NCBI RefSeq assembly: GCF_003261175.1
Contig: NZ_QLNP01000068.1
Coordinates: 18,227-82,226 of the forward strand
DNA length: 64,000 bases
Origin: Arthrobacter globiformis
GTDB lineage: Bacteria > Actinomycetota > Actinomycetes > Actinomycetales > Micrococcaceae
Direction of reading: 5' to 3'
Shown here: positions 1 to 64,000 of the stretch, piece by piece
Layout of the letters: the number at the start of each line of letters is the position of its first letter
Numbering within the stretch: the stretch's first letter is position 1
Translations under genes and position numbers: made by a program
The notes under the pieces: model-generated
Database searches by the model: none
What the model was told of the DNA's origin: nothing
Seen by the model: only the letters and a program-made list of their open reading frames with translations

Positions 1-2813
1 AGGGTGATGACGGAGTCGATGGCTTCTTCGTGGATCATGGCCAGGGCGCGGCGGTGGTGGCCCAGCGAGTCGAAGGCTCCGGCCTTGATCAGGGATTCGA
101 TGGTGCGCTTGTTGCACACCACGGCCGGCACCTTCATGAGGTAGTCCTTGAACGAGGTGTACGCGCCCTCGCTCGCCCGGGCTGCCACCATGGCCTCGAC
201 TGCGTTGACGCCGACGTTGCGGATGGCGCCCATGCCGAAACGGATGTCGTTGCCGACCGGGGTGAAATTCAGCGCCGACTCGTTAACGTCCGGCGGCAGC
301 ACGGTGATGCCCATGCGCCGGCATTCGTTGAGGTAAATTGCCGATTTGTCCTTATCGTCACCGACCGAGGTCAGGAGGGCGGCCATGTACTCCGGCGCAT
401 AGTGCGCCTTCAGGTAGGCGGTCCAATAGGAAATCACGCCGTACGCCGCCGAGTGCGCCTTGTTGAAGGCGTAGTCGGAGAAGGGCAGCAGGATGTCCCA
501 TAGAGTCTTGACGGCCTCCATGGAGTAGCCGTTGTCCTGCATTCCCTGCGAGAAGCCGGCGAACTGCTTGTCCAGCTCGGACTTCTTCTTCTTGCCCATG
601 GCACGGCGCAAAATGTCTGCCTGGCCCAGGGAATAGCCGGCCAGCTTCTGCGCCACGGCCATGACCTGTTCCTGGTAGACGATCAGGCCGAACGTTCCGC
701 CCAGGATCTCCTTCAGCGGCTCCTCGAGCTCCGGGTGGATCGGGATGACGTCCTGGATCTTGTTCTTGCGCAGGGCATAGTCGGTGTGCGCGTTAGCGCC
801 CATCGGTCCCGGACGGTACAGCGCCAGCACGGCGGAGATGTCTTCGAAGTTGTCAGGCTTCATGAGTTTGAGCAGGGACCGCATGGGGCCGCCGTCGAGC
901 TGGAACACGCCCAGAGTGTCACCGCGGGCCAGCAGCTCATAGGACGCCGCGTCATCCAGCTCCAGGGTTTCCAGGTCCAGGTCGACGCCGCGGTTCATCT
1001 TGATGTTTTCCAGGGCGTCCGAAATGATCGTCAGGTTCCGCAGCCCGAGGAAGTCCATCTTGATCAGCCCGAGGCCTTCAGAGGTCGGATAGTCGAACTG
1101 CGTGATGACCTGGCCGTCCTGGAAACGGCGCATGATCGGAATGACGTCGATGATGGGGTCCGAGGACATGATCACGCCGGCCGCGTGCACACCCCATTGG
1201 CGTTTCAGGCCCTCGATGCCCAGCGCGGTCTCGAAAACCTTGGCGGCCTCCGGATCCGTGCTGATCAGCTGCCGGAAATCCCCTGCCTCGCTGTAGCGCT
1301 TGGCGTCCTTGTTCTGAATGTCGGCAAGGGGAATATCCTTCGCCATAACCGCAGGCGGCAGTGCCTTGGTCAGCGTCTCGCCCATGCTGAAGGGGTAGCC
1401 AAGCACGCGGGAGGAGTCCTTCAGCGCCTGCTTGGTCTTGATGGTGCCGTAGGTGACGATCATGGCCACGCGCTCGTCGCCGTACTTGCGCGTCACGTAG
1501 TCGATGACCTCGGAGCGGCGCCGGTCATCGAAGTCGACGTCGAAGTCAGGCATGGAGACGCGGTCCGGGTTGAGGAAGCGCTCGAAGATCAGGCCGTGGT
1601 GCAGCGGATCCAGGTCGGTGATGCGCATTGCGTAGGCCACCATGGAGCCTGCACCCGAGCCACGGCCGGGACCTACCCGGATGCCGTTGTTCTTGGCCCA
1701 GTTGATGAAGTCGGCCACCACGAGGAAGTAGCCCGGGAAGCCCATCGAGGTGATGACTTCCAGCTCGTAGTCGGCCTGCTTGCGGACCTTGTCCGGAATG
1801 CCCTGGGGGTAGCGGTAATGGAGTCCCTTGTCGACCTCCTTGACCAGCCAGGAGGTTTCGTCCTCGCCCTCGGGGCAGGGAAACCGGGGCATGTAGTTGG
1901 CGCCGGTGTTGAAGGACACCTCGCACCGCTCGGCGATCAGCAGCGTGTTGTCGCAGGCTTCGGGGTGGTCGCGGAACAGCTCGCGCATTTCCTGCGGCGA
2001 CTTCAGGTAGTAGCCGCTTCCGGAGAACGCGAAACGGGAGCCGCCGTTGTCGTAGGTGGGTTCGAGCAGCGTCGAGCCCGACTGGATGGCCAGCAGGGCC
2101 TCGTGCGCCTTGGCGTCGTGTTCATGCGTGTAGTGCAGGTCGTTGGTGGCAACGAGGGGGAGGTTCAGGTCCTTGGCCAGCCGCAGGAGATCGCCGGTGA
2201 CGCGGCGTTCAATGTCCAGCCCGTGGTCCATGAGTTCGCAGAAGTAGTTCTCGGCGCCGAAGATGTCACGGAATTCCGCAGCGGCTTCCAGGGCCTCACG
2301 GTACTGGCCGAGCCGCAGCCGGGTCTGGACCTCTCCGGACGGGCAGCCCGTGGTGGCGATGAGCCCTTCTGAGTAGGTGTTCAGCAGCTCGCGGTCCAGC
2401 CGCGGCCACTTGCCGAACACCGAATCAAGGGAGGCGATCGAGGAGGCACGGAACAGGTTCCGCATGCCCACGTTGTTGTAGCTCAGCAGGGTCATGTGGG
2501 TGTACGAGCCACCACCGGAGACGTCGTCCTTGCGCTGGCTCTCCTCGCCCCAGCGGACGCGACTCTTGTCGCCGCGCGCAGTCCCGGGAGTCACATAGGC
2601 TTCGACGCCGATGATGGGCTTGACGCCCTTGTCGGTGGCCTTCCGCCAGAAGTCGAAGGCGCCGAAGAGGTAGCCGTGGTCGGTAGTCGCCAGCGCAGGC
2701 ATGCCGAGCCGCTCAGTTTCGTCGAACAGCTCACCGAGCCTGGCGGCGCCGTCCAGCATCGAGTACTCGGTGTGGGTGTGGAGATGTACGAACGAGTCAT
2801 TGCTGGAAGTCAC
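1..2813 (-). CDS. dnaE: DNA polymerase III subunit alpha, 3'-truncated by the window edge
   Basis: Replicative DNA polymerase catalytic subunit. The visible 937 residues cover the N-terminal PHP domain (HLHTHTEYS at residues 10-18, the first PHP metal-binding motif) and most of the polymerase core. The motif PDFDVDFDD at about 422-430 supplies two catalytic aspartates. The YRPGPM and GRGSGAGS motifs of bacterial alpha subunits are also present. The family is about 1,150-1,200 residues, so roughly the last fifth lies beyond base 1. The start is GTG at 2813; the nearby ATG is in another frame. It is the last gene of the long minus-strand block, 52 bases after the pseudouridine synthase, so it could be co-transcribed with lspA. 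A second alpha subunit (dnaE2 type) is less likely because the PHP motif is intact and the context is dnaE1-like. Confidence 0.96.
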
Positions 2814-2865
2814 CGGACCATTCTAGTGCCGACCCTCCGACAATTAGTGCCGGCGTGCCGCAGGC

Positions 2866-3792
2866 TCAGGCCCTGCCGGTGCCCAGGACTTCCAGGGCGT
2901 AGGCGAGGTCCGCGGGGTACTCGCTGGTCACAGTGACGCGTTCTCCGGTGCGCGGGTGGTCAAAGCCCAGTTCACGGGCGTGCAGCCACTGCCGGGTGAG
3001 CCCGAGGGTAGCGGCGAGCCGCGGGTCGGCCCCGTAGGTGAGGTCTCCGGCACACGGATGGCGGAGCGCGGCGAAATGGACCCTGATCTGGTGGGTCCTG
3101 CCGGTTTCCAGGTGGACCTCCACCAGGGTGGCCTTGCCGAACGCCTCAAGGACCTCGTAGTGCGTCACCGATGGCCGGCCGTCCTCAATGACCGCGAAGC
3201 GCCAGTCGTGGCCGGGATGGCGTCCGATCGGGGCGTCGATAGTGCCCTGCAGGGGATCCGGCAGCCCCTGGACCACCGCGTGGTAGACCTTGTCAACGGT
3301 GCGTTCCTTGAACGCCCGCTTGAGGGCGGTATAGGCGGGTTCTGTCTTGGCCACCACCATGACGCCCGAGGTCCCGACGTCGAGGCGGTGGACGATGCCG
3401 GCACGCTCGGCTGAGCCGGACGTGGAAATGCGGTAGCCGGCCCCGGCCAGTCCGCCGACGACCGTGGGTCCTACCCAGCCCGGGGACGGGTGCGCCGCGA
3501 CCCCCACCGGCTTGTCGACCACCACAAAGTCGTCGTCATCCAGCAGGATCTTCAGGCCTTCCACAACTTCCTCCACGACTTCAAGGGGATCCCGGCGTTC
3601 GGGGACCGTCACGTGCAACACGGCGCCGGACGCGAGCTTGGCGGACTTCCCCACCGGTTTGCCGCCGCTGACCACGTTGCCTTCGGCTATCAGCGTGGCG
3701 GCGGACGAGCGGGACATGCCCATCAGCTTGGCCAGGCCCGCGTCCACGCGGGCCCCGTCCAGCTCCTCGGGGACCACCACCCGCTCAGACAT
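2866..3792 (-). CDS. RluA-family 23S rRNA pseudouridine synthase
   Basis: Converts uridine to pseudouridine in rRNA; 308 residues, normal for RluC/RluD-type enzymes. An S4 RNA-binding domain occupies about residues 1-65. The catalytic HRLD motif is at 135-138 with the nucleophilic Asp138, followed by TSG. The C-terminal GRTHQIRVH signature is present. The ATG at 3792 overlaps the end of lspA by 8 bases; a longer reading frame exists but would sit inside lspA. The lspA-rluD-type-dnaE order is common in actinobacteria. The exact target uridine (RluD versus RluC specificity) cannot be read from sequence alone. Confidence 0.92.
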
Positions 3793-4357
3793 TACCGGTC
3801 CCGTCCCGCTTTTCGACGCTGTGGTGCGAACCGTCAAGGGCGATACCACGCAGGGTCAGCAGGCAGATGATGACCACAGATGACACCACGGCCGCGTCGG
3901 CGATATTGAAGATCGCAAAGTTGGGCAGCTGGATGAAGTCCACCACGTGGCCCATTCCGAAGGACGGATCCCGGAACAACCGGTCCGTCAGGTTTCCCAG
4001 GGCGCCGCCGAACAGTAGCCCCAGCGCCAGCGCCCACCACGCGGAGCCGAGCTTGCGCAGCTGGAACAGGATGGCCGCGGCAACCACCACCATGATGATC
4101 GTAAACACCCAGGTCACATTCTCGCCGATGGAGAAGGCCGCGCCGGAGTTCCGGATGTAGTACCAGTGCAGCAGCGGGGGCAGCACCGGAATCCGTTCAC
4201 CCTCCACCATGGTGCTGGTCACCCACAGTTTGGTGAGCTGGTCGAAGACGTAGGCGAACGCGGCCAGCCCGGCGAACAGGGACAGCAGGACGCCGCGCCG
4301 GGGCCGCGGTGATGATGAGGCTGGATGCGCTGCGTCAGCGGCAAGGTCGTCAGTCAT
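3785..4357 (-). CDS. lspA: Lipoprotein signal peptidase (signal peptidase II)
   Basis: Aspartic membrane protease that removes the signal peptide of diacylated prolipoproteins; 190 residues. Four membrane helices are predicted (about 24-45, 82-100, 106-122 and 155-172). The catalytic aspartates fit Asp125 in NLTDR and Asp154 in NIADA, the two conserved LspA boxes, with an additional conserved VVDF at 138-141. The N terminus is extended by about 20 hydrophilic residues. It follows the divIVA terminator and overlaps the pseudouridine synthase start by 8 bases, so these two genes are probably translated together. A likely client, the lipoprotein at 26635, is in the same window. Confidence 0.95.
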
Positions 4358-4393
4358 GGTGCTTTCATTCGGGAACCGTCGTTAATGGCAAAA

Positions 4394-4424
4394 GCCGGTG
4401 GCCGAGGAATCCTCAGCCACCGGC
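4394..4424 (-). terminator. Rho-independent terminator after divIVA
   Basis: Inverted repeat with 14-base arms (4394-4407 and 4411-4424), one C.A mismatch and a 3-base loop. On the minus strand it is followed by CTTTTGCC. It lies 14 bases past the divIVA stop, so it separates divIVA from lspA. Confidence 0.75.
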
Positions 4425-4438
4425 CTTCAGAATACGTG

Positions 4439-5134
4439 CTAAACGGCGGCGCTGCTGCTTTCGCCGACCTCAGGGGCGGCAACGGAACCACGGGCGTCCA
4501 GGTCGCGCAGCTGGCCCTCGATGTAGGCCTTCAGGCGTGAACGGTAGTCGCGTTCGAAGCCGCGGAGCTGCTCCACCTTGCGCTCGAGAACGGAACGCTG
4601 CTGCTCGAGGGCGCCGAGGATCTTGCGGGACTTCTCCTGCGCGTCGTTGACCAGGCTGCTGGCTTCGATCTGTGCTTCAGCGATGATCTTGTCGCGCTGC
4701 TGCTGGCCCTCGGAGACGTGACGGTCGTGCATCTGCTGCGCCATGGCCAGCAGGCCGGCAGCCGACTCGGAGACGTTGCTGCTGGTAACGGCGGGTGCCG
4801 GGGCTGCAACGGGGGCTGCCTGCTCGCCTGCCTTCTTCTTGGCAGCTTCGGCGGCCTTGGCTTCAGCTTCGGCCTTCGCGCGGGCTTCGTCCTTCTCGGA
4901 CTTGGACGGCGCGGGGACCTTCTCAACAACAGGGGGGACGGCGGAGGTGGCAGCCGGCGATCCGGAGCTGACTTCGGCGAGCTTCTTACGAAGTTCTTCG
5001 TTCTCCTGGTTCAGGCGCCGCAGTTCGACGACGATCTCGTCCAGGAAGTCGTCAACTTCGTCCTGGTCATAGCCTTCGCGGAACTTGGTCGGCTGAAAGC
5101 GCTTGTTGACAACGTCTTCTGGCGTCAAAGCCAT
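4439..5134 (-). CDS. divIVA: DivIVA/Wag31 polar growth protein
   Basis: Coiled-coil cytoskeletal protein that marks cell poles and directs apical wall growth in actinobacteria. The first 60 residues carry the DivIVA membrane-binding head (MALTPEDVVNKRF, then a DQDEVDDFLDE helix). A central Ala/Lys/Glu/Pro-rich linker and a long C-terminal coiled coil (about 130-215) follow; 231 residues, usual for Wag31. The start at 5134 is preferred over the upstream in-frame ATG because GAGGTGA lies 4 bases before it and family members begin with MALTPEDV. The gene follows yggT and sepF in the conserved ftsZ-downstream order. In mycobacteria Wag31 is a substrate of PASTA kinases, and such a kinase is at 30371. 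Confidence 0.96.
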   Translation of the reverse strand: MALTPEDVVNKRFQPTKFREGYDQDEVDDFLDEIVVELRRLNQENEELRKKLAEVSSGSPAATSAVPPVVEKVPAPSKSEKDEARAKAEAEAKAAEAAKKKAGEQAAPVAAPAPAVTSSNVSESAAGLLAMAQQMHDRHVSEGQQQRDKIIAEAQIEASSLVNDAQEKSRKILGALEQQRSVLERKVEQLRGFERDYRSRLKAYIEGQLRDLDARGSVAAPEVGESSSAAV

Positions 5135-5138
5135 CTGG

Positions 5139-5145
5139 TCACCTC
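5139..5145 (-). promoter_or_regulatory. Ribosome binding site deciding the divIVA start
   Basis: GAGGTGA on the minus strand, 4 bases before the ATG at 5134. No comparable site precedes the alternative start 48 bases upstream. Confidence 0.7.
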
Positions 5146-5304
5146 GTTGGTCTAGTTCGTCAGGAGGCCTTCCGGCCGTCAAAACTACGGTACCTAAATA
5201 TGGTCTGGTTCCTCTAATTCAACACCGTGGCGTCAAAGAAAAGGCTTTCTGCGCTGGATCAGCATCCATGCGGATCGGCCCCGGCGCGGCAAGCTGATAT
5301 GAAG

Positions 5305-5592
5305 TTATGCAAATGACTTGGTGATCGCCATGGCAATGCTCAGGCCGATGAACAGCACCAGAAACCCGAGGTCCAGTGAGACGCCGCCCAGCCGCAGCGG
5401 CGGGATAAGGCGCCGAAGAACCTTCAGCGGCGGATCGGTCACCGAGTAGACCGCATGAGCCGCCACCAATGCTACCCCGCGCGGACGCCATTCCCGCGCG
5501 AACATCTGAACCCAGTCAAAGACGAGGCGGACAATCAGAGCGACGAAAATGAACAGCAGAACGATATAGACGAGCCCGAATAGTATTCCCAT
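5305..5592 (-). CDS. YggT-family membrane protein
   Basis: 95-residue integral membrane protein with two hydrophobic segments (about 3-25 and 70-92) separated by a short loop containing the family motif DPPLKVLRRLIPP. YggT proteins are found between sepF and divIVA in many Gram-positive bacteria. Their molecular role is unsettled; osmotic tolerance and envelope functions have been proposed. It has its own spacing, 146 bases after sepF and 170 bases before divIVA, so it may be read partly from a separate promoter. Annotation rests on length, topology and synteny. Confidence 0.88.
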   Translation of the reverse strand: MGILFGLVYIVLLFIFVALIVRLVFDWVQMFAREWRPRGVALVAAHAVYSVTDPPLKVLRRLIPPLRLGGVSLDLGFLVLFIGLSIAMAITKSFA

Positions 5593-5692
5593 GAGCTAAC
5601 CCATTGTCTCCATGTTCATCGCGGGCACTGCGGTGCCCTGGGATCCGGCCAGGGGAGTCCTGCCAGATTATGCTGCTCCCCTATTTCAGCAC

Positions 5693-5726
5693 GGATGCCA
5701 GGCAGGTGCGTCCCTGCCTGGCATCC
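5693..5726 (-). terminator. Strong hairpin between sepF and yggT
   Basis: Perfect 14-bp stem (5693-5706 with 5713-5726) and a 6-base loop, 12 bases after the sepF stop. There is no U-tract on the minus side, whereas TTTTT follows 7 bases later on the plus side. It is probably a terminator or an mRNA 3'-end stabiliser for sepF. Confidence 0.6.
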
Positions 5727-5738
5727 GGAGCGCCGTTT

Positions 5739-6269
5739 TTAGCTTTGGTTGAAGAAGCTGGCCGTGGCCTCGCTGGCTTTCTTGTCATCTCCGATGACTT
5801 CTACGTACGACGGCGACAGCAGGAAGACCTTGTTTGTCACGCGCTCGATGCTTCCGCGCAGACCGAAGACGAGGCCGGCGGAAAAGTCGACGAGCCGCTT
5901 CGCGTCCGACTCCCCCATGTCCGTCACGTTCATGATGACGGGGATACCGTCACGAAAGCTTTCGCCGATGAGCTTGGCGTCATTGTAGGAACGCGGGTGG
6001 ATCGTGGTGATCTGCCGCAGTCCGGTGGTCTCTTCGCGGCTCGATGCCGCTCGCTTAATGGGTGTCACGGGTGCGCGGTATTCCTCTTCGGCAGCTGGTG
6101 GCACTTCACGGGTGACCTCTCGGAGCGGCGCCGGCGCGCGGCGCTCTTCACGGTCATGCTCCACTGAGTTGTCCTCGTCCTTTTGCTGGGTGGAAAGCTC
6201 AGACTCGTAGTGTTCATCGCCGTCGGCGAGCCCAAGATAGATCATTGTCTTGCGCATAGCGCCAGCCAT
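5739..6269 (-). CDS. sepF: Cell division protein SepF
   Basis: FtsZ-binding membrane anchor of the divisome, the usual replacement for FtsA/ZipA in actinobacteria. It has 176 residues. The short N-terminal amphipathic membrane-targeting helix ([14 protein letters not shown]) is followed by an acidic variable linker. The globular SepF domain is at about 80-165, with the conserved [12 protein letters not shown] and GLVFGL segments. It lies downstream of ftsZ, pgeF and yggS in the canonical order. No ftsA is present in the window, which fits SepF acting as the main FtsZ tether here. Confidence 0.95.
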
Positions 6270-6320
6270 GGTCGACTCCTAATCGTGTCCGGAAGCGGGC
6301 CGCCCAAAGGTCAAGACAGC

Positions 6321-6348
6321 ATTGGAATCCCCGCCATTCACTTCCAAT
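6321..6348. repeat. Inverted repeat between yggS and sepF
   Basis: ATTGGAA (6321-6327) and TTCCAAT (6342-6348), perfect 7-base arms 14 bases apart, in the 89-base gap before sepF. It could be a weak terminator for yggS or an operator for sepF. Confidence 0.4.
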
Positions 6349-6358
6349 ACGACAGACG

Positions 6359-7096
6359 CTACCGCACGGCCGGGCGCGAACCGAGAATATCTGAGCCAAT
6401 TCGGAGGTGTGTCGCACCGAATCGGACGGCTGCTTCCAAGTCCTGGCTCATGCCGGCGGAAATCCCCGTGGCGCCGGGGAAATCGCGCTGCAGGCCGGTT
6501 GAAATACCCAGCAGTTTTTCAAAGGCCCGCTCCGGATCGGCCCCGAGCGGCGCCACCGCCATGACACCGGCAAGGCGAAGACCGCCCGCGGCTTCGAGCT
6601 GTTCAGCCAACTGCGGCACCTCGGCGGGGGTGGCACCACCGCGGTGCGCGCCGGCGTCGTCGTCCAGGCTCACCTGGATGAAACAGTCCAGGTCGTCACG
6701 TCCGGTCAGTTCCTGCTGGGCGGCCATGGCCCGCTCCAGGGCCGTCACGAGCTGGGAGCGGTCTACCGAGTGCACGGCAGAGGCGTAGCGGACCACCGTC
6801 TTGGACTTCTTGCTCTGAAGCTGGCCCACGAAGTGCCAGGTGAGGTCCAGGGCTTCGAGTTCCTCGGCTTTTGCCGACGCCTCCTGGTCCCGGTTCTCGC
6901 CGAAGTCCCGGACGCCAAGCGCTGCCAGCCGGCGGACGTCCTCGGCCGGGTGAAACTTGCTGATCACTATGAGGCTCGGCGGGTTGTTCCCGCGCTCTGC
7001 CGCCGCGGCGGCACGGCTGATGCGTTTCCGGACAGCGCCAAGGCGCTCCGCCAGCTGCACTGCCCGGGCATCCCCGGGCGCCGGGCTGTCAGTCAT
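6359..7096 (-). CDS. yggS: YggS/PLPBP-family pyridoxal phosphate homeostasis protein
   Basis: Single-domain PLP-binding protein with an alanine-racemase-like fold but no known enzymatic activity; it buffers PLP and affects amino-acid metabolism. It has 245 residues. The PLP-binding lysine is Lys47 in VISKFHP, and the family motifs GENRDQEA and WHFVGQLQSKK are present, as is the terminal LRIGSDILGSR phosphate-binding loop. The ATG at 7096 lies inside the end of pgeF (8-base overlap); the longer reading frame would run through pgeF. The ftsZ-pgeF-yggS-sepF order is typical of Gram-positive dcw clusters. Confidence 0.94.
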   Translation of the reverse strand: MTDSPAPGDARAVQLAERLGAVRKRISRAAAAAERGNNPPSLIVISKFHPAEDVRRLAALGVRDFGENRDQEASAKAEELEALDLTWHFVGQLQSKKSKTVVRYASAVHSVDRSQLVTALERAMAAQQELTGRDDLDCFIQVSLDDDAGAHRGGATPAEVPQLAEQLEAAGGLRLAGVMAVAPLGADPERAFEKLLGISTGLQRDFPGATGISAGMSQDLEAAVRFGATHLRIGSDILGSRPAVR

Positions 7097-7799
7097 GGGT
7101 CCACACCAGTCCGGCGAATCTGCCGCACCGGGAGTCGCGGCGGTAGGAAAACAAGGACTCGTTTTCCAAAGTGCAGGGCCCCCGGTACTCGATGGGAACG
7201 CCGAGGGCGTCGAGCTGGCTGGCGGCAGCGCCGGGAAGGCCGAGCGCCGGCGTCCCCCAGGACGTGGTTGACCATGCGGCCGGCAGGACGGCAGCAACCT
7301 CGTCGCGGAGTTCAGCGGGCACCTCATAGCAGTTCCCGCAGACGGACGGGCCGAGCCAGGCCCGGATGTCCGCGGCGCCGGAAGCGCGCATCTGCTCCAC
7401 CGCCGCCGGAATGACTCCGGAGAACAGGCCCGGGCGCCCGGCATGAACGGCGGACAGTACGGGCCCGGAAGACCCGGTACCCACCAAGACCAGCGGAATG
7501 CAGTCCGCCACCATCACCGCAAGCGGGCCACCGAGGGACACCAGCGCGTCCGCAGTCGGTGCCGGCAGGTCGGGTTCACCGGCTGTCCCAGGTTCAACAA
7601 CAAGGGACACCTCGTTGCCGTGGACCTGGTTCATGTACTGGAACCTGCGCGGCGAGATACCGGCAACGTCCTCCAGCCTAACCCTGCGGCGGAGCACCGC
7701 GGCCGCGTCATCGCCCACGTGCAGGGCGAGGTTGCCGGCGTTCGTGTCGGTGAACGCCACGGACACGCCAGGCTGCACTTCAGCACGCCACAAAAACAA
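7089..7799 (-). CDS. pgeF: Peptidoglycan editing factor PgeF (laccase-domain family)
   Basis: Multicopper-oxidase-unrelated 'laccase domain' protein; family members act as purine nucleoside phosphorylases or remove wrongly incorporated residues from peptidoglycan precursors. With the start used here, the three metal ligands fit His60 (MNQVHG), Cys100 (VADC) and His119 (VHAGRPG), followed by the GPSVCGNCYEV loop. The start is uncertain: TTG at 7799 has GGAG 6 bases upstream, while a longer in-frame TTG at 7814 lacks a ribosome binding site. A hairpin separates it from ftsZ, and it overlaps yggS by 8 bases. Confidence 0.9.
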   Translation of the reverse strand: MFLWRAEVQPGVSVAFTDTNAGNLALHVGDDAAAVLRRRVRLEDVAGISPRRFQYMNQVHGNEVSLVVEPGTAGEPDLPAPTADALVSLGGPLAVMVADCIPLVLVGTGSSGPVLSAVHAGRPGLFSGVIPAAVEQMRASGAADIRAWLGPSVCGNCYEVPAELRDEVAAVLPAAWSTTSWGTPALGLPGAAASQLDALGVPIEYRGPCTLENESLFSYRRDSRCGRFAGLVWTHD

Positions 7800-7839
7800 T
7801 CGAAACTCCGGCAATCAGGGTTAGGAAGCTGGGACAGCC

Positions 7840-7861
7840 GCCGGGCGGATGTCCGCCCGGC
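7840..7861 (-). terminator. Hairpin between ftsZ and pgeF
   Basis: Perfect 10-base arms (7840-7849 and 7852-7861) just after the ftsZ stop, with no clear U-tract. It is likely an attenuator or RNA-stability element that lowers read-through from abundant ftsZ mRNA. Confidence 0.5.
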
Positions 7862-7867
7862 ATCCTG

Positions 7868-9100
7868 CTACTTCAGGAAATCGGGGACATCCAGGTCGTC
7901 AGACCGGCTGCCGGTCAGGTCAGGCTCAACCACCGACGGAAGGTCGACGTCGAAACCCGAGTCAGCAGGGACAGCGGAGGGGCGCTGCTGCCCCCAGCTG
8001 CTGAGACCTGCAGCGCCGACACCGGCGTGCACGGGCTGGACGTGGACCTGCTGGCTGCCCGCGGACGGCTGGCTCTGCGGGGCGGCCGTCGGAACGGCGG
8101 GCCGCTGCGGTGCAGCCTGCGGCTGCGACTGGTCCATGGACGGCGAGGTGGCCTTGACGTCGTCAAAGCCGGCCGCGATGACGGTGACGCGGGCTTCATC
8201 GCCCAGGGCGTCGTCGATGACCGCACCGAAGATGATGTTGGCCTCGGGGTGGGCGACTTCCTGCACCAGGCGTGCAGCCTCGTTGATCTCGAACAGTCCG
8301 AGGTCGGAGCCGCCCTGAATCGACAGCAGGACGCCGTGGGCACCGTCGATGGACGCTTCAAGCAGCGGGGAGGCGATGGCGAGCTCTGCTGCCTTGACAG
8401 CGCGGTCCTCGCCGCGCGCCGAGCCGATACCCATCAGGGCGGATCCTGCGCCTTGCATGACTGATTTCACGTCGGCGAAGTCAAGGTTGATCAGGCCGGG
8501 CGTGGTGATGAGGTCCGTGATGCCCTGCACACCGGACAGCAGGACCTGGTCAGCGGAGCGGAAGGCGTCCAGGACGGAGACGTTGCGGTCGCTGATGGAC
8601 AGCAGGCGGTCGTTGGGGATAACGATCAGGGTGTCCACCTCGTCGCGCAGGGCGTCGATGCCCGCCTCGGCGGAGCCTGCGCGGCGCCGGCCTTCGAAGG
8701 TGAACGGACGGGTGACCACACCGATGGTCAGGGCGCCAAGGGAGCGCGCAATGCGGGCAACGACAGGCGCGCCGCCGGTTCCGGTGCCGCCGCCTTCACC
8801 GGCGGTCACGAAGACCATGTCGGCACCGCGGAGGACTTCCTCGATCTCGTCAGCGTGGTCTTCGGCAGCCTGCTTGCCGACCTCGGGATTGGCCCCGGCA
8901 CCCAGCCCGCGCGTCAGTTCCCGTCCGACGTCGAGCTTGACGTCGGCATCGCTCATCAGGAGGGCCTGGGCGTCGGTGTTGATTGCAATGAATTCGACGC
9001 CGCGGAGACCCACCTCAATCATGCGGTTGACTGCGTTCACGCCACCGCCGCCGATGCCGACGACCTTGATGACGGCCAAGTAATTCTGCGGAGCTGCCAC
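7868..9100 (-). CDS. ftsZ: Cell division GTPase FtsZ
   Basis: Tubulin-like GTPase that forms the Z-ring. It has 410 residues. The GTP-binding tubulin signature GGGTGTGG is at 103-110, followed by the T7-loop region with NLDFADV. After the globular domain (about 1-315) comes a Gln/Pro-rich linker, and the protein ends in the conserved C-terminal peptide DLDVPDFLK that binds SepF and other partners. The start is GTG at 9100. The upstream 200 bases carry a TTGACA box and an AACCTT palindrome (separate entry), so ftsZ probably has its own promoter in addition to read-through from ftsQ. Confidence 0.98.
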
Positions 9101-9161
9101 GTTACGTGTCCCTTGTTAGTGTCCTATTGCGAAAACTGATGGAGTCGAGCTTGAAGCCCTG

Positions 9162-9199
9162 AACCTTAACCTTCCAGTTGAAGGTTATAGTTATGTCAA
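9162..9199 (-). promoter_or_regulatory. Likely ftsZ promoter/operator with AACCTT palindrome
   Basis: On the minus strand TTGACA (9199-9194) is followed by TATAAC and then AACCTTCAACTGGAAGGTT, an inverted repeat with arms AACCTT/AAGGTT. A further AAGGTT directly repeats the right arm. It ends 61 bases before the ftsZ GTG. Related motifs lie upstream of parA (59088) and the resR-like gene (47461, 47541). The promoter assignment is inference. Confidence 0.5.
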
Positions 9200-9271
9200 G
9201 TAACTCACGTCTGTGACGCTATTTCCTATGCTGGCTACATTCAATAACCGCCACCGCGTGTCGTCCTAATC

Positions 9272-9288
9272 CCCGTGAAATACACGGG
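9272..9288 (-). terminator. Small hairpin after ftsQ
   Basis: CCCGTG and CACGGG arms with loop AAATA, 15 bases downstream of the ftsQ stop. It is a weak candidate terminator between ftsQ and the ftsZ promoter. Confidence 0.4.
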
Positions 9289-9303
9289 CGCCGCGCGTCA
9301 AGA

Positions 9304-10389
9304 TCACCGCGTCACCGGATGCCGCGGCACACTCACGTCGTAAGTGCTGACCGGGTTGGCGGGATCTGCAGGTACCTTGAGCAGCGCCTCCAGCACGCGG
9401 GCCTTGAGTTCCTTCTCCCCCGCGTTGCCCCAGATGACGCTCTGGCCGTCCAGCAGCTTCAGTTCCACTGCATCGACGGACTTGGCGGAGGCGTTGGAGA
9501 GCTTGGCAAGCACGTTGGCCGGGAGCGCGCCGAGGACCTCGGCCGTGGCTTGGAACAGGTCCTTGCCGATGGTGCCTGCGCCGCCGTCAATCACCGGCAG
9601 CTTCACGGAGGCGGGATCTGCCGTGGTACTGAGGCGCACGCCGTCGACGTCCACGAGCAAGTAGTCCTTGCCGCGCTTCACGAGGGCGACGGGGACGCGT
9701 TCCTGAATTTGCACCGCCAGGACGGATGGCGGGTGGGCATCGGTAGTGACCGACTTGATCTGGACGAGCGGCTTCAGCAGAGCGGTGACCTCGGAATCGC
9801 TGACCTGCGGCAGCGGCTTGCCCAGAATTGGCTTCAGGGCCGCCTGCACCTGGGCAGGTTTGAGGAGCTTCGTACCGGTGACGCTCACGCTTTGGACCGC
9901 CAGCACCGGGGAATAGACGGCAGCCACGATGAGCCCCGCGACGAGGGCAGCCGTGACACACACGGCAACCAGGATGTTGCGCCTGATGCGCCGGCCCCGG
10001 GGTTCGGGAAAGGCCAGCACATTGTCCTGCCCGGGGGCGTCCGGTGCAGAGGCATCCGGTCCTGCAGTGACAGGACCCGGCTTGGCAGGTCCTGGGCTTT
10101 TGAACCGTGGCCAGGGGGCCTTGGCTGGTTTGTCCTGTGCCCTGCCCGTCTGTGCAGTGTTGCCCGCCGGTGCAGTGTTGCCCTTCGGCGCAGCGTTGCC
10201 CTTCGGTGCTGCCTTCCTCTTCGGCGTGCCGGCCTGCCCCTTCTCCTGCGCCGTGGCCTCAGGCACGCCTTTGCTCGCGGTAATCACGGCCGGCGTGCCG
10301 CTGTCCGTACCAGCAGCCGTGTCCCGGCCAGCCGTGTCCCGGGTGGCGGGCTTGGCCGGACGGTAAGTGGGGCGCCGGGTGCTAGCCAC
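9304..10389 (-). CDS. ftsQ: Divisome protein FtsQ/DivIB
   Basis: Single-pass septal protein of the FtsQLB complex; 361 residues. The cytoplasmic N terminus (1-138) is long, disordered and rich in Ala, Pro, Lys and Gly, including a six-residue repeat of the APKGN type at about 56-80. The membrane segment is about 139-160. A POTRA domain (about 163-232) and the FtsQ beta domain follow. The start is GTG at 10389, overlapping the murC stop by 8 bases; the much longer reading frame upstream is a shadow inside murC. The order murC-ftsQ-ftsZ is standard. Confidence 0.93.
   Translation of the reverse strand: MASTRRPTYRPAKPATRDTAGRDTAAGTDSGTPAVITASKGVPEATAQEKGQAGTPKRKAAPKGNAAPKGNTAPAGNTAQTGRAQDKPAKAPWPRFKSPGPAKPGPVTAGPDASAPDAPGQDNVLAFPEPRGRRIRRNILVAVCVTAALVAGLIVAAVYSPVLAVQSVSVTGTKLLKPAQVQAALKPILGKPLPQVSDSEVTALLKPLVQIKSVTTDAHPPSVLAVQIQERVPVALVKRGKDYLLVDVDGVRLSTTADPASVKLPVIDGGAGTIGKDLFQATAEVLGALPANVLAKLSNASAKSVDAVELKLLDGQSVIWGNAGEKELKARVLEALLKVPADPANPVSTYDVSVPRHPVTR
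10152..10223. repeat. 18-bp tandem repeat inside ftsQ
   Basis: About four consecutive 18-base units (10152, 10170, 10188 and a degenerate one at 10206). The first two differ only at two bases near the end, and the third has a few changes. They encode the six-residue Ala-Pro-Lys-Gly-Asn repeat of the cytoplasmic FtsQ tail. Confidence 0.7.
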
Positions 10390-11758
10390 CGAGGGACTCC
10401 ACGATGAGCGGCCCGTAGGCGGTGACGTCCCCTGCACCTGCGGTGAGGATGATGTCCCCCGGCTGCGCGGCGGCGGCCAGGGCGGCAACGGCCTCATCGC
10501 CGCCGACCAGGCCGCTGCCAGCGCCCAGATGCTCGGTGATGAGCGCGCTGGTGACGCCGGGGATGGGATCCTCGCGGGCCGGGTAGATGTCGAGCACCAG
10601 GGCAGTGTCCGCGGCCTTGAGTGCGTCGGCGAAGTCTGCGGCAAACTCCCGGGTCCGGGAAAACAGGTGCGGCTGGAAGAGGACGTGGACCTTGTGGTCG
10701 CCGGCCACGGACCTCGCCGCCGCCAGGGCTGCCCGCACCTCCGTGGGGTGGTGGGCGTAGTCGTCGTAGACCCGCACGCCCCGGCCCTCCCCCTTGTATT
10801 CGAACCGCCGCGACGCGCCGGAGAAGCCGGCCAGGGCCGAAGCAGCAGCCTGCGCGTCCACGCCGAGTTCGAGCGCTACTGCCATGGCGGCGGCAGCGTT
10901 CAGCGCGTTGTGCCGTCCGGGGACCTGCAGTGCCAGCGGGAACCGGCCGCCCGCCGTCGTAATGGCCACCTTGCCCGGGCCGCCGTCGTCGAGCCGGAGG
11001 TCGGCGGCGTCAGAGGTACCGTAGAGAACAACGCGGGTATTGCCCCGCTCGCGGGTGCGCAGCGCCAGGGCGTGCGCACCGGCGTCGTCCGCGCAGGCCA
11101 CCAGCACGCCGTCCGCCGGCAACAGCGCCGTGAAGTGGTCGAAGGATTCGTACACGGCTTCGGCGGTGCCGTAGTGGTCGAGGTGGTCCGGTTCCACGTT
11201 GGTGACGACGGCGATCTGCGGGCGGTAGTTCAGGAACGAACCGTCGGATTCATCCGCCTCGGCAACGAACACCTGGGAGCTGCCGTTCGCCGCGTTGACG
11301 CCGAGCGCCGGAACATTGGCGCCGATCGCGAACGACGGGTCCAGGCCTGCGCCCTGCAGCAGCACGGTGATCATGGACGTCGTGGTGGACTTCCCGTGGG
11401 TTCCGGCCACGGTCACCACGAGGTCACTGCCCATCGTGGCGGCCAGCGCTTCGGAGCGGTGCAGCACCGGCAGGCCGGCGGCCCGCGCGGCCTCGAGTTC
11501 GGGGTTGTCGGCGCGGATCGCCGATCCTGCCACGACGGTCTGGGCGTCGCCGAGGTTGCCGGCGTCGTAGCCCACGCAGATCCGGGCGCCGGCCGCGGCG
11601 AGCTCCTTCATGACGGGCAGGTCCTTCGCGTCCGTTCCGCTGACGGGAATCCCGCGCGCCACCATGATCCTGGCGACGGCGGACATGCCCACGCCCCCGA
11701 TCCCGATGAAGTGCACGCGGCCCAGTGCTTCCTGGCTGGGTGCTGCGTTGGTAGTCAT
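10382..11758 (-). CDS. murC: UDP-N-acetylmuramate--L-alanine ligase MurC
   Basis: Adds L-alanine to UDP-MurNAc, the first amino-acid step of peptidoglycan precursor synthesis. It has 458 residues with the three Mur-ligase domains. The N-terminal UDP-binding Rossmann motif is [11 protein letters not shown] (17-27), the central P-loop is [10 protein letters not shown] (about 120-130), and the C-terminal domain includes DDYAHHPTE. The ATG at 11758 overlaps the murG stop as ATGA; an earlier in-frame ATG lies inside murG and is unlikely. Confidence 0.97.
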
Positions 11759-12855
11759 TTGGATACCGCTTCCAGTACGAGGTCGGCCATGAGCTGATCG
11801 GCATTTCGGATGCCAAGGTTCTCCGCGTTCGCCGCCATCGCGTCGAGGCGGGAACGGTCGGTCAGCAGGGGGATGAGGCTGGTGCGGACCCATTCGGGGG
11901 TGAAGTCCCGGTCCGCCACCAGCACGGCGCCGCCCGCTTCCACCAGCCCGCGGGCGTTCAGCGCCTGCTCACCGTTGCCGATCGGCAGCGGCACGAAGAC
12001 CGCGGGAACGCCGACGGCGGCGACCTCGCTTACGGTGGCGGCGCCGGAACGCGCGAGCAGCAGGTCCGCCGCGGCGTAGACGGTTTCCATGCCGTCGACA
12101 TACTCAAGCTGGCGGTAGCCGTCCGCGCTCAGCGCGTTGCCGTCTGCGTCCGTCACAGACTTGCCGCGGCCGGTGATGTGGACGGTCTGGACGCCGGCCT
12201 CGGACAGTGCGTCGAGCGAGGCCGCCACAGTGCGGTTGATACTTTGCGCCCCGGACGAACCCCCCGTCACGATGAGCACCGGCTTCCCGGGCTGCAGGTC
12301 CAGGGTGTGCAGGGCGCCGCTCCGCGCCGTTGCCCTGACCATGGCCGAGACTTCGCGGCGCATGGGCATGCCCACGTGGCGGGCGTTGCGCAGCGGGGTA
12401 CCGGCGAAGGCCACGGCCACGTGCCGGCTCAGCCGCGCTCCGACCCGGTTGGCCAGGCCCGGCCGGGTATTGGCTTCGTGGATGACGATGGGGATCTTCC
12501 GCCGCCAGGCAGCGAGGTACATCGGAGTGCAGACGTAGCCGCCCACGCCGACGAGGACGTCCGCCGCGGCGTCGTCGAGGATCCGACCGGCCTGCCGCAC
12601 GGCGCCGGCGAGGCGTCCCGGAAGGCGGAGCAGGTCCGCGGAGGGCTTCCGCGGGAACGGGACACGGTCGATGGCGGCCAGTTCCAGCCCGGCGGCCGGG
12701 ACCAGCCTGGTCTCCATGCCGGCGGCCGTTCCCACCGCGAGCAGCCGGGCGTCGGGGCGGGCATCGCGGATGGCGGCGGCGATGGCCAGCAGCGGGTTGA
12801 TATGGCCTGCTGTTCCGCCGCCGGCGAGGACCACGGACAATGACTCGGTTTTCAT
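11755..12855 (-). CDS. murG: Lipid II synthase MurG
   Basis: Membrane-associated GT28 glycosyltransferase transferring GlcNAc to lipid I to make lipid II; 366 residues. The N-terminal GGGTAGH glycine-rich loop (12-18) and the HEAN motif of the acceptor domain are present. The second domain carries the TGGSSGAQS loop and the UDP-GlcNAc-binding segment [15 protein letters not shown]. It starts 10 bases after ftsW and overlaps murC by 4 bases. Confidence 0.97.
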
Positions 12856-12865
12856 CAGGTGCTGG

Positions 12866-14197
12866 TTACGCTTTCGTACGGGATTTCTTGCGCCCGGGCA
12901 GCCGCCACGGGCCGAGCAGTTTACGGGGCCGGATGTTGGGCGCCATCTGTTCCCGGGCCAGTGACAACACTACGCCGATCGCGCAGAGCGACATCAGCAG
13001 CGCCGAGCCGCCGTAGGAGATGAAGGGCAACGGGACGCCGATCACCGGCATCAGGCCGGTGACCACGGCCATGTTGACCGTCGCCTGGCCTAGCAGCCAC
13101 ACCATGATCGTTCCGGCAAGGACCCGGTGGAACAGGTCCTCCTGTGCCACCACCACCCGGTAGATGGAGGCGCCCAGAATGGCGAACAGGACCAGGACGA
13201 CGACGGTCCCCACCAGCCCGAATTCCTCACCGATGATGGCGAAGATGAAGTCGTTGTGGGCTTCGGGGATCCAGCTGTATTTCTGCCTGCTCTGCCCGAG
13301 CCCGACGCCGAACCAGCCGCCCGACGCCAGCCCGTAGAGGCCGTTGGTGGACTGGTAGTTGGCGTCGATGCCGTCGCCGCAGCTCTGGCCGGTCCACCAC
13401 GACGTGATGCGGCAGACCCGGTTGGAGCTGGTCATGGCCATGAACGCTATGACCGCGCCCAGGCCCAGGGCCGCGAACCCGAACAGGTAGAGGCGCACCC
13501 CGGCGAAGAACAGGGCGGCGGCCGTGATGAGCATGATGATCATGCCGGTGCCGAGGTCGTTTCCGACCAGGACGAGTCCGATGATCCCGCCGGCTATGGG
13601 CACCACGGGGACCACGGCGTGCCCCCACTGGTGCAGCAGAGACGCCTTCTTGGCCAGCACGGTGGCCATCCACAGGGCCAGGGCAAGCTTGGCGGCCTCG
13701 GAAGGCTGCAGGGTGAAGAACCCGCCGACGTCGATCCAGTTCTTGTTGCCGTTGACGCTGGTGCCAATGACCAGCACGAGGGCCAGCAGCACCAGTGCAA
13801 CGCCGACCGCCGGCCAGGCAAGGCGCTTCAGCCACACCACATTGATCCGGGACAGCACGAACATGGTGAAGATGCCCAGACCGGCGAACAGGCTCTGCTT
13901 CAGCGCGTCCCCGTAGGGCGACTTGTCCGCGGCAATAGCCTCCACACTGGACGCCGAGAGCACCATCATGATGCCGATGGCGGTCAGGGCCAGCGTGGTG
14001 CCAAGGATGAGGTAGTAGGTGGAGCCGTTGCGCGACTTGCCGTTTCCCTCGAGGGCGGTCCAGAAGCGCCTGTACCAGCGGAGCAGCCGGCCGCTCGTGG
14101 GAATCGTGGATGCCGGAGTCTTCGGTGCAGCACCCGGTCCGGGTTTCGCCCCCGCCCGCTGCCGGGCGGCCGCGGGACGTGCGGGTGTGCTGACCAT
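12866..14197 (-). CDS. ftsW: Septal peptidoglycan polymerase FtsW (SEDS family)
   Basis: Polytopic SEDS glycosyltransferase that polymerises lipid II with its partner FtsI. It has 443 residues: a Pro/Ala-rich cytoplasmic N terminus of about 60 residues, then about ten membrane helices. The SEDS signature is recognisable near the C terminus in [17 protein letters not shown], and the large extracellular loop holds [13 protein letters not shown]. It ends in a basic tail. The gene starts 2 bases after the murD stop. RodA is the main alternative, but the position between murD and murG is diagnostic of ftsW. Confidence 0.95.
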
Positions 14198-14199
14198 TA

Positions 14200-15804
14200 T
14201 TACTCCTTGCCGGTCCGGGCCTCCCCTTCCACGAGCTCGCGGACCGCTGCAATGAAGGCGTCGCCACGGTGAGCGTAGGAAGAGAACTGATCCATGGATG
14301 CAGCAGCCGGGGCCATCAGCACAGTGTCACCCGAGGCGGCGAGCTGTGCCGCCGATGCGACGGCCCGTGCCATCACTGCCTCCCCGGTTTCGGCTGAATC
14401 CGGTGCGGCGTCATGTCCGGTTCCGGCAGACTGCACAATTTCAGTGTGGCCTGCCGCCTGCCGGATGACGGGGACATCCGGTGCGTGTCGCTGCAGGGAC
14501 TCTTGCAGTGACGCCGTGTCCTTGCCAATGAGCACCACAGCCTTCAGGCGGCGTGCATGGTCGCGGACCAGGTCGTCGTAGCTGACGCCCTTGGACAGGC
14601 CGCCGGCAATCCACACCACGGGGTCGAAGGCGGCCAGGGAGGCGGCGGCGGCGTGCGGGTTGGTGGCTTTGGAGTCGTTGATCCAGAGAACGCCGTGCTG
14701 CTTGGCGACCGGCTGGATGCGGTGGTTTCCGGGGATGTAGGCCTGCAGTCCTTCGCGCACGTGCTCGGGGCTGACGCCGTAGGCACGTACCAGGCCGGCG
14801 GCGGCCAGGGCGTTGGCCACCATGTGGCGGGGGGCCACCGGGCCGAGGTCAGACATGGACGCCAGTTCGACGGCGCTGTCCTTCCGCTCGGCGATGAAGG
14901 CCCGGTCCACGAGCAGGCCCTCCACTACGCCGAGCATGCTGATGGCCGGCGTGAGGGTGGTGAACGCGACGGCGCGGCAGCCCTCCACCACGTCAGCGTC
15001 CTCCACCATGCGTTCGGTTTCGATCTGCTCGTCGTTGTAGATGCAGGCCTTCTGCGTGTTTTCGTAGATCTTGGCCTTGTCGGCGAGGTAGGACTCGTAG
15101 GAGCCGTGCCAGTCCACGTGGTCCTCAGCGACGTTGAGGCACACGCTGGCCACCGCCGAGACGGAATCGGACCAGTGCAACTGGAAGCTGGAGAGCTCCA
15201 CCGCGAAGACGTCGTACTCCACAGGGTCACGCAGGGCATCGAGGATGGGCGTGCCGACGTTGCCCACTGCGATCGCCTTCAGGCCCGCAGCCCGCAGCAT
15301 GGATTCCGTCAGGCCGACCGTCGTCGTCTTGCCGTTCGTGCCGGTGATGGTGAGCCAGTCGGCGGTCTTCCGGCCCTCGCGGACGCGCAGGCGCCAGGCG
15401 AGTTCGACGTCGCCCCAGACCGGAATGTGGGCACGGGCGGCAGCCGCGAGCAGGGCCTGGTCCGGACGCCAGCCGGGCGAGGTGACCACGAGGTCCGGCT
15501 TCAGGCCATCGATCTTTGGCAGGGAGCGGACAGCCTCCTCCCCCAGGAGGACGTCGGCCGCGCCCACGATCCGCAGCGTGTCCGCCTTGGCCTGCGCAGT
15601 TTCCGTGGTGGCGCCGTCGACTACCACCACGCGGGCGCCGAGTTCGATCAGCGTGTCCGCGGCCGCGAAGCCCGAGACACCGATCCCGGTGACCACGACG
15701 CGCAGTCCGGCCCAGTCGGAGTCCCAGCTGACCAGGCCGCTGAGCCTTGCCGGACCCGTTAGGGCCGGACCGGACAGTTCAGCGGAGGTATCGGAGCCGT
15801 TCAC
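14200..15804 (-). CDS. murD: UDP-N-acetylmuramoyl-L-alanine--D-glutamate ligase MurD
   Basis: Adds D-glutamate to UDP-MurNAc-L-Ala. It has 534 residues, somewhat longer than the usual 450-480 because of an N-terminal extension of about 33 residues and an insertion near the C terminus. Motifs: N-terminal [12 protein letters not shown] (36-47), ATP loop TGTNGKTTT (154-162), and [10 protein letters not shown] of the C-terminal half. The GTG at 15804 overlaps the mraY stop as GTGA; the longer open frame to 16434 is a shadow of mraY. Confidence 0.95.
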
Positions 15805-16910
15805 AGGAGGACCACCCATTCTGCGTAGAAGATGCCAAGGCCCGCGGCGACGAACAGGCCGGCGAGAATCCAGAACCGGACAACCACGGTGACCTCCGCC
15901 CAGCCCTTGAGTTCGAAGTGGTGCTGCAGCGGCGCCATCTTGAAGAAACGCTTGCCCTTGGTCACCTTGAAGTAGCCCACCTGGATGATGACGGAGAGCG
16001 TGATGAGGACGAACAGGCCACCGATGAAGGCGAGGAGCAGTTCGGTGCGGGAGAGGATGGCGAACCCTGCGATGGCCCCGCCGATCGCGAGGGAGCCCGT
16101 GTCGCCCATGAAGATTTTGGCCGGTGAGGTATTCCACCACAGGAAGCCCACCAGCGCGGCGCTCATGATGGCCGCAAGAAGCGCCAGGTCCAGCGGATCC
16201 CGGACGGAGTAACAGCCGCCACCCGCCTGACGCGGCGATCCGCAGGCCTGGTTGCTCTGCCAGATGCCCATCAGCGTGTAGGCGCCGAAGACCATCACCG
16301 CGGCGCCCGCAGCCAGTCCGTCCAGTCCGTCGGTGAGGTTGACGCCGTTGGTGGCGGCGGTGACGATCAGGTTTGACCACAGCACAAAGAGGATCGCACC
16401 AAGCACGGTGCCGCCGAACGCCAGGTCCAGCCACGGGATGTCACGGACCAGCGAGATCTTGGTGGACGCCGGGGTCAGGCCGTCCGCATCCGGGAAGTAC
16501 AGGGCCATGACGGCGAAGATGATGCCCACCGCTGCCTGGAGGATCAGCTTCGCCTTGGCGTTCAGGCCGAGGCTGCGCTGCCGTGAAATTTTGATGAAGT
16601 CGTCCAGGAAGCCCACCAGGCCCATCCCCACCATCAGGAACAGCAGGAGCAGCGCCGAGGCCGACGGCCCGGCCGACCGGGGGTTCATGAGCCACATGAT
16701 GAGGTGCGTCAGGCCGTAGCTCAGCAGGACTGCGCCCACCACCACTGTGCCGCCCATGGTGGGCGTGCCGCGTTTAGTGTGGTGGGAGGTGGGTCCGTCG
16801 TCGCGGATGAACTGGCCATAGCTCTTACGGACCAGCAGGCGGATGAACAGCGGCGTACCCACCAGAGCCAGCAGCAGGGCCAGGCCAGCGCCGATCAGCA
16901 GTGCAATCAC
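15801..16910 (-). CDS. mraY: Phospho-N-acetylmuramoyl-pentapeptide transferase MraY
   Basis: Ten-helix membrane enzyme that makes lipid I from UDP-MurNAc-pentapeptide and undecaprenyl phosphate; 369 residues. It shows the Asp-rich [10 protein letters not shown] loop, the [12 protein letters not shown] motif containing the catalytic aspartates, and the cytoplasmic [11 protein letters not shown] and [10 protein letters not shown] loops. The GTG start at 16910 overlaps the murF stop as GTGA. The protein is the target of nucleoside antibiotics in this family. Confidence 0.97.
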
Positions 16911-18379
16911 AGCAGCTCGCTCCCTTCATTGGCATTTGTGGGGGTGGCGCGTGGGGGTAATGCTATCCGATCGCCCAAATGGCGCAGTCCCACGCTGTTC
17001 GAGGACTTGAAGAGCACCAGGTCGCCGGGTTCGAGCTGCTCCTGGAGCACTTCGTAGGCCTCATCAGCAGTCTCGGCGAAGATGCATTCATCGCCCCAGG
17101 ACCCTTCCTGAACGGCGGAAACGTACAGCGAACGCGCTTCCCGGCCCACCACCAGGAGGCGGGAGATGTTCAGCCGCACCACCTGCGTGCCGACGGCGGT
17201 GTGCTCGCGGATGGAATCGTCGCCCAGTTCCAGCATGGCCCCGAGCACGGCCCAGGTGCGGCGTCCGCGGCCAAGGTCGGCCAGCGTGCGCAGGGCCGCC
17301 CGCATGGATTCCGGGTTGGCGTTGTACGCGTCGTTGATCACCGTGACGCCGTCGGGCCGTTCGGTCCGCTCCATGCGCCAGCGGCTTGCCGCAGACTGGG
17401 AGCTCAGCGATGCGCTGATCCTGTCAGCCGGTACGCCGGCCGCATGCGCGGCGGCCGCGGCGGCAAGGAGGTTCGCCACGTGGTGTTCGCCGATGAGTTT
17501 GCTGCTGACCCGGACCGTGGGCTCCCCCGGCACTTCGAGGTCGAACTCCGGGTTGCCCGAGGCGTTGGTGTCCAGTTTGGCGGCCCGGACAGCAGGAGCG
17601 TCCGGATCAGCATCCCGGGAAGAGAAGCCCAGAACAGCGCCGCGGGTCCGGGTGGCCATGGCGGCAACACGGGGATCGTCAAGATTCAGCACAGCGGTGC
17701 CTGCGGCGGGTACGGCCTCGGCGAGCTCGCCCTTGGCGGCCGCGATGTTTTCCACGCCGCCGAACTCCCCGGCGTGGGCTGTTCCGACGCCGAGCACCAC
17801 GCCAATCTCCGGCCGGACCATGTCGGCCAGGTAGCGGATGTGTCCGATGCCGGTGGCCCCCATCTCGATGACCAGGAACCGGGTGTCAAAGCCCGCCTGG
17901 AACACGGTAAGGGGCACGCCGACCTCGCCGTTGTAGGAACCCTGGGGTGCAACGGTAGGCGCCTCGGCCGACAGGATACCCGCGAGCAGGTCCTTGGTGG
18001 TGGTCTTGCCTGCCGAACCGGTGATGCCGATGACGGTCAGCTGCTGGCCCGCCGACTCACGGTGCTGCCTGATCCGCCGGACCGCCTCTGCCGCAAGGGC
18101 GCCCATGGCCAGCACCGCATCCTCGACGACGACGGACGGATAGGTCCGGCCGGCGTCGTCCTTGATTTCGCGTTCGGTGAGTGCCAGAACCGCGCCGCGG
18201 TCAAAGGCCGCGCCCACGAAGCTGTGTCCGTCTGCGCTTTCGCCCGGTTTGGCGACATAGAGGGAGCCGGCGACAGCCTCCCGCGAGTCGGTCACCACGG
18301 ATGCGGGGGTGAGGCCGGGGTCGGCAAGCAGCCGGCCGTTGGTGATTTCGGCGATTTCCGCCGCAGTAAGTTCAATCAT
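16907..18379 (-). CDS. murF: UDP-MurNAc-tripeptide--D-Ala-D-Ala ligase MurF
   Basis: Adds the D-Ala-D-Ala dipeptide to complete the pentapeptide precursor. It has 490 residues. The N-terminal domain begins [15 protein letters not shown]; the ATP loop [12 protein letters not shown] is at about 118-129. The central domain has [12 protein letters not shown]-like and ATGIGHI segments, and [12 protein letters not shown] in the C-terminal half is typical of MurF. It lies 6 bases after murE and overlaps mraY by 4 bases. Confidence 0.97.
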
Positions 18380-18385
18380 GTCGGT

Positions 18386-20044
18386 CTAGGACTCTATCCC
18401 GTCGTCTTGGAGAACGGTGAATCCTCGTGCCGTCAAGGCGTTCCGTAGTTCCACCCTGTCGTCGAGGGCAAGGTTCACTCCCTTGACCTCCTGCCACACT
18501 TCGTGCCCGCGCCCCGCAACCAGGATGGTGTCCTCCGGAGCGGCCAGGTTGACGGCCTCACGGATGGCAGCATCGCGGGGGAAAACTTCCATGATTTTGC
18601 AGTCGAGCCGCTCGGCTTCCTTGGCGTCCGTCGCACCCACCAGCACCTCGGAGCGGATGGCCGCGGCGTCCTCATCATGGGGGTCATCGTCGCTGACGAT
18701 CACGACGTCAGCGAGCCGGGCTGCTGTCGCGCCCATGGCAGGGCGCTTGCCCTGGTCACGCTGGCCGGTGGCGCCGAAAACCACGATCACCTTGGACGCG
18801 GGCTCCGGGGACCGGGCGGCCTCCAGAGCGCGTGCCAGTGCATCAGTGTTGTGCGCGAAGTCGACGACGGCGGCCGGCCTGGTGGCGACCAGCTGCATGC
18901 GGCCGGGCACTGCCACGGTGAACGGATCCCTGGCATCGAGTGCTGCCTGTACTTCGGCGGGGTCTGCACCGCCGGCGAGCACCATGGTCAGGGCCAGCGC
19001 CGCGTTGGAGACATTGAACGCCCCGGGCAGGCCCGTGTGTACGCGGAGTTCCGTGCCGTTGCCGCGAAGCGTGAATTCCGTACCGAGGCCGCGGGGCTTG
19101 GGGGCGGTGACGGTCCAGTCAGCGGCTGCTGATCCGGCCGCCGCCCCGCTGCCGGGCTGGAGGGTTGCGAGCGTGGTGACCGGAAGCTCAGTCTGGCCGG
19201 CAAGCCGCCGTCCCCATTCGTCGTCGACCGTCACGACGGCGGCACGGGCGCGTTCGGCGGTGAACAGCTCCGCTTTGGTCCGGTAGTACTCCTCCATGGT
19301 GCCGTGCAGGTCCAGGTGGTCCTGGGTGAGGTTGGTGAAACCGACGACGTCGAAGACCACGCCGTCCACGCGGCGGAAGGACACAGCGTGCGAGGAGACC
19401 TCCATGGAGGCGGCGTCAAGGCCGCGTTCCCGCATGAGGGCAAGCAGGGCGTGGACATCGGTGGATTCCGGGGTGGTCAGGAGGCTCGGAATCGGGTCCC
19501 CGCCGGCCAGGATCTCAATGGTGCCGATGAGTCCGGTCTTCTTGCCCATCGCCTGCAGCAGGGCGTTGATGAAGTACGTGGTGGTGGTTTTTCCGTTGGT
19601 GCCCGTCACGCCGAACATCGAGGGGCCCGGGAGATCGGCGTCCTGGCTCCGGTAGATCAGCCTGGACAGGCGGCCCACCACGCTGCGGGGCTCCGCCACC
19701 ACCAGCACGGGCACGGCGAGGTCGGAGCCGACGGCAAGAAGCCGCGCGCCGGCGTCGTCCGTCAGTACCGCAGCCGCGCCCGACCCGATCGCCGTCGCGG
19801 CGAAGTCGGCACCGTGCCGTGCCGCCCCCGGCAGGGCAACATACAGGTCTCCGCGTTCCACGGAGCGGGAGTCGAGCGAGATGCCGGTGACCTGAACGGA
19901 CTCGGAGGCCCGGGGCACGGGAACACCCACTGACTGGCCGATGACACCCAGTTCGACGGCGGCGACGGCAGTGGGCCGGAAGCTGCTCTTTGATGCCTGC
20001 CCCTCCGGGGCGTCGGCAGTGCCGGGGTCATGGTGCTGTGACAA
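18386..20044 (-). CDS. murE: UDP-MurNAc-L-Ala-D-Glu ligase MurE, probably L-lysine-adding
   Basis: Adds the third amino acid of the stem peptide. Motifs: ATP loop GTNGKTTT (148-155), TTPESTD, and the C-terminal GRGHE. The DNPR motif that binds meso-diaminopimelate is replaced by DDPH (about 453-456). This fits the L-Lys-type (A3alpha) peptidoglycan of Arthrobacter relatives; the substrate is inferred. The start is ambiguous. TTG at 20044 has GGAG 6 bases upstream and gives 552 residues; a GTG at 20080 gives 564 residues but lacks a ribosome binding site. The gene follows ftsI by a short gap. Confidence 0.93.
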   Translation of the reverse strand: MSQHHDPGTADAPEGQASKSSFRPTAVAAVELGVIGQSVGVPVPRASESVQVTGISLDSRSVERGDLYVALPGAARHGADFAATAIGSGAAAVLTDDAGARLLAVGSDLAVPVLVVAEPRSVVGRLSRLIYRSQDADLPGPSMFGVTGTNGKTTTTYFINALLQAMGKKTGLIGTIEILAGGDPIPSLLTTPESTDVHALLALMRERGLDAASMEVSSHAVSFRRVDGVVFDVVGFTNLTQDHLDLHGTMEEYYRTKAELFTAERARAAVVTVDDEWGRRLAGQTELPVTTLATLQPGSGAAAGSAAADWTVTAPKPRGLGTEFTLRGNGTELRVHTGLPGAFNVSNAALALTMVLAGGADPAEVQAALDARDPFTVAVPGRMQLVATRPAAVVDFAHNTDALARALEAARSPEPASKVIVVFGATGQRDQGKRPAMGATAARLADVVIVSDDDPHDEDAAAIRSEVLVGATDAKEAERLDCKIMEVFPRDAAIREAVNLAAPEDTILVAGRGHEVWQEVKGVNLALDDRVELRNALTARGFTVLQDDGIES

Positions 20045-20126
20045 CTGGATCTCCGTTGGTGCTAGCGGACCAGCGGACACGACAGAACTGTTTGTTCAGG
20101 TGTACCGCGGTCTTTCTTGGCGGGCG

Positions 20127-21935
20127 TTACTTAGCGAACTGCGGCAGCCTGACGGGCGTGCCCTTGGACGGCGGAACGTTGTACGTCCGCAGTGCCTGGC
20201 TCATGACCGAACGGAACACGGGCCCGTTGGTGATCCCGTAAATGGACCCCTTGGGACGCTGCAGGACCACCTCCACAATAAACCGCGGATCGTCCATCGG
20301 CGCCATCCCCACCATCGAGGCGGTGTACCCGCAGAAGCCGGCGGTCCCGTCGTCGCAGGGCGATTGCGAGGTACCGGTCTTGGCTCCGACCCGGTAGCCG
20401 TCGATCGCGGCCTCCTTGATCTGGCCCTCGGTGACGGCACTTTCGAGGATGTCCCTCACCTGCTGCGCCGTTTGCTCCGAGACCACCCTGCGGGACGGCT
20501 TGGCCGCCACCTTTTCCTCGGTTCCGTCCGGGCTGATGTAGCTGTCGATGAGCCTCGGCTGCAGCATCACACCGTCATTGGCGATCGACTGGTAGGCGCG
20601 GACCGTCTGGAGTGTCGACTGTGAGACACCCTGTCCGAACAGCACCGTGTACTGCTGGCGCCCGTCCCACTGGTCGGCCGGGGTCAGGATGCCCTTCGCC
20701 TCGGCCGGCAGGCCGATCTCCGGCGCCTCACCGATTCCGAACTTCTGCAGCCAGTCGTGCCGCTGGTCTTTGCTGAGGCGCTGGCCTGCCATCACAGTGC
20801 CCGTGTTCATGGACCAGCCCAGGATGCCCGCCAGGGTCCGCTTCTCTGTCCCGTGGGAAAAGGAATCGTCGAATTGCTGGCCGTCCACCACCAGGGACGG
20901 CGGGATAACGAACGTGTCCAGCGGTTTGGCTTTGCCCTCTTCGATGACGGCGGCGGCCGTGATCATTTTTTCCACAGACCCGGGCTCGTAAGCGGCGGTA
21001 ACGGAGCGGACGCCACGGTCCTTCGCGGCCACCTTGCCGGGGTCGTTGGGATCGGGCGTATTGGTGTCGGCCATGGCGATGATGTTGCCGGTCTTCACAT
21101 CCGAGACGATGATGACCCCCCACTCGGCGCTGAGCTTGTCCGCCTGGGTCTGGATGGCCTGCTGGGCGAAATACTGGAGGTCGGAGTTCAGCGTGAGTTT
21201 GACGTCCTTGCCGTCCTGCGCGGGCGTCAGTTCGTCGATGCCCACGGGAATACGGAGGCCGTCGGCGCCGATTTCGAACACGCGCTTGCCCGCAGTGCCG
21301 CGCAGTATTTCGTCCTGGGTCTGCTCGAGGCCGGCCTGGCCGGTGGTTCCGTTCTCAAGGAAGCCCACAATGCCGCCGGCCACCGAGCCGTTCGGGTAGA
21401 CACGCTTGCTGGTTCCCTCCGAGAAGATACCCGGGATTTGCAGTTCCGATACCCGGTTTTCGACGTCGGGCCGGAGGTCCTTGGCCACGATGTAGTAGGT
21501 CCTGGTTCCGGTGACTGATTTCCGCACGTCCTCGGCGTCCATGCCAAGGACGGCTGCAAGCTCGGCGATCCCCTGGTCCCGGGAAACGGTGACGATTTCG
21601 TCCTTCCCGTTTACCTTTTCAAGGCGCTTGAAGGATTCAGTCTTGGTGTTTACAGACTGGTCAACAGTGATGTTGTAGCGGATCACGCTGTTCGCCAGCA
21701 CTGCTCCGCTGGCGTCCAGGATGCTGCCGCGCTCGGCCGGCAGCACGGTGGGGCGCAGCCGGTTGTCCAGGGCAGCTTCAGCCATGCCGCCGACGTCCAG
21801 TCCCTGCACCAGGAAAAGCTTTCCCCCGACAACCACCAGCAGCGCAAGCATGATGCTGAGTCCGAGGCGGAGCCTCTTCGTGGCGTTAGCAACCTTCTTC
21901 TTGCTTGCCTTGCTCTTGCCTTGCGCCACGCTCAT
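20127..21935 (-). CDS. ftsI: Septal transpeptidase FtsI (class B penicillin-binding protein)
   Basis: D,D-transpeptidase that cross-links septal peptidoglycan with FtsW. It has 602 residues: a Lys-rich cytoplasmic start, one membrane anchor (about 24-44), a PBP dimerisation domain with the RGSILD motif, and a transpeptidase domain. The active-site motifs are SVEK (Ser320), SMN (375-377) and KTGT (519-522). The start is ATG at 21935. It is separated from the ftsL-position gene by 44 bases. Class B is supported by the absence of a transglycosylase domain. Confidence 0.96.
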   Translation of the reverse strand: MSVAQGKSKASKKKVANATKRLRLGLSIMLALLVVVGGKLFLVQGLDVGGMAEAALDNRLRPTVLPAERGSILDASGAVLANSVIRYNITVDQSVNTKTESFKRLEKVNGKDEIVTVSRDQGIAELAAVLGMDAEDVRKSVTGTRTYYIVAKDLRPDVENRVSELQIPGIFSEGTSKRVYPNGSVAGGIVGFLENGTTGQAGLEQTQDEILRGTAGKRVFEIGADGLRIPVGIDELTPAQDGKDVKLTLNSDLQYFAQQAIQTQADKLSAEWGVIIVSDVKTGNIIAMADTNTPDPNDPGKVAAKDRGVRSVTAAYEPGSVEKMITAAAVIEEGKAKPLDTFVIPPSLVVDGQQFDDSFSHGTEKRTLAGILGWSMNTGTVMAGQRLSKDQRHDWLQKFGIGEAPEIGLPAEAKGILTPADQWDGRQQYTVLFGQGVSQSTLQTVRAYQSIANDGVMLQPRLIDSYISPDGTEEKVAAKPSRRVVSEQTAQQVRDILESAVTEGQIKEAAIDGYRVGAKTGTSQSPCDDGTAGFCGYTASMVGMAPMDDPRFIVEVVLQRPKGSIYGITNGPVFRSVMSQALRTYNVPPSKGTPVRLPQFAK

Positions 21936-21979
21936 CCCCTACTGCTTGCCATGCGGGCTACCAGCCGCCTGTTCCTGCC

Positions 21980-22645
21980 CTACTGCCCCGGCGTCCGTTG
22001 CTCCGGCGCCGGAATGGTGCCGCCGTTAAGGGCCGCGGGCTTGGCCGCAGCCGCCGGCTCGGCCGGCTTCGCAGCAGCCGGGGCCTCCGGCTGGGCAGCT
22101 GCCGTTTCACCGGCAGCCGGGGCCCTGCTTTCCAGCGGCTCGCCTGAGCTGGCAGGCGGGACCACATTCAGCTGTCCCGGGACGGCAGGCGCGGCGATCA
22201 CCGCTCCTGCCGTGTCTCCCTTGACCGCCGGCTTGGCATCCCCGCTCACGGTCAGCGTGGAAAGATCAATTTGTCCCTTGCCGGTAGAAGCAACCATCCC
22301 CAATTGTGCGGCCTTGGCAGCCAGATTCTGGGGAGCCTCAAAGTTTTGCACCTGCTGTGTCAGGTCCTGGTTCTCTTTGGTGAGCTTGGTCTGTTCGGCA
22401 CGGAGCTTGACCAACTGGTACTGCGCTGTGGAAACAGTGATGTTGAGCACCAGCACCGCTATCAGCGCAGCCGCCAGCATGCCGAAGCAGAGAACAACGA
22501 AGGGCGCGCGGCGCTTCGCCGGTGCGGAGCGGACCAGGGACAGCGGGGTGCGAGCCTTGCGGGCCGACCCCGGAAGCCCGGCCTCTATGTCATGGACGCT
22601 GGGGCCGGACGGAAGGGCGAGGTTCCTGGCAGCTGCGGTGCTCAT
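21980..22645 (-). CDS. FtsL-position single-pass coiled-coil protein
   Basis: 221-residue protein in the place of ftsL between rsmH and ftsI. A cytoplasmic basic N terminus precedes one membrane helix (about 49-70). A short coiled-coil segment (about 75-105, [15 protein letters not shown]) follows. The remaining 110 residues are Ala/Pro-rich and probably disordered outside the membrane. Topology and position match FtsL of the FtsQLB complex, but sequence similarity in this family is poor and the tail is unusually long. The ATG overlaps the rsmH stop as ATGA. Confidence 0.8.
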
Positions 22646-23640
22646 ATTGCTCTCCTGGCTCTGATGCGTTCCACTGCGCGCAGCCGGGCTGATGCTGCGC
22701 GCGAATTCTCTGCGATCTCGACGGCGGTGGGCACCTCGGTGCCCTTGGTCAGGGTTTTGAGTTCGGCCTTGTGTTCTTCAAGCTCCACCGGGAAGCCGAG
22801 CGGAGCTGATGATTTGGAGCGGGTTTGGAAAACGCCCTTGACGATCTTGTCTTCCAGGGAGTGGTAGGACATCACGACGATCCGGCCGCCGAGCGCGATG
22901 GCATCCACCGCCGCAGGAACGGCACGCTCGAGGACTTCGAGTTCCTCGTTGACCTCGATGCGCAGGGCCTGGAAGGTGCGCTTGGCCGGATGTCCGCCGG
23001 ACTTGGCTGCGGCAGCCGGAACCACCGCCCTGATCTGCTCGACCAGCTCCCCCGTGGTGGTGAACGGTTTCGCTGACCGGGCGGCAACGATCCTGTTGGC
23101 GATGCGCCCCGCGAACTTTTCCTCACCCCACTTTCGGATAATCCTGACCAGTTCCTCTTCGCTGTAATTGTTAACGACGTCCGCCGCCGTCTGGCCACGA
23201 CTGGTGTCCATCCGCATGTCCAAGGGCGCGTCAAAGGAGTACGCGAAACCGCGTTCGCGCTCGTCGAGCTGCAGGGACGAGACCCCGAGGTCCATCAGGA
23301 TACCGTGGACCTCGGGAATGCCGAGGTCATCCAGCACCTCGGCGATTTCGTCGTACACAGCGTGGACCAGGTCCGTGCGGGCCGCGAAGGGTTTGAGCCG
23401 CTCGCCCGCCAGCGCCAGGGCTTCTTCGTCACGGTCGATGCCCACCAGGTGCAGGTCAGGAAAGCGCTGGAGCATGGCTTCGGAGTGCCCGCCCATGCCG
23501 AGCGTGGCATCAATGGCTACCGGCGTCTCACCGCGCAGGCGTGCTGCCTCAAATCCGGGCGCCAAAAGATTGATGCACCGGTCCTTCAGGACCGGTACAT
23601 GGCGTTCGGACGTGGGCTTCGGCTGGTCGGGTTCTGTCAT
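22642..23640 (-). CDS. rsmH: 16S rRNA (cytosine-1402-N4)-methyltransferase RsmH (MraW)
   Basis: SAM-dependent methyltransferase acting on C1402 of 16S rRNA; 332 residues. The SAM motif [13 protein letters not shown] is at 43-55, [14 protein letters not shown] lies mid-protein, and the C-terminal motif ISYHSLED-like MSYHSLEDK is present. The start is ATG at 23640 (MTEPDQ); the in-frame ATG 66 bases upstream lies in the structured leader and lacks family similarity. It is the second gene of the dcw cluster, after mraZ. Confidence 0.96.
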
Positions 23641-23684
23641 GCCTTCGTCCTTCCTTGAGCGCCGGGAATGATTCCTTGGGGGTG

Positions 23685-23794
23685 GTTTCTTGGGCCAGAT
23701 CCCCATCCGCGCCTATCCCGTTGGCTGCCTGGCTCCGGGGAAGTGAGCCAGGTAGTCGGCCGGGATGGGCGGCTGGAGATCTCGTCCAAGAAAC
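23685..23794 (-). promoter_or_regulatory. Long nested hairpin in the mraZ-rsmH leader (mraW-motif-like RNA)
   Basis: The 174-base gap between mraZ and rsmH folds on paper into one long irregular hairpin with five nested helices. They are 23685-23693/23786-23794 (9 bp), 23697-23704/23775-23782 (8 bp, one G.U on the minus strand), 23707-23710/23769-23772 (4 bp), 23715-23720/23761-23766 (6 bp) and 23728-23735/23745-23752 (8 bp, 9-base loop). All pairings are in register. An mraW RNA motif upstream of mraW genes has been described; membership is a guess from position. Confidence 0.65.
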
Positions 23795-23814
23795 GCAAAC
23801 GGGTTCGGGCCGGC

Positions 23815-24243
23815 CTAAAGGATGCCGGCGATGGGATTGTCAGTTTCAGAGAAGGAGGTTTCCTTCTCCGCCAGGTACTCACTCCAGGCTTGGGCGTCCC
23901 AGATCTCCGCGCGGGTGCCGGCGCCAATAACGGCCAACTCCCTGCCGAGCCCTGCATACTCCCGGAGCGCGGGAGGTATGGTCACGCGCCCCTGCTTGTC
24001 AGGTACCTCGTCCGAGGCTCCAGAGAGAAAAACCCGGATGTAGTCACGAGCGGACTTGTTGGAGATCGGAGCCTCCCGGATCTGCTCGTGTACCCTCGCG
24101 AATTCCTGCTCGCTGAAGACGTAGATGCAGCGCTCCTGGCCTCGCGTGAGAACAAGTCCGCCGGCCAGCTCCTCACGGAACTTGGCGGGAAGAATGATCC
24201 TGCCCTTTTCGTCAAGACGCGGCGAGTGTGTCCCAAGGAACAC
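23815..24243 (-). CDS. mraZ: Transcriptional regulator MraZ
   Basis: First gene of the dcw cluster; an AbrB-fold DNA-binding protein that forms rings and controls its own operon. It has 142 residues with two tandem SpoVT-AbrB-like halves. The first has [15 protein letters not shown] (about 10-24) and the second has LDxxGR-like [15 protein letters not shown] (about 81-95). The GTG start at 24243 is preceded by a G-rich site. Three GTGGRG repeats at 10-base spacing lie 65-90 bases upstream and are the probable autoregulatory operator. Confidence 0.95.
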
Positions 24244-24307
24244 GTCCCACCGCCCGTCTGCCGTCAGAAGCCGAACAACCCCCGCGCTGCCACTACCCTC
24301 TTACGCG

Positions 24308-24333
24308 CTCCACTTTACTCCACTTCTCCCCAC
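24308..24333 (-). promoter_or_regulatory. Three MraZ boxes upstream of mraZ
   Basis: On the minus strand GTGGGG (24333-24328), GTGGAG (24323-24318) and GTGGAG (24313-24308) recur exactly every 10 bases, one helical turn, ending 64 bases before the mraZ start. MraZ is known to bind direct repeats of this type in its own promoter. Confidence 0.75.
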
Positions 24334-24531
24334 AGTCAACGCGACGCGGGCAATTCCCTGCTACCGGAACGAACATGTTTCCGCGGAATGGCGGGGATTT
24401 CGCCCGAGGGTGGGAAGTGGAGGGAAATTGGGCCGCTCCGGCGGTGTCGGCCGGGCGGCATTGGCCCGGGAACATCGGCTTCGGGCACCAGGTCCGCGGG
24501 TCAACAGGCACAGTTCCCCGGGTTAAAGCGA

Positions 24532-24555
24532 AATGACCCGCCGTAGCGGGTCATT
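24532..24555 (-). terminator. Terminator after the DUF3040 gene
   Basis: Perfect 10-bp stem AATGACCCGC/GCGGGTCATT with loop CGTA, followed on the minus strand by TTCGCTTTAA. It lies about 90 bases past the DUF3040 stop and insulates the dcw cluster promoter from it. Confidence 0.65.
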
Positions 24556-24588
24556 CCTGGACTATTGACGCCCACCCGGGATGGGTCC

Positions 24589-24638
24589 GGTGGTGCGCTG
24601 TGGAGGGTGGTGCGAAGTGGAGGTGGTGGGAAGTGGAG
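24589..24638 (+). repeat. 17-bp tandem triplicate with GTGGAG core
   Basis: Three consecutive units at 24589-24605, 24606-24622 and 24623-24638 (17, 17 and 16 bases), each of the form GGTGGTGCGNNGTGGAG with small changes. The GTGGAG core equals the MraZ box but is on the opposite strand. Confidence 0.7.
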
Positions 24639-24645
24639 CGCGGGC

Positions 24646-25017
24646 TCAGGACTCTCCGCGGCGCCTTTCATCCCATCGTTCCTCGAGGCTGTTCATAAAG
24701 GAGCTCTTGCTCTTGGACTTCCTGCCATGCCCGCCGGCATTCGCTTTGCCCGCCGCAACGCTGCGCATCGTGGCAAAGTAAACTCCGGCACCCATGACGA
24801 CGAACCCGAGGACCCCTACAAATATGTTCTGGAGGGAGACCCCTACCAGGAGGAGCAGCACCCCGGCCAGCGTGGCCAGTACGCCAATCACGATGTGCCG
24901 GGTGGACCAGCTGCGGCCGGGATCCGAGCCCATGGAATTGGCGAACTTGGGATCGTCCTCATGCAGTTGCCTCTCGAGTTGCTCGAGCAGCTTCTGTTCG
25001 TGCTCCGAGAGCGGCAT
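24646..25017 (-). CDS. DUF3040 membrane protein
   Basis: 123-residue protein with an N-terminal helix rich in Glu and Gln (PLSEHEQKLLEQLERQL), the DUF3040 hallmark, then two adjacent membrane segments (about 41-61 and 64-84) and a basic tail. Homologues lie close to mraZ in many actinobacteria (Rv2169c in M. tuberculosis). The function is unknown; an envelope role is suggested only by topology and position. The ATG at 25017 has AAGGAGG 6 bases upstream and is chosen over an in-frame start 78 bases earlier. Confidence 0.9.
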   Translation of the reverse strand: MPLSEHEQKLLEQLERQLHEDDPKFANSMGSDPGRSWSTRHIVIGVLATLAGVLLLLVGVSLQNIFVGVLGFVVMGAGVYFATMRSVAAGKANAGGHGRKSKSKSSFMNSLEERWDERRRGES

Positions 25018-25332
25018 CACGACCTCCTTAAGTAGGCCAACGTCCAGACAGGCCGGAACCGGTTGTTCCTGCCTCGTCAACGACCGGCATGCCATCCAGG
25101 TTCCCGGTCCTGCCAGCTTGGCAGATCCAGGAATTCAAGCATACTGACGCGGCGGGTCAGGTGATCCCCACATGTCCAGACGTTCGAAATCTTTGTATCT
25201 ATAAGGATAGTTTGTTGGGCGCTGTTCTGAAAGACGCTGTTCATGGGCGGCAAAACCGCCCGGGCCCTGACCTGACACTGATCCACGGCCATGAACACGG
25301 TTTCCGCACCCGGGGGTGTCGCCGGAATCACG
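25018..25332. other. Non-coding gap between dinB and the DUF3040 gene
   Basis: 315 bases. It holds the dinB 3' hairpin (25245-25261) and, at about 25185-25215, an AT-rich island (ATCTTTGTATCTATAAGGAT) that stands out from the GC-rich surroundings and may contain a promoter for the DUF3040 gene. No ORF with coding character is seen. Confidence 0.5.
25245..25261 (-). terminator. Hairpin downstream of dinB
   Basis: GGGCGG/CCGCCC stem with loop CAAAA, about 70 bases past the dinB stop. The loop reads TTTTG on the minus strand and no U-tract follows the stem, so it is a modest candidate. Confidence 0.4.
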
Positions 25333-26559
25333 TCAGGGGCTGCCGCTTCCCGACTCAAGCAGCCGGGCCGGAAGCACGGACTTGCTGCCGAACTTCTCTG
25401 CCACCTTGTCCAGTGCTTGTTCAGCCGCCCGCCAGTTGTCGTCGCGCCGGTCCAGGCTCAGCTGTAGGGAGGTCTGGGCGGCCGCTTCCAGCTGCTCCGC
25501 ACGGACGCCCACCAGCCGGACCAACAGGGGCCGGCTGCCCAGCGACTCCAGCAGCTGGATGGCCACGGCATAGATGAGCTGCGCGCTGTCCAGCGGCGTG
25601 TGGACCGTGCGGCTTCGGGTCACCGTCGAGAAATCGGCGTACCGCAGCTTGAGCGCCACCGTCCGGGCCACCAGCCCGGAAGCGCGCAGCCGCTCTGCAG
25701 TGCGGTGGGACAGTCTCAGCAGCTCCCGGTGCAGCAGGGCATCGTCCGCCGTGTCCGAGGCGAACGTTTCCTCCGCTCCGATGCTCTTCTCCACCCGCAC
25801 CGGGGTAACAGCCCGGCTGTCGATACCCCAGGAGAGCCGGTGGACGTGTTCGCCCGTGGCGCCCAGCACCTTCTTGAGCGAGGAGACCGGCGTCGCGGCG
25901 ACATCCGCCACGGTACGGATTCCCATGCGGGCCAACACTTCCGCCGTCTTGCCTCCAACACCCCACAGTGCGTTGACCGGAAGGCTGTGAAGATACGGGA
26001 CGGTCTGCTCCGGACGGATGAGCAGCAGCCCATCCGGCTTGGACCGGGTGGAAGCGATCTTCGCCACAAACTTGCTGGCGGCGATCCCCACGGACGCCGT
26101 GATGCCCAGCTCGCTGGCAACCCTTCTCCGGATCAGCTGCCCTATGTCACTCGGCGGACCAAGCCTGCGGATGGCCCCTCCGACGTCAAGGAACGCCTCG
26201 TCCACGCTGAGCGGCTCAACGAGCTCGGTGATGGACTCGAAGATGCCCATCAGCTGGCCGGAGACTTCGTAGTACAGCTTGTGCCTGGGCTCGATGATGA
26301 CGGCCTGCGGACACAGCCGGTGGGCCACGGCCATAGGCATCGCCGATTTCACGCCGAATCTGCGCGCCTCGTACGAAGCGGACAGCACCACGGAACGCTC
26401 CGCCGGAAAACCCACTATCACCGGCCGGCCACGCAGATCAGGTCGGGTGCGCAGTTCAACTGAGACAAAAAAAGCGTCCATATCGACGTGCATGATGCTC
26501 GCCCGCCGAAGCTCCCGCAGCCGCGCTTCCGCCTGCTCTCTGTCGTCGTCCGGCCCCAC
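25333..26559 (-). CDS. dinB: DNA polymerase IV (Y-family translesion polymerase)
   Basis: Error-prone polymerase for lesion bypass; 408 residues. Catalytic residues are visible: Asp26 and Asp28 in HVDMDAFFVSVE, and Asp120-Glu121 in SVDEAFLDV. The YEARRFGV and SVGIAASKFVAKIAS motifs, the helix-hairpin-helix thumb and the little-finger domain (about 255-370) follow. The GTG start at 26559 leaves a 75-base divergent gap to the lipoprotein gene. No LexA-box-like palindrome was recognised in that gap. Confidence 0.95.
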   Translation of the reverse strand: MGPDDDREQAEARLRELRRASIMHVDMDAFFVSVELRTRPDLRGRPVIVGFPAERSVVLSASYEARRFGVKSAMPMAVAHRLCPQAVIIEPRHKLYYEVSGQLMGIFESITELVEPLSVDEAFLDVGGAIRRLGPPSDIGQLIRRRVASELGITASVGIAASKFVAKIASTRSKPDGLLLIRPEQTVPYLHSLPVNALWGVGGKTAEVLARMGIRTVADVAATPVSSLKKVLGATGEHVHRLSWGIDSRAVTPVRVEKSIGAEETFASDTADDALLHRELLRLSHRTAERLRASGLVARTVALKLRYADFSTVTRSRTVHTPLDSAQLIYAVAIQLLESLGSRPLLVRLVGVRAEQLEAAAQTSLQLSLDRRDDNWRAAEQALDKVAEKFGSKSVLPARLLESGSGSP

Positions 26560-26634
26560 ATCTGCAATCCTATGCCCTGCACCTGACTAAACTGGAGGCT
26601 GAATCCGGCATCAACACCCAGGAGGACCGCACCT

Positions 26635-27192
26635 GTGAAGGTCATTGGAACGCTCATGCCTGCCCGCCTTGGGCTGCTCGCCGCTGGAGCGGCCGTAGTG
26701 GCGGCGGCGTCAGCGTGCACGGCACAGGCGCCCGGTTCCGCAACGCTGGCGGCGACGGCATCGGCCTCCGCCGCTGCCGCGGCAACGCACACAGCAGCCG
26801 CCACGGCGTCCCCGACGGCAGCCGCCTGCCCGTCTGCGTCCCCCGGCACGTCGGCCACCGTGGGAGCGCTCGTAGCCGGCTTCCCGTCAAAGCTTGTGCC
26901 CGTGATGCCCGGGGCCAAGGTGGTGGCCAGCAGCTTCGATAAGTCAACCTCCCCGGCCACTGTCGCACTGGTTGGCTCCATCTCCGCCAAGCCGGCCGCC
27001 GTCGTCGCCTATTACACCAAAGCCCTGGAGGGGCAGGGCTTTACGGCTGTTCCCGGCAACGCCGTGGGAAGTGTGGCGTCAAAGGACTTCGTCCGCGCGG
27101 GAAGCGAGACCGTGAATATCGCCGTCCCCGCAACGGGCGGCGTTTCAACCTTCACCATCGGCGCCAACGTGACTCCCGAGTCCGTCAAGTGA
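26635..27192 (+). CDS. Small secreted lipoprotein of unknown function
   Basis: 185 residues. The N-terminal signal peptide has a hydrophobic core (residues 12-25) and ends in a lipobox-like ASAC with Cys28, so LspA at 3785 would process it. A Thr/Ala-rich linker (about 30-75) precedes a compact C-terminal domain with alternating hydrophobic residues. GTG start at 26635 with GGAGG 10 bases upstream. The stop overlaps the start of the polyprenyl synthase gene, so the two are likely translated together. I do not recognise a characterised family. Confidence 0.8.
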   Translation: MKVIGTLMPARLGLLAAGAAVVAAASACTAQAPGSATLAATASASAAAAATHTAAATASPTAAACPSASPGTSATVGALVAGFPSKLVPVMPGAKVVASSFDKSTSPATVALVGSISAKPAAVVAYYTKALEGQGFTAVPGNAVGSVASKDFVRAGSETVNIAVPATGGVSTFTIGANVTPESVK

Positions 27193-28283
27193 TGGTGGCC
27201 GAGCAGCTTCGCGTGGAGCAGGCGGACTTCGTGGCCGCCGTGGCGGGAAAGCTGACAGAGTTCCTGACCACCCGGCAGTCGATCATGACGGCAATCTCGC
27301 CGGACATCGATCCCATCATGGGATCCATCTCCAATCTGGTCACCGGCGGCAAGCGGCTGCGCGCCCTCATGTGCTACTGGGGATGGCGTGGAGCGGGTGG
27401 CCCCGCCTCCGCCGAGGACATCATCACGGCAGGCGCGGCCCTTGAGCTGTTCCAGGCCGCCGCCCTGATCCACGACGACATCATCGACCGGTCGGACACC
27501 CGCCGGGGCGGACCCAGCGTGCACCGCCGGTTCATCCAGCTCCATGAGTCCCAGGGCTGGGCCCTCGACAGCGAACGCTTCGGCCACGCCGCAGCCATCC
27601 TGGCCGGCGACCTGTGCTTGTCCTTCAGCGAGGAAGCCTTCACCGACATCGGCGCAACGGCGGCCTCAGGAAGCAGGGCAAGGCTGATCTTCAACCTGAT
27701 GCGTTCGGAGGTCATGGCCGGCCAGTATCTGGACATCCTCGAAGAGGTGGCCGGGCCGGTCCGGGACCGCGCCGGGGCCGTCAGCCGCGCCCAGTCAATC
27801 ATCCGTTTCAAGTCGGCCAAGTACTCAACGGAACATCCGCTTGCCCTGGGCGGGGCGCTCGGCGGGGCCTCTGACGAACTGCTCCGGGGCTACTCCGCGT
27901 TTGCGCTCCCCCTGGGCGAGGCCTTCCAGCTTCGCGACGACGTCCTGGGCGTCTTCGGGGACCCGGTGACCACGGGAAAGCCCGCGGGAGACGACCTCCG
28001 GGAGGGCAAGCGGACGGTGCTCGTGGCCTTCGCCCTGGATTTGGCCACCCCCGAGGAGTCCGCGTTCATCGACTCGAAGCTCGGCAGCCCCGAGTTGGGC
28101 GAGGACGACGTGGCCGAGATCCGCCGGATCATTGCGGACTGCGGAGCGCTGCAGGCCACGGAGGTGCTGATCGAGGAGTTCGGCGCCGCGGCCTACGCAG
28201 CCCTCGAGCTTCTGCCGCTGGAAGACCTCCCCAAGACCGCACTGCGCCGGCTGGCTGAGGCGACAGTGAGCCGGGCCGCCTAA
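27189..28283 (+). CDS. Polyprenyl diphosphate synthase (trans-prenyltransferase)
   Basis: Head-to-tail isoprenyl diphosphate synthase, probably making geranylgeranyl or longer prenyl diphosphate for menaquinone or carotenoids. It has 364 residues. The first aspartate-rich motif is DDIID (96-100), followed by arginines. The second is DDVLGVFGD, the form usual in actinobacterial IdsA-type enzymes. GGKRLRA (53-59) binds the isopentenyl diphosphate. In M. tuberculosis idsA2 (Rv2173) also lies beside Rv2175c and pknL. GTG 27189 and ATG 27192 are both possible starts. Confidence 0.92.
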   Translation: MMVAEQLRVEQADFVAAVAGKLTEFLTTRQSIMTAISPDIDPIMGSISNLVTGGKRLRALMCYWGWRGAGGPASAEDIITAGAALELFQAAALIHDDIIDRSDTRRGGPSVHRRFIQLHESQGWALDSERFGHAAAILAGDLCLSFSEEAFTDIGATAASGSRARLIFNLMRSEVMAGQYLDILEEVAGPVRDRAGAVSRAQSIIRFKSAKYSTEHPLALGGALGGASDELLRGYSAFALPLGEAFQLRDDVLGVFGDPVTTGKPAGDDLREGKRTVLVAFALDLATPEESAFIDSKLGSPELGEDDVAEIRRIIADCGALQATEVLIEEFGAAAYAALELLPLEDLPKTALRRLAEATVSRAA

Positions 28284-28297
28284 TCGGCTGGCCCGGC
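28270..28297 (+). terminator. Terminator overlapping the polyprenyl synthase stop codon
   Basis: GCCGGGCCGCC (28270-28280) pairs with GGCTGGCCCGGC (28286-28297) with one bulged base. The stop codon TAA (28281-28283) lies in the 5-base loop, and CCGTTTATC follows. It separates the convergent genes. Confidence 0.6.
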
Positions 28298-28337
28298 CCG
28301 TTTATCAGGCTGGGTTGATTACCACGCTGGGTTTCTC

Positions 28338-28691
28338 TTACCAGGCCAGGGACTGCGCCCGGCGGCGGATTTCTGTCTTGCGACCCTCGCGGAGGGCATC
28401 GATGGGCCGCCCGCGCAGTGACTCGTCAGGGGTAAAGAGCCAGCCGATAAGCTCTTCGTCCGAGAAGCCGGCGTCTGCCAGCACAATGATGGTGCCCTTG
28501 AGGCTGTCCACGACGTGACCGTCCTGAAGGAATGCCGCGGGCACCGATCGAATCCGGCGTTCCCCGATCCGCAGGGCTGCCAGCGCGCGCTCGTCAAGGA
28601 GTCCGTGGACTTTGGTAATGGACACATCCAGCAACTGGGCAACATCGGGCAGGGGCAGCCAGTCGCCTACGAGGGTTTCTACAGTACTCAC
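28338..28691 (-). CDS. Rv2175c-like DNA-binding protein
   Basis: 117-residue winged-helix protein matching M. tuberculosis Rv2175c in length, motifs and neighbourhood. The HTH segment is LPLPDVAQLLDVSITKVHGLL (about 12-32), and the C-terminal half has GWLFTPDESLRGRPI and a basic tail ending in AW. In M. tuberculosis Rv2175c is phosphorylated by the neighbouring kinase PknL, which abolishes DNA binding. Here a Ser/Thr kinase lies 1.7 kb away. The start is GTG at 28691. It is convergent with the polyprenyl synthase gene. Confidence 0.9.
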   Translation of the reverse strand: MSTVETLVGDWLPLPDVAQLLDVSITKVHGLLDERALAALRIGERRIRSVPAAFLQDGHVVDSLKGTIIVLADAGFSDEELIGWLFTPDESLRGRPIDALREGRKTEIRRRAQSLAW

Positions 28692-28736
28692 GGGTCAAGG
28701 TTGCCATGGCGGGCGCCCGCAAGCCTAGTCGAAACG

Positions 28737-28754
28737 GCGCGCGTGTGCGCGCGC
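28737..28754. repeat. Alternating purine-pyrimidine tract upstream of the Rv2175c-like gene
   Basis: Eighteen bases of strict alternation, GCGCGCGTGTGCGCGCGC, also an inverted repeat (GCGCGC, GTGT, GCGCGC). It lies 46 bases before the Rv2175c-like start in the 250-base divergent region. It could adopt Z-DNA or a cruciform. Confidence 0.6.
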
Positions 28755-28941
28755 TCCAATTTCGCGCCCGACACTCCCAGCCGAGCGGACTTTCCGGCTG
28801 AAATCTGTTTCTTGTGCTATCCGGAAAATCGTGAGAGATTCACATAGATAACATTTGCAACACGACTAACACCAGTAACATAAGTATCACGAGCAACTGG
28901 CATGACCGACAGCATTCGCCGCTGAGAAGAGGATCTTTCCC

Positions 28942-30258
28942 ATGACGACGACCCGCTCCACCAAGCAGTCACCCCGGCCGGGCCTGCCACTGATCGCGGC
29001 CACGACGGCCACGCTCCCTGCCGTCATGCTTTCCTCCCTCGCGGTCGCCCAGCCCGCAACGGCCGACGTCCAGCCCACGACAGTGCCCGCGACACTCGCC
29101 GCCGCCATCGAGGCCCAGGCGGCCGCAGTCAAAGCGGGCATCATCCCGGCAGCCTCCGTGCCGGCTGCGCTTCCTTCCGGCCTTCAGCCCACCCGCGTCA
29201 CGCCGACGGTCCATACGGTGGTCCGCGGGGACACGGTCAGCGGCATCGCCGGCAGGTACGGGCTGAGCACCACTGCCGTGCTGAAGCTCAACAACCTGAA
29301 GTCAAACTCCGTAATCTACCCGGGGCAGCGGATCAAGCTGAAGGCTGCTGCCGCTCCGGCGGCTAGGGCTGCTGCGCCCGCCGGCACCGCTGCCAGGACG
29401 TACACCGTCAGGTCCGGCGACACGCTGGGCGGCATCGCAGGGCGGCACGGAGTCAGGCTCTCCCAAGTGCTCAGCTGGAACGGACTCAAGGTGTCATCGA
29501 TCATCTACCCCGGCCAGAAGATCCGGCTCGGTGCCGGCACCGCTGTCGCGGCGGCCCCGGCCAAGGCGGCAGCACCGGCTGCCGCCCCCTCAGCCTCGTA
29601 TGTCATCAAGTCCGGGGACACACTGTCCGGCATCGCATCCAGGCACGGCGTCAAGCTCGCGACCATCCTGTCCGCGAACCGGCTGAAGGTCACCAGCGTG
29701 ATCTACCCCGGCCAGAAGCTCGCCATTCCCGGAAAGACCGGCTCCGTCCAGCCAGCATCCAGCGTCACGCCGCTGGTGCCCAGTTCCTTCCTCGGTTACA
29801 CCTACCCGGCAGCCGTTGTCAGCTCAGCCAATAAAAACAAGGCCCTGCTCAACGCCTCGCCGGTTCCGTCCCTGGCCCAGATGCAGTCCATCGTGGCCGA
29901 CACGGCACGGCGGATGGGCGTGGATCCGGCACTGGCGCAGGCCTTCGCCTACCAGGAATCCGGGTTCAACCAGCGGGCAGTGTCACCGGCCAACGCCATC
30001 GGCACCATGCAGGTCATCCCCTCCTCCGGCGAATGGGCATCCGACCTCGTGGGCCGGAAGCTGAACCTGCTTGACCCGTACGACAACGCCACGGCCGGAG
30101 TTGCAATCATCCGCCAGCTGATCAGGACCAGCAAGAGCCTGGATTACGCCATCGCCGGCTACTACCAGGGCCAGTACTCGGTCAACAAGCACGGAATGTA
30201 CACGGACACGAAGCACTATGTGGCGGCCATCAAGGCCCACCGCAGGACCTTCAGCTGA
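28942..30258 (+). CDS. Secreted LysM-repeat lytic transglycosylase
   Basis: Cell-wall hydrolase of 438 residues. An N-terminal secretion signal (about 1-42) ends near ATADV. Three LysM peptidoglycan-binding domains follow at about 91-134, 153-196 and 220-262, each with YPGQ-type ends and joined by Ala/Pro linkers. The C-terminal SLT (goose-lysozyme-like) domain spans about 310-430, with catalytic Glu339 in YQESGFN and the motifs SPANAIGTMQVIP and YNATAGV-like. GAGAAGAGGA precedes the ATG. The upstream 250 bases are locally AT-rich and probably hold the promoter. Strong predicted activity on the glycan strand; the in vivo role (growth or separation) is unknown. Confidence 0.92.
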   Translation: MTTTRSTKQSPRPGLPLIAATTATLPAVMLSSLAVAQPATADVQPTTVPATLAAAIEAQAAAVKAGIIPAASVPAALPSGLQPTRVTPTVHTVVRGDTVSGIAGRYGLSTTAVLKLNNLKSNSVIYPGQRIKLKAAAAPAARAAAPAGTAARTYTVRSGDTLGGIAGRHGVRLSQVLSWNGLKVSSIIYPGQKIRLGAGTAVAAAPAKAAAPAAAPSASYVIKSGDTLSGIASRHGVKLATILSANRLKVTSVIYPGQKLAIPGKTGSVQPASSVTPLVPSSFLGYTYPAAVVSSANKNKALLNASPVPSLAQMQSIVADTARRMGVDPALAQAFAYQESGFNQRAVSPANAIGTMQVIPSSGEWASDLVGRKLNLLDPYDNATAGVAIIRQLIRTSKSLDYAIAGYYQGQYSVNKHGMYTDTKHYVAAIKAHRRTFS

Positions 30259-30311
30259 TTCCCTGAATGGCCTCAGGGCCGGGCCACGCCGGCCTCGGGG
30301 AGCATAACGAT

Positions 30312-30344
30312 ACGGGTCCGGATCGCATGTTGATTCGGACCCGT
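30312..30344 (+). terminator. Terminator after the LysM transglycosylase gene
   Basis: Perfect 9-base arms ACGGGTCCG and CGGACCCGT with a 15-base loop, followed by TTTCC, 54 bases past the stop and 27 bases before the kinase start. Confidence 0.65.
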
Positions 30345-30370
30345 TTCCGTGCAGCACTTAGTATCGAAGA

Positions 30371-32608
30371 GTGCAGGAAAACGCTCTAGGCAGTTTCGTT
30401 GGGTCGCTGGTGGACAACCGCTACCAGGTGAAGTCCCGGTTGGCGCGGGGCGGGATGTCCACCGTCTATGTGGCCACGGACCAGAGGCTGGACCGTGATG
30501 TTGCCCTGAAAGTCCTGCATCCCCACCTCGTCAACGACGGCAATTTCCTCGACCGCCTGGCCCGCGAAGCACGGGCGGCCGCAAAGCTCTCACACCCGCA
30601 CGTGGTGGGCGTCCTCGACCAGGGGCACGACGGAGACACCGCCTATCTCGTGATGGAGTACATCAAGGGGCACACCCTCCGCGACGTGATCAACAGCAAG
30701 GGCGCACTGTCCCCCCGGCTGGCCCTGGCACTCATCGATCCGGTGGTGGAAGGCCTGGGGGCTGCCCATGCCGCAGGCATGATCCACCGCGACGTCAAGC
30801 CGGAGAACGTCCTGATCGCCGACGACGGCCGGATCAAGATCGGCGACTTCGGGCTCGCACGCGCCGTGACAACCACAACCAGCACAGGCGCCCTGATTGG
30901 CACCATCGCTTACCTCTCGCCGGAACTGGTCCTTGGCAAAGCGGCCGACGCGCGAAGCGACATCTACGCCACGGGCATCATGCTGTTTGAGATGCTCACC
31001 GGACGCCAGCCGTTCGAGGGCGACGTCCCCATCCAGGTGGCATACCAGCACGTGAATTCCACTGTGGGCGCTCCCTCCGGCCTGGTTCCCGGGCTCGCCG
31101 AAGAGGTGGATGAACTCGTACTGTGGTGCACCGCCAGCGACCCCGAGCAGCGGCCGGTGGACGGCAACGCCCTGCTGGCGGAACTCCGCCACATCCGGAC
31201 CAACCTCACCGACTCCGAACTGGATCTCCAACCGCCTGCAGCCATTCAGGCGGCCGCGGCGGCGGGCACAGTCACCGACGCCGGCCCGCGCGGCACGGGC
31301 GCCCCGCCCGCACCTGCCCGGATGCCGTCCCGAATGCCGGGAAACCCGCCCGGCCAGGGAGCGCCGGGCGGCCCGGCACAGGGAAACCAGGCAAACCAAA
31401 CAGACCAGGGAAACCATACGGAGCTGCTGGCACCCATTCACGGGGATGACGTCCCCCAGGGCCGCCCCACCGAAGTCATTTCACGGACCAGCAACCCGAC
31501 CACCGTGTTTTCCTCCCCTGTCTCTCCACCGCCTGTCTCTCCAAGACCCGTCTCGCCAAAGTCCAGCCCGGTCCTCCCGTCCTACGAATTCGACGACGAC
31601 GAGGCGGAGGCGGCGCCGCTCCCCCTGAGCAAGCGGGAACAGCGGAAACTGGACCGCCACGAACAAAAGGAACGATCGCGCGCCGCGGCCACTCCCGTCC
31701 GGACGCTCCGGGAGGGCAATTCCCGCCGCAGGGGCGCGCTTTGGATTGTTGTCCTAGTGCTCCTCGCCCTCCTTGCCACCGGCGCGGGATGGTTCTTCGG
31801 CATGGGACCGGGCTCCCCCGGAACCGTGCCGGCCGTGGCGAACAGGACAGTGGCGGAGGCCCAGCAACTGCTCCGGGACACAGGCTTCCAGTCCAGCACC
31901 CAGGACGTATTCGATGACGACGTCAAGGCCGGCCTCGTGGTGGGATCCGAACCTGGCGCCGGAACGGAAATCCGCAAATTCCAGCAGGTCTCGCTGTTCG
32001 TCTCCAAGGGTCCGCAGCTGTTTCCCCTGCCGCAACTGACGGGCAAGACGCTCGATGCCTCCAAGGAAGCGCTTAACGGCGCCGAGATGGCGCTGGGTAA
32101 AGTCACCGAGAAATTCGACGAGGAGATCCCGGCAGGAACGGTCCTGGGCCAGGCCCCGGCTGCGGGAACGCCGGTGCGGCACGGCACGCCGGTGAGCCTC
32201 ACAGTTTCGAAGGGCCCGCAGCCCATTCCGGTGCCGGACGTGCGCGGACAGGACCAGGATGAGGCCGTCCGCTCGATTGAAGCTGCCGGCCTCAAAGCTG
32301 TGGTGGAGGACAAGACGGTGCACGACAAGAACATCCCGAGGGGGGCCGTGGTCAGCCAGGAACCTGCTTCCGGGACACTGACAAGGGGCCAAGCGGTCAC
32401 CCTGACGATTTCCGAAGGGCCCAAGCTCGTGAAGGTCCCCAGCTACATCGGCAAGCAGGTGGAAGACGCAGTTGAGGCACTGAGGAAACGCGGCTTCGAG
32501 GTTCGTGTGAACAACATCCTGGGTGGTTTCTTCGGCACGGTGCGGGACCAGGATCCCGTGGACACTGAGGTACCCGAAGGCTCCGTCATCACCCTGACCG
32601 TGGTGTAA
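30371..32608 (+). CDS. PASTA-domain serine/threonine protein kinase
   Basis: Membrane receptor kinase of the PknB/Stk family; 745 residues. The kinase domain spans about 18-280, with glycine loop ARGGMSTVY, Lys47, catalytic HRDVKPEN (Asp141), DFG 159-161 and activation-loop threonines TTTTSTGAL. A Pro-rich linker (about 290-445) leads to one membrane helix (about 454-476) and four extracellular PASTA domains (about 480-745) that bind muropeptides or lipid II. It occupies the pknL place beside Rv2175c and aroG homologues, but mycobacterial PknL lacks PASTA repeats. Likely substrates in the window are the Rv2175c-like protein, GarA and DivIVA. The start is GTG at 30371. Confidence 0.95.
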   Translation: MQENALGSFVGSLVDNRYQVKSRLARGGMSTVYVATDQRLDRDVALKVLHPHLVNDGNFLDRLAREARAAAKLSHPHVVGVLDQGHDGDTAYLVMEYIKGHTLRDVINSKGALSPRLALALIDPVVEGLGAAHAAGMIHRDVKPENVLIADDGRIKIGDFGLARAVTTTTSTGALIGTIAYLSPELVLGKAADARSDIYATGIMLFEMLTGRQPFEGDVPIQVAYQHVNSTVGAPSGLVPGLAEEVDELVLWCTASDPEQRPVDGNALLAELRHIRTNLTDSELDLQPPAAIQAAAAAGTVTDAGPRGTGAPPAPARMPSRMPGNPPGQGAPGGPAQGNQANQTDQGNHTELLAPIHGDDVPQGRPTEVISRTSNPTTVFSSPVSPPPVSPRPVSPKSSPVLPSYEFDDDEAEAAPLPLSKREQRKLDRHEQKERSRAAATPVRTLREGNSRRRGALWIVVLVLLALLATGAGWFFGMGPGSPGTVPAVANRTVAEAQQLLRDTGFQSSTQDVFDDDVKAGLVVGSEPGAGTEIRKFQQVSLFVSKGPQLFPLPQLTGKTLDASKEALNGAEMALGKVTEKFDEEIPAGTVLGQAPAAGTPVRHGTPVSLTVSKGPQPIPVPDVRGQDQDEAVRSIEAAGLKAVVEDKTVHDKNIPRGAVVSQEPASGTLTRGQAVTLTISEGPKLVKVPSYIGKQVEDAVEALRKRGFEVRVNNILGGFFGTVRDQDPVDTEVPEGSVITLTVV

Positions 32609-32624
32609 CAGGGACGACGAACAA

Positions 32625-32667
32625 AAAGACCGGCGCCCGGGGGTCTGTGCTCCCGGCGCCGGTCTTT
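32625..32667. terminator. Bidirectional terminator between the kinase and aroG
   Basis: Perfect 13-bp stem AAAGACCGGCGCC (32625-32637) with GGCGCCGGTCTTT (32655-32667) and U-runs on both sides, between the convergent kinase and DAHP synthase genes. Confidence 0.85.
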
Positions 32668-32712
32668 CGTTCTGCTGCTGGATCTGCCCAGGGCAGCTTA
32701 ATGCAGGGCGGC

Positions 32713-34104
32713 TTAGCGGCGGGTGAGCGCGCCCGCCACGAGGAACGCCATCTCCAGCGACTGCATGTGGTTCAGCCGGGGATCGCAGACCGACTCGTAG
32801 CGGTCGAGGAACGCTTCCTGGTCGACGGGGTCAGCGCCGCCGAGGCATTCGGCCACGTCATCCCCGGTCATTTCGACGTGCAGGCCGCCCGGAACCGTCC
32901 CCAGGGCATGGTGCACCTCGAAGAACCCGCGCACCTCGTCGATGACGTCGTCGAAATTCCGGGTCTTGTAGCCGTTGGGTGAGGTGACGGTGTTGCCGTG
33001 CATCGGGTCCGTGACCCACAGGACCTTGGCGCCGGAGGCGGTGACCTTTTCCACGAGGGACGGGAGCTTCTCGCGGATGTTGCCGGCACCCATGCGGGTG
33101 ATGAATGTGAGCCGGCCGGGTTCGCGCTCGGGATCCAGCTTGTCGATGAGGCGCAGGGCGTCGTCGCCGGACGTGGACGGGCCCAGCTTGACGCCGATCG
33201 GGTTGCGGACCCGGGACAGGTAGTCCACGTGGGCATGGTCCAGCTCGCGGGTACGTTCGCCGATCCACAGGAAGTGGCCGGAGGTGCCGTAGGGCAGGCC
33301 GGTGCGGGAGTCGATGCGGGTCAGAGCACGCTCGTAGTCGAGCAGGAGGGCCTCGTGGCTGGCAAAGAACTCAACCCGCTTCAGGGCTTCAAAGTCGGCG
33401 CCGCAGGATGCCATGAATTTGATGGCGCGGTCGATGTCGCGCGCGAGGGACTCGTAGCGGGCGTGGGCAGGGTTCTCGGTGAAGCCCTTGTTCCAGGTGT
33501 GCACCAGGCGGAGGTCTGCGAATCCGCCCTGGGTGAATGCCCGGATGAGGTTCAGCGTGGAAGCGGAGGTGTGGTAGGCGCGGAGCATGCGGCTGGCGTC
33601 GTGGCCACGCGACTCGGGCGTGAATTCGTAGCCGTTCACGATGTCGCCCCGGTATGCCGGCAGCGTCACGCCGTCACGTGTCTCGTCGTTGGAGGAGCGT
33701 GGCTTGGCGAACTGGCCGGCCATGCGCCCCATCTTGATGACGGGCATCGCCGCGCCGTAGGTCAGGACCACTGCCATCTGTAGGATCGTTTTCACGCGTG
33801 CGCTGATCTTGTCCGCCGTCGCACCTTCAAAGGTTTCGGCGCAGTCACCGCCCTGGAGCAGGAAGGCCTTGCCCTGGGCTGCCGCGGCGAGACGCTCGCG
33901 GAGGATGTCCACCTCGCCAGCGAAAACGAGCGGCGGGAGCGCCGACAGCTCCTTGACGGAGGCGTTGAAGACCTCGGAGTCCTGCCAGCTCGGCTGCTGG
34001 GAGATGGGAAGGTCCCGCCAGTTGTCGAGTCCGGGATAGTTGGCCGCACCGCTCTGTGAAGTGCTGGTCAGGGAAGAGGCAGGTTTTGCAGATAGCTCAG
34101 TCAC
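32713..34104 (-). CDS. aroG: Class II 3-deoxy-D-arabino-heptulosonate 7-phosphate synthase
   Basis: First enzyme of the shikimate pathway, condensing phosphoenolpyruvate and erythrose 4-phosphate. It has 463 residues, as in the plant and mycobacterial class II type. Metal ligands fit the conserved Cys in GGDCAETFE, His in MHGNT, Glu in HVEMTGDDVAEC and Asp in CDPRLN. Substrate motifs GLPYGTSGHFLW and RNPIGVKLGPST are intact. GTG start at 34104. Mycobacterial AroG (Rv2178c) has the same neighbours, and it feeds tyrA at 54143. The N-terminal extension typical of class II enzymes is present. Confidence 0.96.
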   Translation of the reverse strand: MTELSAKPASSLTSTSQSGAANYPGLDNWRDLPISQQPSWQDSEVFNASVKELSALPPLVFAGEVDILRERLAAAAQGKAFLLQGGDCAETFEGATADKISARVKTILQMAVVLTYGAAMPVIKMGRMAGQFAKPRSSNDETRDGVTLPAYRGDIVNGYEFTPESRGHDASRMLRAYHTSASTLNLIRAFTQGGFADLRLVHTWNKGFTENPAHARYESLARDIDRAIKFMASCGADFEALKRVEFFASHEALLLDYERALTRIDSRTGLPYGTSGHFLWIGERTRELDHAHVDYLSRVRNPIGVKLGPSTSGDDALRLIDKLDPEREPGRLTFITRMGAGNIREKLPSLVEKVTASGAKVLWVTDPMHGNTVTSPNGYKTRNFDDVIDEVRGFFEVHHALGTVPGGLHVEMTGDDVAECLGGADPVDQEAFLDRYESVCDPRLNHMQSLEMAFLVAGALTRR

Positions 34105-34179
34105 ACTACTAAGAGTAGTTGGCCGGACCGGCTCGGGACACCCGGACTGTCATGCGCCCGGCCCCTGCGTCACAGACAC

Positions 34180-34899
34180 TCAGGCTGACCGGGGCGTATC
34201 CGTCTCCTCCGGCCCGGCCTTCCCCGCCAGCCTGAGCTTGACCACCGAGGCGTACTCGTCCACGTATTCCTGCCCGGAGAGCCGCATGAGCTCGTACATG
34301 ACCTCGTCCGTCACGGACCGCTGGATCAGCCGGTCATCGGCCATGCCCTCGTACCTGCTGAAGTCCAGGGGCTTGCCGAAGATCATGCCGATCCGCCGGA
34401 TGTTCGGCAGACGCTTGCCGATGGGCTGGACCTTGTCCGTTCCGATCATCGCCACCGGGATGACGGGGACACCGGCCTGGAGGGCCAGCCTGGCCACCCC
34501 CACCTTCCCGCGGTACAGCCGCGAGTCGGGGCTGCGCGTGCCCTCGGGGTAGATGCCCAGCAGTCCGCCGTGGGTTAGTACATCCATGCCCGCATCGAGC
34601 GAGGCCGACGAGGCCGCGCCCCCGGAACGGTCCATGGGGAGCTGGTTGGTCAGCCGGAAGAACATGGCGGTCAACCGGCCCTTGAGCCCCTTGCCCGTGA
34701 AGTACTCGGATTTGGCCAGGAAAATGACCGGCCGCGGCACCATCAGCGGCATGAAGATAGAGTCCGAAAATGAAAGGTGGTTGGAGGCGATAATGGCCGC
34801 CCCCTCGGACGGAATGTTGTCCAGCCCTTTGACCCATGGCCGGAAAAGAGTGCGGACCACCGGCCCCAGGAAGATCCGCTTCATGACCCAATAGAACAC
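34180..34899 (-). CDS. 1-acyl-sn-glycerol-3-phosphate acyltransferase (PlsC family)
   Basis: Membrane-associated acyltransferase for phosphatidic acid synthesis; 239 residues. Block I NHLSFSDS supplies His41 and Asp46, and block III is GIYPEGTRSPD. The hydrophobic N terminus can anchor the protein. The GTG at 34899 is chosen because GGAGAGGT lies 7 bases upstream and the preceding reading frame lacks hydrophobic or family character. It is divergent from the tandem esterase genes, a lipid-related neighbourhood. A second PlsC-type gene is at 52718, so substrate roles may be divided. Confidence 0.9.
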   Translation of the reverse strand: MFYWVMKRIFLGPVVRTLFRPWVKGLDNIPSEGAAIIASNHLSFSDSIFMPLMVPRPVIFLAKSEYFTGKGLKGRLTAMFFRLTNQLPMDRSGGAASSASLDAGMDVLTHGGLLGIYPEGTRSPDSRLYRGKVGVARLALQAGVPVIPVAMIGTDKVQPIGKRLPNIRRIGMIFGKPLDFSRYEGMADDRLIQRSVTDEVMYELMRLSGQEYVDEYASVVKLRLAGKAGPEETDTPRSA

Positions 34900-34906
34900 G
34901 TGTCTT

Positions 34907-34914
34907 ACCTCTCC
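34907..34914 (-). promoter_or_regulatory. Ribosome binding site deciding the plsC-type start
   Basis: GGAGAGGT on the minus strand, 7 bases before the GTG at 34899; the upstream in-frame ATG at 34959 has no such site. Confidence 0.65.
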
Positions 34915-35009
34915 GGACGGCCACCGCCCGGGCGTTCCAAGGGCCCGGCGGCACTGCAATGCAACCCTACTCTAGTGAGAATTGTCCGGAACAGTGACAC
35001 GATGGATTC

Positions 35010-35798
35010 ATGACAGAAAGCAGCGACCGCCCAAGGCCCGCCGCTTTCAGCTACGCGGGACACGGAGCCAATGCGCGCATCGGAATCGCGATTTCGCACG
35101 GCTTCACCGGCAGTCCCCTCAGCATCCTGCCGTGGGCTGAATACCTGGCGGGGCGCGGCTTCGCCGTCACCGTTCCGCTGCTCCCCGGGCATGGCACGAG
35201 CTGGCAGGAACTGGCCAGGACAGGATGGCGGGAGTGGCACGGCGCCTTCGAACAGGCGTACCTGGAGCTGGCGGCCAGGACCGATGAATGCTACGTGGCA
35301 GGCCTCTCCATGGGCGGCGCCATCGCCCTGCTCACCGCAGCCCGCCACAACGTGGCGGGCGTCGCCGTCGTCAATCCGGGCCTGACCTTTTACGACCGGC
35401 GCGTCCGGATCATTGGCCTGCTGAAGTACATCCAGCGAACCACCGTGCCCATGGCGGAGGAAAATCCGACGGCGGCCCCCACGGACGACGGCGACTACTC
35501 GCTCACGCCGCTGGCGGCGGTCCACCAGCTGAAGAGGCTGTTCGCTGCCGCCGTCCGCGGCCTCCCGCGGATCACTGCCCCGGTGCTGGTCTTCAAGTCG
35601 GCCAATGACGCAGTGGTACCCCCGACTTCGCTAAGCCTGATCCGGAGGCGCCTCGGTTCGGCGGCCCTCGACGTGGTGCTGCTCAGGAACAGCGGTCACG
35701 TGGCTACGCTGGACACGGACGCCCAGGAAATTTTCGAGTCCTCGGCGCGGTTTTTCCAGCTGCATTCCCGAAGCCACATACCGTCGGAGAAGTCATGA
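35010..35798 (+). CDS. Alpha/beta hydrolase, carboxylesterase/monoacylglycerol lipase type (first of a tandem pair)
   Basis: 262-residue serine hydrolase. The oxyanion motif HGFTGSP is at about 32-38, and the nucleophile elbow GLSMGG is near 97-102. The charge-relay Asp sits in KSANDAVV and the His in NSGHVATLD. LLPGHGTSWQEL is shared with Est30-like carboxylesterases. It overlaps the next gene by 4 bases (ATGA), and the two products are clearly paralogous. The natural ester is unknown; lipid turnover is suggested by the divergent acyltransferase. Confidence 0.88.
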   Translation: MTESSDRPRPAAFSYAGHGANARIGIAISHGFTGSPLSILPWAEYLAGRGFAVTVPLLPGHGTSWQELARTGWREWHGAFEQAYLELAARTDECYVAGLSMGGAIALLTAARHNVAGVAVVNPGLTFYDRRVRIIGLLKYIQRTTVPMAEENPTAAPTDDGDYSLTPLAAVHQLKRLFAAAVRGLPRITAPVLVFKSANDAVVPPTSLSLIRRRLGSAALDVVLLRNSGHVATLDTDAQEIFESSARFFQLHSRSHIPSEKS

Positions 35799-36607
35799 CC
35801 ACAGTTCCCGATCACAGCCCGTTCAGCAGCGCCTTCTCCGGCGAGGGGCCGTCCATCGGCATCGCCCTGTCCCACGGGTTCACCGGCAGCCCGCACAGCC
35901 TGCGTTCGTGGGCCCAGTCGTTTGCCGATGCCGGCTTTGCCGTCAGGATGCCGCTGCTGCCGGGCCACGGCACCACCTGGCAGGAGCTGGCCCGCAACCG
36001 CTGGCCGCAGTGGCACGACGCGATGGACGCCGCTTACCTTGAACTCGAGTCCGAATGCGACCTTGTCTTCGCGGCGGGCCTGTCCATGGGCGGCGCCCTG
36101 GCACTGCGCATCGCCGCGACCAGGCCCGTCGCCGGAGCCATCGTGGTCAACCCCGGCCTTGTCATTGATGACCGCCGGGCCCCGCTGGCCGGGATCCTCA
36201 AGCTGGTCCTCAAGAGCACGCCGGCAATAGCCAACGACATCCGGAAGCAGGGCGTCGACGAGGGCGCATATTCCCGTACCCCTGTGGCAGCCGCCCACGA
36301 ACTCAATAAGATGTTCAAGGACACGGTCCGGCTGCTGCCTCGCATCACAGCGCCGGTCTGCGTGTTCCGCTCCACGGTGGACCACGTTGTGTCCGATACC
36401 AGCATCACGGCCCTGCGGCACGGGCTCATCCACGCCCCGCTGCAGCTCACACGCCTCCACAACAGTTACCACGTGGCCACGCTGGACCACGATGCCGACC
36501 AGATCTTCAGCGGCTCGGTGGACTTCATCCAGTCCGTGGTGGCGGACGGCCACCGGGGATCCGCCGACTCCGCGACAGCCAGCCAGAAGGGCGCGACCGA
36601 TGAATAG
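35795..36607 (+). CDS. Alpha/beta hydrolase, carboxylesterase type (second of a tandem pair)
   Basis: 270 residues, paralogous to the preceding gene: HGFTGSPHSL, LLPGHGTTWQEL, GLSMGGALAL, STVDHVV and SYHVATLD occupy the same places, so the Ser-Asp-His triad is complete. The C terminus is extended by about 25 polar residues. It overlaps the first esterase by 4 bases and the next gene by 8 bases, forming a tight three-gene operon. Divergence between the copies suggests different substrates rather than a recent duplication. Confidence 0.88.
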   Translation: MTTVPDHSPFSSAFSGEGPSIGIALSHGFTGSPHSLRSWAQSFADAGFAVRMPLLPGHGTTWQELARNRWPQWHDAMDAAYLELESECDLVFAAGLSMGGALALRIAATRPVAGAIVVNPGLVIDDRRAPLAGILKLVLKSTPAIANDIRKQGVDEGAYSRTPVAAAHELNKMFKDTVRLLPRITAPVCVFRSTVDHVVSDTSITALRHGLIHAPLQLTRLHNSYHVATLDHDADQIFSGSVDFIQSVVADGHRGSADSATASQKGATDE

Positions 36608-37292
36608 GCCCGATTCGAATGCATCCGATCCGAGTGCCAACCAGGATGACGCCGTCTGGCTCGACCTGGTGGCCAGGCTCCAGGGCGACAGCCCGGCTCC
36701 GGATGCGGACGTCGCCCCAGGCGACGGGGAACCCCGACCCACCAAGTCCCCGCGCCATCACGGCGGTCCCCGGCACAGCGCAGCTCCCAGCGACAACCGA
36801 GCCGACGACGCCGGCTCCGCACGGGCAGAAGAGCCGGACGCCGGTTCCGGTCCGGGAAGCGCGGCAAGACGCTTCACCGACTTCGATCCGCTGGGCCTGG
36901 CGCCACGGGCGCCCCGGGAACTGTCAGCCGCCGAGCGGCAGCAGGCCGCCGACCAGGAGAAGGCAACAGGCCAGGAGAAGGCCGACCGGTCTGGACAGCC
37001 TGACGTTCCCCCCGGCGCCGGGGACCCGCGCGACTACAGCGTCGAGGACGACGACGGTGAGTTCGTGCCGGAGGAGCCGCCCAAGCTTTCGGCGACGGAC
37101 CCGCTGACGATGCTCGCCTGGCTGGGCGCCGTCGGCGCTCCGGTTGCCCTGGTCCTGTCGTCGATGTTCTGGCGCTCCGCGCCGCTGCTGGCAATCCTCG
37201 GCATGGTGGCCGCCTTCATCGGGGCTGTGGTGTACCTGATCATGAAGCTGCCGCAGGAGAAGGACGAGAACGACGACGGCGCCCGGGTCTGA
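36600..37292 (+). CDS. Uncharacterised protein with acidic disordered N terminus and two C-terminal membrane helices
   Basis: 230 residues. The first 160 are polar and rich in Asp, Pro, Ala and Glu, with no globular signature; EEPPKLSATDPLTMLAW marks the transition. Two hydrophobic helices follow at about 174-194 and 199-219, and the protein ends in a charged tail. The topology suggests a membrane anchor with a flexible cytoplasmic arm. The ATG at 36600 overlaps the second esterase by 8 bases; the longer reading frame is a shadow of that gene. I do not recognise the family. It ends 8 bases from the convergent glucokinase gene. Confidence 0.8.
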   Translation: MNRPDSNASDPSANQDDAVWLDLVARLQGDSPAPDADVAPGDGEPRPTKSPRHHGGPRHSAAPSDNRADDAGSARAEEPDAGSGPGSAARRFTDFDPLGLAPRAPRELSAAERQQAADQEKATGQEKADRSGQPDVPPGAGDPRDYSVEDDDGEFVPEEPPKLSATDPLTMLAWLGAVGAPVALVLSSMFWRSAPLLAILGMVAAFIGAVVYLIMKLPQEKDENDDGARV

Positions 37293-37300
37293 CGCTTCCG

Positions 37301-38446
37301 TCAGCGGTGCGTGCGGCTGCTGGCCCGGGACAGGTCGGCAGCCCCGATCAGGCCGGCATTTGGCCCAAGGGCGGCCAGGTCTATTTCTGCGGCAGGACGG
37401 AAACCGCGGCCGGTGAGGTTGCGGGCGAAGGCCTTGCGCGCCGGAGCCACCAGCAGTTCGCCGGCCGCGCACAGACCGCCGCCAATCACGAACTTCCCCG
37501 GATCGAGGGCGGCGGCAAGGTTCGCCAGCCCCAGACCGAGCCAGTTCCCGACGTCCTCAAGGAGCTCCCGGGAGGCGGCGTCGCCGGCGATGGCCAGTTC
37601 CGTCACCGTGGCCCCCGTGATGCGGCCGGCGCTTCCGTCGACCGCTTTGAGAAGCTCCTGCGCCACCGGCGAATTCGCCATCGCCAGTTCCCGGGCCTCC
37701 CGGCCGAGGGCGTTGCCTGAGGCATACTGTTCCCAGCAGCCGCGGTTGCCGCACTCGCACCGGTGGCCGCCGGGCATGATGATCTGGTGGCCGAACTCCC
37801 CCGCCACACCAAACCTGCCGCGCTCGACGCGCCCGTCCATCACCATGGCTCCGCCGATGCCGGTGCCAAGGGTGATGCAGACCAGCCGGTCCTGCCCCTG
37901 CCCGGCACCGAAGCGCCATTCGGCCCAGGCCGCAGCATCGGCGTCGTTAACCAGCATCACGGGGCGCCGCAGCAGGTGCTGCAGGTTCTCCCGCAGCGGT
38001 TCGTTCCGCCAGGCGAGATGCGGGCTGAACAGCACCGTGCCGCCGTCGAGATCCATCCAGCCGGCGGCACCAATGCCCACGGACCGTATCCGGGTACCGG
38101 CGCTCAATTCCTCAACCAGTTCCACGATGACGCGCTCCACCGCACGCGGGTCGCTTCCCGGCGTGGACCGCCGCGCCTCGCGCAGGATGCGGCCCTCGGC
38201 GTCCACCACGCCGGCGGCAACCTTGGTGCCGCCGATGTCGATGCCGATGGCAAGTCCCCGGCGCCCCAGCCGCAGTTGCTGCCGGAAGAGGCGGCGGCCA
38301 GCCAGGTGGCCCCCGTACCCCGGGGCCGGTCGCCGTGACACGGAGTGCCGCGGCTCCGCGCGCCGGGACGCCCATCCCCCGGGCTGGCTGCTCCGGACGG
38401 AGTCTAGGGGCGGGGCTGGCTGCTCGTTGGGCGCGGAGGGCTGCAT
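37301..38446 (-). CDS. ROK-family glucokinase
   Basis: Sugar kinase or regulator of 381 residues. The phosphate-binding IDIGGTK is at 69-75, the ROK active-site pair LVNDAD has Asp168, and the GTGIGG adenosine motif is at 194-199. Zinc ligands His220 and Cys230, Cys232, Cys237 lie in CECGNRGCWEQ. There is no N-terminal winged helix, so it is an enzyme rather than a NagC-type repressor. The first 60 residues are a polar extension. The ATG at 38446 is preceded by GGGGGA and chosen over an upstream in-frame start. It is divergent from the acyl-CoA ligase gene. Confidence 0.9.
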   Translation of the reverse strand: MQPSAPNEQPAPPLDSVRSSQPGGWASRRAEPRHSVSRRPAPGYGGHLAGRRLFRQQLRLGRRGLAIGIDIGGTKVAAGVVDAEGRILREARRSTPGSDPRAVERVIVELVEELSAGTRIRSVGIGAAGWMDLDGGTVLFSPHLAWRNEPLRENLQHLLRRPVMLVNDADAAAWAEWRFGAGQGQDRLVCITLGTGIGGAMVMDGRVERGRFGVAGEFGHQIIMPGGHRCECGNRGCWEQYASGNALGREARELAMANSPVAQELLKAVDGSAGRITGATVTELAIAGDAASRELLEDVGNWLGLGLANLAAALDPGKFVIGGGLCAAGELLVAPARKAFARNLTGRGFRPAAEIDLAALGPNAGLIGAADLSRASSRTHR

Positions 38447-38544
38447 AGTCCCCCATTCTAGGTGTCGCCCCAGAGCGTCGTCGCAGGTGGGACACCCGAA
38501 CCGCACGTCCTGCCCACTGGCGGCGCGTACCCTTTAGCCGTAAA

Positions 38545-38560
38545 GTTACCGACGGGTAAC
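38545..38560. promoter_or_regulatory. GTTACC-N4-GGTAAC palindrome upstream of the acyl-CoA ligase gene
   Basis: Perfect 6-base arms (38545-38550 and 38555-38560) in the 194-base divergent gap, 80 bases before the ligase start. TTAC/GTAA palindromes of this size are typical TetR-family sites near actinobacterial fatty-acid genes. The regulator is not in the window. Confidence 0.5.
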
Positions 38561-38640
38561 CACGATCTGCCGGCCCCGGCCAGGTGACGTACTAAGGTTA
38601 GGACTACCCGCTGCGGCCAACGGATATCAAAGGAGCTAAC

Positions 38641-40461
38641 GTGCGCGAATTCAGCGTTCCGCCCTTGGCGAACGTCCCCCTGGACAGTAATATCACGGAC
38701 CTTGTTCTGCGCCAGGCAGCCAAGGCATCCAACCCTGCCCTGTTTTCGCGCCTCGACCCTGCCGGCCAGTGGCAGGACATTCGGGCCAAGGAATTTGTGG
38801 CCGACGTGTCCGCTCTCGCCAAGGGGCTCATCGCCAATGGTGTCGGTGCGGGCGACCGCGTGGGCATCATGTCGCGTACCCGTTACGAGTGGGCACTCAT
38901 CGACTTCGCCATCTGGTTCGCAGGTGGCGTTTCCGTTCCCATCTACGAAACGTCATCGCCCTCCCAGGTCGCCTGGAACCTGGGTGACTCCGGCGCCGTC
39001 GCTGCATTCGGCGAATCGGACCACCACGAGAACATCATCCGGCAGGCCGCTGCCACCGAAGGCCTCACGGCACTGACCCATGTGTGGCAGCTGGAGGGGG
39101 ACGGCCTCGACGCCGTGCGTGCGGCCGGTGCTGCCGTCAGCGACGACGAACTCGACGCCCGGCGGCGCTCCGCCGGGCTCAGCGACCTCGCCACCATCAT
39201 CTACACCTCGGGCACCACCGGCCGTCCCAAGGGCTGCGAACTGACCCACGGAAACTTTGTGGAGCTGTCAGAGAACGCCCTCGCCACCTCGCTGAGCGGC
39301 GTAGTCCATGAGCAGTCGCGCACCATCATGTTCCTGCCGCTGGCACATGTCTTCGCACGCTTCATCTCGGTCCTGGCCGTCGCCGCCGGCGTTACCGTGG
39401 CGCACACCCCCGACATCAAGCACCTGCTGCCCGACCTGCAGAGCTACAAGCCGACGTTCATCCTTGCTGTGCCGCGCGTGTTCGAAAAGGTGTACAACTC
39501 GGCCCTCACCAAGGCCGAAGACGGCGGCAAGGGCGCGATCTTCCACAAGGCCGCCGACACAGCCATCGCCTACTCCCGCGCACGGCAGGCCGGAAGTATC
39601 GGCCTGGGCCTGAAGATCAGGCACGCGATCTTCGACAAGCTCGTCTACGGCAAACTCCGCGCCGCCATGGGCGGGGAGGTGGCACATGCCGTGTCCGGCG
39701 GCGGCCCGCTCGGCGAGCGGCTGGGCCACTTCTTCCAGGGCATCGGCCTGCAGATCCTGGAGGGCTACGGCCTCACCGAAACCACGGCCCCCGTCAGCGT
39801 CAATACGCCGGAGCGGATCAAGATCGGGACGGTCGGTGCCCCGATTCCGGGCAACAGCGTTCGGATTGCCGACGACGGCGAGATCCTCGTCAAGGGCTCC
39901 TGCGTCATGCGGGGGTACTACCAGCGGTCCGACCTCACAGAGGAGTCGTTCGCTGATGGCTGGTTCCGCACCGGTGACATCGGCCAGCTCGACGACGACG
40001 GCTACCTGCTGATTACCGGCCGCAAAAAGGAAATCATAGTCACTGCCGGCGGCAAGAACGTGGTTCCCGCGCTGCTCGAGGACCAGATCCGGGCTGATGC
40101 GCTGGTGTCACAGGTACTCGTTGTGGGTGACAACCGCCCGTTCATCGGCGCCCTCGTGACGCTGGATGAGGAAGCACTCCCGGGCTGGCTGCAGCGCCAC
40201 GGCCTGCCGGCGGACACGAACCTGAGCGACGCCGCCGGACATGCCGAGGTCAAGGCCGCCGTGCAGGAGCTCATCAACCAGGCCAACCAGTCGGTTTCGC
40301 AGGCGGAGGCCATCAAGTCATTCCGGATCGTGCCGAGCGATTTCACCGAAGCCTCCGGCCACCTCACCCCGTCCATGAAGGTCAAGCGCGCGCAGGTCAT
40401 GAAGGACTTCGAGGGCGTGATCGACGACATGTACAAGTCGCCGAAGCCCACCCGCGCCTAG
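38641..40461 (+). CDS. Long-chain acyl-CoA ligase, FadD15 type
   Basis: AMP-forming fatty-acid activating enzyme; 606 residues. The P-loop YTSGTTGRPKG is at about 187-197 and the adenylate motif GYGLTETTAPVS is mid-protein. The hinge TGDIGQLDDDGYLLITGRKKE and the catalytic Lys region near SGHLTPSMKVKR at the C terminus follow. It resembles actinobacterial FadD15-like ligases that activate long-chain fatty acids. GTG start at 38641 with AAGGAG 8 bases upstream. The divergent gap to the glucokinase gene contains a palindrome that could bind a fatty-acid-responsive repressor. Confidence 0.93.
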   Translation: MREFSVPPLANVPLDSNITDLVLRQAAKASNPALFSRLDPAGQWQDIRAKEFVADVSALAKGLIANGVGAGDRVGIMSRTRYEWALIDFAIWFAGGVSVPIYETSSPSQVAWNLGDSGAVAAFGESDHHENIIRQAAATEGLTALTHVWQLEGDGLDAVRAAGAAVSDDELDARRRSAGLSDLATIIYTSGTTGRPKGCELTHGNFVELSENALATSLSGVVHEQSRTIMFLPLAHVFARFISVLAVAAGVTVAHTPDIKHLLPDLQSYKPTFILAVPRVFEKVYNSALTKAEDGGKGAIFHKAADTAIAYSRARQAGSIGLGLKIRHAIFDKLVYGKLRAAMGGEVAHAVSGGGPLGERLGHFFQGIGLQILEGYGLTETTAPVSVNTPERIKIGTVGAPIPGNSVRIADDGEILVKGSCVMRGYYQRSDLTEESFADGWFRTGDIGQLDDDGYLLITGRKKEIIVTAGGKNVVPALLEDQIRADALVSQVLVVGDNRPFIGALVTLDEEALPGWLQRHGLPADTNLSDAAGHAEVKAAVQELINQANQSVSQAEAIKSFRIVPSDFTEASGHLTPSMKVKRAQVMKDFEGVIDDMYKSPKPTRA

Positions 40462-40477
40462 CCAGGGCTTGATCCGC

Positions 40478-41824
40478 CTAGTCCTGCTGCAGCTCGTCCA
40501 CCACCAGCGCGGCCAGCTCCACGGCTGCGGCGCGGGTTGCCGGCTTCAGCTGGCCCAGGCGGATCCGCGAACCTTCCGCCAGGTGCCTGTCATGCGGAAT
40601 CCGCACCACGTTCTTCACCCGGGACAGGAAGTGCTGCTCGATTTCGTCGATGTTGACCAGCGTGCGGTTTCCGGCAGCCATGTTGATGACCACCGTTGCC
40701 TTGGCGACGAGGTCCTGGCGGCCGTGGGCTTCAAGCCAGGACAGCGTTTCGGACGCCAGCCGGGCCTCATCCACGCTGCCGCCGGAAACGAGCACCACGG
40801 CATCGGCCTTCTCCAGCGTGCCCTTCATGACGGAGTGCACCATGCCGGTGCCTGAATCGGTGAGCACGATCGAGTAATACCGGCCCAGGATATCCGTAAC
40901 GGCGCGGTAGTCGGCGTCGTCGAAGGCGTGGGCCACCATGGGGTCGGTGTCCGAGGCAAGCACATCGAGGCGCGAACCGTCCCGTGCCGTGTAGTTGGAC
41001 AGCTGCGCGAACGAGTCGACCGTGAACCTGTCCTTCACCAGCTGGCGGGCCGTGAAATCAGCCCTGCCCGGCGACCGGTCTGACAGAGTGCCCCGGTCCG
41101 GATTCGCATCCATCGCGATGACCCGGTCCTCACGCAGCTCAGCCAGCACCATGCCGAGCAGGGTTGTGACGGTGGTCTTGCCCACTCCGCCCTTGCGCGA
41201 GAGCACCGGCACGTACCGGGTCCGCTCCCCCAGCCGCATGGCGATGCGGTGCTCCATGGCCCGCTGGATGCGGACTTGGTCGGAGTCGCCGAGGTTCACG
41301 TAGCCCAGGGTTGCCTGGTACAGCCAGCGGCGCCAGCCCGACACCGGGGCGGCTGCGGCCCTGGTCAGGAGACGGTCAGCGGTCAGGGCAGCAGCGGGCT
41401 CCGGTCCCTCGGGCCGTTCACGGCGCCCGGGGAGGTCCTTCACCTCTTCACCTTCATCAACTGGCGCGGGAACCGGTGCAACGGCGGCCGCTGTGTCAGC
41501 TAGGTCCTGGTGCTCCGCGATGGCTCCACCGGGGCCGGCGGTCACAACGGGCAGGGCCGACGTAACCGTCCCCTGCTGCACCACGCCGCCGACTGCCGGG
41601 AGCGATCCGGCAGAGGTGCGGTCCTGGGCGTCGGAAACGGTCACCACACTGATGTCCCCGGCCGGTGCCACCACACTGGTCACCGCTACGTCCGCCGCGC
41701 CCGCCGGAACCACCCCGCCGGGACCGGTCAGGGGCTCCGCCGCAACGTCGGCGACGCTGCCTTGTGAGATTGAAGGCCTCCGGTCGGGGCGCGGCCCGGG
41801 CTTGGGCGTATTGGTCTGCGTCAT
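40478..41824 (-). CDS. MinD/ParA-like ATPase with disordered N terminus
   Basis: 448 residues. The first 120-130 are low-complexity, rich in Val, Ala, Pro and Thr. The ATPase domain follows, with deviant Walker A SRKGGVGKTT (about 205-215), switch motif ITDSGTGMVHS-like LTDSGTG, and a C-terminal MinD-like fold. Such proteins are annotated as chromosome partitioning or flagellar MinD-like ATPases, but no partner (parB, minC or secretion genes) is adjacent. Similar architecture occurs in mycobacterial EspI-type proteins; that resemblance is only architectural. It is convergent with the ligase gene. Confidence 0.85.
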   Translation of the reverse strand: MTQTNTPKPGPRPDRRPSISQGSVADVAAEPLTGPGGVVPAGAADVAVTSVVAPAGDISVVTVSDAQDRTSAGSLPAVGGVVQQGTVTSALPVVTAGPGGAIAEHQDLADTAAAVAPVPAPVDEGEEVKDLPGRRERPEGPEPAAALTADRLLTRAAAAPVSGWRRWLYQATLGYVNLGDSDQVRIQRAMEHRIAMRLGERTRYVPVLSRKGGVGKTTVTTLLGMVLAELREDRVIAMDANPDRGTLSDRSPGRADFTARQLVKDRFTVDSFAQLSNYTARDGSRLDVLASDTDPMVAHAFDDADYRAVTDILGRYYSIVLTDSGTGMVHSVMKGTLEKADAVVLVSGGSVDEARLASETLSWLEAHGRQDLVAKATVVINMAAGNRTLVNIDEIEQHFLSRVKNVVRIPHDRHLAEGSRIRLGQLKPATRAAAVELAALVVDELQQD

Positions 41825-41945
41825 GGCTTCCGCTCTGTTTCGTGCCGGCTGCCGGTTGGGTTACGGCAGCCAGTGTGGTTCGGAAACGGCTGTGGGGGCG
41901 GCTTGGCGCCGTCCCCCACAACCTTATTTTCTGTCTACCACCCTA

Positions 41946-41976
41946 CCTGCAGGGCGGCCGCCGGCCGCCCTGCAGG
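41946..41976 (-). terminator. Long GC-rich hairpin downstream of pyc
   Basis: Perfect 15-base arms (41946-41960 and 41962-41976) around one central base, 62 bases past the pyc stop, in the gap before the MinD-like gene. There is no U-tract. It is a likely terminator or mRNA end structure. Confidence 0.6.
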
Positions 41977-42037
41977 CTATTCAGCGGCGATCCAGCCGCC
42001 AGTCAAGTGCTCAGCAGCCGTCTTTTCGACCGCCGTT

Positions 42038-45000
42038 TCATTCAACAACGATCAGCAGGTCACCGCCCTGAACCTGTTCCACAGCGGAAATGGCCAGCCG
42101 CGTCACCTTGCCGCCCACCGGCGTCGTGATGGAGGCCTCCATCTTCATCGCCTCGATGGTGGCAATGGTGTCGCCGGCCTTGACGGTGTCGCCCGCCTCG
42201 ACGGTGACCGTCACGGCGCCAGCGAAGGGAGCGGCGACGTGGCCCGGCACGGACGCGTCAGCCTTCTCCGCCGTCTTCACGTTGCTGACCACGGACTTGT
42301 CGCGCACCGAGACCGGGCGGGACTGGCCGTTGAGCGTGCACATGACCGTGCGCATGCCCTTCTCGTCCGGCTCCGACACAGCTTCCAGGGACGCGATGAG
42401 GCGCACACCCTTTTCGAGCTGGATCACGTGCTCTTCACCGCGCTGCAGGCCGTACAGGTAGTCGCGGGTGTCCAGCACCGAAACGTCGCCGTACGTCTCC
42501 CGGCTCTTGAGGTAGTCCTTGGTCGGACCGGCGAAGAGCAGCCGGTTCAGCGTCTGCTGGCGGGTCTTCGAGTCGCCGCGGAGCGCTGCGCTGTCCTCAG
42601 CGCTCAGCTCGGCGTCGCGCACCTTGACGCTCCGGCCCTGGAGGGCCTTGGTGCGGAACGGTTCCGGCCAGCCTCCCGGAGGATCGCCCAGCTCGCCGGA
42701 CAGGAATCCGATAACGGAGTCGGGGATGTCGTAGTTCTGCGGGTTCTCGTTGAAGTCGGCCGGGTCTGCGTTCAGGCCCACGAGGTGCAGGGCAAGGTCG
42801 CCCACCACCTTCGACGACGGGGTCACCTTGACCAGGTGGCCCAGGATCCGGTCGGCAGCGGTGTACATGTCCTCGATCGCCTCGAAGCGCTCGCCCAGGC
42901 CAAGCGCGATGGCCTGCTGGCGGAGGTTTGACAGCTGCCCGCCCGGGATTTCGTGCTGGTACACGCGGCCTGTCGGACCCGGCAGGCCCGATTCGAACGG
43001 GGCGTAGACCCTGCGGACGGCCTCCCAGTACGGCTCAAGTGAGCTGACCGCTGCCAGGCTGAGGCCGGTGTCGCGTTCAGTGTGGGCCAGGGCCGCAACC
43101 AGGGCCGACGCCGACGGCTGGCTGGTGGTGCCGGCGAGGGATGCCGAGGCGACATCCACGGCGTCGACGCCTGCATCGACTGCCGAGAGCAGGGTGGCGA
43201 GCTGGCCGCCTGCGGTGTCGTGGGTGTGCAGGTGGACCGGAAGGTCAAAGCGTTCCCGCAGCGCCGAGACGAGCTTCGCGGCGGCTGCCGGACGCAGCAG
43301 GCCTGCCATGTCCTTGATGGCGAGGATGTGGGCGCCCGCTTCGACAATCTTGTCCGCCAGGCCAAGGTAGTAGTCCAGTGTGTAGAGCGTCTCGCTCGGG
43401 TCCAGCATGTCGCCGGTGTAGCAAAGTGCCACCTCGGCGACGGCGGTGCCGGTGGCCCGGACTGCGCGGATGGCCGGCGCCATCTGGCTGACGTCGTTCA
43501 GTGCATCGAAGATGCGGAAGATGTCGATGCCGGTGGCCGCTGCCTCGTTGACGAAGGCCTCGGTCACTTCCTCGGGGTACGGGGTATAGCCCACGGTGTT
43601 CCGGCCGCGGAGCAGCATCTGCAGGCAGACGTTCGGCAGGGCCTTGCGCAGCGCGGCAAGCCGGTCCCAGGGGTCCTCGCCGAGGAACCGCAGCGCGACG
43701 TCGTAGGTGGCACCGCCCCAGGCCTCAACCGAGAGCAGTTCCGGCAGGAGGGTGGAGACCGCGGGCGCGGCGGCCAGCAGATCCCTGGTGCGGACGCGGG
43801 TGGCCAGGAGTGACTGGTGGGCGTCGCGGAAGGTGGTGTCGGTGACGGCGACGGCTTTCTGCTCGCGCAGCGCCTTGGCGAAGCCCTCCGGTCCGAGTTC
43901 CAGCAGCCGCTGGCGGGAGCCGGGGCGTGCCTCGGCGCCGGCGACGGCCGGGAGCTTGTCTGCGGGGTCGGTGCGGACCGGAAGTTCGCCGTTCGGCTTG
44001 TTCACGGTGACCTCGGCCAGCCAGGTCAGCAGCTTCGTGCCGCGGTCGGCGGAGACGCGAGACTTCAGCAGTTCGGGGCGTTCGTCGATGAAGGACGTGG
44101 CCACGTTGCCGGCGATGAAGTCGGCGTCGTCAAGGACGGCCTGCAGGAAGGAGATGTTCGTGGAGACACCGCGGATGCGGAACTCCGCCAGCGCCCGGCG
44201 CGCCCTGGCGACGGCGGAGGGGTAGTCCCGGCCGCGGCAGGTGAGCTTCACCAGCATGGAGTCGAAGTGCGGGCTGATTTCGGCACCCGAGTAGACGGTG
44301 CCGCCGTCGAGCCTTACACCGGCACCGCCGGCGGAGCGGTATCCCGTGATCTTTCCGACGTCGGGCCGGAAGCCGTTGGCCGGGTCCTCGGTGGTGATGC
44401 GGCTCTGCAGCGCGGCACCCTTGAGGTGAACGGTCTCCTGGGAAAGCCCAAGGTCAGCCAGGGTCTCACCCGCGGCAATGCGCATCTGCGACTGGACGAG
44501 GTCGACGTCGGTGACCTCTTCCGTAACCGTGTGCTCCACCTGGATGCGGGGGTTCATTTCGATGAAGACGTGCTGGCCGGCGCGTTCGCCCACGGTATCC
44601 ACCAGGAACTCGACCGTTCCCGCGTTGACGTAATTCAGGGCCTTGGCGAACTTCACCGCGTCCCGGTACAGGGCCTGGCGGATGCCTTCGTCCAGGTTGG
44701 GGGCCGGGGCGATCTCGATAACCTTCTGGTGGCGGCGCTGGATGGAACAGTCACGCTCGAAGAGGTGCATGACGTTGCCCTCGGCGTCAGCCAGGATCTG
44801 GACCTCGATGTGGCGCGGGCGCAGCACCGCCTGCTCAAGGAACATGGTGGGGTCACCGAAGGCGGCGTCGGCCTCGCGCATAGCGGACTGCAGCGCCTCC
44901 GGCAGGGCTTCGCGGGTGTCGACGCGGCGCATGCCGCGCCCGCCGCCGCCGGCCACAGCCTTGGCGAAAATGGGGAAGCCGATCTCATCCGCAGCAGCGA

Positions 45001-45433
45001 TCAGTTCGTCAAGGTCCTTCGACGGCGCGCTCGACTTCAGCACGGGGACGCCTGCCTTGCGGGCGGCCTCCAGTGCGGCCACCTTGTTGCCGGCGAGTTC
45101 CAGGACCTCCGCGGGCGGACCCACGAAGGTGATGCCCGCGGCCTTTGCGGCACGCGCCAGGTCCGGGTTCTCGGAGAGGAAGCCGTAGCCGGGGTAGATG
45201 GCGTCCGCCCCGGACTCCTTCGCCACGCGCACCACTTCGTCTACGTCCAGGTAGGCGCGGACTGGGTGGCCCTCTTCGCCGATCAGATACGCCTCATCGG
45301 CCTTCTGGCGGTGGATCGAGTTGCGGTCCTCGTTGGGGAACACGGCGACTGTCTTGGCGCCCAGTTCGTAGCCGGCGCGGAAAGCCCGGATTGCGATTTC
45401 TCCGCGGTTGGCCACCAGAATCTTGGAAAACAT
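42038..45433 (-). CDS. pyc: Pyruvate carboxylase
   Basis: Biotin enzyme making oxaloacetate from pyruvate and bicarbonate, the anaplerotic feed of the citrate cycle. It has 1,131 residues, normal for the single-chain form. The biotin carboxylase domain (about 1-450) begins KILVANRGEIAIRAFRA. The carboxyltransferase TIM barrel (about 540-810) has DTTFRDAHQSLLATR. The biotinyl domain carries EAMKMEA with Lys1097. ATG start at 45433 with GGAGAAG. The divergent upstream region has GTGA/TCAC palindromes. Together with DctA, it handles the C4-dicarboxylate pool. Confidence 0.97.
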   Translation of the reverse strand: MFSKILVANRGEIAIRAFRAGYELGAKTVAVFPNEDRNSIHRQKADEAYLIGEEGHPVRAYLDVDEVVRVAKESGADAIYPGYGFLSENPDLARAAKAAGITFVGPPAEVLELAGNKVAALEAARKAGVPVLKSSAPSKDLDELIAAADEIGFPIFAKAVAGGGGRGMRRVDTREALPEALQSAMREADAAFGDPTMFLEQAVLRPRHIEVQILADAEGNVMHLFERDCSIQRRHQKVIEIAPAPNLDEGIRQALYRDAVKFAKALNYVNAGTVEFLVDTVGERAGQHVFIEMNPRIQVEHTVTEEVTDVDLVQSQMRIAAGETLADLGLSQETVHLKGAALQSRITTEDPANGFRPDVGKITGYRSAGGAGVRLDGGTVYSGAEISPHFDSMLVKLTCRGRDYPSAVARARRALAEFRIRGVSTNISFLQAVLDDADFIAGNVATSFIDERPELLKSRVSADRGTKLLTWLAEVTVNKPNGELPVRTDPADKLPAVAGAEARPGSRQRLLELGPEGFAKALREQKAVAVTDTTFRDAHQSLLATRVRTRDLLAAAPAVSTLLPELLSVEAWGGATYDVALRFLGEDPWDRLAALRKALPNVCLQMLLRGRNTVGYTPYPEEVTEAFVNEAAATGIDIFRIFDALNDVSQMAPAIRAVRATGTAVAEVALCYTGDMLDPSETLYTLDYYLGLADKIVEAGAHILAIKDMAGLLRPAAAAKLVSALRERFDLPVHLHTHDTAGGQLATLLSAVDAGVDAVDVASASLAGTTSQPSASALVAALAHTERDTGLSLAAVSSLEPYWEAVRRVYAPFESGLPGPTGRVYQHEIPGGQLSNLRQQAIALGLGERFEAIEDMYTAADRILGHLVKVTPSSKVVGDLALHLVGLNADPADFNENPQNYDIPDSVIGFLSGELGDPPGGWPEPFRTKALQGRSVKVRDAELSAEDSAALRGDSKTRQQTLNRLLFAGPTKDYLKSRETYGDVSVLDTRDYLYGLQRGEEHVIQLEKGVRLIASLEAVSEPDEKGMRTVMCTLNGQSRPVSVRDKSVVSNVKTAEKADASVPGHVAAPFAGAVTVTVEAGDTVKAGDTIATIEAMKMEASITTPVGGKVTRLAISAVEQVQGGDLLIVVE

Positions 45434-45800
45434 ACTTCTCCTGCATCATTGCGGGTGTATCGGTGAGTGGTCACAGTGTGTAAGACGGGCCGGACGAAAC
45501 ACAAATCATTGTGTCTACCGTCACAGAATTATCCGTCATCTCAGGACCATATTCACCGCCGTCCCGTAATTACTGCTGTTTTGCTGCTGCCGGACCGTCG
45601 CCGTTTCGGTCTTCGTCGCCCATTCCCAAGGACGACGGCGTCGGGCCGGCCGGGGAGGCATGCCCGGATCCGCAGAAGAAGGGATTCCGGCCGAGGTCAA
45701 CATATGATGAATGGGGCGGCGGAAGCCTGCCCCGGTTCCGGCAGCACCGGAACGGAAAGTACCCCAACACGGCAACCGGCGTTAGGTATTGGTCTCTCAA
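45434..45800. other. Divergent non-coding region between pyc and a parA-like gene
   Basis: About 370 bases. The pyc-proximal part holds the palindromes at 45463-45525. The rest has no strong hairpin or coding signal; short open frames in it lack coding character and ribosome binding sites. Confidence 0.5.
45463..45525. promoter_or_regulatory. Cluster of palindromes upstream of pyc
   Basis: Three elements: GTGA-N4-TCAC at 45463-45474; ACACAA-N4-TTGTGT at 45499-45514; and TGTGT-N6-TCACA at 45510-45525, one base off the CRP/GlxR consensus TGTGA-N6-TCACA. They lie 30-92 bases before the pyc start. Confidence 0.45.
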
Positions 45801-46622
45801 GTGCAAGTAGTCAGCATCAGCAGCCTCAAGGGCGGTGTCGGCAAGACATCCGTTACAACCGGACTGGCGTCTGCGGCACTGGCCGCAGGCATCCCAACCC
45901 TCGTAGTGGACCTCGATCCCCATGCCGACGCCAGCACAGCCCTCGGCGTGCAGCCCAGCGACAAGCTGGACATCGGCAGGATGCTGAAGAATCCGCGCAA
46001 GGCCAAGATCGCCGAGAACGTCGTGCCCAGCGGCTGGATCAGCCGGGCAGCCGTCAACGGTTCCGGTCCGGCGGTGCTCGATGTCGCCGTCGGGTCCGCG
46101 TACACCGGTATCTACGACCGGCCGGACCTCGGCAAGCGCGATTTGCGCAGGCTGTCCGCGGTGCTGTCCGGCGCGGATGCCTATGAACTCGTCCTGGTGG
46201 ACTGCCCGCCGTCCCTGAACGGCCTGACCCGCATGGCCTGGTCGGCCAGCAACAAGGTGGCGCTGGTGGCCGAGCCCGGGCTCTTCTCCGTGGCCGGCAC
46301 TGAGCGCACCATGCGGGCCATCCAGCTTTTCCGGCAGGAATTCGCGCCGAACCTGTCCCCCGCCGGCATCGTGGCCAACCGCGTGCGCTCCGGATCCTCC
46401 GAGCACGCGTTCCGGCTTGCCGAAATGCAGGCCATGTTCGGCGACCTCCTGCTGGCTCCGCACATCCCGGAACAGGCCAACTGGCAGCAGATCCAGGGTG
46501 CGGCGCACTCCGTCCACCACTGGCCCGGGGACTCCGCGAAGACCGCGGCCGGCCTCTACGACACGCTGCTGGGAAATCTCCTCGCCAGCAACAAGACCAG
46601 CCGCAGCCGCAGCGCCCGGTAA
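45801..46622 (+). CDS. ParA-family ATPase
   Basis: 273-residue soluble deviant-Walker ATPase. Walker A is LKGGVGKTS (9-17), the switch I region is DLDPHADAST, and Walker B is LVLVDCPPSLNGL. It lacks the N-terminal extension of the chromosomal ParA at 58054 and has no adjacent parB. The GTG at 45801 (MQVVSISS) is preferred to an in-frame TTG 12 bases upstream. A very similar gene precedes the resR-like gene in related Micrococcaceae as far as I recall; the role is unknown, possibly positioning of a cell-pole or division component. Confidence 0.85.
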   Translation: MQVVSISSLKGGVGKTSVTTGLASAALAAGIPTLVVDLDPHADASTALGVQPSDKLDIGRMLKNPRKAKIAENVVPSGWISRAAVNGSGPAVLDVAVGSAYTGIYDRPDLGKRDLRRLSAVLSGADAYELVLVDCPPSLNGLTRMAWSASNKVALVAEPGLFSVAGTERTMRAIQLFRQEFAPNLSPAGIVANRVRSGSSEHAFRLAEMQAMFGDLLLAPHIPEQANWQQIQGAAHSVHHWPGDSAKTAAGLYDTLLGNLLASNKTSRSRSAR

Positions 46623-46658
46623 GCGCGGCCCCGGTTACCGGGCCCTGCCGCATGCAGA

Positions 46659-46688
46659 AGGCCGCCTCCCCGACGGGAGGCGGCCTTT
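46659..46688. terminator. Bidirectional terminator between parA-like and resR-like genes
   Basis: Perfect 13-bp stem (46659-46671 with 46676-46688), loop CGAC, followed by TT on the plus side and by TTCTGC on the minus side, between convergent genes. Confidence 0.85.
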
Positions 46689-46712
46689 TGCGTATTCTCG
46701 TGGCTGGCGCCG

Positions 46713-47309
46713 CTAGCCGATCTTGCGGGCCGCGCGGCGCTTGCTGAGTTCGTCGTCCGGGAACGTCTGTTCGCCGGCATGCTCGCTGGGCAGCGAGGCG
46801 AGGCTCCCCTCGACTTCGCGCCACACGCGGCCCACGGCGATGCCGAACACGCCCTGGCCGCCCTGCACGAGATCGATAACCTCGTCCGCGGAGGTGCATT
46901 CGTAGACGCTGGCGCCGTCGCTCATGAGGGTGATCTGGGCCAGGTCCTCGACACCCCGTTCACGGAGGTGCTCCACGGCACTGCGGATCTGCTGCAGCGA
47001 TACGCCGGTGTCCAGCAGCCGCTTGACGACTTTCAGGACCAGGATGTCGCGGAACCCATACAGCCGCTGGGAACCGGAGCCGGCTGCGCCACGGACTGCA
47101 GGCTCCACCAGGCCGGTGCGGGCCCAGTAGTCGAGCTGCCGGTAGGTGATGCCGGCGGCCTTGCAGGCAGTGGGGCCGCGGTAGCCGGCGTCCTCATCCA
47201 GAACCGGGAGATCCTCAGTGAAGAGAAGGCCCTGAGCACCGCTTGCGGGCACGGCAACGCCGGCCGTCGAGGGTTGCTTCAGCTCGCCTGCTTCGCCTTT
47301 CGGACTCAC
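46713..47309 (-). CDS. MerR-family regulator, Rv1830/ResR-like
   Basis: 198 residues. The MerR winged helix starts near YRGPTACKAAGITYRQLDYW (about 43-62) and contains RTGLVEP and SQRLYGFRDILVLKVVKRLLD. A C-terminal helix and effector-less tail follow. The GTG at 47309 is set by AAGGAGG six bases upstream. Position after a bifunctional nuclease, FtsR, GarA and GcvH matches Rv1830, which in mycobacteria influences growth and division genes. The 252-base upstream region carries AACCTT-type repeats that are candidate sites for it or for FtsR. Confidence 0.9.
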   Translation of the reverse strand: MSPKGEAGELKQPSTAGVAVPASGAQGLLFTEDLPVLDEDAGYRGPTACKAAGITYRQLDYWARTGLVEPAVRGAAGSGSQRLYGFRDILVLKVVKRLLDTGVSLQQIRSAVEHLRERGVEDLAQITLMSDGASVYECTSADEVIDLVQGGQGVFGIAVGRVWREVEGSLASLPSEHAGEQTFPDDELSKRRAARKIG

Positions 47310-47315
47310 GTGGAT

Positions 47316-47322
47316 CCTCCTT
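47316..47322 (-). promoter_or_regulatory. Ribosome binding site deciding the resR-like start
   Basis: AAGGAGG on the minus strand, 6 bases before GTG 47309. Longer in-frame starts at 47327 and 47483 lack such a site. Confidence 0.75.
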
Positions 47323-47460
47323 GTCATGAGCTCCCCTGGGGAAGTTGCCGCAACAGCTGCTACGCGCATGAAGTCCGGATGAAATTCACGCTTGTAATTC
47401 GGCCGGAGTAGCACTTTCCAGTGTGACTTGCGCCGCTGTCGTATGCAATGGGAACTTGGT

Positions 47461-47563
47461 ACCTTCGACGTTAGGCCTGCCATGGCCCAAGGTCAAAGAC
47501 GTTCGCATGATTGGTCGGGCGTGTCGAAAGTTTCAGCCTTAACTTTAACCTTAACGTGACCTT
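47461..47563. promoter_or_regulatory. AACCTT-type repeats upstream of the resR-like gene
   Basis: ACCTTCGAC at 47461-47469, and AACTTT-AACCTT-AACGTG-ACCTT in direct hexamer register at 47541-47563. The 9-mer AACCTTAAC (47547-47555) also occurs upstream of ftsZ (9162-9170). These are candidate MerR-type binding sites. Confidence 0.45.
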
Positions 47564-48068
47564 AGCCGTCGAAATCCTCGGGCTCGACGTCGTCAAGGAA
47601 CTCCCGGAACCTGCGCAGCTCGCGCTCTTCCTCCACGGTGGGAGGGCCGGGCTCCGTGTCCTCGCCCTCATCGTGCTCGGTGATGCGCACGCCGGCCTCG
47701 TCCATGACGGAGTCAGCGCACCAGATCCGGCATTTGGCGCGCAGCGCGATGGCCAGGGCGTCGGATGCCCTGGAGCTCACAGTGGCCCCGTTGTCGAACT
47801 GCAGCTGGCCGTAAAAGATGTTGTCCTCCACGGCCACGATGTTCACGCTGACCACGGAATGGCCAAGCGTCTCCACCACGTCCACGAGCAGGTCGTGGGT
47901 CATGGGCCGGGGCGGCACCACGCCCTGCTGTGCCAGCGCGATGGCGCTTGCCTCGGGCGTCCCGATCCAGATGGGAACGTGCCGTTCCCCGTGCATCTCG
48001 CGGAGCAGGACCAGGGGCTGGTTTGAGGGCAATTCGATGCGGACGCCCACAATCTCGACTTCGATCAT
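47562..48068 (-). CDS. Bifunctional nuclease family protein (DUF151)
   Basis: 168 residues with the BFN fold: MIEVEIVGVRIE at the start, then LREMHGERHVPIWIGTPEA with the conserved GxxEA segment, and SSRASDALAIALR. The C-terminal 40 residues are acidic. Plant BFN proteins show RNase and DNase activity; bacterial roles are less clear. The gene is Rv1829-like and its ATG overlaps the ftsR stop by one base (TGATG), so it is translationally coupled. Confidence 0.92.
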   Translation of the reverse strand: MIEVEIVGVRIELPSNQPLVLLREMHGERHVPIWIGTPEASAIALAQQGVVPPRPMTHDLLVDVVETLGHSVVSVNIVAVEDNIFYGQLQFDNGATVSSRASDALAIALRAKCRIWCADSVMDEAGVRITEHDEGEDTEPGPPTVEEERELRRFREFLDDVEPEDFDG

Positions 48069-48790
48069 CAGATTTCCATCCGCGAGATACGGTCCTGGAC
48101 AAGGGCCCGGTGCAGGGTGAGGCAGAGGTCGCTGATTTCCCTGGCGGCTTCCGCCGCGCGGGCCTGTGAGGCGGCGTCCCTGCGTGAGGTCAGGGTGGCC
48201 ACAGCGCGTTCCACGAGTCCGAACTCGCGCTCCGCGGCAGCCTGGAAGGGGCGGAGGTGCCGGGGCTCCAGGCCGTGGCTCTCCAACTGGACGCAGGCAC
48301 GGGCCACCTGGAGGGCGTGCTCGTCGAATTTGCCGTCCGTGTGCCCGATGAGTCCGAAGCTGAGGAGGGACTGCAGAAGCGGCACGCTGGCCCCCGACTC
48401 CGCGCGCAGCTGCTCCTCGCTGAGCCTGCGCGCCTTGTTCTGCAGTTCCGCGGCGAGCTCGTCAGAGACGATCCGCGGGGACACCGTGACTCCGGGCGGG
48501 AGGTTCTCGGGCCGCTCGCCCCGGTCGATGGCGTCGAGGTAATCCTTAATGACCTTGAGCGGCAGATACTGGTCGCGCTGAAGCGACAGGACGAAGCGCA
48601 GCCGTTCGACGTCGCTGTCCGAGTACTGCCGGTAGCCCGCGGGTGTACGCCGGGGGTTGATGAGCCCTTTTTCCTCAAGGAACCTGATTTTCGACGCCGT
48701 CATGCTCGGAAAGTCGTCGCTCAACTGAGCGAGCACTTCCCCGATGTTCAGGACCAGTGGTCCCCGGCGCTCCGGTTGTGCCATTGCCAC
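48068..48790 (-). CDS. ftsR: MerR-family division regulator FtsR
   Basis: 240 residues. The MerR winged helix occupies about 13-85 (IGEVLAQL, MTASKIRFLEEKGLI, TPAGYRQYSDSDVERL). A helical dimerisation and effector domain follows, ending RMEI. It matches C. glutamicum FtsR (cg1631) and Rv1828 by sequence and by its place next to garA/odhI. FtsR controls ftsZ expression, morphology and segregation in C. glutamicum. The start is GTG 48790; the ATG at 48784 is an alternative. Candidate sites lie upstream of ftsZ and parA in this window. Confidence 0.92.
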   Translation of the reverse strand: MAMAQPERRGPLVLNIGEVLAQLSDDFPSMTASKIRFLEEKGLINPRRTPAGYRQYSDSDVERLRFVLSLQRDQYLPLKVIKDYLDAIDRGERPENLPPGVTVSPRIVSDELAAELQNKARRLSEEQLRAESGASVPLLQSLLSFGLIGHTDGKFDEHALQVARACVQLESHGLEPRHLRPFQAAAEREFGLVERAVATLTSRRDAASQARAAEAAREISDLCLTLHRALVQDRISRMEI

Positions 48791-48806
48791 AGGCAGCCGC
48801 TCCGAA

Positions 48807-49283
48807 TCAGACGCGTCCTGCTGCGCGGGCAGGGCTCAGGTAGAAGGTGAGGCGGAACTTGCCAATCTGGACTTCGTTTCCTGACCTCAGTTCCACGCTG
48901 TCCACGCGGTCATGGTTGACATAGGTGCCGTTCAGGCTTCCGGTGTCCACCACCTCGAAGCTCCGCGGTGTGCGCCGGAACTCGACGTGGCGGCGGGAGA
49001 CCGTCACGTCGTCGAGGAAAATGTCAGCATCCGGGTGCCGCCCGGCCGTGGTGACATCGGAGTCAAGAAGGAAACGGGCACCCGAGTTCGGCCCGCTGTG
49101 GGCCACGAGCAGGGCCGAGCCGGAGGGCAGTGCCTCGACAGCAGAGCGTTCCTCCGGGGAGAGCTTGGGTACGATCGTCGGCTCGTCATGAACCGGAGTG
49201 AGGTTGATCGAGGTGGTTTCCGAGGCCCTGCCCGCACCTGTGCCGTAATCGCCGCTGGTGTGGTTCTGTTCGCCGCCAACCAT
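48807..49283 (-). CDS. garA: FHA-domain metabolic switch protein GarA/OdhI
   Basis: 158 residues. The N-terminal phosphorylation motif is SETTS (Glu22-Ser25), identical in core to GarA/OdhI. The FHA domain at about 75-150 has GRHPDADIFLDDVTVSRRH and GSLNGTYVN. When unphosphorylated, GarA inhibits 2-oxoglutarate dehydrogenase and adjusts glutamate metabolism; phosphorylation by PknB or PknG at ETTS closes the FHA domain on itself. The PASTA kinase at 30371 is a likely modifier. ATG start at 49283 with AGGAGG. Confidence 0.95.
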   Translation of the reverse strand: MVGGEQNHTSGDYGTGAGRASETTSINLTPVHDEPTIVPKLSPEERSAVEALPSGSALLVAHSGPNSGARFLLDSDVTTAGRHPDADIFLDDVTVSRRHVEFRRTPRSFEVVDTGSLNGTYVNHDRVDSVELRSGNEVQIGKFRLTFYLSPARAAGRV

Positions 49284-49429
49284 GGATTCCTCCTCATTCG
49301 TTGCAGATGTCCCCCTGCAATCAACGCGTACCGTCCGGAACTGCCTGGCAGCTCCGATATGCCGCCCGCCGTCCGGCCGCAGGACTCCATGGCTGGACTC
49401 CGGTGGCCGGGCAGCGGGACCGGTTAGCT

Positions 49430-49816
49430 TTAGCCTACCTGTTGTTCGTACTCCGATGCACTGAGCAGGGAATCCACTGCATCAGGTTCGGCCAGCTTGA
49501 CTTCAATGAGCCAGCCGTCCCCGTACGGATCGGAGTTAATGAGCGCGGAATCGCCGTCGAGTGCCTCGTTACGGGCCACGATCTCGCCGGAGACAGGCGC
49601 ATAAATGTCGCTGACGCTCTTCGTGGACTCAACCTCGCCGACGACGTCGTTTGCCTTAACAGTGGTGCCCACTTCGGGCATCTGGGCGTAGACGACATCC
49701 CCGAGGGCGTCCTGTGCGAAGTCGGTGATCCCCACGCGGACAACACCATCGGCGTTCGGTGCGGTCACCCATTCGTGTTCGGCGGTGTAGGACAGATCAG
49801 AGGGAATGTTGCTCAT
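49430..49816 (-). CDS. gcvH: Glycine cleavage system H protein
   Basis: Lipoyl carrier of the glycine decarboxylase complex; 128 residues. The lipoylated lysine fits Lys66 in VESTKSVSD. The flanking pattern HEWV, GITDFAQDALGD and NSDPYGDGWLIEV is typical. No gcvT or gcvP gene is adjacent; the order gcvH-garA-ftsR is the actinobacterial arrangement (Rv1826-Rv1828). ATG start at 49816 with AAAGG. The upstream 154 bases are shared with the divergent DNA glycosylase gene. Confidence 0.95.
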   Translation of the reverse strand: MSNIPSDLSYTAEHEWVTAPNADGVVRVGITDFAQDALGDVVYAQMPEVGTTVKANDVVGEVESTKSVSDIYAPVSGEIVARNEALDGDSALINSDPYGDGWLIEVKLAEPDAVDSLLSASEYEQQVG

Positions 49817-49970
49817 CAGGGGCCTTTCATCGGGTCAATCACCAATGTCAACGGAGGCGTAGGGAACAGCCACCGGTTGAAAGTATATGCACAACTCCCT
49901 GGCCGCCGGACGGGCCATTAAGCCTGCGGGAACCGCCCAATCCGGCATCCCGTGTGGCAAAGTGGGTGCC

Positions 49971-50843
49971 ATGCCGGAACTACCCGAGGTGGCCGCACTG
50001 AGCACGTTCCTCGACACACGGCTGCGCGGCGCGGTGCTGGAGAAGATGCAGATTCTGTCCGTGGCGGTCCTCAAGACGGCCGACCCGCCCTACACGGCGC
50101 TGGCAGGCCGTGCTATCACCGGAGTGGAGCGGTTCGGGAAATTCGTCAGCATCGACGCGGACGGCCTGTATCTCGTCTTTCATCTCGCCAGGGCCGGCTG
50201 GGTCCGTTACACCGAAAATCCCTCGCCCGATCCGCTCCGGCCCGGCAAGGGTCCCATCGCAGCCCGGCTGCACCTTGCGGGCAGCGACGGCGGGAAGGTG
50301 GGCGTCGACCTGACCGAGGCCGGCACCAAGAAGGGCCTGGCAATCTACGTGGTGTCAAAGCCCGGCGACGTTCCCGGCATTGCGGACCTCGGGCCCGATC
50401 CGTTCGCCCCGGCCTTCAGCCGGGAGATGTTCGCCGAGATCCTCGCCGGGCACGCGCACCAGATCAAGGGCGTGCTGCGGAGCCAGAGTGTCATAGCCGG
50501 CATCGGAAACGCGTACAGCGACGAAATCCTGCACGCAGCGAAGATTTCCCCGTTCGCCATGGCCAATTCCTTGGAGCCGGCGAAGGTCGGGACCCTGTTC
50601 GACGCCATCCACACCGTCCTGGGAGCCGCAGTAACCCAGGCCCAGGGAAAGGCGCCCGCGGACCTCAAGGATGCGAAACGGAGCGGCATGAATGTGCATG
50701 GCCGCGCCGGCCAGCCCTGCCCGGTATGCGGGGACACGGTCCGGGAGGTGTCATTCGCTGACACTGCCCTGCAGTACTGCCCGACCTGCCAGACAAACGG
50801 CAAGATCCTGGCCGACCGCAGAACGTCCCGTTTCCTCAAGTAG
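49971..50843 (+). CDS. Fpg/Nei-family DNA glycosylase
   Basis: Base-excision repair glycosylase/AP lyase of 290 residues. The catalytic N-terminal Pro2 and Glu3 are in MPELPEV. A helix-two-turn-helix segment IAGIGNAYSDEIL follows, and the C-terminal zinc finger has Cys250, Cys253, Cys270 and Cys273. After initiator-Met removal, Pro2 acts as the Schiff-base nucleophile. The ATG at 49971 is required by that chemistry; an upstream in-frame ATG would bury Pro2. Whether the main substrate is 8-oxoguanine (Fpg) or oxidised pyrimidines (Nei) is open. Confidence 0.93.
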   Translation: MPELPEVAALSTFLDTRLRGAVLEKMQILSVAVLKTADPPYTALAGRAITGVERFGKFVSIDADGLYLVFHLARAGWVRYTENPSPDPLRPGKGPIAARLHLAGSDGGKVGVDLTEAGTKKGLAIYVVSKPGDVPGIADLGPDPFAPAFSREMFAEILAGHAHQIKGVLRSQSVIAGIGNAYSDEILHAAKISPFAMANSLEPAKVGTLFDAIHTVLGAAVTQAQGKAPADLKDAKRSGMNVHGRAGQPCPVCGDTVREVSFADTALQYCPTCQTNGKILADRRTSRFLK

Positions 50844-50900
50844 CACGGCCTCAGGTAGCGCCTGCCGCTCAGACACGTGCCGCCGTCGAACGGGCAACAA

Positions 50901-50936
50901 AAAACCCCGCCAACCCTGTTGGGTTGGCGGGGTTTT
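50901..50936. terminator. Bidirectional terminator between the glycosylase gene and tRNA-Pro
   Basis: Perfect 16-bp stem (50901-50916 with 50921-50936), loop TGTT, with A and T runs at its base on both strands. Confidence 0.9.
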
Positions 50937-50943
50937 CATGCGG

Positions 50944-51017
<74 letters not shown>

Positions 51018-51156
51018 TCAGTTCCGCCGTTCTCCGCCAGATGAATCTTCCGAAGAATTTCACCTAAGCAGTCCGGCCGAACCACCTAGAAGAGCTTACA
51101 CGATTCCGGCGGGTGCCAGTGACACTTTCCGGTATTCGCAGCCCGGTGTGGCGTAA

Positions 51157-52707
51157 TTAACGCTTCTTGCCGCGCTTTTCACGAACCCGCATGCTGACTT
51201 CGATGGGCGTTCCCTCGAAGCCGAAGGTTTCCCGCAGGCGGCGGGTGATGAACCGGCGGTAGCCCGGGTCCAGGAATCCCGTAGTGAACAGGACGAACTT
51301 CGGCGGCCGGCTGGAGGCCTGCGTGCCGAACAGGATGCGGGGCTGCTTGCCGCCGCGGACCGGGTGCGGGTGCGCCGCCACCAGTTCGCCCAAGAAGGCG
51401 TTGAGCCGTCCGGTCGGAATGCGCCTGTCCCAGTTTTCCAGCGCCAGCTCCAGCGCCGGCACCAGGCGGTCCTTGTGCCAGCCCGTCTTGGCGGAGATGT
51501 TGACGCGCGGCGCCCACTCCACGTGCGCCAGGTCCTGCTCGATTTCGCGTTCCAGGTACCGGCGCCGTTCGTCGTCCAGAAGGTCCCACTTGTTGAAAGC
51601 GAGCACCAGGGCACGCCCCGACTCAATGGCCAGCTGCAGGATGCGGACATCCTGTTCGCTGAGCACCTCGTCAACCGCCAGGAGAACGACGGCGACCTCC
51701 GCCTTTTCCAGCGCACTCTGGGTCCGGAGCGAGGCGTAGAAGTCGGCGCCCTGCGCCATGTGCTGGCGACGGCGGATGCCGGCGGTGTCCACGAAGCGCC
51801 AGGTTTGGCCGCCGAGCTCGATGAATTCGTCGACCGGGTCGCGGGTGGTGCCGGCAGTGTTGTCCACCACCACGCGCTCGGAGCCGGCAAGCTTGTTCAG
51901 GAGGGAGGACTTGCCGACGTTGGGGCGTCCGATCAGGGCGATCCGGCGCGGACCGCCGGAGCGTTCGATGCCTTCAACGGTGGAGAACTCCGGCAGGGTG
52001 TCCATGACGTGGTCCAGCAGGTCGGCGACGCCGCGGCCGTGCAGCGCGGAGACGGGGTACGGCTCACCGAAGCCCAGGCCCCACAGGACTGCGGAGTCGG
52101 CTTCCTGCACGAAGTCGTCCACCTTGTTGGCCACGAGGATGACAGGCTTCTTGCTCCGCCGGAGCATCTTCACGACGGCCTCGTCCGTGGCGGTTGCGCC
52201 CACTGCCGAGTCGACGACGAACAGCACTGCGTCAGCCAGCTCCACTGCCATTTCGGCCTGCTCGGCCACCCGGGCATGGATGCCGCGGGCATCGTGTTCC
52301 CAGCCGCCGGTATCCACCAGCGTGAAGTTCCGGCCGTTCCAGTTCGCGGAGTACATCACGCGGTCGCGCGTCACGCCGGGGGTGTCCTCCACAACCGCCT
52401 CGCGGCGGCCCAGGATGCGGTTAACGAGGGTGGACTTGCCAACGTTCGGGCGGCCGATGATGGCGAGCACGGGGTCCAGCTTGAGCGGGCCCTCGAGATC
52501 GTCCTCGTCGTGCAGGCCGCTGAGGAGCGCGGCGTCTTCTTCGTCGAGTTCGTAGGCGTCCAGTCCGGCGCGGAGGGAAGCGGCGCGAAGCTCCGCCTCG
52601 TCGTCGTCCATGGCCGCCAGATGTTCAGCCACCTGGTCTGTGCCGGTGGGCGTGTATTCGTCTTCGCCGGCGCCGGAGTGGCCGGAAGTTTGAGTCGTAT
52701 CGCTCAT
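51157..52707 (-). CDS. der: Ribosome biogenesis GTPase Der (EngA)
   Basis: Double-GTPase for 50S assembly; 516 residues. The first G domain starts at GRPNVGKST (about 85-93), the second at a repeated GRPNVGKSS near 256-264. DTGG and DTAG switch motifs and a C-terminal KH-like domain with a basic GKKR end follow. An acidic extension of about 75 residues precedes G1, as in other actinobacteria. The stop lies 139 bases from tRNA-Pro. The gene is followed upstream by plsC, cmk and tyrA in one minus-strand run. Confidence 0.96.
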
Positions 52708-52717
52708 TGCGCTTTCC

Positions 52718-53437
52718 TTAATGGTGGTCTGCCGGCGGTCCGGCTACTGCGGTGGGACGTTGGTGCGGATGATCCGCGGAGGGCAAGGACATCCCGCTGT
52801 GCCGGACGGTGTTCCGGACGTGCGCGGCGAGAGTGTCCCGGATTTCCGTAGCCGCCCTGTCCATTGAAGCACGCCCGGTTTCACCCGGTTTCCGGCCGAG
52901 CGCGAGGGGCTGGCCGAAGCTGACGTGCAGCTTGCGGCCGGGTTTCGGAATGCTGTCCAGGTGCTCGCCGCCCTGCCGCGTGCCGAGGATGGCCACCGGC
53001 ACCACAACTGCGTCCGAATTCAGGGCGAGCCATGCCACCCCGTTGCTGATGCCGGTTGCCGTGCCGCTCCCCCGGGTCCCCTCGGGCAGGATGCCGATGC
53101 AGCGCCCGGCGTCGAGCATGTCCTTGCTGAGCTGCAGGACCGAGCGGTCTCCCGCGCGGTCAACCGGAAGCTGGCCCGATGCCCTCAGCACGCGGCCGAG
53201 GAAGCCCTTGAACATCTCCTTTTTAACGAGAATGTGCATGGGCCGGGGCGAGGCACCGAACATGACGGGTCCGTCGAGGAAGCTGATGTGGTTTCCTGCG
53301 AAGATCACCGGCCCCGAGGCCGGAACGTTGGAGCGCCCGGTGACGGATGTGCGGTAGACGGCGTTGTTCAGGAACCGGCCAACGGGTCGGCTCCACGCCA
53401 TGGACCAGGCACCCGGAACAGTGGCCGAATCACTCAT
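52718..53437 (-). CDS. 1-acyl-sn-glycerol-3-phosphate acyltransferase (second PlsC family member)
   Basis: 239 residues. Block I NHISFLDG gives His50 and Asp55; block III is [11 protein letters not shown]. It ends in a His/Pro-rich polar tail. The ATG overlaps the cmk stop by 8 bases, and the gene sits 10 bases before der. The cmk-plsC-der order is common in actinobacteria. It differs enough from the copy at 34180 to suggest separate acyl-chain or position preference. Confidence 0.9.
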
Positions 53438-54143
53438 GGTTGATGACCTTGGTGACGATGCGCAGGGCCGCGGCGACGGTTTCCTCGAAATCCAGGTCGG
53501 ACGAATCCAGCGTCACCACACCGTCCGCCGCCTGCGTGAAGTTCACCACGGTGGAGTCCTTCGCGTCCCGCTGGGTCACCTGGGCGGCCAGTTGCTCGGC
53601 GCTTTGGGTTCCGCCGAGCTGGATACCACGGCGGCGGAGCCGGGCTTCCGCACTGGCGGTCAGGAGCATGCGCACCTGTGCACCGGGCACGACGACGGTG
53701 GTGATGTCCCGGCCCTCCACCACCATGCGGCGGTTGTGCTTTTCGATCAGGGCGCGCTGGCGGCGGATGAGTTCGGTCCGGGCCCCGAGCGTGGTGGCGA
53801 CGGCGCTGACGGCCGAGGAGATGCCCGGTTCCCTGATGGCGTCGGTGACGTCGGCACCGCCGACCCGCACAAACTCGCTGTGCGGGCTGGTGCTGATGTC
53901 CAGCGGCAGTTCTTCGGCCGCCAGTTCGACGGCAGTGGCGTCGGCAAGGTCCGTTCCGCGGTCAAGGCAGTACCAGGTGAGGGCCCGGTACATCGCACCG
54001 GTGTCCAGGTACGCGAGGCTCAGGCGGCGTGCCACTTCCTTGCTGACGCTGGATTTGCCCGAACCGGATGGCCCGTCGATGGCCACGACCAGCGGCCGGC
54101 CCAGCCGGAGGGCAGGCAAAGTGTCGATCAGTTCCTGTGTCAT
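53430..54143 (-). CDS. cmk: Cytidylate kinase
   Basis: Phosphorylates CMP and dCMP; 237 residues with the ATG at 54143. The P-loop GPSGSGKSS is at 24-32. DTGAMYRALTW and VVEGRDITTVV are the nucleotide-binding and lid motifs, and RRRGIQL lies in the lid. The ATG overlaps the tyrA stop as TAATG. An in-frame ATG at 54161 would add six residues (MAGTSV); neither has a strong ribosome binding site. Confidence 0.93.
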   Translation of the reverse strand: MTQELIDTLPALRLGRPLVVAIDGPSGSGKSSVSKEVARRLSLAYLDTGAMYRALTWYCLDRGTDLADATAVELAAEELPLDISTSPHSEFVRVGGADVTDAIREPGISSAVSAVATTLGARTELIRRQRALIEKHNRRMVVEGRDITTVVVPGAQVRMLLTASAEARLRRRGIQLGGTQSAEQLAAQVTQRDAKDSTVVNFTQAADGVVTLDSSDLDFEETVAAALRIVTKVINHE

Positions 54144-55252
54144 TACTGAAGTACCCGCCATCCACGGTCGCTTAGTGCTTCTACAAGTAGGTCATGCGCG
54201 CTCGGCAGCACCGAGATTTCCACCATGCCCACGTTCTGTCCGGAGGAGTGGTCCAGCCGGAGGTCTTCGAGGTTGACGCCGATCTCACCGATCTCGGTCA
54301 GCAGCCTGGCGATCTGGCCGGGCCGGTCATCGACAAGCACCGTGAGCCAGGAATAGGCCTGCGGAGGTCCGCCGTGTTTACCCGGAATCCTGGCCTGCCC
54401 GGCATTGCCTTCGCTCATCAGCTGGGCCAGGTCAAGACGGGCCCCGGCAGCCGCGGGGTCTTCCAGTGTCCCGATCAGCCGGTTGAGGTCTTCGCGCACA
54501 CCGTAAAGGATCTCCACCACCTTTCGGGCATTCGCTCCCAGGATCTGGACCCACAGCGTAGGGTCGCTGGCCGCGATGCGGGTGGTATCGCGGAGCCCGT
54601 TCCCGGCGAGGGAAAGGGCATGCATCGGAGTGTCCTGCAGCCGGCTCGCCAGCAGCGAGGACATCACCTGCGGCAGGTGGGAGACCAGGGCCACGGCCCC
54701 GTCATGTTCCTCGGCCGTGAACTGCGAAACGAGGCCGCCCAGGTCGGTGGCCAGCGCCCGCGCAGCCTGGAGCGCCCCGGCCGAGGATTCCTCGGTAGGG
54801 CACATGACCCACGGCATGGAGGTGAAAAGCTCGCCCCGGGCGGCGACGGGCCCGGACTTCTCGCGGCCTGCCATGGGATGGGTACCCACGTAGCGGCTGA
54901 GGTCCGCGCCGCGGCCCCGCAGGTCATGCAGGATCGCAGCCTTGACGCTTGCGATGTCGACGACGGTGGCGTCCGGGTAGTCTGCCAGCGCGCGATCCAC
55001 AACGTCCGCGGTCACGTCCGGCGGCGACGCGACCACAACGAGCTCAGGCCGTTCGTCACCCATGCCCGCCAACGGGACGCCGGCGCCGATGTCGACGGCG
55101 ACTGCCTGGTTGGTCGGCGACGGATCGGACAGGTACACGGCAACGCCGCGGCCGCGCAGGCCAAGGCCGATGCTGGTGCCGAGCAGGCCCGTGCCGATAA
55201 CGACGACCGGGCCATTAAGGTGTCCGCGGCCGTACGTACGGAAAGCCGACAT
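54143..55252 (-). CDS. tyrA: Prephenate dehydrogenase with C-terminal ACT domain
   Basis: Converts prephenate to 4-hydroxyphenylpyruvate in tyrosine synthesis; 369 residues. The NAD-binding GTGLLGTSIG is at 20-29, and the prephenate-binding HPMAGREKSG follows. A helical domain lies mid-protein. The C-terminal ACT-like segment (about 295-369) suggests feedback control by tyrosine. It lies 3 bases after rluB and overlaps cmk by one base. With aroG at 32713 it brackets aromatic amino-acid synthesis in this window. Confidence 0.93.
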   Translation of the reverse strand: MSAFRTYGRGHLNGPVVVIGTGLLGTSIGLGLRGRGVAVYLSDPSPTNQAVAVDIGAGVPLAGMGDERPELVVVASPPDVTADVVDRALADYPDATVVDIASVKAAILHDLRGRGADLSRYVGTHPMAGREKSGPVAARGELFTSMPWVMCPTEESSAGALQAARALATDLGGLVSQFTAEEHDGAVALVSHLPQVMSSLLASRLQDTPMHALSLAGNGLRDTTRIAASDPTLWVQILGANARKVVEILYGVREDLNRLIGTLEDPAAAGARLDLAQLMSEGNAGQARIPGKHGGPPQAYSWLTVLVDDRPGQIARLLTEIGEIGVNLEDLRLDHSSGQNVGMVEISVLPSAHDLLVEALSDRGWRVLQ

Positions 55253-55255
55253 CCC

Positions 55256-56476
55256 TTACAGCCCCACGGATGCCAGCAGGTGGCCGACTTCCTGCTTGCC
55301 GAGGTTGCGGATGCTTCCCTGGCGCTGGTCACCGAGGCCGATGGGGCCGACCTTGACGCGCACCAGGCGCAATACCGGGAACCCGACGGCGTCGAACAGG
55401 CGCCGGACAATGCGGTTCTTGCCGGAGTGCAGCACCACTTCGATCAGGACATGGCCCGGGGTCGAGTCGACCAGCCGGAAGGAGTCGACCGAGGCGAAAC
55501 CGTCCTCAAGTTCGATGCCGTCCTTGAGCTGCGCGCCGATACCCTGCGGGAACGGCCCGCGGACCTGGACCAGGTAGGTCTTGGGGACCTCGTAGGACGG
55601 GTGGGTCAGCCGGTTGGCCAGCTCGCCGTCGTTGGTCAGCAGCAGCAGGCCCTCGGTGGCGACGTCGAGGCGCCCGACGTGGAAGAGCCGTTCGCCCTGG
55701 TTGTTGCGGATGTAGTCGCTGATGCACGGCCGGCCTTCGGGGTCCTCCATGGTGGACACCACGCCCTTGGGCTTGTTGAACACCATGTAGACCAGCGTGT
55801 CATCCAGCTGGATGCGCAGGCCGTCCACGTGGATGACGGCGGTCTTGGGATCGACGCGTACGCCGAGCTCGGTGACGACCTTGCCGTCGACCTCAACGCG
55901 GCCCTCGGCGATCATCTCTTCGCAGACGCGGCGGGAGGCGACGCCGGCGGAGGCCATGACCTTCTGCAGGCGGACGCCGTCGGCGTCGTGGACTTCGGAC
56001 TGCGGCACCTCGGCGCGCGGACCGCGGGTGCGGGAGGGCCGGCGGACCGGCCCCAGGTTCTTGCCGAAGCGTTCGCTGCCGAAGGCGCGCGAACCCGCGG
56101 CCTTGGGGGCGCCCGACTTGGGCTTCAGCGCGCCGGGGGTGCCGGGGGCCCTGTTCGCGCCGGGCTTCCGGGCGGCGGCGGCATTGCGTGCGCCGGTATT
56201 GGGTGCACCTGTCCTGGCTGCGGGGGCCTTGGCGCCCCCTTTCCAGTCACCGGCGGGCCGCCGGCCAGCGGGTGCCTCGTCTGGGTCGACGAAGCGCTCC
56301 TCGCGGGGCTTGGCCTTGTAGGTGCGGTCGCCGAAGGGGCGGTCACCGCCCTGGGGGAAGTCGCGCTTCCCGGCGCCCGCGCCGCGGCCTTGTGCCGCGC
56401 CGCGCGGAGCGTTGCGATCCGGACCTTTACGTCCGGAGCTGTTACGTGGTGAACCCTGGCGTCCCGCCTGTGTCAT
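55256..56476 (-). CDS. RluB/RsuA-family pseudouridine synthase with long low-complexity N terminus
   Basis: 406 residues. The first 160 are Gly/Ala/Pro/Arg/Lys-rich and unlikely to fold, with many RPxG-type and AP repeats. An S4 domain (about 168-230) and the RsuA/RluB catalytic domain follow, with Asp268 in HVGRLDVATEG. The C terminus has SGKNRIVRRLFDAVG. The target is probably the 23S rRNA position modified by RluB, but RsuA/RluE specificity cannot be excluded. It is next to scpB, a pairing conserved in actinobacteria and firmicutes. Confidence 0.92.
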   Translation of the reverse strand: MTQAGRQGSPRNSSGRKGPDRNAPRGAAQGRGAGAGKRDFPQGGDRPFGDRTYKAKPREERFVDPDEAPAGRRPAGDWKGGAKAPAARTGAPNTGARNAAAARKPGANRAPGTPGALKPKSGAPKAAGSRAFGSERFGKNLGPVRRPSRTRGPRAEVPQSEVHDADGVRLQKVMASAGVASRRVCEEMIAEGRVEVDGKVVTELGVRVDPKTAVIHVDGLRIQLDDTLVYMVFNKPKGVVSTMEDPEGRPCISDYIRNNQGERLFHVGRLDVATEGLLLLTNDGELANRLTHPSYEVPKTYLVQVRGPFPQGIGAQLKDGIELEDGFASVDSFRLVDSTPGHVLIEVVLHSGKNRIVRRLFDAVGFPVLRLVRVKVGPIGLGDQRQGSIRNLGKQEVGHLLASVGL

Positions 56477-56507
56477 GACCCGTCCTCTGTGATTTTGACC
56501 GGCAAAG

Positions 56508-56551
56508 GTTGTCCAGAGACAACATTAGCCAGCCGTGCAGATTAAATCTGC
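56508..56551. promoter_or_regulatory. Two perfect palindromes between rluB-like and scpB
   Basis: GTTGTC-CAGA-GACAAC (56508-56523) and GCAGATT-A-AATCTGC (56537-56551) lie side by side in the 106-base gap. They may be operators for the rluB-like gene or terminator parts for scpB. Confidence 0.4.
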
Positions 56552-56582
56552 CCTGGTAAAAACTGCTTCGCAGGCGTGCCGC

Positions 56583-57212
56583 CTACATTCTTCCGGCGTC
56601 GTAGAACTCTTCAATTCCTTCAAGCCCCGGAAGGTGCGGTGAAAGCTGAGGCAACTCAGCCACCGAGCCGATCCCCATGCGTTCAAGGAAATACGACGTC
56701 GTGCGGTACAGGACAGCGCCCGATTCCGGATCGGTTCCGCTATCCTCGATCAAGCCGCGCTGGGTCAGCGTCCGCACAACAGAGTCAACGTTGACTCCCC
56801 GAATTGCAGACACCCTTGCCCTGGATACCGGCTGGCGGTAAGCGATGACGGCAAGTGTCTCGAGCGCCGCCTGGGTCAGCCTGGCTGTCTGCCCCTCCAG
56901 GACGAAAGCACCGACGACGTCGGCGAATTCAGCCCGTGAGTAGATGCGCCAGCCGCCGGCGACATTCCGCAATTCAAAACCCCGGGGGCTGGAAGCGACG
57001 TCATGCTTAGGTCCATCACTGCCAGTTTCCAAATCCGGGGCTTTAACAGTATAGCCGTCATAGTCGCGCTGCAGATCCAGCAGCAGTTCCTCGACGGCTG
57101 CCACCGTCAGGTTCAGTCCGGCGGCCAGGTCGGTGGCAGAGGTGGGCTCGTCCAGCACCATCAGCACCGCCTCAAGTGCGGCGCGTTCCCGGCCCGAAAC
57201 TGGATCCGTCAT
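56583..57212 (-). CDS. scpB: Segregation and condensation protein B
   Basis: Winged-helix partner of ScpA in the SMC condensin; 209 residues. The two winged-helix domains are recognisable: ALEAVLMVLDEPTSATDLA at the N terminus, and LTQAALETLAVIAYRQPVSRARVSAIRGVNVDSVVRTL in two conserved blocks centrally. YRTTSYFLERMGI ends the fold. The ATG at 57212 overlaps the scpA stop as ATGA; the longer frame is a shadow of scpA. Confidence 0.95.
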   Translation of the reverse strand: MTDPVSGRERAALEAVLMVLDEPTSATDLAAGLNLTVAAVEELLLDLQRDYDGYTVKAPDLETGSDGPKHDVASSPRGFELRNVAGGWRIYSRAEFADVVGAFVLEGQTARLTQAALETLAVIAYRQPVSRARVSAIRGVNVDSVVRTLTQRGLIEDSGTDPESGAVLYRTTSYFLERMGIGSVAELPQLSPHLPGLEGIEEFYDAGRM

Positions 57213-58048
57213 TGATGCTCCTCGTATTCTTCGCTCAGGTGCTCCCCCGTCCATCCGGTGCCATCCGCGGTCCACCGCACAGTCAGGTCCCCCAGCGGCG
57301 CCACCTGGTCGAAGGCCACCACCTGGTCCCTGAACAGCTCCAGCAGAGCCAGGAAGCGCGCCACCACAACCAGCGTAGATTCTGCGTCGGCTATCAGGGC
57401 ACGGAATGTCAGGGGCCGGCCGTCCTGCAGCCGCAGGCCGATGAGTTCGGCCTGTTCCTTGACGCTGACCGTGCTGCCGTGCAGGTGGGCCACGCCCACC
57501 TCTGTCGGTGCGGGGTCCTTTGGCTTGAGCGCTGCCTCGGCCAGTGCCGCGAACTGTCCAGGGCTGTGCTTCCAGACGAGCTCCGGCAGCATCGCTGCGA
57601 AGTTCTCCTCGAGTGCCACCTGACGCGGATAGCGCCGGGACTCCAGTTCCAGGGTGGCGTCCATCAGCGCGGCAACCTTCTTGAAGGCCTTGTACTGCAG
57701 CAGCCGGGCAAAGAGCAGGTCACGTGCCTCGAGAAGGGCGATGTCGTCGTCGTCCTCCACTTCACCGGCGGGCAGCAGGCGCGCTGCCTTCAGGTCCAGC
57801 AGCGTGGCCGCGATGACGAGGAACTCACTGGCCTCGTCAAGGGCCCACTCCTCCCCCAGCTCCTGGAGGTTCCGGATGTACCGGATGAATTCGTCGGTGA
57901 CCGTGGCAAGTGCCACCTCGGTGATGTCCAGCTGGTGTTTGGAGATCAGTCCCAGCAGGAGGTCGAAGGGGCCGCTGAAGTTGGCCAGGCGTACCTCGAA
58001 GCCGGACCGCCTGGCCTCGGCGGCGGGCGTTGCCGGCTCTGCGGTCAT
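57209..58048 (-). CDS. scpA: Segregation and condensation protein A (kleisin)
   Basis: Kleisin that bridges the SMC heads; 279 residues. The N-terminal FSGPFDLLLGLISKHQLDITEV block (in two halves at 24-45) is the kleisin signature. EFLVIAATLLDLKAARLLP follows, and a C-terminal winged helix lies at about 200-275. It starts 5 bases after parA and overlaps scpB by 4 bases. smc itself is not in the window. Confidence 0.95.
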   Translation of the reverse strand: MTAEPATPAAEARRSGFEVRLANFSGPFDLLLGLISKHQLDITEVALATVTDEFIRYIRNLQELGEEWALDEASEFLVIAATLLDLKAARLLPAGEVEDDDDIALLEARDLLFARLLQYKAFKKVAALMDATLELESRRYPRQVALEENFAAMLPELVWKHSPGQFAALAEAALKPKDPAPTEVGVAHLHGSTVSVKEQAELIGLRLQDGRPLTFRALIADAESTLVVVARFLALLELFRDQVVAFDQVAPLGDLTVRWTADGTGWTGEHLSEEYEEHQ

Positions 58049-58053
58049 CCGGG

Positions 58054-59022
58054 CTAGGGCGCGCCGCCGCGCGAAATCAGTTCCTTGGCGAGGCGGCGGT
58101 AGGCGTCGGCACCCACGTGGTTTCCGGCGTAGCTCGTGATGGGCTCGGCGGCCACCGTGGCGTCGGCGAACTTGATGGAACGCTTGATGACGGTTTCGAA
58201 GACCTTGTCGCCGAAGGCCTCCACCAGGCGGCTGATGACTTCCCGGCTGTGCAGCGTGCGGGCGTCGTACATCGTGGCCAGTACGCCGTCCACCTGCAGC
58301 CGCGGGTTGAGCCGGTCCTGGACCTTGTCGATGGTTTCGACCAGCAGTGCCACCGCGCGCAGGGCAAAGAACTCGCAGATCAGCGGAATGATCACGCCGT
58401 GGGCCGCGGTCAGCGCGTTGACGGTGAGCAGTCCGAGGGAAGGCTGGCAGTCAATGAGCACGACATCGTAGTCGTCCTCGACCTTCTTCAGCGCCCGGTC
58501 CAGGACCTGCTCGCGGGCCACCTCGTTGACCAGCTGGACTTCCGCCGCCGAGAGGTCGATGTTGGCCGGCAGCAGGTCCACGTTCTCCACGCCGGTCTGG
58601 TGGATGGCTTCGCGGATGTCGATCTTGCGGTCCATCAGGACGTTGTAGACCGTCAGATCGAGTTCATGAGGGTTGACGCCGAGCCCGGCGGACAGCGCGC
58701 CCTGCGGGTCGAAGTCCACCAGCAACACGCGGCGGCCATATTCGGCGAGCGCTGCGGCAAGGTTGATGGTGGAGGTGGTCTTGCCCACCCCGCCCTTCTG
58801 GTTAACCATGGCTATGACGCGGGCCGGTCCATGGGAGGACAGCGGCGCGGGCTCCGGAAATTCGCGGTGGGGGCGGCCCGTGGGACCCATGACGGCGTCT
58901 TCCAGGTCGAGTTCCGTGCCTTCCAGAGTTGCTGAACCCTGTTCGCTGCTCACGTATCTATCCACACTTTCGATGACGGTGATTTTTCTGCCGCTGTCTT
59001 CCAGCGCCCCTGCTTCTTCCAC
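58054..59022 (-). CDS. ParA-family ATPase linked to scpAB (Rv1708-like)
   Basis: 322 residues with a polar N-terminal extension of about 65 residues, then the deviant Walker A NQKGGVGKTT (74-83), DFDPQGALSAGLG, and LIDCQPSLGLLTVNAL. Chromosomal parAB is normally near the origin; this paralogue lies beside scpAB without parB, as Rv1708 does in M. tuberculosis. It may couple condensin loading with segregation. Start GTG 59022 or GTG 58953 (VSSEQGS). A 23-base palindrome lies 66 bases upstream. Confidence 0.9.
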   Translation of the reverse strand: MEEAGALEDSGRKITVIESVDRYVSSEQGSATLEGTELDLEDAVMGPTGRPHREFPEPAPLSSHGPARVIAMVNQKGGVGKTTSTINLAAALAEYGRRVLLVDFDPQGALSAGLGVNPHELDLTVYNVLMDRKIDIREAIHQTGVENVDLLPANIDLSAAEVQLVNEVAREQVLDRALKKVEDDYDVVLIDCQPSLGLLTVNALTAAHGVIIPLICEFFALRAVALLVETIDKVQDRLNPRLQVDGVLATMYDARTLHSREVISRLVEAFGDKVFETVIKRSIKFADATVAAEPITSYAGNHVGADAYRRLAKELISRGGAP

Positions 59023-59087
59023 CCCAAGGCTACAGCGCCCGACACGGCATTCCGTGGACCTTGACTTTTGATGGCGTTTGAGCCTTT

Positions 59088-59110
59088 ACCTTGTACCTGA
59101 GGTCGAAGGT
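59088..59110 (-). promoter_or_regulatory. ACCTT palindrome upstream of the scpAB-linked parA
   Basis: ACCTTGTACCT (59088-59098) and AGGTCGAAGGT (59100-59110) are imperfect 11-base arms (two mismatches) around one base, 66 bases from the GTG. On the minus strand it reads ACCTTCGAC, as in the ftsZ and resR-like upstream regions. Confidence 0.5.
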
Positions 59111-59129
59111 TGGCTTTTTGGCGGCCAAG

Positions 59130-59166
59130 AAACCGCCCGCACAGGCAGGGCCTGTGCGGGCGGTTT
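59130..59166 (-). terminator. Terminator after dctA
   Basis: Perfect 17-bp stem (59130-59146 with 59150-59166) and loop AGG. On the minus strand it ends in GGCGGTTTCTTGG. It lies 27 bases past the dctA stop. Confidence 0.85.
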
Positions 59167-59192
59167 CATTACGGCTGGACTGGCGTTTGGCC

Positions 59193-60533
59193 TTAAGCCT
59201 TGGCCGGCATGGCCGGTGCGGGGGCTTCCACCACGCCGTGGTGGTGCGCCACCATGGTCTGTTCGTCGAACGGTTCCTCGCCGGACAGCACCCGGTTGAC
59301 CTGTTCGCCGTCGACCTCCTTGACCCAAGTGCCGATCAGCAGGGTGGCGACGGCGTTGCCGGTGAAGTTGGTCAGTGCACGGGCCTCGGACATGAAGCGG
59401 TCGATGCCGACGATCATGCCGACGCCGCCCAGGAGTTCGGGCTTGTGGGCCTGCAGGCCGGCGGCGAGCGTGGCCAGGCCAGCACCGGTGACGCCGGCTG
59501 CGCCCTTGGACGCGATGATCATGAAGACCAGCAGGGAGATCTGCGCGCCGAGGTCCAGCGGGGTTCCCATCGCGTTGGCCACGAAGAGCGACGCCATGGT
59601 CAGGTAGATGGCCGTGCCGTCAAGGTTGAAGGAGTAACCGGTGGGAACCGTTACGCCGACAACCGGCTTGGAGACGCCCAGGTGCTCCATCTTGGCGATC
59701 AGGCGCGGCAGGGCGGCCTCGGAGGACGACGTCGAGAAGATCAGCAGGTATTCGCGGGCCAGGTACTTCATCAGCTTGAAGATGTTCACGCCGGTGACAA
59801 CCTGCAGCAGGCCGCCGAGGATGACGACGATGAACAGCGCACAGGTGATGTAGAACGCGATCATCAGGGTGAACATGCTCACGATGGCCTGGAAGCCGGT
59901 AGCGCCGACCACGGCGGCGATGGCACCGAAGGCACCCACCGGGGCAAGCCACATGATCATGATCAGGATGCGGAAGACCAGGGCCTGGCCGTGGCCGATG
60001 GCCTTCAGGATCGGGGCTCCCTGCGGCCCCATCTTCTGCAGCGCGAAGCCGACGAGGATGGCGGCGAGCAGGGTGGGAAGCACCGGAATGTCGCCGGGGA
60101 TGATGCCCAGCAGGAAGTCGACGGTGCTGTCCGTGGCCGCCTTCTTGTTAGGGTCGTACGGCGTGAGCTTCAGGCCTTCGCCCGGGTGGATGATGTTGCC
60201 GACGACGAGGCCGATCGCCAGCGCGAAAGTGGACATCACAACGAAGTAGCCCAATGCCAGGCCGCCGACCTTGCCGACGGTGGCCGCCTTGGCGATGGAG
60301 CCGATGCCCAGCACGATGGTGCAGAAAATGACCGGGGCGATCATCATCTTGATCAGCTTGATGAAGCCGTCACCGAGGGGCTTGAGTGATTTTCCGACCT
60401 CGGGGAACAGCAGTCCCACCAGAGCGCCGAGGATGACGGCTGCGATAACCGCGATGTACAGGTAATGGGACTTGTCGAGTCCCTTGCGCTCGGCTTTAGC
60501 CGGCGCTGCCGACTCTCCTCGTTGAGAAGCCAT
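59193..60533 (-). CDS. dctA: C4-dicarboxylate:cation symporter DctA (DAACS family)
   Basis: Imports succinate, fumarate and malate; 446 residues with about eight membrane helices and two re-entrant loops. The HP1 loop is SSSEAALPRL, and the substrate-binding GTAIY motif lies in SFNLDGTAIYLT, with the terminal NFTGNAVATLLIG helix. The ATG at 60533 (MASQRG) has GGAGAG upstream and is preferred to an in-frame start 129 bases earlier that lies in the divergent promoter. It faces the sensor kinase gene. Confidence 0.95.
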   Translation of the reverse strand: MASQRGESAAPAKAERKGLDKSHYLYIAVIAAVILGALVGLLFPEVGKSLKPLGDGFIKLIKMMIAPVIFCTIVLGIGSIAKAATVGKVGGLALGYFVVMSTFALAIGLVVGNIIHPGEGLKLTPYDPNKKAATDSTVDFLLGIIPGDIPVLPTLLAAILVGFALQKMGPQGAPILKAIGHGQALVFRILIMIMWLAPVGAFGAIAAVVGATGFQAIVSMFTLMIAFYITCALFIVVILGGLLQVVTGVNIFKLMKYLAREYLLIFSTSSSEAALPRLIAKMEHLGVSKPVVGVTVPTGYSFNLDGTAIYLTMASLFVANAMGTPLDLGAQISLLVFMIIASKGAAGVTGAGLATLAAGLQAHKPELLGGVGMIVGIDRFMSEARALTNFTGNAVATLLIGTWVKEVDGEQVNRVLSGEEPFDEQTMVAHHHGVVEAPAPAMPAKA

Positions 60534-60626
60534 CTTGTCTCTCCTTATGGATAATCTGGAAGACGCTTCGGCACAATCTCTGGGCTCCGCGCGTCGGTCC
60601 TTTGTGATTTCCATCATTCGCCACAG

Positions 60627-60642
60627 GGTGACTTGGCTCACC
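60627..60642. promoter_or_regulatory. GGTGA-N6-TCACC palindrome between dctA and the sensor kinase
   Basis: Perfect arms (60627-60631 and 60638-60642) with the CRP/GlxR core GTGA-N6-TCAC, about 95 bases before dctA and 32 bases before the kinase start. It may bind a CRP-like protein or the response regulator at 62422. Confidence 0.5.
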
Positions 60643-60673
60643 GTTGCGTTCATATTGGTCATGGGAGGTGTTG

Positions 60674-62425
60674 ATGATCCACCGCTGGAGCATCGCGAGG
60701 CGGCTGTTCGTTGCGAACCTGCTGTTCATGCTGGCCCTTACGGCCATCGTCGGCACGGCCGTTTTCGTCGACGCCCGGGACCATGCCTACGAGGAGGCCG
60801 GCCGCCGGATGGGCGCCCTCGCTACGTCCATCGCCGATAACCCGCTGGTTCTGCAGGCCGCCGGCTCCGGGAACCCCTCGGCGCAGCTGCAGCCTTACGC
60901 ACTGAAAGTCATGGCCGATTCGGGAGCCGATTTCATCACCATCATGGCGCCGGACCGGACGCGGTGGACGCACCCGCTGGACGAGGAGCTTGGCCGGCCC
61001 TACATCGGTTCGATCGAAGAGGCCCTGCGGGGACGGGTCTTCACCGAGATCACCGCCGGAACGCTGGGTCCGTCGGTGCGGACGATCGCCCCGGCGAAGG
61101 ACGCCCGCGGCACGGTCCGCGCACTCGTGGCGGCCGGGGTGACCGTCAATACTGTGGACGTGGCCGTCTCCGGCAGGCTCCCGGCGCTGCTGGCCGTCTC
61201 CGGCTTCCTGCTCGCGGGCGGATCGCTCGCGTCGTGGTTTCTTGGCCGCTACCTGCGGCGCGTGACCAGGGGGTGGGGTCCCGAACAGCTGGCCCAGCTC
61301 TTCGCCTACTACGAATCAGTGCTGCACTCCGTCAGGGAAGGCGTCATTCTGATCGACCCGGCCGGGAGGGTGGTCATCTACAACGACCAGGCGGCCGAAC
61401 TGCTGGGGCTGGAGCCGCGGGAAGCGGAGGACGACCACGCGGCCACGCCGTTGCTCGCCGACCTGCCTCTGGCCCCCAGTCTCAAGGAACTCTTCAAGTC
61501 GGGACGCACCGCCCATGACGAAATCCACCTCACGCGTGACGGCGTGCTGGTGGTCAACCAGCGGCCGGCAGTGGGGCCAGGATCCTCCGCGGGACGGCAG
61601 CGGGGCCCGCTGTTCGGCACTGTTGCCACCATCCGCGACCGCACAGAGATCGAGTCCCTGGGCACCGAGCTTGAGAGCATGCGGACACTTTCCGATGCCC
61701 TCCGTGCACAGACCCACGAGCACGCAAACCGCCTTCACACCATGGTCTCCCTGCTGGAGCTGGGCCGGACTGATGAGGCCCTCGACTTTGCCACGAAGGA
61801 CCTGGAGCTGAGCCAGCAACTGACGGACGACGTGGTCGGTTCAGTCCAGGAGCCGGTGCTGAGCGCACTGGTCATGGGCAAGGCGGCCGAGGCCCACGAG
61901 CGCGGCGTCGAGCTGGTGGTCGAGGCGTCCGGGCCGGCCCTCAGCGGAGACTTGGCCGTACAGGACCTGGTCACGGTCCTTGGCAATCTGCTGGACAATG
62001 CCATCGACGCCGCCGCCGAGGCCCCCTCACCACGGCAGGTGGAGCTGCTGGTGGACACGACGGGCGGAAGCCTGGACATCACCGTGCAGGATACGGGTAA
62101 AGGCATTGACCCAACAGCTGTAGACGACGTGTTCCGCTACGGTTTCAGCACCAAGGCGGCCGGGCCCTTCGGTCGGGGCCTCGGCCTGGCACTGGTGAAA
62201 CAGGCCGTCCAGCGCCTGGCCGGTACCATGAGCATCAGCAACTCGAGCACCGGCGGGGCGCGCTTCCACATCGCGCTTCCGGCCACGATCGCTTCGGGCA
62301 CATTGCTCCCAGACACGTCGCTCCCAGACACCTTTCCCCCAAGCACACCGCCGTCAAGCAAGTTCCCGTCCAGCACATTCCCGGCCAGCACGGCCGCATC
62401 AAGCCCCCCGGAGGAGCACGCGTGA
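60674..62425 (+). CDS. CitA/DcuS-family sensor histidine kinase
   Basis: 583 residues. A membrane helix (about 11-33) starts a periplasmic PDC sensor domain (34-168), which includes RTRWTHPL. A second helix (169-192), a PAS domain (about 208-325) and the kinase core follow. The phospho-acceptor lies in AQTHEHANRLH (His348), typical of the CitA/DcuS type. LGNLLDNAIDAA and GRGLGLALVKQ are the N and G2 boxes. A Pro/Ser/Thr-rich tail (about 550-583) follows the kinase. ATG 60674 with GGGAGG. Divergence from dctA suggests C4-dicarboxylate or citrate sensing. Confidence 0.92.
   Translation: MIHRWSIARRLFVANLLFMLALTAIVGTAVFVDARDHAYEEAGRRMGALATSIADNPLVLQAAGSGNPSAQLQPYALKVMADSGADFITIMAPDRTRWTHPLDEELGRPYIGSIEEALRGRVFTEITAGTLGPSVRTIAPAKDARGTVRALVAAGVTVNTVDVAVSGRLPALLAVSGFLLAGGSLASWFLGRYLRRVTRGWGPEQLAQLFAYYESVLHSVREGVILIDPAGRVVIYNDQAAELLGLEPREAEDDHAATPLLADLPLAPSLKELFKSGRTAHDEIHLTRDGVLVVNQRPAVGPGSSAGRQRGPLFGTVATIRDRTEIESLGTELESMRTLSDALRAQTHEHANRLHTMVSLLELGRTDEALDFATKDLELSQQLTDDVVGSVQEPVLSALVMGKAAEAHERGVELVVEASGPALSGDLAVQDLVTVLGNLLDNAIDAAAEAPSPRQVELLVDTTGGSLDITVQDTGKGIDPTAVDDVFRYGFSTKAAGPFGRGLGLALVKQAVQRLAGTMSISNSSTGGARFHIALPATIASGTLLPDTSLPDTFPPSTPPSSKFPSSTFPASTAASSPPEEHA
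62302..62395. repeat. 15-bp tandem repeat in the sensor kinase tail
   Basis: About six degenerate 15-base units between 62302 and 62395, encoding pentapeptides of the form (L/F)P(D/S)(T/S)X. They lie just before the kinase stop, which overlaps the response regulator gene. Confidence 0.6.
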
Positions 62426-63135
62426 CAGACATCCGAGTCCTCGTCGTCGAGGACGAGCCCGTGGCGGCTGCGGCACACGCCGCCTACGTGGGCAGGGTGG
62501 ATGGCTTCACGCTGACCGGAACGGCCCCGGACGGCCAGTCGGCGCTCCGGATGCTCACCGAGTTCTCCGCCGCCGGCAGCCCGGTGGAGCTGGTTCTGCT
62601 GGACATGAACCTGCCGGACCTGCATGGCCTCGACATCGCCCGGCGGATGCGCTCCGCCGGGCACTTCGCCGACATCATCGCAATCACAGCCGTTCGGGAA
62701 CTGGCGATTGTCCGCAGCGCCGTATCCATCGGCGTCGTGCAGTACCTCATCAAGCCGTTCACCTACGCGACGTTCGCGGACAAGCTGGAGAGCTACCGCC
62801 AGTTCCGTGAGCAGCTGGCAGGACCAGCGGCGGGGTCGGCCAAGGCAGCAGCATCGCAGAGCGACGTGGACCAGGCCTTCGCTAGCCTGCGGGCGCCGTC
62901 CGAGCTGCCGCTGCCGAAGGGCCTGGCCCCTTCAACGCTCGACGCCGTCCGCGACTTCATGAAGGAACAGCCGGGGGCCGTCTCGGCCACCGAAGTCATG
63001 ACCGCTTTGGGAATGTCGAGGGTCACCGCGCGGCGCTACCTTGAGTACCTTGCCGACGCCGGAACGGTCTCCCGTACGGCACGGTACGGCGCTCCGGGCC
63101 GGCCTGAGAACGAATACCGTTGGTCCCGCGCCTGA
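62422..63135 (+). CDS. CitB/DcuR-family response regulator
   Basis: 237 residues. The receiver domain (1-125) has the acidic pair Glu10-Asp11, the phospho-acceptor Asp61 in LLDMNLPD and the switch Lys in YLIKPF. A C-terminal helix-turn-helix (about 165-225, TALGMSRVTARRYLEYL) binds DNA. The start is GTG 62422, overlapping the kinase stop as GTGA. The pair probably activates dctA in response to C4-dicarboxylates, as in DcuSR/CitAB systems. Its 3' end overlaps the convergent HNH gene by 113 bases. Confidence 0.93.
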   Translation: MTDIRVLVVEDEPVAAAAHAAYVGRVDGFTLTGTAPDGQSALRMLTEFSAAGSPVELVLLDMNLPDLHGLDIARRMRSAGHFADIIAITAVRELAIVRSAVSIGVVQYLIKPFTYATFADKLESYRQFREQLAGPAAGSAKAAASQSDVDQAFASLRAPSELPLPKGLAPSTLDAVRDFMKEQPGAVSATEVMTALGMSRVTARRYLEYLADAGTVSRTARYGAPGRPENEYRWSRA

Positions 63136-64000
63136 TCACCGACGGGCACCGTGGGTACTGACACAGCTCATCACGGAGGGGCCCGTTGAGGACGGCCCTG
63201 CAGGCGGCAGCGGGTGAGGACCAGTAGGGCCAGGGATCCAAAGGCAGCGCAGGATCCAGGTCTTCGGGTCTGTCCGGCTGCTCCAGCCCGTCCGGCGGCT
63301 CCGGCCAGTCCGGCCCGTGTGGTTCGGACCAGTCCTGTCTGGGTGACAGTTCCCGTAAGTCTTGGCCGGGTGGTGGTTCTGGCCAGGTAGGTGGTTCCCA
63401 GTCCTGGTACTCGGCCTGGTAGGACCGGCCGGACGGTGAGATCCAGCCGGGCGGGGCGTCGCGGGTCGCGCCGTCCGGTCTCCACGCAGTGGCGTGTTTG
63501 AGTCGGTGGTGCTTGGGGCAGGGCTGGCCAAGATTCGCGACGCCGGTGCCGCCGCCGTCGGCCCAGGCGAGGATGTGGTCGGCGTCGTTGTCCAGTGAGT
63601 GGTTGTTACAGCTCGGGAATGTGCAGCTGGCGTCCCGGAGCCGCAGCCATTGGCGCACCGGTTTCGTTAACCGGTAGCTGGTGCGTCCAATTTCCAGCGG
63701 TGCACCATCGCGCGGGTCGGTGAGCACCCTAAGGAACGACGTTGCGCCGTCGGCAACCAGCCGGCGGGCCATCGACGGCGGGATCGGACCGTACCCGTCC
63801 AGCATGGCCGGCTCCTCGGACAGGCCGAGCAGCGAGAACACCGGAACCGTGACCAGCACCTGCGCCCGTGGGGACGGCACCCCACCGGCCGGCACAAGAC
63901 CGGATGGCGCATCACCTACGGGGACAGAACCTGCGGGCATTGAACCTGCCGGCACGGCGTCTGCGGGGACCTTTTCTGCGGGCGGGTCCTCAGCCGCGCC
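63023..64000 (-). CDS. DUF222/13E12-type HNH endonuclease, 5'-truncated by the window edge
   Basis: 325 visible residues of a longer protein. The DUF222 region is N-terminal and only its end is present, preceded by a degenerate PAGSMPAGSVP-type repeat at the edge. The HNH motif lies in CTFPSCNNHSLDNDADHILAW with CPKHHRLKH. A Pro/Trp/Asp-rich tail follows. These genes are multicopy in Arthrobacter and mycobacteria (13E12 repeat family) and their role is uncertain. The stop at 63023 makes a 113-base antisense overlap with the response regulator, which is unusual and could reflect a frameshift in the last 40 codons. Confidence 0.85.
   Translation of the reverse strand, partial: GAAEDPPAEKVPADAVPAGSMPAGSVPVGDAPSGLVPAGGVPSPRAQVLVTVPVFSLLGLSEEPAMLDGYGPIPPSMARRLVADGATSFLRVLTDPRDGAPLEIGRTSYRLTKPVRQWLRLRDASCTFPSCNNHSLDNDADHILAWADGGGTGVANLGQPCPKHHRLKHATAWRPDGATRDAPPGWISPSGRSYQAEYQDWEPPTWPEPPPGQDLRELSPRQDWSEPHGPDWPEPPDGLEQPDRPEDLDPALPLDPWPYWSSPAAACRAVLNGPLRDELCQYPRCPSVIRRGTNGIRSQAGPERRTVPYGRPFRRRQGTQGSAAR

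Follow-up and report, generated by a model that had tools for sequence, protein, structure and literature searches.

What does a long RNA hairpin do between mraZ and rsmH (mraW)? The question is raised by the minus strand of a 64,000-nt stretch of Arthrobacter globiformis DNA, here termed the window. In most of the actinomycete loci compared, mraZ and rsmH head the dcw operon, and a leader conserved throughout the class would be expected to exert control over division and wall synthesis. The mraW motif has been listed since 2010, with table entries of 'y' for RNA, 'y' for cis-regulatory and '?' for switch (Weinberg et al. 2010, PMC2864571), and the passage on it in PMC5640933 states that its function 'remains unknown'. 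What appears to be new from the sequence comparisons is the prevalence of a CUUCCCC hairpin before rsmH, a double form of that hairpin, the failure of three simple mechanisms, and the attachment of the element to rsmH.

All features of the locus lie on the minus strand. The upstream gene, mraZ (23815-24243; GTG start), is an ORF of 142 aa, at which two MraZ Pfam repeats are found in the genome. The downstream gene, rsmH (22642-23640), has a Pfam PF01795 match; its ATG at 23640 follows AAGGAAGGA at 23656-23648, and several same-genus relatives align from residue 1 of this start. The gap from the mraZ stop at 23815 to the rsmH ATG at 23640 folds at -82.5, as compared to a shuffle mean of -64.2 (z -4.28; 0 of 200 shuffles equal). 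Within it, the 110 nt at 23794-23685 have a minimum free energy of -67.9 kcal/mol. The original prediction, made from the letters of the window, had described a nested hairpin with helices of 9, 8, 4, 6 and 8 bp, about 70 of 110 bases paired, and a 9-base loop closed by the innermost helix. The minimum-energy fold and the shuffle comparison bear out the five-helix nesting, and the fold reproduces the 9-base loop, ACTTCCCCG, adding one weak pair that closes it further. The helix lengths required correction, as the second helix is 9 bp and the third 4+2 bp (giving 9, 9, 4+2, 6 and 8 bp, plus several short pairs), and the fold pairs 86 of the 110 bases.

From the outside inwards, the outer helix joins GTTTCTTGG (23786-23794) to CCAAGAAAC (23685-23693) and covaries in relatives (alignment columns 26-35). 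The conserved closing helix joins AGATCTCCA (23774-23782) to TGGGGATCT (23697-23705), in which GGGGA is invariant or at least 90% conserved among 51 family sequences. This helix contains a nearly fixed U.G pair, which is UG in 49 and UA in 2 of the 51 family sequences and, class-wide, UG in 117, UA in 20, CG in 11 and other in 3 of the 151 distinct stems scored. The middle helices place CCGC, CC and ATCCCG (23761-23772) opposite CGGGAT, GG and GCGG (23707-23720), with the 4+2 bp formed by 23772-23767/23713-23707 and the 6 bp by 23766-23761/23720-23715; in relatives, the CCGC/GCGG section is conserved and the 6-bp section variable. At the tip is the apical hairpin, or head (23728-23752; CCTGGCTC-ACTTCCCCG-GAGCCAGG), with an 8-bp stem (23752-23745/23735-23728) that covaries class-wide and the loop core CTTCCCC at 23743-23737. 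The interrupted stem beneath the head spans ~30 bp. The element ranks with the strongest hairpins of the window without being the first of them, its stability being rare and not unique: a minimum free energy of -67.9 or lower occurs in 14 of 5,810 pieces of 110 nt taken on both strands of the 64 kb in steps of 22. Equally or more stable 110-nt stretches lie at 46577-46750, 31243-31396, 41867-42000, 10453-10562, 8031-8140 and 56321-56430.

By its sequence and predicted structure, the hairpin is an mraW RNA, a member of a known actinobacterial RNA family (Rfam RF01746). Membership had been suggested together with a search by the Rfam model, and that search returned a full-length match (model positions 1-107) at 23677-23798 with 52.0 bits and an E value of 4.1e-8, just 2 bits above the curated cut-off of 50. 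It is the sole match in this genome. The likeness extends to the position upstream of rsmH, the single long stem and the conserved apical loop, where the family's ACUUCCCC is represented by the ACTTCCCCG of the window in the cmscan alignment. At E of 0.001 or lower, RF01746 has matches in 140 of 149 family genomes and in 188 of 296 genomes across the class, both sets having been searched under stricter filters that lose weak matches. A phylum-wide draw gave matches in 11 of 198 genomes, ten in the class and a weak one outside it; the latter (G582, locus L322; 28.4 bits) is taken as a chance match, its 3.1-kb locus containing no rsmH. In one genus (code g15; for example G003, G159 and G274) the element, being nearly palindromic, is matched by the model on its opposite strand as well.

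The motif is reported as transcribed in the data on it from Corynebacterium glutamicum (PMC3890552), where it is assigned at cg2377 (PMC4046766), and from C. diphtheriae (PMC5784534). In the former, an mraW 5' end reported as a start site maps to 2,266,932, within the motif at 2,267,021-2,266,916 (PMC3890552); in the latter, the motif is placed upstream of the mraW start site (PMC5784534). As these 5' ends fall inside or after the motif, some rsmH transcripts are made without it. The msiK RNA and other actinobacterial leader motifs with no assigned ligand are likewise entered as predicted cis-regulatory leaders in the motif lists of PMC2864571 and PMC5784534; they precede other genes, and the likeness is one of listing.

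The arms of the hairpin are kept far outside the species, and the structure is, on comparative grounds, evidently under selection. From 71 loci of family f1 (probably the Micrococcaceae; f25, considered below, is probably the Streptomycetaceae), 60 clean automatic matches were obtained, of which 51 were aligned. In these, 92.6% of cells pair and 23 of the 31 pairs change on both sides, a compensatory pattern equalled in 0 of 500 shuffles (double-sided cells, 214 versus 65 in shuffles; pairs, 23 versus 14.4). When the partner is shifted by one column, pairing falls to about 51%. The covariation named as a check in the original prediction is thus present, and its further question of whether the arms persist outside this species is answered in its favour. 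The loop core CTTCCCC is invariant in this alignment, whose rows were chosen by a loop with at most two mismatches to ACTTCCCC.

Beyond the family, 296 rsmH loci were collected by mixed routes (181 by an Rfam match, 19 for the lack of one, 6 by a double-head pattern and 90 through rsmH alone, some of these from newly sampled genomes), and the proportions of leaders with a head or a double head given here are therefore not population frequencies. With near-identical leaders counted once, 276 distinct leaders remain. A CTTCCCC hairpin precedes rsmH in 248 of these at 7 or more of 8 pairs and in 257 at 6 of 8. By route, the latter comprise 180/180 Rfam-matched leaders, 12/19 with no Rfam match, 61/73 found by rsmH alone and 4/4 found by the double-head pattern. 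Permuted loop cores gave 0-5 hairpins at 7/8 and 0-15 at 6/8 in 19 of 20 controls; the remaining core, CCTTCCC, overlaps the real loop, alone exceeds 5 at 7/8 or 15 at 6/8, and was set aside. Class-wide, 92-94% of the cells of the apical stem are paired in every one of the three loop types, as compared to 71-79% when shuffled; the stem registers were picked for good pairing, and the paired share is inflated accordingly. A side observation concerns one pair of the head, the fourth or fifth below the loop, which is G-C, A-U or A.C; the last is found in 51 of 177 distinct heads, and G.U hardly occurs there. This recurrent mismatch could reflect a protonated A.C pair or separate selection on the two strands.

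The RF01746 consensus contains one hairpin. Among relatives, a double-headed form is observed that is missing from the model and appears, from the leaders compared, to be new: two CUUCCCC hairpins carried in one closing stem. It is likewise not mentioned in the published passages on the mraW motif and RF01746 that were consulted. Two such hairpins occur in 7 of 19 rsmH loci from genomes with no Rfam match (L191, L192, L194, L196, L198, L199 and L200). Over the 276 leaders, two are present in 15 at 6/8 pairs and in 12 at 7/8, the 15 comprising 2 with an Rfam match, 7 lacking one, 3 found by pattern and 3 by rsmH alone. Extra hairpins around the 19 control cores number at most one at 6/8 and none at 7/8. 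A raw second CTTCCCC is found in 26 of 276 leaders, and one or more copies of the reversed word CCCCTTC in 28; as these counts are similar, only the hairpin-loop criterion separates real second heads. When 13 double heads were folded, nine formed two separate hairpins inside one closing stem (L132, L191, L192, L200, L209, L217, L220, L283 and L301), with the loop core partly paired in some. In L103, L194 and L198 the similar heads pair mutually instead, and L299 has two heads with the usual closing stem missing.

A search of named genomes for CTTCCCC..CTTCCCC..GGGGAYCTG returned 51 loci. Of these, 36 lack an rsmH detectable by tblastn and were excluded from the count; in each of the 15 that have one, the pattern precedes it by 10 to 243 nt. 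The 15 belong to two Citricoccus, a Micrococcus, Ornithinicoccus halotolerans, Arthrobacter sp. 11W110_air, a Sphaerisporangium, a Sporichthya and eight MAGs bearing higher-rank names, and several are evidently the same sequences as loci already coded. The first copy is half paired in the fold of the Sphaerisporangium form. An earlier pattern search had yielded 30 loci, of which 24 were dropped as places unlike rsmH leaders, judged from the listing. On a FastTree phylogeny of 290 RsmH proteins, 29 of its rows being double-headed, the double form requires at least 16 state changes and makes up 17 all-double clades; the tree is a quick one, some of these clades lie close together, and the count is blind to gain versus loss. 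In L198, L194 and L416 the adjacent heads are identical or nearly so, which suggests recent tandem duplication.

A fixed loop that is repeatedly doubled in relatives points to a binding site for a putative partner molecule. The most probable reading, with the grading applying mostly to the trans-acting ligand, is that the mraW RNA is a leader read in trans by a putative factor that sets expression of rsmH and the dcw operon. If so, the reaction sequence would likely involve: transcription of the element with the dcw operon as a structured cis-acting leader of rsmH; presentation of the apical hairpin by the conserved closing stem; recognition of the CUUCCCC loop by the putative factor, most likely an RNA-binding protein; and, upon binding, adjustment of the amount of rsmH and downstream dcw product made from an mRNA that also carries mraZ. 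The spacing of the element bears on how binding might act. In the window, the element ends 36 nt short of the rsmH ATG. Among the leaders of 148 distinct stems, the distance from the mraZ stop to the element has a median of 34 nt (quartiles 21-49), and that from the element to the rsmH start is greater and spreads more widely (median 85, quartiles 58-140, range 4-316); duplex tests drew on 124 leaders and closing-stem counts on 151. Given this spread of 4 to 316 nt before the rsmH start, and as pairing with the Shine-Dalgarno (SD) sequence was looked for and not found, an action on transcript elongation, processing or stability would be favoured over direct SD masking. The terminator scan gave no match at the element to an intrinsic terminator or attenuator (GC-rich hairpin followed by a T run).

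Two alternatives would place the partner of the loop within the locus itself. The element could be a direct translational switch, in which the loop CUUCCCC or the CUCC of the 5' arm pairs with the rsmH SD and masks it; the 5' arm does hold an anti-SD-like UCUCC or CCUCC, and the SD of the window, GGAAGG, could pair with the loop CUUCC. However, the rsmH SD shows no enrichment in loop complements (GGAAG 8%, GGGAA 5% and GGGGA 14% of 276 leaders, versus 10%, 8% and 27% in the mraZ SD of 248), and duplexes between own partners are no better than swapped ones (5' arm with SD, z +1.3; loop with SD, z -0.7; n=124), whereas the hairpin arms used as positive control give z -24. Start codons in these tests were chosen by script, not annotation. 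Coevolving complementarity was thus found for neither a loop-SD pseudoknot nor a 5'-arm anti-SD, and a direct switch is very improbable. Still less credible is binding of the loop or arms to MraZ as feedback at the RNA level. The element adjoins mraZ in most genomes, and 14 of 18 leaders of the MraZ-less genus g30 have lost the loop hairpin; against this, all 26 leaders of the other genera found MraZ-less by Pfam search (g307, g308, g314, g315, g318 and g319) keep the CUUCCCC hairpin, and g116 has MraZ with the element missing. Within 420 nt upstream of rsmH, the hairpin is thus present in 30 of 44 MraZ-less genomes (26/26 outside g30, 4/18 inside), with duplicate genomes counted once, MraZ status assigned by genus, and five genomes with matches of 22.5-26.1 bits, some just above the Pfam cut-off of 23, counted as MraZ-less. 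The persistence of the hairpin in these genomes largely refutes MraZ as the loop ligand, and the element goes with rsmH, independent of MraZ.

The other alternatives dispense with a loop ligand. One possibility, though an unlikely one, is a processing site, at which cleavage of the long stem by RNase III or some other nuclease splits the mraZ and rsmH mRNA into parts that reach different amounts. The ~30-bp interrupted stem below the head would suit such an enzyme, and RNase III reportedly cleaves the mraZ coding mRNA, in work attributed to Maeda in 2016. That cleavage is mentioned in PMC8247434 and listed in PMC7761207, in the passages that touch on it. The C. glutamicum 5' end inside the motif could be a product of such a cut, but it was reported as a start site (PMC3890552); processing also leaves the conserved CUUCCCC loop and the loop-keeping second heads unexplained, and the hairpin remains where mraZ is gone. 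The same end, with that of C. diphtheriae within or just after the motif (PMC3890552, PMC5784534), would fit a DNA element that merely resembles an RNA hairpin, either a protein-binding dyad or an internal rsmH promoter. The overall counts of GU and AC are nearly balanced as well (67 to 60 in the apical stem, 213 to 136 in the closing stem), with no clear GU excess, which is odd for an RNA helix. A DNA element is nonetheless improbable, more so than processing: many positions covary with several pair types, GU outnumbers AC by 52 to 2 among the printed types at apical pairs 2-3, and the arm spacing varies. In addition, the promoter scan of 23500-24450 gave a single match, the likely mraZ promoter upstream of that gene (TTGACT-16-TAAAGT, 24312-24339, 9/12 matches). 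GTGG-type repeats at 24333-24308 are, by resemblance, candidate MraZ boxes.

Taken together, the fixed loop word, the repeated doubling of the head and the exclusion of MraZ and the SD as partners narrow the search to a trans factor. The leader read in trans may be extended, tentatively and at slightly less than even chance, to a modular, multivalent landing site for a putative actinomycete RNA-binding factor that reads CUUCCCC and is not MraZ; lineages would have doubled the head repeatedly as if tuning valency, and the factor would link the ribosome-modifying rsmH and the cell-division operon to a signal. Proteins of the CsrA/RsmE type read multi-hairpin RNAs with a short fixed loop word, at times repeated over several hairpins. 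That word is GGA, as opposed to CUUCCCC here, and no such protein is implicated, making this a mere resemblance. The original prediction had proposed control of the dcw operon beyond mraZ. Synteny with rsmH is compatible with this putative control; its direct translational forms, with the SD paired to the loop or 5' arm, are unsupported.

Several further candidates were rejected. Pairing of the loop with a nearby stretch would require its complement GGGGAAG; between -600 and +600, this word is present in 0-2% of leaders in any 100-nt bin. At -800 to -600, GGGGAAG-like words rise to 5% and their six-letter parts to 16%, with the reversed control higher, at up to 9% and 28%. Mimicry of the 16S 3' tail, seen by eye as a partial likeness (UCACCU), was dropped, the stem letters concerned varying among relatives. 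Inside rsmH, within the codons for HVPVLKDRC, a perfect hairpin around ACCGGTCC-TGAA-GGACCGGT with a T-rich tail (23600-23573) resembles an attenuator; it is found in 6 of 8 same-genus leaders and is not conserved further. Within the family, this region folds no better than its synonymous recodings (mean z 0.07, n=70), and in the rest of the class its mean z of -0.34 (n=206) falls inside the range of other offsets (-0.36 to -0.03).

The element is dispensable, as reflected in its absence from six genomes of g116 and its retention in 4 of 18 leaders of g30. This, the rsmH transcripts made without it and the near balance of GU and AC each tell against the leader read in trans. The six g116 genomes (L182, L183, L184, L186, L187 and L188) have mraZ and rsmH without it; four of their leaders measure 90-107 nt and the others 214 and 268 nt. 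Weak Rfam matches occur in a further two g116 genomes. Some g30 leaders (L307, L320 and L353) retain the closing stem with a different loop. At L178, positions 1029-3490 contain mraZ, the element, a truncated rsmH (query residues 8-200), a second element and a full rsmH; the element and rsmH were possibly duplicated together, or this may be an assembly artefact. In family f25, ten genera have MraZ (46 genomes, strong matches) and the hairpin is present in 24 of 24 leaders examined. In many leaders of this family, such as L329 and L337, a second CTTCCCC, by eye unpaired, lies between the head and the 3' arm.
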